From assembly GCA_030149525.1 (NCBI GenBank), contig JASBRJ010000086.1, forward strand, positions 1 through 35,683: a DNA stretch of 35,683 nt. The letters are read 5' to 3'. Under the pieces are notes generated by a model. It saw only the letters and a program-made list of their open reading frames with translations, was not told the DNA's origin and did not search any database. Within the stretch, counting starts at the first letter, position 1. Each line of letters starts with the position of its first letter. Positions 1 through 35,683 of this stretch are shown here, piece after piece. The translations under genes and the position numbers were made by a program. This DNA is from a bacterium. GTDB lineage: Bacteria > Vulcanimicrobiota > Xenobia > Xenobiales > JADMJV01.

Positions 1-804
1 TCTTACCAGCGCATCGTGGTCACGGCTTCAAGCAACGATATAAGGCTCTATCTGAACAACAATCTCCAGTTCTCGTCGCTCGATGAGTACCGTTACCACG
101 AAGCTCTCGTCCTGCCACCTCTTCGCTGCGTCAGGGAGCCCAAGTCTGTCCTCATCCTGGGGGGCGGCGACGGCTTAGCTTGCAAGCTTCTTCTTCAAGA
201 CCCACGTATCGAAAAGATCACGCTGGTGGATCTGGACCCTGCCGTCACCGCTCTGTTCCGCACCAATCCGCTGCTCACCCAACTGAACAAAGATGCTCTT
301 TCCTCTCCCAAAGTGGAGGTTATCAACAAGGATGCTTTTGTTTGGATTGAGAGCACCGACCAGAAATTCGATCTGGCACTCGTCGACTTTCCCGACCCCT
401 CGTCCTACTCGGTGGGCAAGCTCTACACCACCTACTTTTACCGCCTGCTACGCTCGCGTCTCAATCCCGGGGGTGCTATCTCCGTGCAGAGTTCGTCTCC
501 CCTGAGAGCTCCTCGTTCCTACTCTTGTATCCTTGCTACTCTGGAGGAAGCGGGTTTTAAGGCGCGACCTTATCACTGTTACGTGCCCTCTTTTGGGGAA
601 TGGGGATTCTCCCTGGCCACGGTTGACCAAGTGAATGAGTTTTATCCCTGCAACATAGAACCTCGCTTCGTGACGGAGGAGGTCTTGCCGACGCTGTTCG
701 TTTTCTCTCCGGATATGAAGCCTGCAAAGAGTGAGCCTAACACTCTGTTCGATCAACGACTGGTCCGCTATTTTCGCCAGGACTGGGATTCGGCGAGTCT
801 TTGA
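1..804 (+). CDS. speE: Spermidine synthase-like aminopropyltransferase (5' end cut off)
   Basis: The reading frame is open from the first base (SYQRI before the first internal GTG), so the gene begins upstream of the window and only its C-terminal catalytic part is visible. That part carries the SAM-type Rossmann signature LILGGGDG and, about 70 residues later, the acidic DFPDPSS segment followed by KLYTTYFY, both typical of spermidine synthases. The family transfers an aminopropyl group from decarboxylated SAM to putrescine. Many bacterial relatives have N-terminal membrane helices, which would lie outside the window. The stop codon overlaps the TTG start of the following oxidoreductase, so the two are translationally coupled. 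Substrate is not proven: some members of this fold act on other acceptors. Confidence 0.85.
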   Translation, partial: SYQRIVVTASSNDIRLYLNNNLQFSSLDEYRYHEALVLPPLRCVREPKSVLILGGGDGLACKLLLQDPRIEKITLVDLDPAVTALFRTNPLLTQLNKDALSSPKVEVINKDAFVWIESTDQKFDLALVDFPDPSSYSVGKLYTTYFYRLLRSRLNPGGAISVQSSSPLRAPRSYSCILATLEEAGFKARPYHCYVPSFGEWGFSLATVDQVNEFYPCNIEPRFVTEEVLPTLFVFSPDMKPAKSEPNTLFDQRLVRYFRQDWDSASL

Positions 805-2396
805 AACGACGGGACTTCATCAAAGGGAGCCTTTTGCTCTTCGGTCTAGGAGCGTGCTCAAGGCGCCACTCTAACTTATCGGGTCAGTTCCGTGGGGGCG
901 GCGACTACCAGTCGGGCCATCTTCTTCGGGAAAAGGGAGTTGGTGCGGGGTCCGCTGAGAGGTCGATTGAGATCGGCACCGCTATACTCGGAGGCGGCAT
1001 ATCCGGTTTGTCGGCCGCCTGGAAACTGACACGCTCCGGCTGGACCGATTTTGAAATCTTTGAACTGGAGGCCGAGGCGGGGGGCAACTCTCGCTCTCAT
1101 CAGTACGCCCCTTGCCGGGCTCCCTGGGCGGCTCACTATCTCCCAGTTCCAACCCAAGAGTGCAAAGCCGTGCGGGAACTCTTGCGAGAGATGGAGTTGA
1201 TTCGACCGGACGGCACCCTGGACGAACGTCATCTTTGTCACCCACTCCAGGAACGGCTGTGGTATGACGGCACCTGGCATGAAAGTCTGGTTCCCGGCGA
1301 TTCCCTCAGCGAGGGAGAACTGGAGCAGTGGAACGACTTCCAGAGAGTCGTCCAGGAATTCACGGATTATCGCGACAAACTGGGGCGCAAAGCCTTTGCA
1401 CTACCGCTGGCAAGATCGTCTCCGGAGGCTCATCTTATGGCCCTGGACGCCGTGACGTTCGGCGATTATGCCCGAGCGCGAGGCTGGACCTCACCTTATC
1501 TCACCTGGATTCTCGACTACGCCTGTCGCGATGACTACGGGGCGGGGATGGACGAGGTCTCGGCCTGGGCCGGGCTTCACTATTTCTGCGCCCGAGACGA
1601 CGGAGGGTTTCCTGAAGAGGACGCTCTGTTCGTCTGGCCGGAAGGCAACGCCCGCATCGTGGATTATCTCAAGAGTATTCTCCCCCGAACTGTAAAGACG
1701 CGTCACCTCATTCTTTCCGTCCAGCCCGGGACACCCGTTCTCATCGATCTTCTGGACCTGAAGACTCAACAACGAGTGAGGGTCAAAGCCCGGAACTGCA
1801 TTTATGCGTTGCCCAGCTTCCAACGAAAGTACCACTTCCCCGGAGAGGGGCCAGTGGGGTTTCATTATGCTCCCTGGGTCACGGCGAATCTTACTCTCAG
1901 GCGTGCGCCTCAAGAGCCCATCTCGGGTTTCGAGCCGGCCTGGGATAACGTCATCTACGAAAGCCCGTCGCTTGGTTATGTGGTTGCGGATCATCAAGTC
2001 AAAGCCTGGTCGAACCGAGGCCCGGGCGTTTGGACCTGGTATCGCTCCTTCCCAGGGGAAGACCCGGTGGAAGTGCGCAAGCGAATGCTCACCAGTCGGT
2101 GGGAAGTTTGGAAAGAAGAGGTCCTCAGCGATCTCGAGGTGGTCCATTCCGACATTCGTGAGGTGACCGAGAACATCGACATTGCCCTGTTCGGTCACGG
2201 GATGATCACTCCGATCCCCGGACATATCTGGGGAAAACAGGTCGAAAAGGTTCGCCATCCGCTTGAGAATGTTTGGTTTGCCCACTCAGACCTGAGCGGA
2301 ATCTCCATCTTCGAGGAGGCCCAATATCGCGGAGTTTTGGCAGCGCAACAACTCATGACGGCCCGTTCGCACTCTTTCGAAGACTCGCTTCAGTAA
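801..2396 (+). CDS. Tat-exported FAD-dependent amine-oxidase-like lipoprotein
   Basis: This 531-residue protein starts at a TTG overlapping the previous stop (TTGA). The N-terminus has a twin-arginine motif KRRDFIKG and a lipobox LGAC with Cys19, so it should be exported folded by Tat and then lipid-anchored. Around residues 60-90 is an FAD-binding Rossmann fold: GGGISGLSAAWKL, then an acidic FELEAEAGGNS segment binding the ribose. The rest resembles NAD(P)-binding/amine-oxidase-type flavoproteins. Coupling to a spermidine synthase-like gene suggests an amine, perhaps a polyamine-derived molecule, as substrate, but this is inference from context. The 3' end overlaps the convergent gene at 2390-2869 by 7 nt. 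Confidence 0.8.
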   Translation: MKRRDFIKGSLLLFGLGACSRRHSNLSGQFRGGGDYQSGHLLREKGVGAGSAERSIEIGTAILGGGISGLSAAWKLTRSGWTDFEIFELEAEAGGNSRSHQYAPCRAPWAAHYLPVPTQECKAVRELLREMELIRPDGTLDERHLCHPLQERLWYDGTWHESLVPGDSLSEGELEQWNDFQRVVQEFTDYRDKLGRKAFALPLARSSPEAHLMALDAVTFGDYARARGWTSPYLTWILDYACRDDYGAGMDEVSAWAGLHYFCARDDGGFPEEDALFVWPEGNARIVDYLKSILPRTVKTRHLILSVQPGTPVLIDLLDLKTQQRVRVKARNCIYALPSFQRKYHFPGEGPVGFHYAPWVTANLTLRRAPQEPISGFEPAWDNVIYESPSLGYVVADHQVKAWSNRGPGVWTWYRSFPGEDPVEVRKRMLTSRWEVWKEEVLSDLEVVHSDIREVTENIDIALFGHGMITPIPGHIWGKQVEKVRHPLENVWFAHSDLSGISIFEEAQYRGVLAAQQLMTARSHSFEDSLQ

Positions 2397-2869
2397 GTGC
2401 GCACTGTGGAGAGAAGTTTCTTCATAAGTTGAAACTTGGCCGGATCTCTTGGCGAGGGATAGTTGAGAAGAATCGTGTGCGGCTTGCCGGGCGTCTCAAG
2501 ATAGACATAAATGGTTTGGAACGTTGGGTCGTTCTTATCCGTGAACTCAAACAGGACAGCCTCCCGGCCTGCGAGCTTAAACAGCACGCCCTGGCCGAAA
2601 GCCTCCCAGTTGTTCTGTCGGTAAAGCACAGGCCACGCCTCTTTGACCTTTTTCGCCGGGATATTCGTACCGTTGGGAGCCGGGGCCACCAGAATCTGCG
2701 TATTGGCTTTCGCATCGAAGAGATTCAGTTCGGCACCGGTACTCCCCACTGGCTTCTTCTGAAAGTCGCCGTTGGTCGAAAAGGAAAGACGACCGGCTTT
2801 CCAAGTCTCGGCCAGGGCGAACTGGAAAATCAGAAGCATGGTGATCATTGTGGCCAGAATGCGTTGCAC
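2390..2869 (-). CDS. Small secreted protein of unknown function
   Basis: This 159-residue protein starts at GTG (2869 on the minus strand) with a signal peptide: a basic MQR, a hydrophobic stretch ITMLLIFQF and a cleavage site ALA|ETW. The mature part is about 138 residues with alternating beta-like segments and a C-terminal helix ending LMKKLLSTVRTY. The layout (F-x-P-like start, beta-rich middle, final helix) vaguely resembles PsbP/DUF1795-type secreted domains, as does the lipoprotein at 33452-33961, but I cannot assign a family. It is divergent from the kinase gene at 2947 and convergent with the flavoprotein. Internal ATGs are possible alternative starts, but they would lose the positively charged n-region. 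Confidence 0.65.
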   Translation of the reverse strand: MQRILATMITMLLIFQFALAETWKAGRLSFSTNGDFQKKPVGSTGAELNLFDAKANTQILVAPAPNGTNIPAKKVKEAWPVLYRQNNWEAFGQGVLFKLAGREAVLFEFTDKNDPTFQTIYVYLETPGKPHTILLNYPSPRDPAKFQLMKKLLSTVRTY

Positions 2870-2900
2870 CCCGTTCGGTTCTGGAACCCGTGTAAGAGAT

Positions 2901-2916
2901 CCTCGATTTTTCGAGG
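2901..2916. repeat. Small inverted repeat in a divergent promoter region
   Basis: CCTCGA and TCGAGG form perfect 6-nt arms around a TTTT loop, in the 77-nt gap between divergent genes (2869 minus, 2947 plus). It could be a regulator site or a minor hairpin. There is no further support. Confidence 0.3.
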
Positions 2917-2946
2917 AAGCTTGGTTTTTAGCCAGAAAATGCCACT

Positions 2947-3504
2947 ATGAACAGTGGATATATATTCGTCCTCGATGGACCGGCCGCCGCGGGAAAAACT
3001 CACTTTGCCGAGCGACTGGTGAGAGAAAAAGAACTCACGTTGTGTCCACGCATGACCACCCGCGAGCCGCGAAAAGGCGACCCGGAATACACCTACGTCT
3101 CGGAGAGTACCTTCGAGGAGATGAGAAAGCGCGATGAGTTTGCCTCTTATCGCGTGTTCCCCACCGGAACCAGTTACGGCGTTTCCAAAAAGCAGGTGGA
3201 AGAGATTCTGGCACGCGGTGAAAACCCTGTCATCATTGTCGACCTCGGTACTGCCGAGCAGGTTAAAGAGGTTTGGCCCCGCGCCTGCACCATATTCCTC
3301 ATCGCTCCCTTAGAGCATATCGAAAGTCGACTTCAGGCGCTCGGGCTGAACGAGCAACAGGTCTCCGAAAAGATGCAAACCGCCGCTAACTCTTTCTCTC
3401 TCGCCCCCTACTACGACTACGTCCTGCCCAATCGCGACGGCGATCAGGACAAGGTGTATCGACAACTCAGACGGATTGTGGAAGAGACGCTGGCTCAGGG
3501 GTAG
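2947..3504 (+). CDS. Guanylate kinase-like P-loop kinase
   Basis: This 185-residue protein has a Walker A motif GPAAAGKT at residues 11-18. It also has the guanylate-kinase-type segments RMTTREPRKGD (nucleotide binding) and TGTSYGVSK, and ends in a helical region. Guanylate kinases phosphorylate GMP with ATP, while the related PhnN enzymes phosphorylate ribose 1,5-bisphosphate. The segment order R-x-T-T-R, then TSYGV, favours the Gmk superfamily, but the P-loop sequence (AAAGKT rather than SGVGKS/T) is unusual for housekeeping Gmk, so this may be a paralogue. The gene stands alone. A weak -10-like GAAAAT lies 6 nt before the ATG and no Shine-Dalgarno is evident. Confidence 0.75.
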   Translation: MNSGYIFVLDGPAAAGKTHFAERLVREKELTLCPRMTTREPRKGDPEYTYVSESTFEEMRKRDEFASYRVFPTGTSYGVSKKQVEEILARGENPVIIVDLGTAEQVKEVWPRACTIFLIAPLEHIESRLQALGLNEQQVSEKMQTAANSFSLAPYYDYVLPNRDGDQDKVYRQLRRIVEETLAQG

Positions 3505-3681
3505 AAACTCGGAACTTTTCCACCAGTATCCTTGCCAGGATAAAAGGCCAGAAGAGCCCCGCCCAAAACCCCAATAGGTCTAGCGCGTCTATCAGACAGC
3601 ATGTCGGAGGACTCAGTGGTTGGAGCACGCAGGCGGCTACACTGAGGCCGAGCAGAACCGCAAACGCCCACCTCGAGCTTC

Positions 3682-3725
3682 ACGCCACATTGAACCTGGC
3701 GTAAACGCCACATTGAACTTGGCGT
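3682..3725. repeat. Two tandem 21-nt palindromic units, possible insertion-sequence end relic
   Basis: Two copies of ACGCCA-N9-TGGCGT lie at 3682-3702 and 3705-3725, with period 23. The spacers differ at a single base (cattgaacc and cattgaact). Arms within each unit are perfectly complementary. Tandem repeats of this kind occur at the ends of IS21-family elements, and no transposase is present, so a decayed IS end is possible. A dimeric regulator binding two adjacent operators is the main alternative. Confidence 0.55.
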
Positions 3726-3841
3726 ATCGCCGCCTAAAGCCCATCGCCCCAATCAACAGACCCGCTTAGCCTGAGCCACCTCGACAGCAGGCCCTACACA
3801 CCGACAACCGCCACCCCAATTGTGATCTGCTTCATATTGTG

Positions 3842-3881
3842 GCCGGGCTTACCGCAGACCCGGCAAGCATTTCTCTATAAT
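3842..3881 (+). promoter_or_regulatory. Promoter of the transpeptidase gene with overlapping inverted repeat
   Basis: A perfect -10 hexamer TATAAT occupies 3876-3881, exactly 6 nt before the ATG at 3888. The transcript would therefore start at or next to the start codon (leaderless). There is no clear -35 hexamer. Its position is covered by a GCCGGG (3842-3847)/CCCGGC (3859-3864) inverted repeat that could bind an activator or repressor. Confidence 0.5.
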
Positions 3882-3887
3882 GAATTT

Positions 3888-4769
3888 ATGAACAAACACT
3901 TCGCCAGCATCATCATCGCCCTGTTCCTTTCGGGAGTGGCTTCTGCCGAGACGAACGCTAATCTTCAAGACCCCAACAAGCTGCCTCAGATCGCCCCTAC
4001 ACCGGTGGTCCAGCCTGTGCATAAATTCAACAATACGCGATTTAGACACCCGCGCCTGGAGATGGCCTTAGACGGTAAGACTCTCGCCTACGGGTCCAAG
4101 GGCGACGACGTGAAGAGCGTTCAGGTCGCACTGATCGACCTGGGCTTCGGTCTTCCCGCAGGCGCAGACGGTCACTTCGGGGGCCAGACGAAGACTGCTC
4201 TGAAAGCTTTCCAATCCAGTCGCGGAATTGCCCAGACGGGCGATATCGACGCAGCCACTCTCAAGTCTCTGGACAAAGTGGCGCCCCAGGAAGGCAAGAA
4301 GCTCTGGGAAGACCCAACAGCCGCCGCCCTGGCCGTTCCTAAGATGCCCGTAGTGGGTAACAATAAGAACGTTCGCGTGGTCGTTGACCTCTCCGAGCAT
4401 CGGTTGACCGTCTACAACGAAAAGGGCGACGTCGAGCGCGTCTTCCCCGTGGCAAGCGGCGCCTGGGGGACCGACACCGACACAGGCGTGAAGATCATTT
4501 ACGACAAGGTGGCCGACCCAACTCCTATCGCCTGGGCTCTTTGGCCCGAGTCCCGTGGCGGCGCTTTCGGCACCAGAATGCTCGACCTCTCGTGGTATAA
4601 CCCGAACACCGGCGCCTCCTGGGGGTCCGGCGAAGAACTCCACGGCACCTACGCCCGAAACTCCATCGGCACCAACGCCTCCCACGGCTGTGTCCGGATG
4701 CAAAATGAGGATGTGGAGTGGGCCTACCAAAACCTTAACGTGGGTGACGTGGTTATAATCCAAAGATAA
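3888..4769 (+). CDS. L,D-transpeptidase with peptidoglycan-binding domain
   Basis: From the ATG at 3888 the protein has 293 residues and a classical signal peptide ending ASA|ETN at residue 20, so it acts in the periplasm. Residues 65-130 form a PG_binding_1 domain (YGSKGDDVKSVQVAL, then DGHFGGQTKTALKAFQ). Residues 162-293 are a YkuD catalytic domain with H252 in LHGTY and the signature SHGCVR at 265-270, giving catalytic Cys268. Such enzymes make 3-3 peptidoglycan crosslinks or attach lipoproteins to peptidoglycan, and the sequence does not say which. An upstream in-frame GTG at 3822 would place 22 non-signal residues before the signal peptide and is rejected. Confidence 0.92.
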   Translation: MNKHFASIIIALFLSGVASAETNANLQDPNKLPQIAPTPVVQPVHKFNNTRFRHPRLEMALDGKTLAYGSKGDDVKSVQVALIDLGFGLPAGADGHFGGQTKTALKAFQSSRGIAQTGDIDAATLKSLDKVAPQEGKKLWEDPTAAALAVPKMPVVGNNKNVRVVVDLSEHRLTVYNEKGDVERVFPVASGAWGTDTDTGVKIIYDKVADPTPIAWALWPESRGGAFGTRMLDLSWYNPNTGASWGSGEELHGTYARNSIGTNASHGCVRMQNEDVEWAYQNLNVGDVVIIQR

Positions 4770-4881
4770 CCTTAAGGTTTAGCCTCGAGTCCTCCAAAAG
4801 AAACGAGTTGGGTTCCACTGCAACAGGCGAAGAGTGGTGGAAAACCGGCTCGTTTCCGGGCTCGGGGCTCTTTTTCTTTTT
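4754..4881 (+). ncRNA. Candidate structured RNA or extended terminator after the transpeptidase gene
   Basis: A TATAAT at 4754-4759 lies inside the last codons of the transpeptidase gene. Downstream are nested complementary arms: AGCCTCGAG 4781-4789 with CTCGGGGCT 4861-4869 (one G-U pair), GAAACGAG 4800-4807 with CTCGTTTC 4849-4856, and TTCCAC 4813-4818 with GTGGAA 4837-4842. A pyrimidine run CTTTTTCTTTTT follows at 4870-4881. This can be a long terminator for the upstream gene or a free RNA of about 115 nt. The apical sequence does not match SRP RNA. Confidence 0.45.
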
Positions 4882-4943
4882 CCGCACCCGCAATTCTAAT
4901 AACGAGTCTAGGAAAGCCGAATAGCCTCACGAAGAAGAAACAG

Positions 4944-5429
4944 ATGAGGGGTGATGTTCTCATAGAAGCCGGAGTCATTGTGTATTCCGTGCTTTTTCTT
5001 GCCACGGCCGCCTATTCTATCCTCAGCACAGGGGCTGCCATCTTCACCCACTGCCTTACGGCCAAGCACGGGTATGGGCAATTTAAAGTACGGCTGCGCT
5101 TGTCGTTACTTCTCGTCAATCTCCCATTTGCTGCGGTTGTGATCGTGCCGGGCCATCTCCTATGGCAGCATCTGGAAAATGTAACGACTTTTCGATTTCT
5201 GAATTCAACCCTACAAGTAGCCTTGCAGGTCTATGGAAGCGCTCTCCTCTTATGTCAGCTAGCCATCTGGATTTTCACGAGCATTCTCTTCCGCTCTCTC
5301 TATCGTGGAGGTCAACTGGTCACGAAACTCCCCCTCAACTGGCTATGGAGGCGGATGCCCTCTTCCCTGGAAATCGGACCGGGAGGCGTGAAAGTCACTC
5401 CCCGGGTTGCTCCTTCCGACAGTGGATAA
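4944..5429 (+). CDS. Small integral membrane protein of unknown function
   Basis: This 161-residue protein has about three hydrophobic segments: residues 6-36 (VIVYSVLFLATAAYSIL region), 49-72 (LSLLLVNLPFAAVVIVPGHLL) and 88-115 (a segment ending IFTSILF). A hydrophilic basic C-terminus follows, with RRMPSS. Codon choice matches the neighbours, supporting a real gene. It lies between the transpeptidase terminator region and the 3' end of the TerB-like gene. No family is recognised. The ATG is preceded by GAAGAAGAAACAG, only a weak ribosome-binding site. Confidence 0.6.
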   Translation: MRGDVLIEAGVIVYSVLFLATAAYSILSTGAAIFTHCLTAKHGYGQFKVRLRLSLLLVNLPFAAVVIVPGHLLWQHLENVTTFRFLNSTLQVALQVYGSALLLCQLAIWIFTSILFRSLYRGGQLVTKLPLNWLWRRMPSSLEIGPGGVKVTPRVAPSDSG

Positions 5430-5486
5430 AACCGGTAACATCCGGCGCTGAAACTCCACCCTTCGATGCCGGCCTTCAGCCTTATT

Positions 5487-5843
5487 CTAATCAGGGTCGA
5501 CGGCGAGAACCGTCTCAGCACGAAGTTGCTCCACTCGCTCTGCGGAGACTCCCACAAGGCCGCCTACACGAATGATCAACTCATACTCTCCCGGCGTGGT
5601 CTGACCGTCGGCAAGACTGACCATAAGCAACAGCGATATCAACTCTTCAGCGTCGTCATCGTCTTCCACAGCGGCCTTGAGAACGGCTGGGTCAAATTCC
5701 GAGTTATCTTCGCTCTGACCAAATTCTTTGCGAACCAGACTCAACCAAGAGCTTTCCTCACCGGTCACGTCTCCGTCGGTTTCAACCAATTTCTTGATGA
5801 GTCGGAGAACTTGTTGGCCATATTGTTTGTCGTCTTTACTCAA
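5487..5843 (-). CDS. TerB-like helical protein
   Basis: The frame is open far upstream, but the first 66 codons overlap the MerR gene and look non-coding. A TTG at 5843 preceded by GAAAGAGG with a 6-nt gap is the likely start, giving 118 residues. The product is all-helical and acidic: a first helical pair LRLIKKLVETDGDVTGEES, a DDDD-rich middle, then a pair containing SLADGQTTPGEYELI. Two D-G-x-x-x-x-E-like turns at helix starts are characteristic of TerB-type (tellurite-resistance-associated) domains, whose biochemical role is poorly defined. It lies 31 nt downstream of the MerR gene, probably in the same operon. Confidence 0.6.
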   Translation of the reverse strand: MSKDDKQYGQQVLRLIKKLVETDGDVTGEESSWLSLVRKEFGQSEDNSEFDPAVLKAAVEDDDDAEELISLLLMVSLADGQTTPGEYELIIRVGGLVGVSAERVEQLRAETVLAVDPD

Positions 5844-5874
5844 TTGATGCCTCTTTCTTCCATCGAACCGTTCT

Positions 5875-6390
5875 TCAAGCGCGCCCCTTTTTCTTGCCGG
5901 CCTTGCCTTCGAGATACTCCCGCACCATATTGAAAAGGCTCCTGACCACGTCCTCGGGCTCACCCGGCAAAAGGCTTTCCAAAGCGCGGGCCGCAACAGG
6001 CTCCAATTCCTTGCGAACCTCGGCCAGTTGCTCCACCGCAAAAGCGGAACGAGACTTCCACGCCTGATCTTTCAAATCCCAAAAAGCGTCTTCAGGATCG
6101 TAATAGTAGGGAGCCTGGAGCTTTTCCAGCTTCTCTTTCAGCGAGGGGACGGTGTAGCCCTGATCAACCACCAGTGTTTTGATGAATTTCATCTCCACGA
6201 GATCGAAGTTGGTGTATTTTCGACTACGTCCCTCAATGGGTAGCTCCGGATTCAGCAGTCCCTGGGTCTCCCAGTACTGAATCATCCGGGTGGTGATCCC
6301 GAAGAGACGCGCAGCGTCGGACTGCGATACATAGAGTACCGCGCCTTCAAACAGATCCAGTTGGCGCTTTTGAGGAATTCGTCGGAGCAC
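5875..6390 (-). CDS. MerR-family transcriptional regulator
   Basis: This 171-residue protein starts at GTG (6390 on the minus strand). Residues 19-85 form a winged helix-turn-helix of MerR type: VSQSDAARLFGITTRMIQYWETQGLL, then the wing ending RSRKYTNFDL, then helices EMKFIKTLVVDQGYTVPSLKEKL. These regulators bind inverted repeats between widely spaced -35 and -10 elements. The C-terminal part (residues 95-171) is helical, has no cysteine cluster for metal sensing, and ends in a basic GKKKGRA tail. The gene precedes the TerB-like gene and is divergent from the small RNA candidate, which may be one of its targets. Confidence 0.85.
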   Translation of the reverse strand: MLRRIPQKRQLDLFEGAVLYVSQSDAARLFGITTRMIQYWETQGLLNPELPIEGRSRKYTNFDLVEMKFIKTLVVDQGYTVPSLKEKLEKLQAPYYYDPEDAFWDLKDQAWKSRSAFAVEQLAEVRKELEPVAARALESLLPGEPEDVVRSLFNMVREYLEGKAGKKKGRA

Positions 6391-6453
6391 AGAAAGCCAT
6401 GTTTCTCACACTCGCTCACAAATTCTTGCTTTAGCTCGAACACCTGTGCTTAT

Positions 6454-6481
6454 TTATCCACTTTTCCACCCATTATCCACA
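6454..6481 (+). promoter_or_regulatory. Cluster of DnaA-box-like direct repeats
   Basis: Three direct repeats lie in an AT-rich gap: TTATCCACT (6454-6462), TTTTCCACC (6462-6470) and TTATCCACA (6473-6481). The last is identical to the consensus DnaA box. They sit 28 nt before the -35 element of the small RNA promoter. The absence of dnaA, dnaN or other origin genes speaks against oriC, so a DnaA-controlled promoter or a titration site is more likely. Confidence 0.5.
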
Positions 6482-6509
6482 ATTAATGTGTGAATATTAC
6501 CCAAATGTG

Positions 6510-6539
6510 TTGACTAGGCACATGACTTGAGCTTATGAT
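6510..6539 (+). promoter_or_regulatory. Sigma-70-type promoter of the small RNA candidate
   Basis: TTGACT (6510-6515) and TATGAT (6534-6539) are separated by 18 nt, each one base from consensus. Predicted transcription start is about 6546. No open reading frame follows before the terminator at 6642-6672. Confidence 0.65.
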
Positions 6540-6541
6540 GA

Positions 6542-6672
6542 GCCGGTAAGAAATTTGGCCGGGTTTCTTACACGCGAGAGTCCTCTGTTTACGCAAGTGA
6601 ACAATCCTTACCGGCCAAGTGGTTCCTCCACGACCGTTCGTAAAACCCTCACAGCTGTGAGGGTTTTTTTTT
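6542..6672 (+). ncRNA. Candidate structured small RNA of about 125-130 nt
   Basis: The region lies between a good promoter and a strong terminator and has no reading frame. It can form GCCGGTAAG 6542-6550 with CTTACCGGC 6607-6615 (9 pairs), or alternatively GTAAGAAA 6546-6553 with TTTCTTAC 6564-6571 (8 pairs). GGCCGG 6557-6562 can also pair with CCGGCC 6611-6616. These pairings exclude each other. Inside is a GTTTAC-GCAA-GTGAAC hairpin (6587-6602) with a GNRA tetraloop, and GTGG/CCAC near 6620. No known riboswitch, SRP, 6S or tmRNA core was recognised. If transcription starts at 6546, only 5 pairs of the long-range stem remain. It may be a free RNA or the terminated leader of the gene at 6808. 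Confidence 0.6.
6642..6672 (+). terminator. Strong intrinsic terminator
   Basis: A perfect 26-nt palindrome (AAAACCCTCACAG joined directly to its complement, 6642-6667) is followed by an uninterrupted T-run spanning 6664-6672. It ends the small RNA transcript. Confidence 0.9.
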
Positions 6673-6807
6673 GACCCTCACCCTCCTCGAACATCCTCTT
6701 ACGATGAATCCTAAACCGCTCGTCCCGATTTCGAGGACATGTGAGCTGCGCCGCGATACAGTTTAAAAGAGGGGGGCAAATAGAAGCTCCCATGAGCAAG
6801 GAGCATC

Positions 6808-7179
6808 ATGAAACGCAAGCTTTTCGCAGTCATCACCACTTTACTTCTCCTGGCCGTCCTGGCACCCGCAAACGCGAGCACTTGGAGATCCACCAGCGGC
6901 AATATTTTCCACTTTTATTCTAATGGAACCATCGAGGGATACATTAACGGCCAGGTCTTCAGCGGTCGCTGGTGGTGGAGCAGTCGCCCCTATCAGTTTC
7001 AATTCCCCTGGTACGGTCGCACAGCCACCGTCAACATCAAAGGAAATGGTGGAATTTGCTACGTTCCCGGTTATCAGCCAACCTACTGGACCATGCTCGG
7101 CTCGCGAGGTGCTAAAGATGATAAACCGGACAACGTGAGTTGGTTTATGGAAAACGATGCTCCCACCGCGAGCGAGTAA
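6808..7179 (+). CDS. Small secreted Trp/Tyr-rich protein
   Basis: This 123-residue protein starts at an ATG with AAGGAG 4 nt upstream. The signal peptide MKRKLFAVITTLLLLAVLA is cleaved after ANA, before STW. The mature protein of about 100 residues is rich in aromatic residues (GRWWWSSRPYQFQFPWYG) and glycine, with short alternating strands, which suggests a small beta-sandwich or lipocalin-like fold. No catalytic motif or cysteine pair is visible; there is one Cys in GGICYVPGY. The upstream terminator at 6642-6672 means expression depends either on readthrough (attenuation) or on its own promoter, which is not obvious. The function is unknown. Confidence 0.7.
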   Translation: MKRKLFAVITTLLLLAVLAPANASTWRSTSGNIFHFYSNGTIEGYINGQVFSGRWWWSSRPYQFQFPWYGRTATVNIKGNGGICYVPGYQPTYWTMLGSRGAKDDKPDNVSWFMENDAPTASE

Positions 7180-7203
7180 AAAGTTCCAGAGAAAACCAGT
7201 CTT

Positions 7204-9720
7204 TCATTTCTTCCGTGAAAGCTGATTCCGAGAAAGTTCTATCAGTGGTGGCACCAAAAGATAGGTAGCCAGCATATTCGCCCCCACGCCGGTCGCCATG
7301 ACAAATCCCAGAGAGAAAATACCGGGATGAGAGGCGACCATGAGCGTTCCGAAACTGGCGATAGTTGTCCATGCCGAAAGGGCTATCGCCTTGCCGGTCC
7401 CACCCTGGACAAGCAGGACTTCTTCCGACTCAAGAAGCCTGTGGACAGCGTGAATTCCGAACACCAGACCGATTCCAAGGGTCAGAGGGAGCGCCATGCA
7501 GTTGGCCGGATTGAGATCGATTGAGAAGACAGCCATGGCAAAAAACATTCCCACCGCACCCACAACCTTCGGTACCAGGGCGATGAGCGTCGGCACCAGA
7601 GCCCGAAAGTGGAGAAACAACAAAACCACTATGGCTAATATCGCATAACGCACTGCATCGAAGTAAGACTTCCTTAGCTGCTCCAGATAGTTGCGAATGA
7701 GAAACGGCGGCCCGATACCTTTGTCCGTCACCATTTCCACCTGATCTAAAAACTCCACCAGCACGGGACGCTCCCACAAAGAGTGCTTAGCCCTGACTCT
7801 AAGGAGAGTCTTACCGTCGAGATTAGAGAGCCGCTTGAGATCGGGGGAGTGCTTCTTCCAGGCCTCGATATCGAAGTGAGTGTCTTGATGAGCCAACCGC
7901 TCCAGCATATGGTCCAATTGACTTTTCAAGTGACTCTGCATCTGGCGCCACACATCTTCTACCGGACCCGGTCCCGAGTTTTTCAAATGAAGAACCCAGG
8001 GCTCAGGATCGCCGTTGCCGGAAAGAGAGTTTGCCAGTCGCTCCATGCGCTCCCAGTCAGGTTTTGCCGAAGGGTCGAAGGCTGGACGAGGAAGCTCCTT
8101 GACACGGCGTACTATGGACTCCACAAGAGGCCTCTTGGCCACTACATGTTCGGGGACGAGCTCGGCCACCGTCTGCACCTCCGAGACCGCAGGAAGCGCT
8201 CTCAATCGCTTTTGTAGCTCTCTGGCTTGAGCCGGCGAATCTGCCACCACAAAAGCGGCCAACGAATTGAACCCACCCTCCTTCTCATAGCGAACGGCTT
8301 CCGACGTCCCTGACTGCATATTGAGCAGGTTGTAGTCGAAGCGAACCCTACCCCCGAAAATCCCCATCACGAAAATTGCTAGAGTGGCTAATAACAGCCA
8401 AAAACCCGGCCGCCGTCTCACTCTCTTCTCCAACTTTAGAAGCCCCGGTCCCATCTCAAACTCAAACGGAGCCGCCGAATTCTGACTGAGCCGTTGCTCT
8501 CTCCAGAAGAGGAGTGGCGGCAACAGGGTCACCACGGAAAGAAAGCATAACGGCACCGCCACACCGGTGATCAAACCCAGTTGCTGTACGGCCAAGAACT
8601 CCGTGAGGGTCAGAGCCCAGAAGGCCAGAGAGGTGGCGATAGCTCCCACCAGATTCTCCACGCCGGTCGTTCGAAGCGTTCGCTCCATGGCCTCAACCGA
8701 ACCGTCTGAAGCCTCACTCTCCTCGGCGTAGCGAGCCAGTATATGGATGGAGAAGTCGACACCCAGGCCCACGGTTATGGCGATAAAGTTGATGGTGATG
8801 ATGTTGAGAGCGCCTACCGTCGCTGCAGCCCAAGCCACCGACCAGAGCAGCCCGAAGACGAGACTTAAGAAAGCCAGGCGCGGCCGAGCCGTCTCCCGAA
8901 ATCCCAGGATCAGAATCAGTTGAACCACCACTATGGCGACAATAGTGCTGACCACGGCGTCTCGAATCGTCTCCTGACGCTCTTCTGCTTGGAGCAACGG
9001 TTGGCCGGTCAGAACGATTCTTCCGGAGAAGGGGATCTGGTCGGCCTTGCCCGCGATCTCTTCTTTAATCCGAAGCGGGTCTTCAGATCGAAAAAAAATC
9101 AGATGGCGATTCCGGCCGTCAATGTAAAAAGAGCGCTGGGGGAGATCCACCCGGGGGAACAGATCGTCAAGTTCGGCCACCCCACGGCCGTCAACCGCTT
9201 GTTTCCAGACCTCGGCAAACTTCTCTCGGTTCTTCCCCGCTGCATCGGACGAAAGATCTCGCTCCTGGAGATACTCCAGAAAACCGTACCAACCGTCCCG
9301 GCTCATCCTCTTGAGGATTTCCTGGTTTTTGGCCAGACTGTCGTCGATGCGACGAAGCTCCTCAAGAGAGAGGAAATAGAGACCTAGATGCTCGACACCC
9401 GGCAACTCAACCTTGGCCCTGACATCGGTCACCAGAGACGAGGCCCCCAAGAACGAGGCGAGTTCTCTTACCGTACCCTCCCGCTCGTCAGAGGTGCCGC
9501 CGTCGACCACCAGAACAAGATCATGCCACCCGCCAAAGCGTCGCTCGAACTCCGCCTGGCGAGCCTTTTCACCGGCCGAGGCCTTGAAAAGGGCCGTTCG
9601 ATCGGCGTTGAAATCGAGTTTTCCGTAGGTAAATACAGCAAGAAGCACCGTCATCACCGTGGCCAAAGCCAGCAGGCGCTTAGGGTGCTCCCAGCAGATC
9701 TTGAGGTAGCTTCTTAACAA
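7204..9720 (-). CDS. MMPL/RND-family lipid exporter (HpnN-like)
   Basis: This 838-residue inner-membrane protein has the duplicated RND plan: one N-terminal helix, a large periplasmic domain (about residues 35-235), a bundle of helices with the sterol-sensing-like segment INFIAITVGLGVDFSIH, then a second periplasmic domain (about 450-640) and a final helical bundle with LNPANCMALPLTLGIGLVFGIH. The charged residue in GVDFSIH matches the proton-relay position of MMPL proteins. Relatives export hydrophobic lipids such as hopanoids (HpnN) or mycolates. It starts at TTG, 7 nt after the desaturase stop, so both form one operon. That partner points to an isoprenoid or lipid cargo, but the actual cargo is unknown. 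Confidence 0.85.
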   Translation of the reverse strand: MLRSYLKICWEHPKRLLALATVMTVLLAVFTYGKLDFNADRTALFKASAGEKARQAEFERRFGGWHDLVLVVDGGTSDEREGTVRELASFLGASSLVTDVRAKVELPGVEHLGLYFLSLEELRRIDDSLAKNQEILKRMSRDGWYGFLEYLQERDLSSDAAGKNREKFAEVWKQAVDGRGVAELDDLFPRVDLPQRSFYIDGRNRHLIFFRSEDPLRIKEEIAGKADQIPFSGRIVLTGQPLLQAEERQETIRDAVVSTIVAIVVVQLILILGFRETARPRLAFLSLVFGLLWSVAWAAATVGALNIITINFIAITVGLGVDFSIHILARYAEESEASDGSVEAMERTLRTTGVENLVGAIATSLAFWALTLTEFLAVQQLGLITGVAVPLCFLSVVTLLPPLLFWREQRLSQNSAAPFEFEMGPGLLKLEKRVRRRPGFWLLLATLAIFVMGIFGGRVRFDYNLLNMQSGTSEAVRYEKEGGFNSLAAFVVADSPAQARELQKRLRALPAVSEVQTVAELVPEHVVAKRPLVESIVRRVKELPRPAFDPSAKPDWERMERLANSLSGNGDPEPWVLHLKNSGPGPVEDVWRQMQSHLKSQLDHMLERLAHQDTHFDIEAWKKHSPDLKRLSNLDGKTLLRVRAKHSLWERPVLVEFLDQVEMVTDKGIGPPFLIRNYLEQLRKSYFDAVRYAILAIVVLLFLHFRALVPTLIALVPKVVGAVGMFFAMAVFSIDLNPANCMALPLTLGIGLVFGIHAVHRLLESEEVLLVQGGTGKAIALSAWTTIASFGTLMVASHPGIFSLGFVMATGVGANMLATYLLVPPLIELSRNQLSRKK

Positions 9721-9727
9721 GAGGCGA

Positions 9728-11269
9728 TTAAGCTGTGGCTACAGCGGCACCGACCCCTTGTTTTTCAACCAGACCGTCTTTGTCCAGTGCGTCGGCGGCA
9801 ATCCAACCACTCATCATCGCCATAGGCATACCGGGGCCGGGGTGAGCGGCTCCGCCTGCCAGATAGAGTCCCTTCACGTCGGGAGAGCGGTTGATAGGCT
9901 TGAAGGCACCGTTGACCTTGCCGTGGGAGGCCAATCCGTAGATGGCTCCGTTGAGAACGGCGTAACGATCATGGATATCTTGAGGGGTGAGAACATGTTC
10001 GAACTCAATTCGGTCTTCCAGGTCGTCCATACCGGCCGCGTCGGCAAGCTTTTTGAAGATTTTCTTACGATAGTCGGGAAGCATCTTCTTCCAGTCGTGA
10101 TGAGGGCGGAGGTATGGGGTGTGAACCAGCACGTAGAGTGCCTCTCCACCTTCGGGCGCCACGCCCGGCTCGGTGATAGCCGGAGCAGCGATGTAGGCAG
10201 AGGGATCGGGAGCCGGTTCACCCAGTTCGTAGATGTGATGAAACTCTTCTTCGGGATCCCGAGAGAAAACGAAGTCGTGGTGCGCCAGTTGGTCGTAGCG
10301 CTTGTTGAGACCAAGATAGAGGACCACTCCGGAACAGGCCGGTTCATACTCTCGACGAGCCTCAAAGTTGGCCAGAGGGCGCCCGCGCAGAAGCTCTCGG
10401 TGAGTTCTCACAGAATCCATGTTGGAGACCACGGCAGTGGCGCTATGGGTCACCCCTTTGTCGTCCGTCACACCGGTCACGCCATCGTCGTTTCTTTCGA
10501 TGGCGGTGATGCGAGTGCCGGTCACAAACTCCACGCCCAGGCGCTCGGCCAATTTGCGGAGTTCTACAGGCACAGCGCGCGTCCCACCCATGGGATACCA
10601 AACGCCTTCCTGGGTCTGCATATGGGCGATGCCGCACAACACAGCGGGGCTGGCTTCGGGAGAAGAACCCACATACTGAACGAAGTGGTCCAGCATCTGA
10701 GCGGTTCTTTCATCCTTCACGAAAGAGCGCACACAACTGAACACGGATTGATGAGGCCGCATGGAGAGAAAGCTCTTGAGAGAATTCAGATTAAAGAACG
10801 CCTTCTTGTCCATGATGTCGTAGACATCGCCCACCGGGCGCCAAAAAAAGAAATCTTTCGTGATATCGTGCAGCTTCTGAGCTTCCACCAGGAATCGCTC
10901 ATAGTTCTCAACGTCTTCAGCCACCCTGGTAAACTCCCGAAGATTCTCTTTCATCTTGTTGAGATCTTCGGTGAGATCGAGAACCGAGCGGTCGGCGAAG
11001 AAAGAACGCCATTGTGGATCGAGTCGAACTAGGTCGAGATGATCTTCCATCTTCTCCCCGGCTTCTTCAAAGACTTTCTTCAAGACCGAAGGAATGGTGA
11101 GAATGGTTGGTCCCATATCGAAACGAAACCCCTTCTCCTCGAGAACACAGGCTTTACCGCCCGTCCAATCGTTCTTTTCAAAGACTTTCACGCTGTAGCC
11201 ACGCGCTGCCAGAGTACAGGCAGACGTCAATCCACCCAGGCCCGAACCTATAATAATTACGTTACTCAA
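9728..11269 (-). CDS. Phytoene desaturase-like (CrtI-type) FAD oxidoreductase
   Basis: This 513-residue protein has an N-terminal dinucleotide fold, IIGSGLGGLTSACTLAARG, then the FEKNDWTGGKA segment binding FAD. It also carries the CrtI-typical FDMGPTILTIPSVL near residue 52 and WYPMGGTRAVPVELRKLAE mid-protein. The C-terminal GLYLAGGAAHPGPGMPMAMMSG closes the flavin site. CrtI enzymes desaturate or isomerise carotenoid or squalene-derived polyenes. No phytoene synthase or other carotenoid gene is in the window, so the substrate may be a different long-chain lipid. The start is TTG, supported by GGAGG 8 nt upstream. It is the first gene of the operon with the MMPL exporter. Confidence 0.85.
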   Translation of the reverse strand: MSNVIIIGSGLGGLTSACTLAARGYSVKVFEKNDWTGGKACVLEEKGFRFDMGPTILTIPSVLKKVFEEAGEKMEDHLDLVRLDPQWRSFFADRSVLDLTEDLNKMKENLREFTRVAEDVENYERFLVEAQKLHDITKDFFFWRPVGDVYDIMDKKAFFNLNSLKSFLSMRPHQSVFSCVRSFVKDERTAQMLDHFVQYVGSSPEASPAVLCGIAHMQTQEGVWYPMGGTRAVPVELRKLAERLGVEFVTGTRITAIERNDDGVTGVTDDKGVTHSATAVVSNMDSVRTHRELLRGRPLANFEARREYEPACSGVVLYLGLNKRYDQLAHHDFVFSRDPEEEFHHIYELGEPAPDPSAYIAAPAITEPGVAPEGGEALYVLVHTPYLRPHHDWKKMLPDYRKKIFKKLADAAGMDDLEDRIEFEHVLTPQDIHDRYAVLNGAIYGLASHGKVNGAFKPINRSPDVKGLYLAGGAAHPGPGMPMAMMSGWIAADALDKDGLVEKQGVGAAVATA

Positions 11270-11450
11270 ATCGCTTCCTCCGAGATCTTGTGAGGTGACC
11301 CTTCCCCAAAGGGAGTAGTGTTAGTTGTGCGTTGCGAGCCAGAGTCCCTTGTTTCGCAATAAGATTTGACGCAACTGGAGGATCCCAGATCGACAATTAT
11401 GATCTCCAGACGACCAGGGACCCCTTCGTTTGGTTCGAAGGTTAGCCCTT

Positions 11451-12227
11451 ATGGAACTCCAAGAGGTTGTAAACTACCTGGCAGCGGCCGCCGCCGCCGA
11501 CGCTCCCATCGATGGAAGAGAGCGCGACTTGATGGACCACCTGTTGCAGGATTTCGGTGCCACTCACAACGAGGCTTCAAAGCTAATCAGCGCGCTGCCG
11601 GAACCTTTCAATCTCACACCGACCATCCACAGCTTAGAGTCACGAGAGAACGGCCTCAAGCTTCTTCGTGCGCTTCTGGTCATTAGCTACTGCGACGGCA
11701 CCTTTGATGCCGAGGAGCTCCCCTTTCTTGAGCCTCTGGTAGACAAGTTTCAGGTGAGAGCCGACGAGCTCCGGCGACTCAAACAGCAAGCTCTCTATTT
11801 TCTTGGCCTGAGAGCCCCGAGTATCGAGATACCACAAGAACTTATCGCCTCAGGCGATTGGGACAAAGTCTGCGAAGTGGCCCAAACGCAATACAAAAAC
11901 TATCTCCGTGATTACCAGCGTCGCTTCGAGCAGGAGCTAGATTCGGCCGACGAAGAAGCCTGCTACATGGCTCTTAATGTGGGGCCGCCGACCTTCGATA
12001 CCACTCACGCCCGGAACCGATTTCTTCAGGGCAACCCCGACTTTCTCCACCTCGACGACGCTGCAGGCCTGCAGATGCTGAGAGACAACGCCGAAAAGCG
12101 CCTCAGGGATCGCTGGGAAGCCGCCTATTCCGGCCGCTGCAATTTTTGCTATCTGGAAGCTCCAGGGCGTCGAAGAGATCCTTGCCCTCGCTGCGGCAAG
12201 GAATATGGCGAAGCCGCTCACCGCTAA
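11451..12227 (+). CDS. TerB-like protein with C-terminal zinc ribbon
   Basis: From the ATG at 11451 the protein has 258 residues (an in-frame TTG at 11430 would add seven). Residues 1-125 look like a TerB-type helical domain: a helix pair with DAPIDGRERDLMDHLL, then LVISYCDGTFDAEELPFLEPLV, showing the same D-G-x-x-x-x-E turns as the protein at 5487-5843. A linker rich in charged helices follows. The C-terminus has two CxxC pairs (CNFC and CPRC, about 18 residues apart), a zinc-ribbon signature. The function of such combinations is unknown. The pseudouridine synthase gene follows with a gap of about 8 nt. Confidence 0.65.
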   Translation: MELQEVVNYLAAAAAADAPIDGRERDLMDHLLQDFGATHNEASKLISALPEPFNLTPTIHSLESRENGLKLLRALLVISYCDGTFDAEELPFLEPLVDKFQVRADELRRLKQQALYFLGLRAPSIEIPQELIASGDWDKVCEVAQTQYKNYLRDYQRRFEQELDSADEEACYMALNVGPPTFDTTHARNRFLQGNPDFLHLDDAAGLQMLRDNAEKRLRDRWEAAYSGRCNFCYLEAPGRRRDPCPRCGKEYGEAAHR

Positions 12228-12235
12228 ATCATCCT

Positions 12236-12892
12236 TTGTCTCCCCATCAACCTTATATCGTTTGGCAGAAGCACGGTATCGTCGCTGTTTGCAAGCCGTT
12301 CGGTATGCCCAGTCAAAACGACCCTTCCGGCGATCTCTCCGTCCTCGGCTGGTCTGAGCAGCAACTCGATTGCGAGCTTCACCTTCTGCACCGATTGGAC
12401 CGGCCCACGGGAGGCTTGATTCTCCTCGCATCGAGTAAGGACGCCGCAGCCCACTTGAACCGCCAATTCGAGAGTCGTGAAGTCAAAAAAGTCTACTTAG
12501 GTGTGACCGAAGGTATTCCCGTGGAACCGGAAGCAACCCTGAGCCATCATATCGCCAAACTTCCCGGTAAGAACTTCGTGCGAGCCTATGACAAGAAAGT
12601 TCGCCACTCCAAACCGGCTCTCTTGCGGTATGAGGTCACCCAGTCGGCTGGAAACTTATCTCTTCTCGAAATCCATCCGGAAACCGGACGACGTCACCAG
12701 ATAAGAGCTCAGCTTCGCACGGTTAAACTCCCCCTGGTGGGGGACCAGAAATACGGAAAGGGAAAGCCCTTACCTTATCCGGGAATAGCGCTATGGGCCT
12801 ACAAAATCCGATTTCGCGACCCCGGTGGACAGGAGCACACGTTGTGCGTCCCTCCTCCGGCCGACCAGCCCTGGAATCTTTTTGAATTCTGA
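12236..12892 (+). CDS. RluA-family RNA pseudouridine synthase
   Basis: The catalytic motif LHRLDRPTGG with the nucleophilic Asp is present, preceded by VAVCKPFGMPSQ and followed by LLEIHPETGRRHQIRAQL, all diagnostic of the RluA/RsuA fold. No S4 RNA-binding domain is present. The product of about 218 residues is short and resembles the compact tRNA-type (TruC-like) members, so a tRNA or rRNA uridine is the substrate. The start is uncertain: the frame is open back to 12146 but overlaps the previous gene. The TTG at 12236 gives MSPHQPYIVWQ and lies just after the previous stop, without a visible Shine-Dalgarno, so translational coupling is possible. Confidence 0.85.
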   Translation: MSPHQPYIVWQKHGIVAVCKPFGMPSQNDPSGDLSVLGWSEQQLDCELHLLHRLDRPTGGLILLASSKDAAAHLNRQFESREVKKVYLGVTEGIPVEPEATLSHHIAKLPGKNFVRAYDKKVRHSKPALLRYEVTQSAGNLSLLEIHPETGRRHQIRAQLRTVKLPLVGDQKYGKGKPLPYPGIALWAYKIRFRDPGGQEHTLCVPPPADQPWNLFEF

Positions 12893-12893
12893 C

Positions 12894-13784
12894 TCAACGA
12901 CGCCGGAAGCGAACTTCCGTCCCTAATTTCAACTCCGGACCACCGCCAAAGAACGAGCCGTCGATGCGCGGTCCAACAGTGAGTTGTACATTGCCCCTTT
13001 GCCCCAATATCCTCACATCGAAGTCGGTCCGTGCTCCGGCAAAGATCTTGTAGTCCCCGGTGGTTTCGTCGCTTCGAAAGTCGTAGCGGAGGTTCTGCTG
13101 AGCCTCCCCGTAGAACGAGAAATCCCGGTCGAAGAAAGAAAACTGCCCACCTCTAAGTTCCTGGCGAAAACCGAGGTCAAAGTAGGCGCCGGGATAATCT
13201 GAGTGTAGAAGATGGGTCATGGTCGCTCGCTGATCGAAGCGAAGCTGGTAGGCCTCCCCCAGGGGTCGTTGATGAGACCTGAAGGCTCCATATCCCAGTG
13301 CGACCTCCGGCTCTTCTCCCAGGTATCCGTAGCCGCTGAGATGAGCTGTGACTCCTCGAACGGTGGTTCCGCCACGATCCGAGAAGCGCTGATAGACATT
13401 GGTGTTGAAGAGATCAGCCCGGTATCGCAAGGCCGGCCCACCGTCTCTCCACTTTGGGTCGATATCGATATCAAACGGCTTGAAGTCTACCGTGTAGCCC
13501 GGAGAGAAAAGAAAAGTCTCATGGGAAAGATCGGGAAGCGAGTGGAAATTCTGAAAAGTGTCGGACTCAACGGTGGTCACCGCCACTTCCTGAGCCTGGG
13601 CTGCCCCTCCGGTCAAACCGGCTACTCCGGCAAACGCCTTTAAGGCGGTAGTCACAAAGCCATCTTTGCGTTCTTGAGGCGTCACCCTCGAGTGGGGAGT
13701 TGCAACGGGCTCCGGCTTTTGACTAGTCTCCTGGGACGGCAACCTCGGCGGGCTCACCAGACGATGTTTCTGTCGAATCTTCAA
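12894..13784 (-). CDS. Probable outer-membrane beta-barrel protein
   Basis: This 296-residue protein has an unusual N-terminus: about 45 polar, Pro-rich residues, then a signal-like hydrophobic segment (ALKAFAGVAGLTGGAAQA) with an AQA|QEV cleavage site. The mature part alternates polar and aromatic residues in short strands (VALGYGAFRSHQR, YFDLGFRQELRGG, FSFYGEAQQNLRYDFR) typical of transmembrane beta-strands, and ends in LGTEVRFRRR. A canonical C-terminal Phe is missing, since the last residues are RRR, so insertion by the Bam complex is not certain. It is convergent with the pseudouridine synthase (1-nt gap). No family is recognised. Confidence 0.6.
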   Translation of the reverse strand: MKIRQKHRLVSPPRLPSQETSQKPEPVATPHSRVTPQERKDGFVTTALKAFAGVAGLTGGAAQAQEVAVTTVESDTFQNFHSLPDLSHETFLFSPGYTVDFKPFDIDIDPKWRDGGPALRYRADLFNTNVYQRFSDRGGTTVRGVTAHLSGYGYLGEEPEVALGYGAFRSHQRPLGEAYQLRFDQRATMTHLLHSDYPGAYFDLGFRQELRGGQFSFFDRDFSFYGEAQQNLRYDFRSDETTGDYKIFAGARTDFDVRILGQRGNVQLTVGPRIDGSFFGGGPELKLGTEVRFRRR

Positions 13785-13958
13785 ACTGATTAACCTCTCT
13801 TCCGAGAGGAGCAGAGTAGGAAATCAGAGGCTACCCTGTTTTCGGTAAAGAATCGTTAAAAAGTGGATGATAGCCCACCAAGGATGGCGCAACGAAGCGC
13901 AGTGTCGCAACCCAAAAGTTGAAGGCCTCTGCCGGCGCTCGACCGAAGCTCGGCCATC

Positions 13959-15449
13959 ATGTCGTCGCCTAAAGCGCTCTGGAGAACCGAGAGCTTCCTT
14001 GCCGGATTCTTACAATGCGTCCTCTTCTCGGTGATCGCCGCGCACCGCCTGGTGGATAGAGACGAAGGCTTCTATCTCATGGCGGCCAAGCTTGTCGCCC
14101 AGGGCCAGACACTTTACCACGACTTCGCCTTTTCCCAGATGCCTCTCACAGCCTACCTGTACGGATACTGGATGGCTTTTACGAGCGTCTCGTGGGAGAG
14201 TGGGCGCTTGCTTTCCGGTCTGCTCACCGGAATTCTAGGCGGATTAATCTACGGGCAGGTGGGACGGCTCACAGGAAAGCGCTCTCTTGCCATCCTTGCC
14301 GTCCTTCTGTTTTCGAGCTGCAGCTTCACCGTGGGCTGGATGGTGCTGATCAAAACCTACGCGGTTTCCAATCTCCTCCTGTTCGGAGCCTATTGCCTAC
14401 TGTGGAAAGACTCCTGGAAGTACCATCGGTTGGCAAGCGGATTTCTTTTCGCTCTTTCTATCGATGCCAGGCTACTGATGGCCGCTGTGCTTCCCGTTTT
14501 TCTATACGCCACCAGAAGAGAGAAGCAATGGGTGGGTTGGCTGCTGGGGTGCGGCCTTGGACTGTCCTTGAATCTCGTACTCTTGCTAAAGAATCCCCAG
14601 AATTTTTGGTTCAATAATCTCGGATTCCACGCCATGCGCACCACCGGCGGCCTGGTGGGTGGATTTGATCAGAAATTGTCTGTGCTCTCCAAAATGCTGG
14701 CCATTCAAGGAGCCGACGGCAGCATGTCAATACAGCTCTTGGTCATGGGGCTATGCACAATCCTTTTAGCCGCCTGCTCACCCTCTCGAGAGTATCGAGT
14801 AGCCATCTTCAGTATACTGGCGTTAGCCGGGGTATCTGTTCTACCAACCCCCACCTTCAGTCAATACTTCAGCACGCTTATCCCTTTCCTGGTCCTTTGC
14901 ACCGTCGGCTTAATCGATAGATGCCAGAAAAGCGCCGACGTCGTTTCTCAAGCTCTGGGGAGGGTCATGATCGGTGCCGGCCTGGTCTGCGTGCTCGTCG
15001 GAGGCATTGATCTGGCTCATTACTGCGGCATATCCACTCCCTGGCAAACTTATGGAGCGGAGCTGAATCAAGCCTGGAAAATCTCCGGAGTCCAGGAAGT
15101 TTCCCGCAGCATAAATAGGCACAGTCAGCCAGGCGACGTCGTTTACGCTAGCTGGCCGGGCTATCTGATCGAAACTTACACCGTGCCTTTGCCGGGAACG
15201 GAGATGGACTATCCGCGATTCCTCGGACTGGGACTAAGGATGAGCGCCGAGCAAAGGACCCGGTATCATATCCTTTCAAAGCCTGAAACCTTGCAACAGA
15301 TCCGGGAGGGCAAGACCACCATGGTTGTCAACGGCATCGGCAGAGGCGAGGGCGACGAAACCATGGCTATGCATCAGATGCTGCTCAACACGGGTTATCA
15401 GTTCGCTGAATCGGTGGGTCAGTGCGGTATCTATGTTCGCTCCAGGTAG
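13959..15449 (+). CDS. Membrane glycosyltransferase, GT39/ArnT-like
   Basis: This 496-residue integral membrane protein has roughly ten or more hydrophobic segments. Near the N-terminus the first extracytoplasmic loop carries DRDEG at residues 33-37 and GQTLYHDFAFSQMPLTAYLYG, the signature of PMT/ArnT-type GT-C enzymes, in which the acidic loop residues bind the lipid-linked sugar donor. The C-terminal soluble part (about residues 370-496) would be periplasmic. Such enzymes transfer a sugar from polyprenyl phosphate to lipid A, proteins or other acceptors, and the acceptor cannot be told here. It stands alone, with 174 nt upstream without a clear promoter. The terminator at 15648-15685 probably ends its transcript. 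Confidence 0.75.
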   Translation: MSSPKALWRTESFLAGFLQCVLFSVIAAHRLVDRDEGFYLMAAKLVAQGQTLYHDFAFSQMPLTAYLYGYWMAFTSVSWESGRLLSGLLTGILGGLIYGQVGRLTGKRSLAILAVLLFSSCSFTVGWMVLIKTYAVSNLLLFGAYCLLWKDSWKYHRLASGFLFALSIDARLLMAAVLPVFLYATRREKQWVGWLLGCGLGLSLNLVLLLKNPQNFWFNNLGFHAMRTTGGLVGGFDQKLSVLSKMLAIQGADGSMSIQLLVMGLCTILLAACSPSREYRVAIFSILALAGVSVLPTPTFSQYFSTLIPFLVLCTVGLIDRCQKSADVVSQALGRVMIGAGLVCVLVGGIDLAHYCGISTPWQTYGAELNQAWKISGVQEVSRSINRHSQPGDVVYASWPGYLIETYTVPLPGTEMDYPRFLGLGLRMSAEQRTRYHILSKPETLQQIREGKTTMVVNGIGRGEGDETMAMHQMLLNTGYQFAESVGQCGIYVRSR

Positions 15450-15844
15450 ACTATCCGGTATGATATCCCTTCTGCTATCGCAACTCTAACCTTTCGAAGA
15501 CTTCTTTCTAACGGTAGTCGAGACATAATGAAACCAACGAAGGGGCGAGCGAAGTCCACACAAGTTGAGACGACCCGCCCAGTCAAAACGTAAATTCGGG
15601 AGCCACGGCTCCCCAAAAATTTAGAACTTAGGCTTAGAGCCAATCTTGAGACCCGGTTTCCCCCCACCGGGTCTCTTTTTCTTTTGGGCTGCCCTGCTAG
15701 TGAATGCACTCGATATCGAGCCGGACCCTTTGCCGCTCTGCGAGCAGTATGGATTTCAGAGGTTGGACTCTGATTCCAGGACCTTGTACGTCCCAATGAA
15801 GACGATTGGGAAGCTTCCTCGTTTCTGGTCTATCTGGTCCACAC
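15450..15844. other. Non-coding gap with two hairpins
   Basis: No convincing gene lies here. The plus-strand open frame 15646-15858 starts inside the terminator. The gap contains a GGGAGC/GCTCCC hairpin (15598-15613), a GGCT/AGCC pair near 15631-15641 and the terminator at 15648-15685. A TTGAGA (15565-15570) with TAAATT (15591-15596) at a too-long 20-nt spacing is a weak promoter candidate, so a short RNA ending at the terminator cannot be excluded. Confidence 0.5.
15648..15685 (+). terminator. Intrinsic terminator
   Basis: GAGACCCGGT (15648-15657) pairs perfectly with ACCGGGTCTC (15666-15675) over an 8-nt loop, followed by TTTTTCTTTT. It most likely ends transcription of the glycosyltransferase gene or of a short RNA just upstream. 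Confidence 0.9.
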
Positions 15845-16708
15845 TCACCAATCGGTAGGGTCTCGGTAGCACCGCCGACCTTTTTCCAAATTATACAGGT
15901 TCACCCGGGCGGATTCCCTTAGCTCCAGGTTCTCGCTAGAGAGGAGCTCCCGATTTAGTTTTACGGCCTTGCTGCGCACCCAGGCCCTCTCAGGCTTACT
16001 CTCCTCGGGGAAGCACTCGAAGGCCATCCTGTAGAGCCGAGCGAGGTCAGTCTTAACTTGATCGAGGACCTTAGAGTTCGGGTGGTTCACTAGGTATCGT
16101 TGATAACGCGCGACATGGTCCAGAATGAGCCGGACGGACCCCTCATATTCGTAAACAGAGTTCTCAAGCTCGAATGCCTCGTAATGAATCCGATCAAAGT
16201 TTAGCCCTTTCGGGTAGTCGACCAGAAAATTGCGGTAAACCTTCAGCGTTTCAGACCAGTCTGTCTTCCCCACTGTTCTCCCACGTTCATATTCCCGATA
16301 GAAGGTGCACGCCAGGGCCCGCAACTCTTCGGTGAGGGGATGGTTGGGATAATGCCGGGCTAGAGCCAGGCAGAGGTGGTATCGATGGAGATGTTCGTCC
16401 GCGTTATCACGTCGCCGCTCGACCGGATTCGCCGTCATCCAGAGATAAGCTCTAGAAGCCGTAAAGCTCTGGTCCAGCGGTATCACTCCATAGGCGGAGA
16501 GCGGAATCTTTCCTCGCTCGGTCTGCGCCCAGCCGAACAGTGCCGTCGAGTCACCCTCGGGAGAGAACAACACCACTTCACCGGCTTGCTTAACGATCTT
16601 GCCCTCACGCTCCAAGGGCTGGAGAAGGATGCCTCTCAGCGGTTCGGCTCCGGCCTCTGGGATCGTAATAAAGAGCACGATCAGGATCGCTCGGAAGAAT
16701 CTGTCCAT
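15845..16708 (-). CDS. Secreted helical-repeat protein of unknown function
   Basis: The frame is open up to 17077, but a strong site (GAGGTGA, 7 nt before ATG at 16708) and an immediate signal peptide, MDRFFRAILIVLFITIPEAGA|EPL, fix the start, giving 287 residues. After a beta-like region (residues 25-85) the protein is helical with TPR-like spacing: HLCLALARHYPNHPLTEELRAL, then VYRNFLVDYPKG and YQRYLVNHPNSKVLDQVKTDL. The N-H-P/D-Y-P turns at helix ends resemble those of BamD/YbgF-type TPR proteins. A scaffold or protein-interaction role in the periplasm is plausible but unproven. It is divergent from the kinase-dehydrogenase gene. Confidence 0.65.
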   Translation of the reverse strand: MDRFFRAILIVLFITIPEAGAEPLRGILLQPLEREGKIVKQAGEVVLFSPEGDSTALFGWAQTERGKIPLSAYGVIPLDQSFTASRAYLWMTANPVERRRDNADEHLHRYHLCLALARHYPNHPLTEELRALACTFYREYERGRTVGKTDWSETLKVYRNFLVDYPKGLNFDRIHYEAFELENSVYEYEGSVRLILDHVARYQRYLVNHPNSKVLDQVKTDLARLYRMAFECFPEESKPERAWVRSKAVKLNRELLSSENLELRESARVNLYNLEKGRRCYRDPTDW

Positions 16709-16889
16709 GGCTAGTTCACCTCGATAGAGAGATTCTCGCTGCTGCCATCCGTTACTGCCTTGATATCCTAAAGGCCTTAGAGTGGAACAAACTACCAGTC
16801 CGAAGTACGCTCGAGTCAAGCAAACGGCCCACATCCCGACCACTGTACTGGGGCAAGGGGCCCTCAAAGCTTTCCCGAACGCCCACAGG

Positions 16890-18716
16890 GTGAGTGAATT
16901 CTTCGACCTGAACACCCTTTGTCCCATCCTTGAGAAGATCGACCCAGATTTCGCCGATCCGCAGGAAGTGACGGTCAAACCGTTCTCCGGTGGGGTCTCC
17001 AATCTGACCGCCCAGCTGAAAGCGGGTGAGAAGACCCTGGTGGTGAGACGGGCGCCTCCGGGAAAGAAAGCCGCCACGGCCCATGATATGGTTCGTGAAG
17101 CGCGGGTCCTGAAAGCGGTGCGCCCTCATTTTCCCATGGTTCCCGAGGTTCTTCACGTGGAAGAAGACCCGGATATTCTTGGGACATGTTTCTTCGTCAT
17201 GGAACACCTGGACGGCCATGTGCCCACCAGCAAACTCCCGGTCAAACTCGGCCCCGACCAGGCCAAAGCGTTGTGCGAAAATCTGTTCGATCTCCAGGCC
17301 GCTCTCCACTCCGTGGACCTGGAAGCCACCGGTCTCTCCAACCTGGGCAAGCCCGAAGGCTATGTGGAGCGGCAGATCCAGGGCTGGAGCAAACGGTATC
17401 GAGACGCCCGGACAGAAGACGTGCCCAAAGCAGAGCGCGTGATGGAATGGCTGGAGAAGAATCGACCGGAGGAAGCGGGAGCAGCGCTTATCCACAACGA
17501 CTTCAAGTTCGACAATGTGGTTCTGAGCCCTCAAGACCCCACCCGAATTATCGGTGTTCTGGACTGGGAGATGGCCACCATCGGCGACCCTCTCATGGAT
17601 TTGGGAGCCTCTTTAGCCTACTGGGTCAACCGCGACGATCCACCCGGCCTGAAAGCCATGAAAACCCAACCCACCACCGTCCCCGGCATGATGACCAGAG
17701 ACGAAGTGGTGGCGCGATACGCCGAACGCACCGGTCGCACCATCGAGGATTTCACCTTTTACTATGTCTACGGCCTCTTCAGACTGGCCGGAATCGCCCA
17801 ACAGATCTATCAACGCTACACACTCGGTCAATCCAAGAATCCCCGTTTTGCCGCCTTCGGACAGGCGGTGGGCATCCTCATCCAACAGGCTCAGAAAGAG
17901 ATTAGAGAATACGAGAACCGTATGAACAAAGAGACTCAAATGACCGAACTTCTCACCTCCCGGGCGTTCCGACTGGACGGAAAAGTGGCTGTCATTACCG
18001 GCTCCAGTCGCGGTATCGGGGAGTCCGTGGCCCGTCTGTTCGCCAATCAGGGGGCCCATGTTGTGGTCTCATCCCGTAAACAAGAATCATGCGAAGAGGT
18101 GGCCGAGAGTATTCGGGCTCAAGGCGGGAAAGCGACAGCCTTAGCCTGTCATGTTGGTGAAGCAGAAGCCCGAGAGCAACTCATCTCCCAGGTCGTGGAG
18201 AAACTCGGTCGCATCGACATCCTCATCAATAACGCCGCCACCAACCCTTACTTCGGACACATTCTCGACACACCGACCTCCATGGCCGAGAAAACCATCT
18301 CGGTGAACTTGGGCGGCTTCTTCCATATGAGCCAACTGGCCGGTCGGGCCATGAGGGAGCAGGGCGGCGGCGTGATCATCAACACAGCGTCGGTTAACGG
18401 AGTCTCCCCGGCTCAGTATCAGGGCATCTACTCCATTACAAAGGGTGCCATCATCACCATGACTCAATCCTTTGCCAAGGAGTGTGCCGGAGACGGCATC
18501 CGCGTCAACGCCGTCTTGCCCGGACTCACGGAAACCAGGTTCGCCTCGGCACTCACCGAAAACGAAGCGCTCTTAAAAACCATTCTGCCGCTCATCCCGC
18601 AGGGCCGCGTGGCAGACCCTGCCGAAATCGCCCCCGCCTTTTTATACCTCGCATCACCGGCCTCATCATACGTGACCGGAATATGCCTCACCGTCGACGG
18701 CGGATTACTCGCTTAG
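16890..18716 (+). CDS. Fusion of APH-type (LvaA/ACAD10-like) kinase and short-chain dehydrogenase
   Basis: From GTG 16890 (MSEFFDLNTLCPIL) the protein has 608 residues; a GTG at 16782 would add 36 residues that look non-coding. Residues 1-340 are an aminoglycoside-phosphotransferase-like kinase: the GGVSN nucleotide loop, HNDFKFDN with catalytic H202/D204 and N209, and metal-binding DWE at 225-227. Residues 358-608 are a complete SDR: TGSSRGIG at 370-377, NNAA at 447-450, Ser501, and Y514/K518. The linker (near residues 345-352) has two Met codons but no stop. Relatives of the kinase phosphorylate 4-hydroxyacyl-CoA (LvaA, ACAD10/11), and an SDR (LvaD) makes that substrate from the 4-keto form. 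The downstream ACAD gene supports this role, which remains an inference. Confidence 0.85.
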   Translation: MSEFFDLNTLCPILEKIDPDFADPQEVTVKPFSGGVSNLTAQLKAGEKTLVVRRAPPGKKAATAHDMVREARVLKAVRPHFPMVPEVLHVEEDPDILGTCFFVMEHLDGHVPTSKLPVKLGPDQAKALCENLFDLQAALHSVDLEATGLSNLGKPEGYVERQIQGWSKRYRDARTEDVPKAERVMEWLEKNRPEEAGAALIHNDFKFDNVVLSPQDPTRIIGVLDWEMATIGDPLMDLGASLAYWVNRDDPPGLKAMKTQPTTVPGMMTRDEVVARYAERTGRTIEDFTFYYVYGLFRLAGIAQQIYQRYTLGQSKNPRFAAFGQAVGILIQQAQKEIREYENRMNKETQMTELLTSRAFRLDGKVAVITGSSRGIGESVARLFANQGAHVVVSSRKQESCEEVAESIRAQGGKATALACHVGEAEAREQLISQVVEKLGRIDILINNAATNPYFGHILDTPTSMAEKTISVNLGGFFHMSQLAGRAMREQGGGVIINTASVNGVSPAQYQGIYSITKGAIITMTQSFAKECAGDGIRVNAVLPGLTETRFASALTENEALLKTILPLIPQGRVADPAEIAPAFLYLASPASSYVTGICLTVDGGLLA

Positions 18717-18724
18717 GATACGCT

Positions 18725-19927
18725 ATGGATTTTGCCCTCACCCAAAAAGCCTCCGAAATCTGCCGCCAGGCTGAAGACTTCGTCAATTCTCATTTAGTGG
18801 ACTTGGAGAAGGCTGTTCTGGCCGAAGGTTGGGAGGCGATTCAGCCCCGACTGGCCGAGGTTCGCGAGAAAGCCCGCCAGACCGGGCTTTTCACTCCCCA
18901 TATGTCCAAAGGGCACGGTGGCGGGGGGCTGACTCTGCTGGAGCAAGCCCATCTTTCAGAAGTGCTGGGTCAGAATCTCCTCGGTCATGTGGCCTTCAAC
19001 TTCGCCGCCCCCGATGTGGGCAATATGGAGCTTCTCCACGCCTTCGGAAGCCCGGAGCAACAGGAGCGGTTTCTCAAGCCGCTAGCCGCAGGTAAAATTC
19101 GAAGCACTTTCTTGATGACGGAACCTGAGCATGCCGGTTCCAACCCGGTTTGGATGAGCACTAAGGCAGAGCTTCAAGGTGACGAATGGGTCCTCAACGG
19201 GCACAAATGGTTTGCCACTGCCGCCGACGGAGCCGATTTCTGCGTTATCATGGCCATCACCGACCCGGAGGAGGAGAACCGCTACGCCCGGGCCAGCATG
19301 TTCGTCTTTCCCACCGATGTGGAAGGCCTGAAGCTGGTTCGTAACGTCTCCGTTATGGGCCATGAAGGCTCCGGCTGGATGAGTCATGGAGAATTGACCC
19401 TGGAAAATGTTCGGGTTCCCAAAGACTCTTTGCTAGGACCGCGCCGGGGTGGCTTCAAACTGGCCCAAACACGGCTCGGACCGGGAAGAATCCATCACGC
19501 CACGCGCTGGGTGGGAGTTTGTAAGCGCGCTCTCCGGATGATGTGTGAGCGCTCTGCCCAGCGAGAATTGTCTCCTGGGAAACCTCTGGCCCAGCAACAG
19601 ACGATCCAGGAATGGATCGCAGAATCACGGGCCGAGATAGAGGCTGCCCGACTTATGGTGCTTCAGGCCGCCTGGAAAATCGAGCAGCATGGGGAGTTCC
19701 GGGAGGATGTCTCCCTCATCAAATTCTTCGTGGCCGGTGTCTTGCAGCGAGTTCTGGATCGGGCCATTCAGGTCCACGGAGCCCTGGGAATGACCGACGA
19801 CACGCCACTGGCCTTCTGGTACAGCCATGAAAGAGGCTCTCGCATCTACGACGGGCCGGATGAGGTTCATAAGTACGTCGTGGCCCGGAGTGTTCTGGGT
19901 GAGTATGGAGTGAAGGTCAAGCGATGA
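18725..19927 (+). CDS. Acyl-CoA dehydrogenase of the ACAD10/11 (LvaC-like) type
   Basis: This 400-residue protein starts at ATG 18725, 8 nt after the kinase-SDR stop, so the two are cotranscribed. It has the three ACAD parts: a helical N-domain (1-125), a beta-domain with STFLMTEPEHAGSNP and GHKWFATAADGADF, and a C-terminal helical bundle with AIQVHGALGMTDDTPLA. At the position where classical dehydrogenases carry the catalytic Glu (IYEGT) this protein has IYDGPDEVHK, with D376. This variant is characteristic of ACAD10/11-like enzymes, which handle 4-phosphooxyacyl-CoA rather than carrying out simple alpha,beta-dehydrogenation. The fit with the fused kinase-SDR is strong, but the natural substrate chain length is unknown. 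Confidence 0.88.
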   Translation: MDFALTQKASEICRQAEDFVNSHLVDLEKAVLAEGWEAIQPRLAEVREKARQTGLFTPHMSKGHGGGGLTLLEQAHLSEVLGQNLLGHVAFNFAAPDVGNMELLHAFGSPEQQERFLKPLAAGKIRSTFLMTEPEHAGSNPVWMSTKAELQGDEWVLNGHKWFATAADGADFCVIMAITDPEEENRYARASMFVFPTDVEGLKLVRNVSVMGHEGSGWMSHGELTLENVRVPKDSLLGPRRGGFKLAQTRLGPGRIHHATRWVGVCKRALRMMCERSAQRELSPGKPLAQQQTIQEWIAESRAEIEAARLMVLQAAWKIEQHGEFREDVSLIKFFVAGVLQRVLDRAIQVHGALGMTDDTPLAFWYSHERGSRIYDGPDEVHKYVVARSVLGEYGVKVKR

Positions 19928-19969
19928 GCGCTACTCAACCGTAAAGTAAACTACCAGCAACCCGGCTCT

Positions 19970-20581
19970 CTAATAAGCCGCTTTCTTCACCTGGGGAACT
20001 GTGGAGAAATCTATCTCTTCTTCGTAATCGCCCATCTGAAAGTAGACGTAGTAAACCGTCTGGCCATCCAAGCCTTCAGGAATGCCGAGCATCTTGCGAT
20101 GCATTTCCGAAGCGTCCGCGGGGTTACGTTCCAGATGATAACTGGTGAGAGGTGCCTGTTTTTCCTTGATAATATCTCGGAGCCTTAGAGCCACAACCTG
20201 GTAAGGTAGCAATTCTCTATCATGACTGAGCGCTTCCATCCCCACCGCCTTACGCACGATGTTCACAGCATCGAGCTTGGCGGGAAGCTGCGGTTGTCGC
20301 TCCATCTGCTCCAACAGTTCCGTCAGAGCTTCAACGACGAGTTCCCGAATATCAAAGTCTTCCTGAACCTCGTTGGCCCGCTCGGCGAGAAGATCGACGA
20401 GATGATCGCTTCCCACCAAACAGTCCTGCTCCCAGAACATCCCCCCGATATCTTCCAGATCCGCCGTGAAGTACTCACACTCCTCGTCTTCTTTAACGAC
20501 CGCCATCCACGGCTCGGCCATACGTTGAGAGAAGACCTCCGCCTTCTCCACGCTTTGCCAGGGGACACTCCAAACGCCCAT
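19970..20581 (-). CDS. Cytosolic protein of unknown function
   Basis: This 203-residue acidic protein has no signal peptide or membrane segment. It starts at ATG 20581 with GAGGAG 5 nt upstream. Mixed secondary structure is expected: an N-terminal strand region (WSVPWQSVEKAEVF), a long helical middle (VVEALTELLEQMERQPQLPAKLDAV) and a C-terminal strand pair with QTVYYVYFQMGDYEEEIDF. No motif is recognised. It is divergent from the M14 carboxypeptidase gene (80-nt gap containing a 12-nt palindrome) and convergent with the acyl-CoA dehydrogenase gene. Codon use matches the neighbours, supporting a real gene. Confidence 0.6.
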   Translation of the reverse strand: MGVWSVPWQSVEKAEVFSQRMAEPWMAVVKEDEECEYFTADLEDIGGMFWEQDCLVGSDHLVDLLAERANEVQEDFDIRELVVEALTELLEQMERQPQLPAKLDAVNIVRKAVGMEALSHDRELLPYQVVALRLRDIIKEKQAPLTSYHLERNPADASEMHRKMLGIPEGLDGQTVYYVYFQMGDYEEEIDFSTVPQVKKAAY

Positions 20582-20635
20582 TCCAACTCCTCAATCTCAG
20601 TCTTGCCAAGCCATTAGCACTCTCACCGTAACTCT

Positions 20636-20653
20636 TCCTGTACAGGACATAAT
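20636..20653 (+). promoter_or_regulatory. Palindrome overlapping the -10 region of the carboxypeptidase gene
   Basis: TCCTGTACAGGA (20636-20647) is a perfect 12-nt palindrome directly abutting a -10-like CATAAT (20648-20653). The ATG follows 8 nt later at 20662. A repressor bound here would block the promoter. The owner of the site is unknown. Confidence 0.4.
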
Positions 20654-20661
20654 TTTGTAAC

Positions 20662-21693
20662 ATGGGTACGATAAAGTTAAGAAGCGATGCTCACTTGCAA
20701 CCATGGTCCATATCCGGTGAATCCGTGCTAGGTATCACCGGAAACCTGAAACGTCTCTTCGGCTTTGGATCCAAAGCTGAAACCAGGCAGTCAGCGCCCA
20801 AAGAAGAGGGAGGCCCGACGGACTCGGTCACCCTGGCCACGCCTGAGCCGAAACCGGCTATTATCAGACGAAAAGCCACCGGCATAGCCGCCGAATACCG
20901 CGACAACTTCGACTTCCAGGACGACATGAAAGCCCTGGCTCAGAAGCACCCCGAGCATGTCAAGCTTTTTGAACTCGGCAAGTCCGTTCAGGGCAGAGTC
21001 ATTTCCGGCATGAGTATAGGAACCGGACCCATCGGTCTGGTCGTCACCGGCATGATGCATGGATGCGAATGGACCGGCGGCGAAGCAGCCTTCGAACTGG
21101 GCAAGAAAATTGCAGAACAACGACCCGATCTGATGGACAAAGTGACGCTCCATGTTGTTCCGGTCTCCAATCCCGACGCCCAGGAAGTTTCTCGCGGAGT
21201 TCTCCATGGCTATCGAGCCAATGTTAACGGAGTCGACCCCAATCGAAACTGGCCTACCAACTGGGGAACCAATGAGATAACCCCGCAGAAGTTCTGCCAT
21301 GAAATCGGCGGGACGGGAGAAGCCCCCCTTTCAGAACCGGAAACCCAGGCCATTAACAAGCTCACCGGCGAGGAGTACAAGACCAAAGGATGGCTCGACC
21401 TTCATAGCTACGGCGAATTCTTCGTCCACCCCAAGAGTGAACGACCGGAAAAGTACGAAGCGCTGATTGCCGACATGCAAAAAACGACTTCCAAACCGTA
21501 CGACTCCATGAAGATTCAAGATCACCAGGATATCACCGGCTCTCTGGCCGAGCACTGCGAGTCCCTTGGAATCATAGCCGTAGGTGCCGAACTGGGAACG
21601 AAACACCAACCCAAAGGTGAAGAGCGGGAAGCCACCATTCAAGACGGTGTCAACCTGGGGATGGCGTTTGTGGAGCATCTGGCCAAGTCTTAG
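20662..21693 (+). CDS. M14-family zinc carboxypeptidase-like protein
   Basis: This 343-residue protein has all M14 active-site elements: zinc ligands H133 and E136 in MHGCEWTGGE, N194/R195 in VDPNRNW for substrate carboxylate binding, zinc ligand H248 in LDLHSYG, and general base E310 in GAELGT. The first 75 residues are polar and lack a signal peptide, which is unusual because most bacterial M14 enzymes are exported; it may act in the cytosol or leave by another route. M14 enzymes cleave C-terminal amino acids from peptides, muropeptides or modified protein tails. It is the first gene of an operon with the coiled-coil protein and the methyltransferase. Confidence 0.85.
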   Translation: MGTIKLRSDAHLQPWSISGESVLGITGNLKRLFGFGSKAETRQSAPKEEGGPTDSVTLATPEPKPAIIRRKATGIAAEYRDNFDFQDDMKALAQKHPEHVKLFELGKSVQGRVISGMSIGTGPIGLVVTGMMHGCEWTGGEAAFELGKKIAEQRPDLMDKVTLHVVPVSNPDAQEVSRGVLHGYRANVNGVDPNRNWPTNWGTNEITPQKFCHEIGGTGEAPLSEPETQAINKLTGEEYKTKGWLDLHSYGEFFVHPKSERPEKYEALIADMQKTTSKPYDSMKIQDHQDITGSLAEHCESLGIIAVGAELGTKHQPKGEEREATIQDGVNLGMAFVEHLAKS

Positions 21694-21754
21694 AATCGTC
21701 CTCGAAGGCCCTACCGAACCCCATGGCCAATCTATTCAGCCGGAGGAACTGGTA

Positions 21755-22102
21755 ATGACATTTGACCCTTATGAAAGCCTTCCCAGCCGCGACGACATTA
21801 AGAAGTCCGGTGCCGAAGATTGGATCACGGATGCCTTCAAGAAGCAGAAGAAGGAACAAGAGGCCCTTCTAGCCGCTTTGGGCGGCGAAACGGACACTCT
21901 GAAGAAGAAGCAAAAGGGCCTTGAGGGTCTTCTGGAATTGCCGCCCCTGACACCCGAGGACGAAGAGTACACCCCCGATATTTTTGCAGCCGAGCGAAAA
22001 AATGCGGAGAAGAAGAAAAATGCCTTGTCAGGTTTGGTAGGGGATTTAGAGGAGAGTCGTGCAGCAGAGAAGGAAATGCTAAAGAACTTGTTTGGGAACT
22101 GA
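21755..22102 (+). CDS. Small charged coiled-coil protein
   Basis: The ATG at 21755 is supported by GGAGG 8 nt upstream and gives 115 residues; the frame is open further upstream but overlaps the carboxypeptidase gene. The sequence is highly charged, rich in Lys and Glu, with two heptad-like helical stretches (KKQKKEQEALLAALGG and a second ending EKEMLKNLFGN) around a Pro/acidic hinge (PPLTPEDEEYTPD). It has no signal peptide and no known domain. The methyltransferase gene starts 2 nt after its stop, so they are cotranscribed and perhaps cofunctional. Confidence 0.65.
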   Translation: MTFDPYESLPSRDDIKKSGAEDWITDAFKKQKKEQEALLAALGGETDTLKKKQKGLEGLLELPPLTPEDEEYTPDIFAAERKNAEKKKNALSGLVGDLEESRAAEKEMLKNLFGN

Positions 22103-22104
22103 CA

Positions 22105-23073
22105 ATGAAACGAATTCTGCTCGACTACATCGCCTGCCCTGACTGCGCCGCTGATATCGAAGGCGACTTTGAAACCGAATTAGAGGAGGGAGAGCTTCGT
22201 TGCACAGGCTGTAAGCGCACCTTCGGAGTCCATAACGGAGTGCCCACCCTCCTTCCCAGTCAGGCCAACCAGGCTGCCCTTCAAGTGGCCGCCGAATTCG
22301 GCGAGCAGTGGCAACGTTATAACCACGAAATAGAGGAGTATCGTCAACAATTCCTGGACTGGATCGCGCCGGTGGAGCCGAGCTTTTTCGAAGACAAGGT
22401 GGTTCTCGACGGCGGTTGTGGTAAAGGGCGACACATCCTGGCCTCGGCAGAATTCGGGCCCAAACTGGTCATCGGAGTCGATCTCGGAGAGGCCATCTAC
22501 GTGGCCCGAGAAGCCACCCGGGACCACGAGAACGTAGAGTTGGTGAGAGGCGATCTCCTCCGTCTCCCCTTTAAAGACAACATCTTCGACTACGCATATT
22601 CCGTGGGCGTTCTCCATCATCTCCCCGACCCCCGAGGTGGCTTCAAGTCGGTAGTCGGCAAGGTGAAGCAGGGTGGCCACATGTCGGCCTGGGTCTACGG
22701 CTACGAAAATAACGAGTGGATCGTTTCCTACGTCAACCCGATCAGAAAGCATGTCACGAACCGGCTCCCCAGACCGATTTTACGAGGCATTTCCTGGGTT
22801 CTGGCAACCTTCCTCAAGGGGGTCACTCAGGGCTTGTACAAACCCTGGAACAAGTTCTTCCCCGGCTCCAGGCTCTTTTATCAGGATTATCTTCTTTACA
22901 TCGCCGACTTTCCTCATCGTGAGATTGAGACCATTGTCTACGACCAACTCAATCCCGAAATCGCTTACTACCTGAAGAAAGAAGTCTTCGAGGAGTGGTT
23001 CGACGACATGGAAGACACCCGCATAGAGTGGCACAATCGTAACTCCTGGCGAGGGCTGGCTCGAAAGCCTTAA
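22105..23073 (+). CDS. SAM-dependent methyltransferase with Trm112-like zinc finger
   Basis: This 322-residue protein begins with a Trm112-type zinc domain: C11-P-D-C14 and C33-T-G-C36, followed by NGVPTLLP. From about residue 95 is a class I methyltransferase fold: motif I VVLDGGCGKGRH, acidic motif II VIGVDLG, motif III VRGDLLRLPF and GVLHHLP. The C-terminal 130 residues include a hydrophobic segment (ILRGISWVLATFLKG) that could attach it to the membrane. Similar enzymes methylate small molecules, lipids or glycans, and the substrate is unknown. It is the last gene of the carboxypeptidase operon. Confidence 0.82.
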   Translation: MKRILLDYIACPDCAADIEGDFETELEEGELRCTGCKRTFGVHNGVPTLLPSQANQAALQVAAEFGEQWQRYNHEIEEYRQQFLDWIAPVEPSFFEDKVVLDGGCGKGRHILASAEFGPKLVIGVDLGEAIYVAREATRDHENVELVRGDLLRLPFKDNIFDYAYSVGVLHHLPDPRGGFKSVVGKVKQGGHMSAWVYGYENNEWIVSYVNPIRKHVTNRLPRPILRGISWVLATFLKGVTQGLYKPWNKFFPGSRLFYQDYLLYIADFPHREIETIVYDQLNPEIAYYLKKEVFEEWFDDMEDTRIEWHNRNSWRGLARKP

Positions 23074-23108
23074 CATTTGACTTTAACAAGTCTATAACGT
23101 TAGCTCGG

Positions 23109-23120
23109 TAGGCTCTTGCT
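23109..23120 (+). promoter_or_regulatory. Probable leaderless promoter of the gene at 23121
   Basis: TAGGCT at 23109-23114 lies 6 nt before the ATG, with no Shine-Dalgarno between. This is the same -10/ATG spacing as at 3888 and 31215. A TTGACT at 23077-23082 is too distant to serve as its -35. Confidence 0.35.
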
Positions 23121-23546
23121 ATGCTCATTCAAGGTTCACCCAGTCGTCAGGAACTGACTCTCAAACTGACCCGCATGCGCCAGGATCTCGACTCCAAAGG
23201 GACGGTCGACGACCCCGTTTCTTCTCAACTTGGCTGGTGTCAGGACAAGGTGGTCAGCCTGGAACACAGGCTCGAAGACTTCTCCCAACCAACTTTGAGA
23301 GAGATGAAAGCTGCTGCGGAAAGCCGGGCCGGTCGACGAAAACTGTCCACCATCGGATTAGGCGCCGCCGCATTAGCCACCGGACTTTTCGCCGCCTCTC
23401 AATTCAGCGGAACTTCCCTGGGCTTTCCCATCAGTTTAGCGGCGACCACGGGACTCACCATCGCCACCGCGCTGAGCGCCAAGGGAGCCTCGGAAGACGC
23501 CCGGACCGCCCTGGAATTAGACGCCTGGCAGAAAGCTTTCGGCTAG
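23121..23546 (+). CDS. Small membrane protein with two hydrophobic segments
   Basis: This 141-residue protein has a helical, charged N-terminal half (residues 1-70, LTLKLTRMRQDLDSKG and a second helix ending MKAAAESRAG). Two hydrophobic segments follow at about 75-95 (STIGLGAAALATGLFAAS) and 100-120 (FPISLAATTGLTIATALSA), then a short polar tail. It probably forms a helical hairpin in the inner membrane. No family is recognised. It ends 8 nt from the convergent wax ester synthase gene. Confidence 0.55.
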   Translation: MLIQGSPSRQELTLKLTRMRQDLDSKGTVDDPVSSQLGWCQDKVVSLEHRLEDFSQPTLREMKAAAESRAGRRKLSTIGLGAAALATGLFAASQFSGTSLGFPISLAATTGLTIATALSAKGASEDARTALELDAWQKAFG

Positions 23547-23554
23547 TGCAGCTT

Positions 23555-26500
23555 CTAGGAAGTCACTAACTCCCCACACTCAATCCGTAGCAACTCCTCA
23601 AAAGCCGCTTCCACATCCTGAACCAGAAGCTCCGGCTTATCGACCAACCCCGCATCGGTAGCTATTCCCACACGGACCTGTTGATTATAGCTGAGAATAG
23701 AGAGTCCGAGACCGAGGCCTCCCGACTGGGGAACCCAGAACATCAAACTCGAGATCTCTTTCCCCGCCAAAAGAAGCGGTTCCTGAGGCCCTGGGACATT
23801 GGTGAGAACAGCCGTAGCAGAGGCTCCGAAGAGACCGACGACTCGCTTCTCAAGTTCGGCCGGGATCGTTCCCACAGCAGAGAGTAAACCAAGCACCATC
23901 ACCGCCTGAGGTGACTCTTTCAACTCGTTCATGAAGGCTTTCACAGCGGCCAGTTGCTCCCGGGGATCGGCGATTCCGATGGGAAGATTCATAAAAACCA
24001 GGCCAAACTTGTTGCCCAACTCCTCCCCACTCCGACGACGCAAGTCCACCGGCACCACCGCTCTGACCACTGTGCCCTCCTTGATCTTCCCTCGCTCCCG
24101 TAGAATGTAGCGCCTCAAGCCGTTGGTCAGACACGCCGTGAGAACATCGTTCACGGTGGATTTGGAGGGGACGCGCGCCCGTTTAATGTCGGCCAGGGGA
24201 ATCGGCCGGGTCACGGCCACCCGCTTATCCTTACAGAGAATCCCTTTGAAGGGAGTTTTAGGTTCCGGAGTGATCAGGCCTTTGGACAGAGTGGCCGTGG
24301 CTCCCAGGCCTCGTTTGGCGAGATCAACAAAGCCTCGAGGCCGCACCTGAAGCTGGCGATTCTTTTGCACCAAAGTCATCTCTGTCGACGCCTTCTTCGG
24401 CTCAGTCAAACTCAAGAGAACCTTCATCAGAGCGTTGCCGTCGGCGATGGCGTGATGGAGAACCGCCACCAGTGCCGAACCGCGGGCCATATCCTCCACA
24501 AGATACATTTTCCATAGAGGCTTGCTCCGACTCAACCTCTGCCCCATCTTTTTGCCTACAAAAGCGTGGAGATCGGCTTCCGTTGCCCCAGGCATACTGA
24601 TCCGCTCGATATGATTTTCGATGTGGAAATCTTTCACCGGAACCCAACTGGGGCGGCGAAGGGGATTGCGCGATCGGCGAACCCTCATACGGAAACGATC
24701 GTATTTGAGCATCCGCTCGGACACCGTTTGTTTGAGGTCTTCATAGTCAAGTCGGTCTTCGAACAAAAACATGGCCGTGATCATCATCAAATTCTCGGGC
24801 TTATCCATATGAAGCCAGGCCGCGTCGGCCTTGGTCAGGATCTTCTTTTGAACGGACCCGTGTATCACCGGTTGTAAGGTTTTTGGATAGAGATAGTTCT
24901 TGATGGACTTATGAAAAACCGCCGGAGATAGAGAACCCGCCGTTTGAGCCTTGTCTTGCTCCAGTTCGTCGATGAACTCCAACCAGTGACGCTCCCGTTC
25001 GGAGATCACATCAAGATCTCGAATCTTGCCGAAGTCCTGAACGTACTTGTTGTGGCGACAGACCATTCGGAAGACTTCTTTGGTGTTGGGGCGCTGCTCC
25101 GGCATCCCCAAAATAGTCACATCGTTCCCCACCTCGTGGACGGGCTGATTTCGCTCACTGTATCCACCGAAAATATCATCCAGTTTGGTGATAGCGTGAG
25201 CCACTCGGGGCTGCTTGAGTTTTCGCAGAGTACCGGCCAGAACGGGGAGTTGAAAATTGCGGTGAAAGGTCGGCTCCGCGAGCTTGATCTTGACCCGCAA
25301 CTCCTCTCTGAGGATATCCTGAATCTCTTTGGCCTTAATTCGAGAGTCGGTGGCCAGGTGAATCCGCTGACCCACCGCCCGGGGAGCGGACAAAGCTCGA
25401 AGAATGCCGGCGGCCACCCAATCTACGGGGATGATATTGAGTTCGGCCGAGGGGTCGCCCGGAAAAATATTGGCCATCTGAGTCAAGACCTTGGCCTTAG
25501 ACCACTCCATAAACTTCCCGCGACGTTCTTTGAGTTCTTGATAGGCACGCCCGAAAGCGTTGACCGGGGCGTTGACCACTTTGAGATCTCCCCGATTGTT
25601 GCCCGTGCGCCCTTCCCCAACCACAATGGCCGGGCAGAGTTGAACCACCCGCAGACCGTCTTTTATCATGGCCTCCTCGGTCTCAAGCGAAGCCATCGCT
25701 TTGGTCAGTTCGTAGTAGTTGTTGTAGAAGTTTCGAGGGAAGACGATCTCATCTTCCCGAGCTTCCTGATGGGTTTGTCGACCATGGATGTAGGATGTTT
25801 CAATGCTCAGATGGGAGACGAATTTGCTCTGCTTGTGCTCTTGAATGGTTCGCGAGAAAGCCAGAGCGTTGCGACTGCCCACGACGTTTGCCATAAACGA
25901 CTCTTCATAGGGATCGTCGAAAGCCACACTAGCGGCGCAGTGGATCACGTTGGTGAGGCTGACGCACAACTCCTCAAAGTCTTCATCTGCAACCCCAAGC
26001 CTCGGTTGCTCGATGTCTCCGGCGATGAAGCGAAACTTGTGAGCTATTCCGGGATCATCAAGCCAAAGCTGCTTCAGCAGTTCTTGACCGCGCTCCTCAG
26101 GAGACAGAACCTTGATCACCTCTTTGGTCTGGCGATCGCGAATCGTTTTGGGGCGAATCAAAACCACCATCTCCGCAATCTCCGGCATGGTAGCCGCTTG
26201 CCACATCAACTCTTTGCCTACAAACCCCGTCCCGCCCGTGAGCAAAACCCGCAACTGCATCTGACCGTTGACCCGAGTTCGGTCTAGCGCTTCTCGAGCC
26301 TCATCGTTGAGCTTCTTAAGCACTTGTCCAACGTCTGTATCCTCAGACCATCGGGGCTTGTAACGAAAAAAGAACTCTCGATCCTTGAGGCCGAACAGTT
26401 TCTGAGCCACTTTTTCAGGCTCTTTCCCCGCCACCTTGGCCACCATATCGGCCGTGGTTTTGCCGAGATTGCGCGCCTTCTTGAAGGCGGCTTTGACGCG

Positions 26501-26689
26501 CTTCTCGTCGCCGGTGGCCTCGATGAAAACGCTGGTTAGATGGCGCGCATAGGTCTCCACGATGTGGAAATCTCGATGATCTCGAACCAGCAGTTCCTCC
26601 GGACCAAAATCGTCCGACAAAACCTCTCCGGTGACGAGACTCACCTTCTCGATGTAATAAGACGGTTTTTGAACCTGGTTCTTGTTCAA
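23555..26689 (-). CDS. Bifunctional fatty acyl reductase - wax ester synthase (FAR-WS/DGAT) fusion
   Basis: This 1044-residue protein starts at TTG (26689 on the minus strand) after AGGGGG. Residues 1-140 are of unknown type. Residues 146-470 are a NAD_binding_4 (male-sterility) reductase with TGGTGFVG at 151-158 and Y326-x-x-x-K330; residues 480-600 resemble the FAR C-terminal domain. Residues 605-1044 are a full WS/DGAT acyltransferase with HHAIADG at 745-751, a PLW motif near 724, a VNDVL segment and NVPGP near the end. In known systems FAR reduces acyl-CoA to fatty alcohol and WS/DGAT esterifies it with another acyl-CoA. Here both activities could sit on one chain and make wax ester from acyl-CoA and NADPH. 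Confidence 0.9.
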   Translation of the reverse strand: MNKNQVQKPSYYIEKVSLVTGEVLSDDFGPEELLVRDHRDFHIVETYARHLTSVFIEATGDEKRVKAAFKKARNLGKTTADMVAKVAGKEPEKVAQKLFGLKDREFFFRYKPRWSEDTDVGQVLKKLNDEAREALDRTRVNGQMQLRVLLTGGTGFVGKELMWQAATMPEIAEMVVLIRPKTIRDRQTKEVIKVLSPEERGQELLKQLWLDDPGIAHKFRFIAGDIEQPRLGVADEDFEELCVSLTNVIHCAASVAFDDPYEESFMANVVGSRNALAFSRTIQEHKQSKFVSHLSIETSYIHGRQTHQEAREDEIVFPRNFYNNYYELTKAMASLETEEAMIKDGLRVVQLCPAIVVGEGRTGNNRGDLKVVNAPVNAFGRAYQELKERRGKFMEWSKAKVLTQMANIFPGDPSAELNIIPVDWVAAGILRALSAPRAVGQRIHLATDSRIKAKEIQDILREELRVKIKLAEPTFHRNFQLPVLAGTLRKLKQPRVAHAITKLDDIFGGYSERNQPVHEVGNDVTILGMPEQRPNTKEVFRMVCRHNKYVQDFGKIRDLDVISERERHWLEFIDELEQDKAQTAGSLSPAVFHKSIKNYLYPKTLQPVIHGSVQKKILTKADAAWLHMDKPENLMMITAMFLFEDRLDYEDLKQTVSERMLKYDRFRMRVRRSRNPLRRPSWVPVKDFHIENHIERISMPGATEADLHAFVGKKMGQRLSRSKPLWKMYLVEDMARGSALVAVLHHAIADGNALMKVLLSLTEPKKASTEMTLVQKNRQLQVRPRGFVDLAKRGLGATATLSKGLITPEPKTPFKGILCKDKRVAVTRPIPLADIKRARVPSKSTVNDVLTACLTNGLRRYILRERGKIKEGTVVRAVVPVDLRRRSGEELGNKFGLVFMNLPIGIADPREQLAAVKAFMNELKESPQAVMVLGLLSAVGTIPAELEKRVVGLFGASATAVLTNVPGPQEPLLLAGKEISSLMFWVPQSGGLGLGLSILSYNQQVRVGIATDAGLVDKPELLVQDVEAAFEELLRIECGELVTS

Positions 26690-26798
26690 GAGTGTACCCC
26701 CTAAAAATTGGTCCGCTTGTTATTCTTCGCGGAATCTTAAGCGGTTCTTTTTTTGAGGCATTTTCACGTCCTGAGACCTCGTGAAACGGCTTTCCCGG

Positions 26799-26845
26799 CC
26801 CATGGAGGGCCCTAGTTCTCGGCCAGGAACTAGGCTTTCCATGGG
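26799..26845 (+). promoter_or_regulatory. Long inverted repeat covering the start codon of the ABC lipoprotein gene
   Basis: CCCATGGA (26799-26806) pairs with TCCATGGG (26838-26845), and CCTAGTTC (26811-26818) with GAACTAGG (26827-26834). That makes 16 pairs with a 4x3 internal loop and an 8-nt terminal loop. The ATG at 26841-26843 lies within the outer stem. It may hide the start codon in the mRNA or serve as a DNA operator. Confidence 0.6.
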
Positions 26846-28082
26846 GTCTTTGAGACGGTTCATAATTCTAATTCTCGCATCCTTGCTTTTGGCCGGTTGC
26901 GGGAAGACGATCCCCAAAGACACCCTGGTCATCTGGACCGCCTTTCAGAACGAAGAGTTCAAGGCGCTGCAGGCTCAAGTGGAGGCCTTCCAACAGAAGA
27001 GCAACCACAAAACCATCATCCTTCAGGTGCCGTTCAACTCGTTGCGTCAAAAGATTCTGGTGGCAGGTCCCGCCCTTCAGGGTCCGGACGTTCTCATCGG
27101 TCCTCACGACTGGGTGGGCCTGCTCCAAACGGCCGGACTTCTGGCCCCCATCCCCAAAGAAGTGGTCGACCCCAAAAGCGGCACATTCTACGAAATCTGT
27201 ACCAAGGCCGCCACCTTCGACGGCGACATCTACCTGGCTCCCATGATGATGGAATGCGTAGTCCTGGCCCGCAACACCGACATCTGCCCGGAGAAACCAG
27301 AGTCACTGGATGAACTTGTGGAAGTGGCCGTGGCCGCCAAAAACAAGGGTGGCGATATCCGCGGCTTCGCCTACGAACTGGATAATTTCTACTTTTCCTG
27401 GGCCTTCATGGCCGGACACGGCGCTACTTTCCTCGATCCGTTCTTCAACAAAGACTTCCAACTCGACCAACTAAAGTTCGACACTCCCGAGGCCGTCGCA
27501 GGAGTGAACTGGATTGCCGATCTGCAACGGAAACACCAGTTGGTTGCTCCAGGCCTCACCAACGACCTGGCGGTAGACTTCTTCCTCAACAAGAAGCTGG
27601 GAATGATGCTTTGCGGCCCCTGGAACCTGGGGGCCATCCGCCAGCGAGGGATCAACTACTCACTTGAACCGTTGCCCCCCGGCCCTAAAGGCCCAAGTAC
27701 CCCCTTCGTGGGCGTCACCGGTGCTATGCTCAGCAAATTCTCCGCCCAAAAAGACGGCACCACCGAGCTTCTTACCTACCTGAGCTCGGCCGAGATCGGT
27801 GCTCAACTCTGCCAATCCTCAGGTCGAGCCCCGGTGAGAAAAGACACCGCCGAGCTTCTAAAAGAACGGGTAGACGACCCCAGAATCGCCGAGGATCTTG
27901 CCCTCTTCTCGGAGGCCGCCCAGACGGGGATGCCTCTCCCCAACAACCCGGCCATGCAACCGGTTTGGGACTACATGAAACCGGCTCTGGAACTTGTCAT
28001 CAAAGGCAAGATATCCGCCGAGGAAGCTTTAAAGGAAACTACCGAGACGGTCCGGACCAAAGTCCGGTTCATGATGGAATGA
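26841..28082 (+). CDS. ABC importer substrate-binding lipoprotein (family 1, sugar-type)
   Basis: From the ATG at 26841 the protein has 413 residues with a lipoprotein signal ILILASLLLAGC|GK, so it is anchored outside the inner membrane. The body is a two-lobed family-1 binding protein of maltose-binding type: TLVIWTAFQNEEFKALQAQVEAF at the start, GPDVLIGPHDWVGLL and later LGMMLCGPWNLGAIRQ. Upstream in-frame starts (GTG 26781, ATG 26802) would give an odd Pro/Arg-rich extension before the signal. The stop overlaps the permease start (ATGA), so it leads an importer operon. The ligand is probably a sugar or oligosaccharide, by family only. Confidence 0.85.
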   Translation: MGSLRRFIILILASLLLAGCGKTIPKDTLVIWTAFQNEEFKALQAQVEAFQQKSNHKTIILQVPFNSLRQKILVAGPALQGPDVLIGPHDWVGLLQTAGLLAPIPKEVVDPKSGTFYEICTKAATFDGDIYLAPMMMECVVLARNTDICPEKPESLDELVEVAVAAKNKGGDIRGFAYELDNFYFSWAFMAGHGATFLDPFFNKDFQLDQLKFDTPEAVAGVNWIADLQRKHQLVAPGLTNDLAVDFFLNKKLGMMLCGPWNLGAIRQRGINYSLEPLPPGPKGPSTPFVGVTGAMLSKFSAQKDGTTELLTYLSSAEIGAQLCQSSGRAPVRKDTAELLKERVDDPRIAEDLALFSEAAQTGMPLPNNPAMQPVWDYMKPALELVIKGKISAEEALKETTETVRTKVRFMME

Positions 28083-28978
28083 CAAAAAGGGCCAAACCAC
28101 ATTTCTACATTCTTCCGGCACTCATTTTGATGTGTCTGCTGTCATTTGTGCCCAATCTCTACTCGGTTTATCTCGCCTTCACCAATTTTAGCCTGTTCCA
28201 CTATTCCGATTTCGAATTTGTGGGACTGAAAAACTTCTACAAGATTCTAGGGTCATCAGAGGTCAAAACTTTCCTCAGGGTGACGGTCTGGACCCTGGCC
28301 TGGGCTTTTTTCTCGGTCATATTCGCCGCTATTGTGGGGCTCTTTCTGGCCATTCCTCTCAACAAGGAAGGTCTCAAAGGTGCCAAGATCTATCGAACCC
28401 TCTTCATCGTGCCGTGGGCCATCCCGGCCTTCATCTCGGTAATGATGTGGCGAGGTCTTTTCAATACCTCGAGCGGCCAGATCAACGCCCTTCTCGGCAT
28501 CCTTCACATCGAGCCCATTCCCTGGTTGGATGAACCGGTGTGGGCCTGCATCTCCGTTCTGATGGTCAACGTGTGGCTGGGCTACCCGTTTATGATGACC
28601 ATCTGCCTCTCGGCTCTGCAGAGCATTCCCAAGTCCGTCTACGAGGCCGCCGATATCGACGGGGCGTCCAACTGGCTGCAGTTTCAAGCCATCACGCTTC
28701 CTCTTCTCAAAGCGTCCTTGCTGCCGGTGCTCATCTCCAACTTCGCCTTCAATTTCAACCAGTTCGCCGCCATCTACCTGTTGACCGAAGGCCGCCCTGC
28801 AGTGGCCGGAAGTGATGCAGGAGCCACCGACATCCTCATCACCTACAGTTACAAACTGGCCTTCAACCTGTACCAATACGGCATCGCCTGTGCCTACGCC
28901 ATCATCATCTTCTTGGTGGTCGCGAGCATCTCAGGGATCAATATCAAACTCACGGGAGCGTTTGATGACGACAAGTGA
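28079..28978 (+). CDS. ABC importer permease, MalF-like
   Basis: The start ATG at 28079 overlaps the previous stop (ATGA) and gives 299 residues with about six membrane helices. The coupling EAA loop that contacts the ATPase is visible as YEAADIDGASNWLQFQAITLPLL, with the conserved E-A-A-x-x-D-G-A core. The segment FILPALILMCLLSFVPNLYSVYLAF-type N-terminus (opening HFYILPALIL) matches MalF/UgpA-type permeases. It pairs with the following gene to form the transmembrane channel. No ATPase gene is in the operon, so a shared MsmK/MalK-like ATPase must be supplied from elsewhere. Confidence 0.88.
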   Translation: MTKRAKPHFYILPALILMCLLSFVPNLYSVYLAFTNFSLFHYSDFEFVGLKNFYKILGSSEVKTFLRVTVWTLAWAFFSVIFAAIVGLFLAIPLNKEGLKGAKIYRTLFIVPWAIPAFISVMMWRGLFNTSSGQINALLGILHIEPIPWLDEPVWACISVLMVNVWLGYPFMMTICLSALQSIPKSVYEAADIDGASNWLQFQAITLPLLKASLLPVLISNFAFNFNQFAAIYLLTEGRPAVAGSDAGATDILITYSYKLAFNLYQYGIACAYAIIIFLVVASISGINIKLTGAFDDDK

Positions 28979-29831
28979 CAACAAGCCCAAGGTAGACCGC
29001 AGCCTCTATGCTTGGCATGCCGTCCTGATCTGTTGCCTCTGCCTGTTCTTGCTACCCGCGTTTCTCGTGGTCATGGCCGCCCTGCGAGAAGGAGGCAGCC
29101 TGGTCTCAGCGGAGATTATCCCGTCCACCATGACCTTGAAGAACTTCAGCAGACTCCTTAACGAAACGCCCTTCTGGCGATGGATGTTGAACACCCTGGT
29201 CGTCTCCACCATCTCCACCGTCATCGCTGTGGCCGTCACCACCCTCGCCGGGTACGCCTTCAGCCGCTTTCGGTTTCGCGGACGCAAAAACGGCTTGTTG
29301 TTCATGATTCTCTTGCAGATGTTTCCAGCCGCCATGAGCATGGTGGCCATCTTCCGCCTGCTGCAAAGTCTGGGCCCCATGACCGGCGGCCTCATCGGGC
29401 TCAACAGTCTCTTCGGCTTATCCCTGGTCTATATCGGTGCCGGTATCCCGTTCAACAGTTGGATCATCAAGGGCTACGTGGACGCGCTCCCCATCGAACT
29501 GGAAGAGTCCGCCTATCTCGACGGCGCCACTCCGTGGCAAACCTTTTCCCAGGTGGTCTTTCCCCTGATGGGGCCGGTTCTCGCCACGGTGGCGGTCTTC
29601 AATTTCATCGCCCCTTATTCCGACTTCGTCTTTCCCTCGGTACTTTTATTCAGCGAAGATCAATATACCCTGGCCATCGGGATGCAGGGGTTCATCACCG
29701 GCGACTTCTCGGCCAACTGGTCACTGTTTGCCGCCTCCGCCGTGCTCGGCTCTCTGCCGATTCTGGTTGTATTCTTCTCCCTGCAACGCTTCCTGGTTCA
29801 GGGCCTCACCGCCGGTGCCGTGAAAGGATAA
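28965..29831 (+). CDS. ABC importer permease, MalG-like
   Basis: This 288-residue protein starts at ATG 28965 inside the end of the previous gene (14-nt overlap), with GGGAG 6 nt upstream. It has six membrane segments. The EAA loop appears as LEESAYLDGATPWQTFSQVVFPL, with a Glu-Ser-Ala variant of E-A-A. N-terminal helix, WMLNTLVVSTISTVIAV and the long cytoplasmic loop fit the MalG/UgpE group. Together with the MalF-like protein it forms the channel of the importer. Confidence 0.88.
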   Translation: MTTSDNKPKVDRSLYAWHAVLICCLCLFLLPAFLVVMAALREGGSLVSAEIIPSTMTLKNFSRLLNETPFWRWMLNTLVVSTISTVIAVAVTTLAGYAFSRFRFRGRKNGLLFMILLQMFPAAMSMVAIFRLLQSLGPMTGGLIGLNSLFGLSLVYIGAGIPFNSWIIKGYVDALPIELEESAYLDGATPWQTFSQVVFPLMGPVLATVAVFNFIAPYSDFVFPSVLLFSEDQYTLAIGMQGFITGDFSANWSLFAASAVLGSLPILVVFFSLQRFLVQGLTAGAVKG

Positions 29832-29832
29832 A

Positions 29833-31185
29833 ATGAGCATCAAATTTGTCAGCCTTCTGGCCGAGCCCCTTCATTCGGCCTACAAAGAACTCTGCCACTC
29901 TCTCAAAAGCGAGGGCTACAATCTGGAGTTTGTCGACACCGATTGGCAAACCGCCAAGCAGATGTTGGAGGAAGGGGACGCTCATGGCGGAGCCGTCTGT
30001 GGGTTGCTCTACACTCATCTACGAGCCCTCGGCTGCAACGTTCACCCCTTAGCCGTCCCCACACTCGATCACCCAAGATACAACGACTCCCCGGCCTATT
30101 GGACCGATGTGGTCGTGAGAGCGGGGTCCGGCATCAAGAATCTAGAAGGCGTGGCCGAGCAACACTGGCTCTACAACGAGCCGGGAAGCCTCTCCGGCTA
30201 TCATTCGCTGTTGGCTGCTCTCAAGAAAAAGAAGATTGAGCCTAACTTCTCCACCACCACCGAGACCGGCTCACATGAGCTGTCCCTCAACAATCTTCTC
30301 ACCGGAAGCGGCGACTTCACCACACTGGACAGCACCTTCCTCGACTTTCAAGACGCCCCCATTCGCTCCGCCGTCAAGGTGATCGAGTCTTTGGGCCCGT
30401 ACCCGCCGCCGCTTGTGGTAGGGCACCCCCGAGCCTTCGACTTCTTTTATCGCGTCGAGCAACTGAAGAGTCTCCCGGAACCGTTTCTCAAGTTTCATAA
30501 GCCCGACGATGCCGACTACGATGTCGTCCGCGAACTCTACAACGACAGTCTCTCCACAGAGCGTCGGCCCACCGGACAGTTTTTCGTCAACGGTGCGGCC
30601 GCCAAGGGAAGAGATTTCACCAGCCCCGAGCAGCAACAAAAAGACCAGGAAATTCTTGCCGGTATCGGTCGCGAACTCCTCACTCGACTGGATCAAGAGC
30701 CCACCGAGATCCTTCGGGAGTGCCGCTTCCACAAATTGATACACGACGGTCGGGAACATCACCACTACTTGATCAGCCCGGAAGAACTTCAACATGGAGA
30801 GTTGTGTCTTGTGGGTTTTCTGAGCCGTATGAAAGACGAGGTCGACATTAAAGCCCTGTTCGACGTCGACGCCGAGTTACTTGACCAACTGGGCTCCTAC
30901 GAAGGCTTCATCACCTACAGCCCCACCGAATACGAAAAAGGGCTATGGGCCAACCTTGCTGTCTTCCGAACCCCCGCTCATCGCAATCACTGGGCAGCCA
31001 ACAGCGTTCATCTTCAGGCGATCAAAGATTTGGGCCCCAGTTCCTACGACAACGTGCGACTCCACCTGGGCTACTGGCCTTCCGTGGAAGAGCCTATGGA
31101 ATGGGTTGCCACCCGCTATCTCAACTACACCGACACCGGTTTATGGCGAGGCGTGCGAACACCGAGGGTCAAATGCCCCTCCTAG
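29833..31185 (+). CDS. Cytoplasmic PhnD-like domain fused to an unidentified C-terminal domain
   Basis: This 450-residue protein starts 1 nt after the permease stop. Residues 1-235 look like a phosphonate-type periplasmic-binding fold: SAYKELCHSL, VCGLLYTHLRA, DVVVRAGSGIKNLEG and an S-G-Y-H segment followed by the GSGDFTTLDS ligand region. No signal peptide is present, which is anomalous for a binding protein. Residues 285-450 form a second domain with repeated strands and helices (GELCLVGFLSRMKDEVD, GLWANLAVFRTPAHRNHW, YDNVRLHLGYWPS) that hint at a ferredoxin-like dimeric alpha-beta barrel, with His-rich DGREHHHYL before it. Position in the importer operon suggests it senses or processes the imported compound inside the cell. 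The function is unassigned. Confidence 0.65.
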   Translation: MSIKFVSLLAEPLHSAYKELCHSLKSEGYNLEFVDTDWQTAKQMLEEGDAHGGAVCGLLYTHLRALGCNVHPLAVPTLDHPRYNDSPAYWTDVVVRAGSGIKNLEGVAEQHWLYNEPGSLSGYHSLLAALKKKKIEPNFSTTTETGSHELSLNNLLTGSGDFTTLDSTFLDFQDAPIRSAVKVIESLGPYPPPLVVGHPRAFDFFYRVEQLKSLPEPFLKFHKPDDADYDVVRELYNDSLSTERRPTGQFFVNGAAAKGRDFTSPEQQQKDQEILAGIGRELLTRLDQEPTEILRECRFHKLIHDGREHHHYLISPEELQHGELCLVGFLSRMKDEVDIKALFDVDAELLDQLGSYEGFITYSPTEYEKGLWANLAVFRTPAHRNHWAANSVHLQAIKDLGPSSYDNVRLHLGYWPSVEEPMEWVATRYLNYTDTGLWRGVRTPRVKCPS

Positions 31186-31202
31186 AAAGCTTCCTGAGGG
31201 GA

Positions 31203-31214
31203 TAAACTCAAAGC
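31203..31214 (+). promoter_or_regulatory. Possible leaderless promoter of the LplT-PlsC gene
   Basis: TAAACT at 31203-31208 lies exactly 6 nt before the ATG at 31215, with no Shine-Dalgarno in between. This matches the pattern seen at 3876 and 23109. Confidence 0.35.
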
Positions 31215-33050
31215 ATGGAAATGTGCCTTACCAACGCTCGCTTTCGGGGCATGTTCTGGGCCCAGTTTTTGGGTGCCCTCAACGACAACGTTTTCAAAAA
31301 CGCTCTTGTCATTCTGGTGCTTTATCGGGGCTGGACCATCGGGTCTTTCTCTCCCGAGCAGTTCGCCATCATCGCAGGAGCCGTCTTTATCTTGCCTTTC
31401 ATTCTGTTCTCCGCCTGGGGAGGTCAGATCGCCGACCGGAAAGACAAAGCGGCCGTGGTTCGCGGACTGAAGACCTCGGAGATCGGGGTGGCGCTCCTTG
31501 CCACGGTAGGGCTTCTCACCCAACATGGAGAGCTTCTGCTGGCCGCCCTTTTCGGATTCGCCACCCAGTCGGCGTTTTTCGGTCCGGCCAAATACTCCAT
31601 TCTTCCCGAACTCTTAGAACCGGAGGAGCTGCTGGGCGGAAACGCCATCGTAGAATCCGGCACCAGCCTTGCCATCTTGTTCGGCACAATGCTTGGCGGC
31701 GCCCTGGCGGCCAGTCATCCCACCTACGTGGCGGTGGCGGTTATCTTCATCGCTCTAGCGGGTCGATTCATGGCCATCTCCATCCCCTCCACCCCCCCCA
31801 AAGCCCAATCTCGAAATATTTCCTGGCTCAAAGCCAACGCCCAGTCGCTGTCGCTCACCTGGCAGACCGTTCCCATGTTTCTCAGCATCATGGGGATCAG
31901 CTGGTTCTGGTTCTTCGGAGCCATCTGCCTCACTGTAGTGCCCCTCTACAGCAAAGACGTCCTCCACGGCACAGAGCATGTGACCACTCTTCTTTTGGCC
32001 GCCTATTCAGTGGGCATCGGCGTAGGCTCTCAAGGTTGTGAAAAACTGTCCAACGGACGAATGGAGTTGGGTTGGGTGCCTATCGGCAGCCTGGGCATGA
32101 CTCTTTTCGCCCTGGACTTCAGCATGCTGCGCTACCCCGACGTAGCCAGCCGAGCGCCCATGGACCTCCTGCAAGACTTCACCTGTCTTAGAATGCTGTT
32201 CGATCTTTGCGGACTGGCCGTCTGCGCGGGCCTCTTCATCGTCCCCCTTTACACCTTTATTCAAAAGCGGAGCGCGGCCGAGACCCGATCTCGCTTGATC
32301 GCCGGAAGCAGCCTTTGGAACTCTGTCTTCATCATCGCCTCAAGCTTCACTCTGCTGGCTGCACGTCACTACGGAATCACTCTTCCCCAGGTTTTCTTCG
32401 GGATCGCCATCATGAACATCCTGGTGGCTCTGGCGGCTTACCGAAAGCTTCCCGAATTCACCCTTCGTCTGTTCGTGGTGCTGATCTGCAAAATCTGCTA
32501 CAAGCTCAAAGTTTACAACGCTGAAGCCGTGCCCGAGGAAGGCGCCTGCGTCATCGTTGCCAACCACGTTACGCTCGTAGACTGGCTCTTTCTCGCCTCG
32601 GCCACCGACCGCCCCGCGCGGTTCGTGATGTACCACACCTACTACAACATGCCGCTGGCTCATTACATTTTTCGAGACGGTGGAGCCATCCCCATCGGCT
32701 CGGGACGCACCCACCCGGAAATCCTGGAACAGGCTTTTGAAAGCATCCATGAGGCGCTGCAAGACGATCAGTTGGTGATCATTTTCCCGGAGGGCAAACT
32801 GACCACCGATGGTGAGATGGACACCTTCCGAAAAGGGGTGGAGAAAATTCTCGAGCGCGACCCCGTGCCGGTCTTGCCCATGGCGTTGAGAAACCTCTGG
32901 GGTACTCGCTGGTCCAAATCAGAAGACCGCCGTTTTCACTGGCGACCTCTCATCGAACTTGTTGTGGGTGAGATAATGCCCGCCTCCCAGGCCAGCGCGG
33001 CGCACCTCGAAGAAAAAGTCGCCGAACTGCTAAAGAAACCCGTCCATTAG
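31215..33050 (+). CDS. MFS lysophospholipid transporter fused to PlsC-type acyltransferase
   Basis: Residues 1-415 of this 611-residue protein are a 12-helix MFS transporter of LplT type, with the signature FLGALNDNVFKNALVILV near residues 18-35. Residues 420-611 are a glycerolipid acyltransferase: NHVTLVDW with H451 and D456 (HX4D), IPIGSGR near 492 and FPEGKLTTDG at 524-533. In E. coli LplT imports lysophospholipid and the separate Aas reacylates it; fused versions normally add an AMP-binding acyl-ACP synthetase domain, absent here. The enzyme should therefore take acyl-CoA or acyl-ACP made elsewhere. It likely acts in the inner membrane on lysophospholipids. The importer operon ends just upstream. 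Confidence 0.9.
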   Translation: MEMCLTNARFRGMFWAQFLGALNDNVFKNALVILVLYRGWTIGSFSPEQFAIIAGAVFILPFILFSAWGGQIADRKDKAAVVRGLKTSEIGVALLATVGLLTQHGELLLAALFGFATQSAFFGPAKYSILPELLEPEELLGGNAIVESGTSLAILFGTMLGGALAASHPTYVAVAVIFIALAGRFMAISIPSTPPKAQSRNISWLKANAQSLSLTWQTVPMFLSIMGISWFWFFGAICLTVVPLYSKDVLHGTEHVTTLLLAAYSVGIGVGSQGCEKLSNGRMELGWVPIGSLGMTLFALDFSMLRYPDVASRAPMDLLQDFTCLRMLFDLCGLAVCAGLFIVPLYTFIQKRSAAETRSRLIAGSSLWNSVFIIASSFTLLAARHYGITLPQVFFGIAIMNILVALAAYRKLPEFTLRLFVVLICKICYKLKVYNAEAVPEEGACVIVANHVTLVDWLFLASATDRPARFVMYHTYYNMPLAHYIFRDGGAIPIGSGRTHPEILEQAFESIHEALQDDQLVIIFPEGKLTTDGEMDTFRKGVEKILERDPVPVLPMALRNLWGTRWSKSEDRRFHWRPLIELVVGEIMPASQASAAHLEEKVAELLKKPVH

Positions 33051-33061
33051 CGATTTTTAAG

Positions 33062-33073
33062 CATGAATTCATG
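33062..33073. repeat. 12-nt palindrome upstream of a small gene
   Basis: CATGAATTCATG is perfectly palindromic and lies 15 nt before the ATG at 33089, in an AT-rich stretch. It could be an operator, but a 12-nt palindrome alone is weak evidence. Confidence 0.25.
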
Positions 33074-33088
33074 AAACAGCGATAGTCT

Positions 33089-33421
33089 ATGCTCAGCAGA
33101 GGATTCGCAGAGAAGATGAAAGACTTAAGAGATGTACACAGAGACGCCCTATGGGGACAAACCCTGGCAAGTTTTTGCCCGGACAGCAACCTTCGTGCTC
33201 TGGCTTCTCGGTCTCAGCTTCCCTCCACCGACCGATTCCGCAGTTGGTCTGAACCCCAAGCGTCTCAAGCCGGCCTAGGGAAGGTAGACTGGGGCAACTC
33301 GGACTCTTTCCAAGCCACGAACTCCAAGAGCTTTCGCCATCTGGCCAACGGTAACGCAAGTTTTCACTTCACCAAATCGGCTCAAGGCCCGGGAGTCAAC
33401 TGGATCGCTTTCCGACGTTAG
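33089..33421 (+). CDS. Small protein of unknown function
   Basis: This 110-residue frame has codon preferences like its neighbours (Asn almost always AAC, mostly C-ending Asp, Phe and Ala codons), which supports a real gene. It has no signal peptide or membrane segment. The first 25 residues are helical (KMKDLRDVHRDALWG), the middle is Ser/Gln-rich and low in hydrophobics, and the end (NASFHFTKSAQGPGVNWIAFRR) is more ordered. It may be partly disordered. An internal ATG at 33116 is an alternative start. The lipoprotein gene follows after 30 nt, so they may be cotranscribed. Confidence 0.45.
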   Translation: MLSRGFAEKMKDLRDVHRDALWGQTLASFCPDSNLRALASRSQLPSTDRFRSWSEPQASQAGLGKVDWGNSDSFQATNSKSFRHLANGNASFHFTKSAQGPGVNWIAFRR

Positions 33422-33451
33422 CCACCCGAAGATCTCGGGAAAGAACCCCCT

Positions 33452-33961
33452 ATGAGGTATTGGCTGGTTTTCTTCTTGCTTCTCTTAGTCGCTTGTTGCA
33501 GCGCCGAACAGGTTATAGAGCACGGCGGCCGAGACATCGTCACGTTCGATGTTCCGGATGTGGAGTACAAAACCACTCGCGAAGGGAAATACACCCGCAC
33601 CTACTTTTCTCAAAAAATCGGCAACGGAAATCTTCGCATCACAGTCACCTCGAAAGGCTGGATGAGTGAGTTCAAAGCCGAGCAACGCTATCAATCCGAC
33701 AAACGAGACAAGCGAAACCACCAGGGAACAAGACTACGGGAGGACGCCGAGGTCGAGGGTGCCATGAGAGCCCTCTGCTACTCCACCACCTCACCCTATC
33801 GAGGGGAAGCCATCGTGCTCTATACGCCGGACTTCCGATGTGAACTCCTTGTGACCGGAACAGAAGAAGCGGCAGAGGCCGTGGAACCGACCTACCAAAA
33901 ACTGCTGGAGACCCTGAAAGTGGTGCCTCGGACCAACATTAGAGATATCAAAATTGAGTAA
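33452..33961 (+). CDS. Small lipoprotein of unknown function
   Basis: This 169-residue protein has a short lipoprotein signal, MRYWLVFFLLLLVAC, with two adjacent cysteines (Cys15 or Cys16 as lipid site). The mature domain has alternating strands (RDIVTFDVPDVEYKTTREGK, NLRITVTSKGW) and a C-terminal helix EPTYQKLLETLKVVP. This outline, like that of the protein at 2390-2869, recalls PsbP/DUF1795-type domains, but no family is certain. Cys residues in RALCYSTT and FRCELLV could form a disulphide. Its last codons overlap the TTG start of the next gene. Confidence 0.65.
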   Translation: MRYWLVFFLLLLVACCSAEQVIEHGGRDIVTFDVPDVEYKTTREGKYTRTYFSQKIGNGNLRITVTSKGWMSEFKAEQRYQSDKRDKRNHQGTRLREDAEVEGAMRALCYSTTSPYRGEAIVLYTPDFRCELLVTGTEEAAEAVEPTYQKLLETLKVVPRTNIRDIKIE

Positions 33962-34592
33962 GAAGGAACTGGTCTTCGATCTGCTGGTCAACGGCTTATT
34001 GCCCTGGGCCGGCTACGTCTTCTTGCAAAGCCGATACGGGTGGTCGGACTATCACGCCCTGCTGGCCGTTACCGTGATTCCCGGCTTCTTCGCCCTGGTG
34101 GGCATTGTGAGAAAAGGTCGCCCCGATCTCATTGCCACCATCTCGCTTATCACCATCCTGTTGAGCCTGGGTCTTGCCGCCGCCTCCGACGACACCCGGG
34201 TTCTACAGATTCGGGAGTCCTACATCACCTTGATCATGGGTGTTGTTTTCGTCGTGTCCTCACTTATCGGCAAACCGATCCTCTGGCTTCTGGCCATGCA
34301 TCAAGCCAAAACGGAAGAGCAGAAAGCCGCCCTCAGTCACCCCCTTCGTCGAAAAATGCTGGGAACCGTCAACGCTGTGTGGGGTTGGAGCTTTGTCTTG
34401 GAGTTCGCTGCTAAGCTGTGGATGATCGCCAAGTTGCCCATTGCACGGGTGCTGGCCCTCTCACCTATCATGTTTTACGGAGTGACGGCAATAACGTTCT
34501 TTTGGACTTTGTGGTGGCTGAAACGGCAAGTGCGAAAGCAGGCGTTGGAGGCAGCAAAACCTTCACTTGGCTCCTTGACAAAAAGTGACTAG
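33954..34592 (+). CDS. VC0807-like integral membrane protein
   Basis: This 212-residue protein starts at TTG 33954, overlapping the lipoprotein gene by 8 nt. It has six hydrophobic segments and the pattern of the VC0807 family: FDLLVNGLLPWAGYVFLQ at the start, ALVGIVRKGRPDLIATISLITI in the second loop, and the LIGKPILWLLA segment in the middle. Members are uncharacterised inner-membrane proteins of about 200-240 residues. The stop codon lies inside the operator repeat of the following toxin-antitoxin module. Confidence 0.75.
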   Translation: MSKKELVFDLLVNGLLPWAGYVFLQSRYGWSDYHALLAVTVIPGFFALVGIVRKGRPDLIATISLITILLSLGLAAASDDTRVLQIRESYITLIMGVVFVVSSLIGKPILWLLAMHQAKTEEQKAALSHPLRRKMLGTVNAVWGWSFVLEFAAKLWMIAKLPIARVLALSPIMFYGVTAITFFWTLWWLKRQVRKQALEAAKPSLGSLTKSD

Positions 34593-34609
34593 TCAAACAA
34601 ACTGGTCAC
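34575..34609 (+). promoter_or_regulatory. Promoter and probable operator of the toxin-antitoxin module
   Basis: A consensus -35 TTGACA (34575-34580), 17 nt, then a weak -10 CAAACT (34598-34603) lies 6 nt before the ATG at 34610. An inverted repeat GTGACTAGT (34585-34593)/ACTGGTCAC (34601-34609), one mismatch, covers the -10 region up to the ATG. It is the expected position for autorepression by a Phd-type antitoxin. Confidence 0.6.
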
Positions 34610-34858
34610 ATGGACAATATGATCGGTGCCAGTGAGTTTAAGGCAAAATGTCTGTCTCTTCTTGACCAGGTTGCAGAAACCGGCCGCCCTCTAACAATTA
34701 CAAAGCGAGGCAAAATCGTTGCTCAGCTCGTGCCTGCGCCGGAGGAGAATACGGTTTATCCGCAGCATACTCTCTTCGGAACCGTTCTGACTGCCGACCA
34801 GTTGCTGGAGCCTGCTCTTCAAGACCAGGATAGCGCACTTGAGGAGGGACTTCTCTGA
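34610..34858 (+). CDS. Phd/YefM-family antitoxin
   Basis: This 82-residue protein begins MIGASEFKAKCLSLLDQVAETGRP-like (after MDN), with GRPLTITKRGKIVAQLVP, the typical Phd/YefM DNA-binding fold. The acidic, flexible C-terminal half (DQDSALEEGLL) is the region that normally wraps and neutralises the toxin. It is followed by a PIN-domain toxin with a 4-nt overlap. As the first gene of the pair it probably represses its own promoter through the inverted repeat just upstream. Confidence 0.88.
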   Translation: MDNMIGASEFKAKCLSLLDQVAETGRPLTITKRGKIVAQLVPAPEENTVYPQHTLFGTVLTADQLLEPALQDQDSALEEGLL

Positions 34859-35250
34859 AATTTCTGCTCGATACGCATATCCTGGTTTGGTGGCTTCAGA
34901 AGAACCCCAGACTGACCACCAACCAGCTCAGTGTCTTGAACGGCGCCTCAGCTGCACATCCCCTACTTCTTTCTGATATCACGCTTTGGGAGATCGCTAC
35001 TCTAGTGAACCTGGGTCGTCTCCAATTCAGTATGCCTACCGACGAATGGCTTTCAAAAGCCACGGCGCCACCGTTAGTGCAAATGTGCAGACTCGATGCC
35101 GAGGTCGCAGGTGAAGTTGCGAACCTGCCCGACACTTTTCATCGAGACCCCGCCGATCGAATCATTGTAGCCACTGCTAGGCTCAGAGAGGCGACACTGG
35201 TCACCGCAGACCTCAAAATCATCGAATCAAACATCGTGCGGACACTGTGA
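34855..35250 (+). CDS. vapC: PIN-domain ribonuclease toxin (VapC-type) with apparent CTG start
   Basis: Read from CTG 34855 the product has 131 residues, the usual VapC length, and all four acidic PIN residues: D6 in FLLDTHILVWW, E46 in SDITLWEIA, D101 in DPADRII and D119 in LVTADLKI. These would hold the metal ion for RNA cleavage. No ATG, GTG or TTG precedes the D6 motif: a stop in this frame at 34840 leaves only five codons. CTG overlaps the antitoxin stop (CTGA) and follows GGAGGGA at good spacing. The ATG at 34936 would remove D6 and is rejected. Confidence 0.85.
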   Translation: MKFLLDTHILVWWLQKNPRLTTNQLSVLNGASAAHPLLLSDITLWEIATLVNLGRLQFSMPTDEWLSKATAPPLVQMCRLDAEVAGEVANLPDTFHRDPADRIIVATARLREATLVTADLKIIESNIVRTL

Positions 35251-35287
35251 CCAGGCCCAGCGCCCACATGTTAAGTTAGAGTTAGCC

Positions 35288-35302
35288 TCTAGACGGTCTA
35301 GA
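35288..35302. repeat. Short hairpin after the toxin gene
   Basis: TCTAGA-CGG-TCTAGA forms a 6-pair hairpin about 40 nt after the toxin stop. No T-run follows, so it is a weak terminator candidate at best. The remaining sequence to 35370 shows nothing else. Confidence 0.25.
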
Positions 35303-35370
35303 AGATTTGTTCTCTGACGCTCGCTAGGCGATGCCTTACCGAAGCTCTGTTCGAGAGCGGAGAGACGGCG

Positions 35371-35683
35371 TCAGGCCTTAACGGTCTGAATCTTCAACCT
35401 GGAATCCCGCTTGAGCTTGTTCCATTTCTTGGCATCTTCAGCGCCCACCAGCGTGTAGGCAAAGCCTTCACGACCGATTCGGCCGGTCCGACCCAGACGG
35501 TGGGTGAGAAGTTCCGAGCTTTCGGGCAACTCATAGTTGATGACCTGCTCCACATGATCGATATCCAGACCTCGGGCGGCCACGTTGGTAGCCACCAGGA
35601 TGGCGGACTCCCCGTCGCGGAAAGCTTGAAGAACTCGGTCCCTTGCGTTCTGGCTCATATTGCCCTGGAGACAACCCACGGAA
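35371..35683 (-). CDS. DEAD-box RNA helicase, C-terminal end (5' part outside the window)
   Basis: The minus-strand frame runs open to the window edge (SVGCLQGNMSQ at the edge), so the gene starts beyond the right border. About 103 residues of the second RecA-like domain are visible: motif IV region ending RVLQAFRDG, motif V ILVATNVAARGLDI with VINYELP, and motif VI HRLGRTGRIGREG. These are characteristic of ATP-dependent DEAD-box RNA helicases. The protein ends soon after motif VI with KLKRDSRLKIQTVKA, so it has almost no C-terminal extension. Confidence 0.92.
   Translation of the reverse strand, partial: SVGCLQGNMSQNARDRVLQAFRDGESAILVATNVAARGLDIDHVEQVINYELPESSELLTHRLGRTGRIGREGFAYTLVGAEDAKKWNKLKRDSRLKIQTVKA

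Follow-up and report, generated by a model that had tools for sequence, protein, structure and literature searches.

A kinase-SDR fusion gene and an adjacent ACAD-like gene that probably prepare hydroxylated fatty acids for breakdown

Known systems and the layout of the locus

Enzymes were reportedly assigned to the 4-phosphoacyl-CoA route only between 2017, with the lva operon, and 2025, with ACAD10 and ACAD11. The mammalian ACAD10 and ACAD11 are kinase-ACAD fusions for 4-hydroxy acids. The levulinate operon of Pseudomonas, lvaABCDE, possesses a kinase, an ACAD and an SDR, and its full layout is lvaR-ABCDEFG (PMC6692424). A bacterial operon of a phosphotransferase, in some cases a histidine phosphatase, an SDR of the PRK07035 type and an acyl-CoA dehydrogenase is found on a plasmid of Azoarcus sp. 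KH32C, in Caballeronia sp. NK8 and in Azospirillum thermophilum. The records of these three operons carry no function.

We analyzed a stretch of bacterial DNA of 35,683 nucleotides (the window). A preliminary description had claimed an in-frame kinase-SDR fusion followed after 8 nt by an ACAD with the motif IYDGPDEVH, an arrangement different from the kinase-ACAD fusions. Each of these points was confirmed. A single ORF without an internal stop (16890-18716, plus strand; GTG start at 16890, TAG at 18714-18716) encodes an APH-type kinase and a complete SDR in 608 aa, and Pfam detected APH (180.7 bits) and adh_short_C2 (207.1 bits) in the same frame. The program-called ORF opens upstream of the GTG, at 16782. 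Since the N-terminus of the closest relative, MSELFDLTAL, aligns with (GTG)SEFFDLNTL of the window, the start at 16890 is favored. The ATG of the ACAD-like gene (18725-19927, plus strand; 400 aa; assigned by Pfam and tree) lies 8 nt (18717-18724) past the TAG of the fusion. Thus, unlike in ACAD10 and ACAD11, the kinase is joined to the SDR and the ACAD is encoded separately. Upstream, the unit is bounded by a divergent neighbor outside it (15845-16708, minus strand), which has a signal-peptide-like start and no Pfam match. The window genome possesses one kinase and one ACAD of these types, and its next ACAD is 31% identical.

Based on these features and on the comparisons described here, the unit probably converts hydroxylated fatty acids into a form that can be degraded. 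With confidence slightly better than even, we favor the reading that the two genes bring hydroxylated acyl-CoAs, most likely those with a 4-hydroxyl, into beta-oxidation.

The window shares the kinase, ACAD and SDR toolkit with lva; unlike in lva, no CoA ligase, transporter or regulator adjoins the unit. Because the LvaC-like ACADs of Pseudomonas that were identified from their resemblance to the Azoarcus ACAD had no adjoining kinase, an lva-type operon was located through DUF6285. This Pseudomonas operon (L244) encodes a PrpR-like sigma-54 regulator, a kinase, DUF6285, an ACAD, an SDR, a CoA ligase, DUF485 and a symporter, a layout of the lvaR-ABCDEFG type. Since its ACAD and mouse ACAD11 share about 36% identity, against 62/56% published for LvaC and ACAD10/11 (PMC11342911), L244 is lva by layout and not by proven identity to the KT2440 operon. 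The window proteins are 27% (kinase), 33% (SDR) and 35% (ACAD) identical to those of L244, and the trees separate them. Thus, orthology to LvaA, LvaC and LvaD does not hold, and an SDR of the LvaD type is ruled out. By score, the kinase and the SDR lie away from resistance kinases and FabG, the contrary outcomes named in the preliminary description; in the trees, all three domains fell outside the LvaA/C/D and ACAD10/11 clades. The sequences suggest that the window works like lva, although it is no orthologue of the lva-type operon compared.

DUF6285 of L244 (4901-5257) sits at the place of lvaB, and from this gene order it may be the LvaB family. No LvaB-like DUF6285 was found in the window genome or in five family members. 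In addition, nearly all of 119 Pseudomonas genomes possess an ACAD11-like ACAD that is 56-57% identical to mouse ACAD11; no kinase of the window's family was adjacent in the two loci checked (L238 and L239).

With the Azoarcus, Caballeronia and Azospirillum operon, the window has its gene families in common. The SDRs are 53-57% identical, and the order in Azoarcus and Caballeronia is kinase-SDR-ACAD. In contrast, the window kinase and SDR are fused, no histidine phosphatase adjoins the unit, and the ACAD carries IYDG/SNP instead of ADGPDEVH/SSDA. The window locus is a compact version of this widespread bacterial operon, and its chemistry is of a known kind.

Distribution and origin of the fusion

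Kinase, histidine phosphatase, PRK07035-type SDR and ACAD genes cluster in varied combinations in many Proteobacteria and Actinobacteria. The kinase scan covered 84,980 species genomes, and the best 80 named loci of a larger number were taken. Among them, a histidine phosphatase was nearby in 46, an ACAD of the superfamily in 45 and a PRK07035-like SDR (counted at 290 bits or more) in 26, as tallied by hand from the table. The unfused genes of Caballeronia and Azoarcus stand in the same order as in the window.

One of the 80 loci, L110 from a gammaproteobacterial MAG, was fused. Its fusion is 53% identical to that of the window over nearly the whole length, and its IYDGPDEVH ACAD is 51% identical. 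Profile searches added L184, L186, L187 and L188, from the order of L110, and L193. The fusion of L184 sits within a contig of 4.38 Mb. L193, from the phylum of a Vicinamibacteria genome, is the closest relative (70% identical) and is cut by the contig end. The fusion was therefore found in seven assemblies from three phylum-level groups. Since the two domains stay in one frame in relatives of 51-70% identity from six other assemblies, in five cases along the full length, chance is excluded. An assembly or frameshift artefact is ruled out by the same fused frame in seven independent assemblies, and a fusion unique to the window genome is ruled out by the six relatives. It is not common across the window's own phylum either: in 149 genomes, no second fusion was found, and the genes occur there only as separate neighbors. 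Taken together, the fusion is genuine but rare, and apparently recurrent.

The gammaproteobacterial fusion loci have the order histidine phosphatase, ACAD, TetR-like gene and fusion; the histidine phosphatase was not found at L110, which lies on a short contig. In their close relatives L185, L191 and L141, the kinase and SDR genes are adjacent and unfused. Most simply, the fusion would have arisen by loss of the stop between two such neighboring genes. In the trees of the kinase and of the SDR, fused rows are interspersed with unfused ones. A topology with all fused kinases in one clade is rejected by the AU test (p 0.0075), a value that carries long-branch caveats. This speaks against a single origin of all fusions. 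However, since the branch of L141 is long and gene transfer or gene fission may have occurred, the rejection is not a proof of separate origins.

The two domains are connected by a helical linker (17922-17969, plus strand) with ATGs at 17922 and 17940, of which the latter is the ancestral SDR start; the Shine-Dalgarno sequence is weak at both. The AlphaFold model (mean pLDDT 80, pTM 0.61) possesses two folded domains with one long helix between them (residues 318-356), and confidence is lower at the junction. No solved chain spanning both fused domains was found in the 50 best Foldseek matches. The five gammaproteobacterial fusions (L110, L184, L186, L187 and L188) keep the ATG and the Shine-Dalgarno sequence of the old SDR gene inside the fused ORF, at -5.6 to -8.5 kcal/mol, where 4% of in-frame ATGs reach -6 kcal/mol as background. 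These internal starts, together with the interleaving in the trees, favor a reading in which the fused ORF works as two genes: a free SDR is made from the internal start, and nothing in particular depends on the joined form. We consider this reading unlikely, because the Shine-Dalgarno sequence is weak in the window (-2.9 kcal/mol) and in L193 (-2.7 kcal/mol) and the frame is nonetheless kept. Since the ATG is kept there without a good Shine-Dalgarno sequence, the fusions of the window and L193 look more committed to a single polypeptide.

The kinase and SDR domains

The kinase domain (16890-17921, plus strand) carries the catalytic loop HNDFKFDN (17493-17516) and the metal-binding motif DWE (17562-17570), as had been described. 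H202, D204, D208 and N209 of the loop and the whole DWE motif are invariant in the kinase alignment. The best solved relatives are PDB 9o56 (264.5 bits), 3dxp (171 bits) and ACAD11 (167 bits), whereas a macrolide kinase scored 26.4 bits only. Thus, an aminoglycoside or macrolide resistance kinase, raised beforehand as a contrary outcome, is ruled out. The record of 9o56 bears the name 'aminoglycoside phosphotransferase', and a literature search found no paper on this structure. In the kinase tree, the window kinase and 9o56 share a clade of about 106 rows, apart from the ACAD11 and 3dxp kinases. The identity of the window kinase to that of mouse ACAD11, with which it shares the fold, is 33%.

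The SDR domain (17970-18713, plus strand) carries the glycine motif TGSSRGIG (17997-18020). The catalytic residues N473, S501, Y514 and K518 are all present in the alignment with the fusion relatives. The domain narrowly passed the NCBIfam model PRK07035 (NF005446; 374.9 bits against a cut-off of 373) and failed both FabG models (200.6 against 296 and 192.3 against 297.75). FabG, another contrary outcome, is therefore ruled out. In the SDR tree, the window groups with the SDRs of other fusions and their unfused neighbors (support 100/98). No assay of a PRK07035 member was found in the literature.

The sequence SSRK after strand beta-2 points to NADP(H), which is usual for reductases. This, and the fact that the SDR is joined to the kinase instead of the ACAD, argue against a reading that we regard as quite improbable. 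In that reading, the SDR would act after the ACAD, using NAD(P)+ to oxidize a 3-hydroxyacyl-CoA or a different alcohol, and the kinase substrate would not be its product. On the other side, some clusters have two SDR genes, the SDR is outside the LvaD type, and LvaC and ACAD10 also yield 3-hydroxyacyl-CoA by hydration (PMC11342911). Under the favored reading, we infer both the direction and the substrate of the SDR, namely reduction of 4-ketoacyl-CoA.

In a 31-row tree with many long branches, the peroxisomal SDR DHRS4 of pig falls together with the kinase-linked bacterial SDRs L063 and L030 (98/96). ACAD11 and DHRS4 share this organelle, which raises the question of a role of DHRS4 in 4-hydroxy acid metabolism.

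The ACAD clade and the proposed reactions

The helix-breaking proline, the phosphate site and the catalytic residues of ACAD11 have been published (PMC12440821, PMC11342911). In the window ACAD, P96 aligns with this proline. The stretch RLGPGRIHHATR (19472-19507, plus strand) contains R250, H258 and R261, which correspond to R626, H634 and R637 of ACAD11, and D376 in IYDGPDEVH (19844-19870, plus strand), which replaces the Glu, corresponds to the catalytic D753 (PMC12440821). All five residues are invariant both in the clade of the window ACAD (23 members) and in that of mouse ACAD11 (56 members). The claim of ACAD10/11-type chemistry is thus supported. IYDGPDEVH itself is not the mark of ACAD10/11, which have ADGPDEVH; IYDG, together with SNP for SDA, marks a neighboring clade. 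Since the five marker residues are kept, the route of a kinase and phosphate elimination acting on a hydroxyacyl-CoA is well supported.

Besides the ACADs that accompany the fusions, the 23-row clade includes Desulfobacterota and Acidobacteriota ACADs. It is separate from the 56-row clade (supports 100/97 and 100/100). The fixed differences are Y375 for A/V and N140-P141 for D-A. The window ACAD is 34% identical to mouse ACAD11, and CM of HCMR is changed to AT. With both domains in separate, supported clades, neither the ACAD nor the kinase is an ACAD10/11 orthologue. In the literature, no assay was found for any member of the 23-row clade; the locus defines a sister clade whose fixed signature is Tyr-Asp and Asn-Pro.

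These differences, and the likewise separate kinase clade, favor a reading in which the kinase and ACAD chemistry is the same, but the ACAD clade takes a different phosphorylated hydroxyacyl-CoA, one that is branched or cyclic or bears the hydroxyl at another position. We regard it as doubtful, since the two ACAD clades do not differ in the phosphate site or the catalytic residues. Moreover, the lva-type ACADs in this analysis, from a 4-hydroxyvalerate route, have the same catalytic residues and also a Tyr before the catalytic Asp. Against the favored 4-hydroxyacyl-CoA reading stand the 34% identity of the ACAD, the SDR type and the missing adjoining genes.

The favored reading can be written as the following scheme, in which the substrates, the 4-position, the order of the steps and the SDR direction are our proposal, and the kinase and ACAD steps draw on conserved residues and characterized relatives. 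The SDR would reduce a ketoacyl-CoA with NADPH to the hydroxyacyl-CoA and thereby supply the kinase substrate; alternatively, it may interconvert hydroxyl epimers via the ketone. The kinase would phosphorylate the hydroxyl with ATP, giving a phosphoacyl-CoA. In the ACAD, with FAD, D376 would act as the base that takes the alpha-proton, and the phosphate held by R250, H258 and R261 would be expelled. The products would be 2-enoyl-CoA and phosphate, formed without net oxidation. The fusion would fix the stoichiometry of the SDR and kinase steps. Since the SDR is physically tied to the kinase, a partner step is predicted, the making or epimerizing of the hydroxyl, and one protein holding both activities offers a single object for its test.

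More tentatively, and short of even confidence, the fusion may be a bifunctional ketoacyl-CoA reductase/hydroxyacyl-CoA kinase that hands the alcohol directly to the kinase site, with a distinct phosphate-eliminating ACAD clade that has its own substrate. The union of reductase and kinase would then have been reached more than once, complementing the animal union of kinase and ACAD.

Other joined ORFs were observed in the window. A single ORF of 1044 aa (23555-26689, minus strand) combines, by Pfam, a fatty acyl-CoA reductase domain (NAD_binding_4) with a wax ester synthase/DGAT (WS_DGAT_cat and the C-terminal domain). Another ORF (31215-33050, plus strand) encodes an MFS transporter and an acyltransferase domain in one frame.
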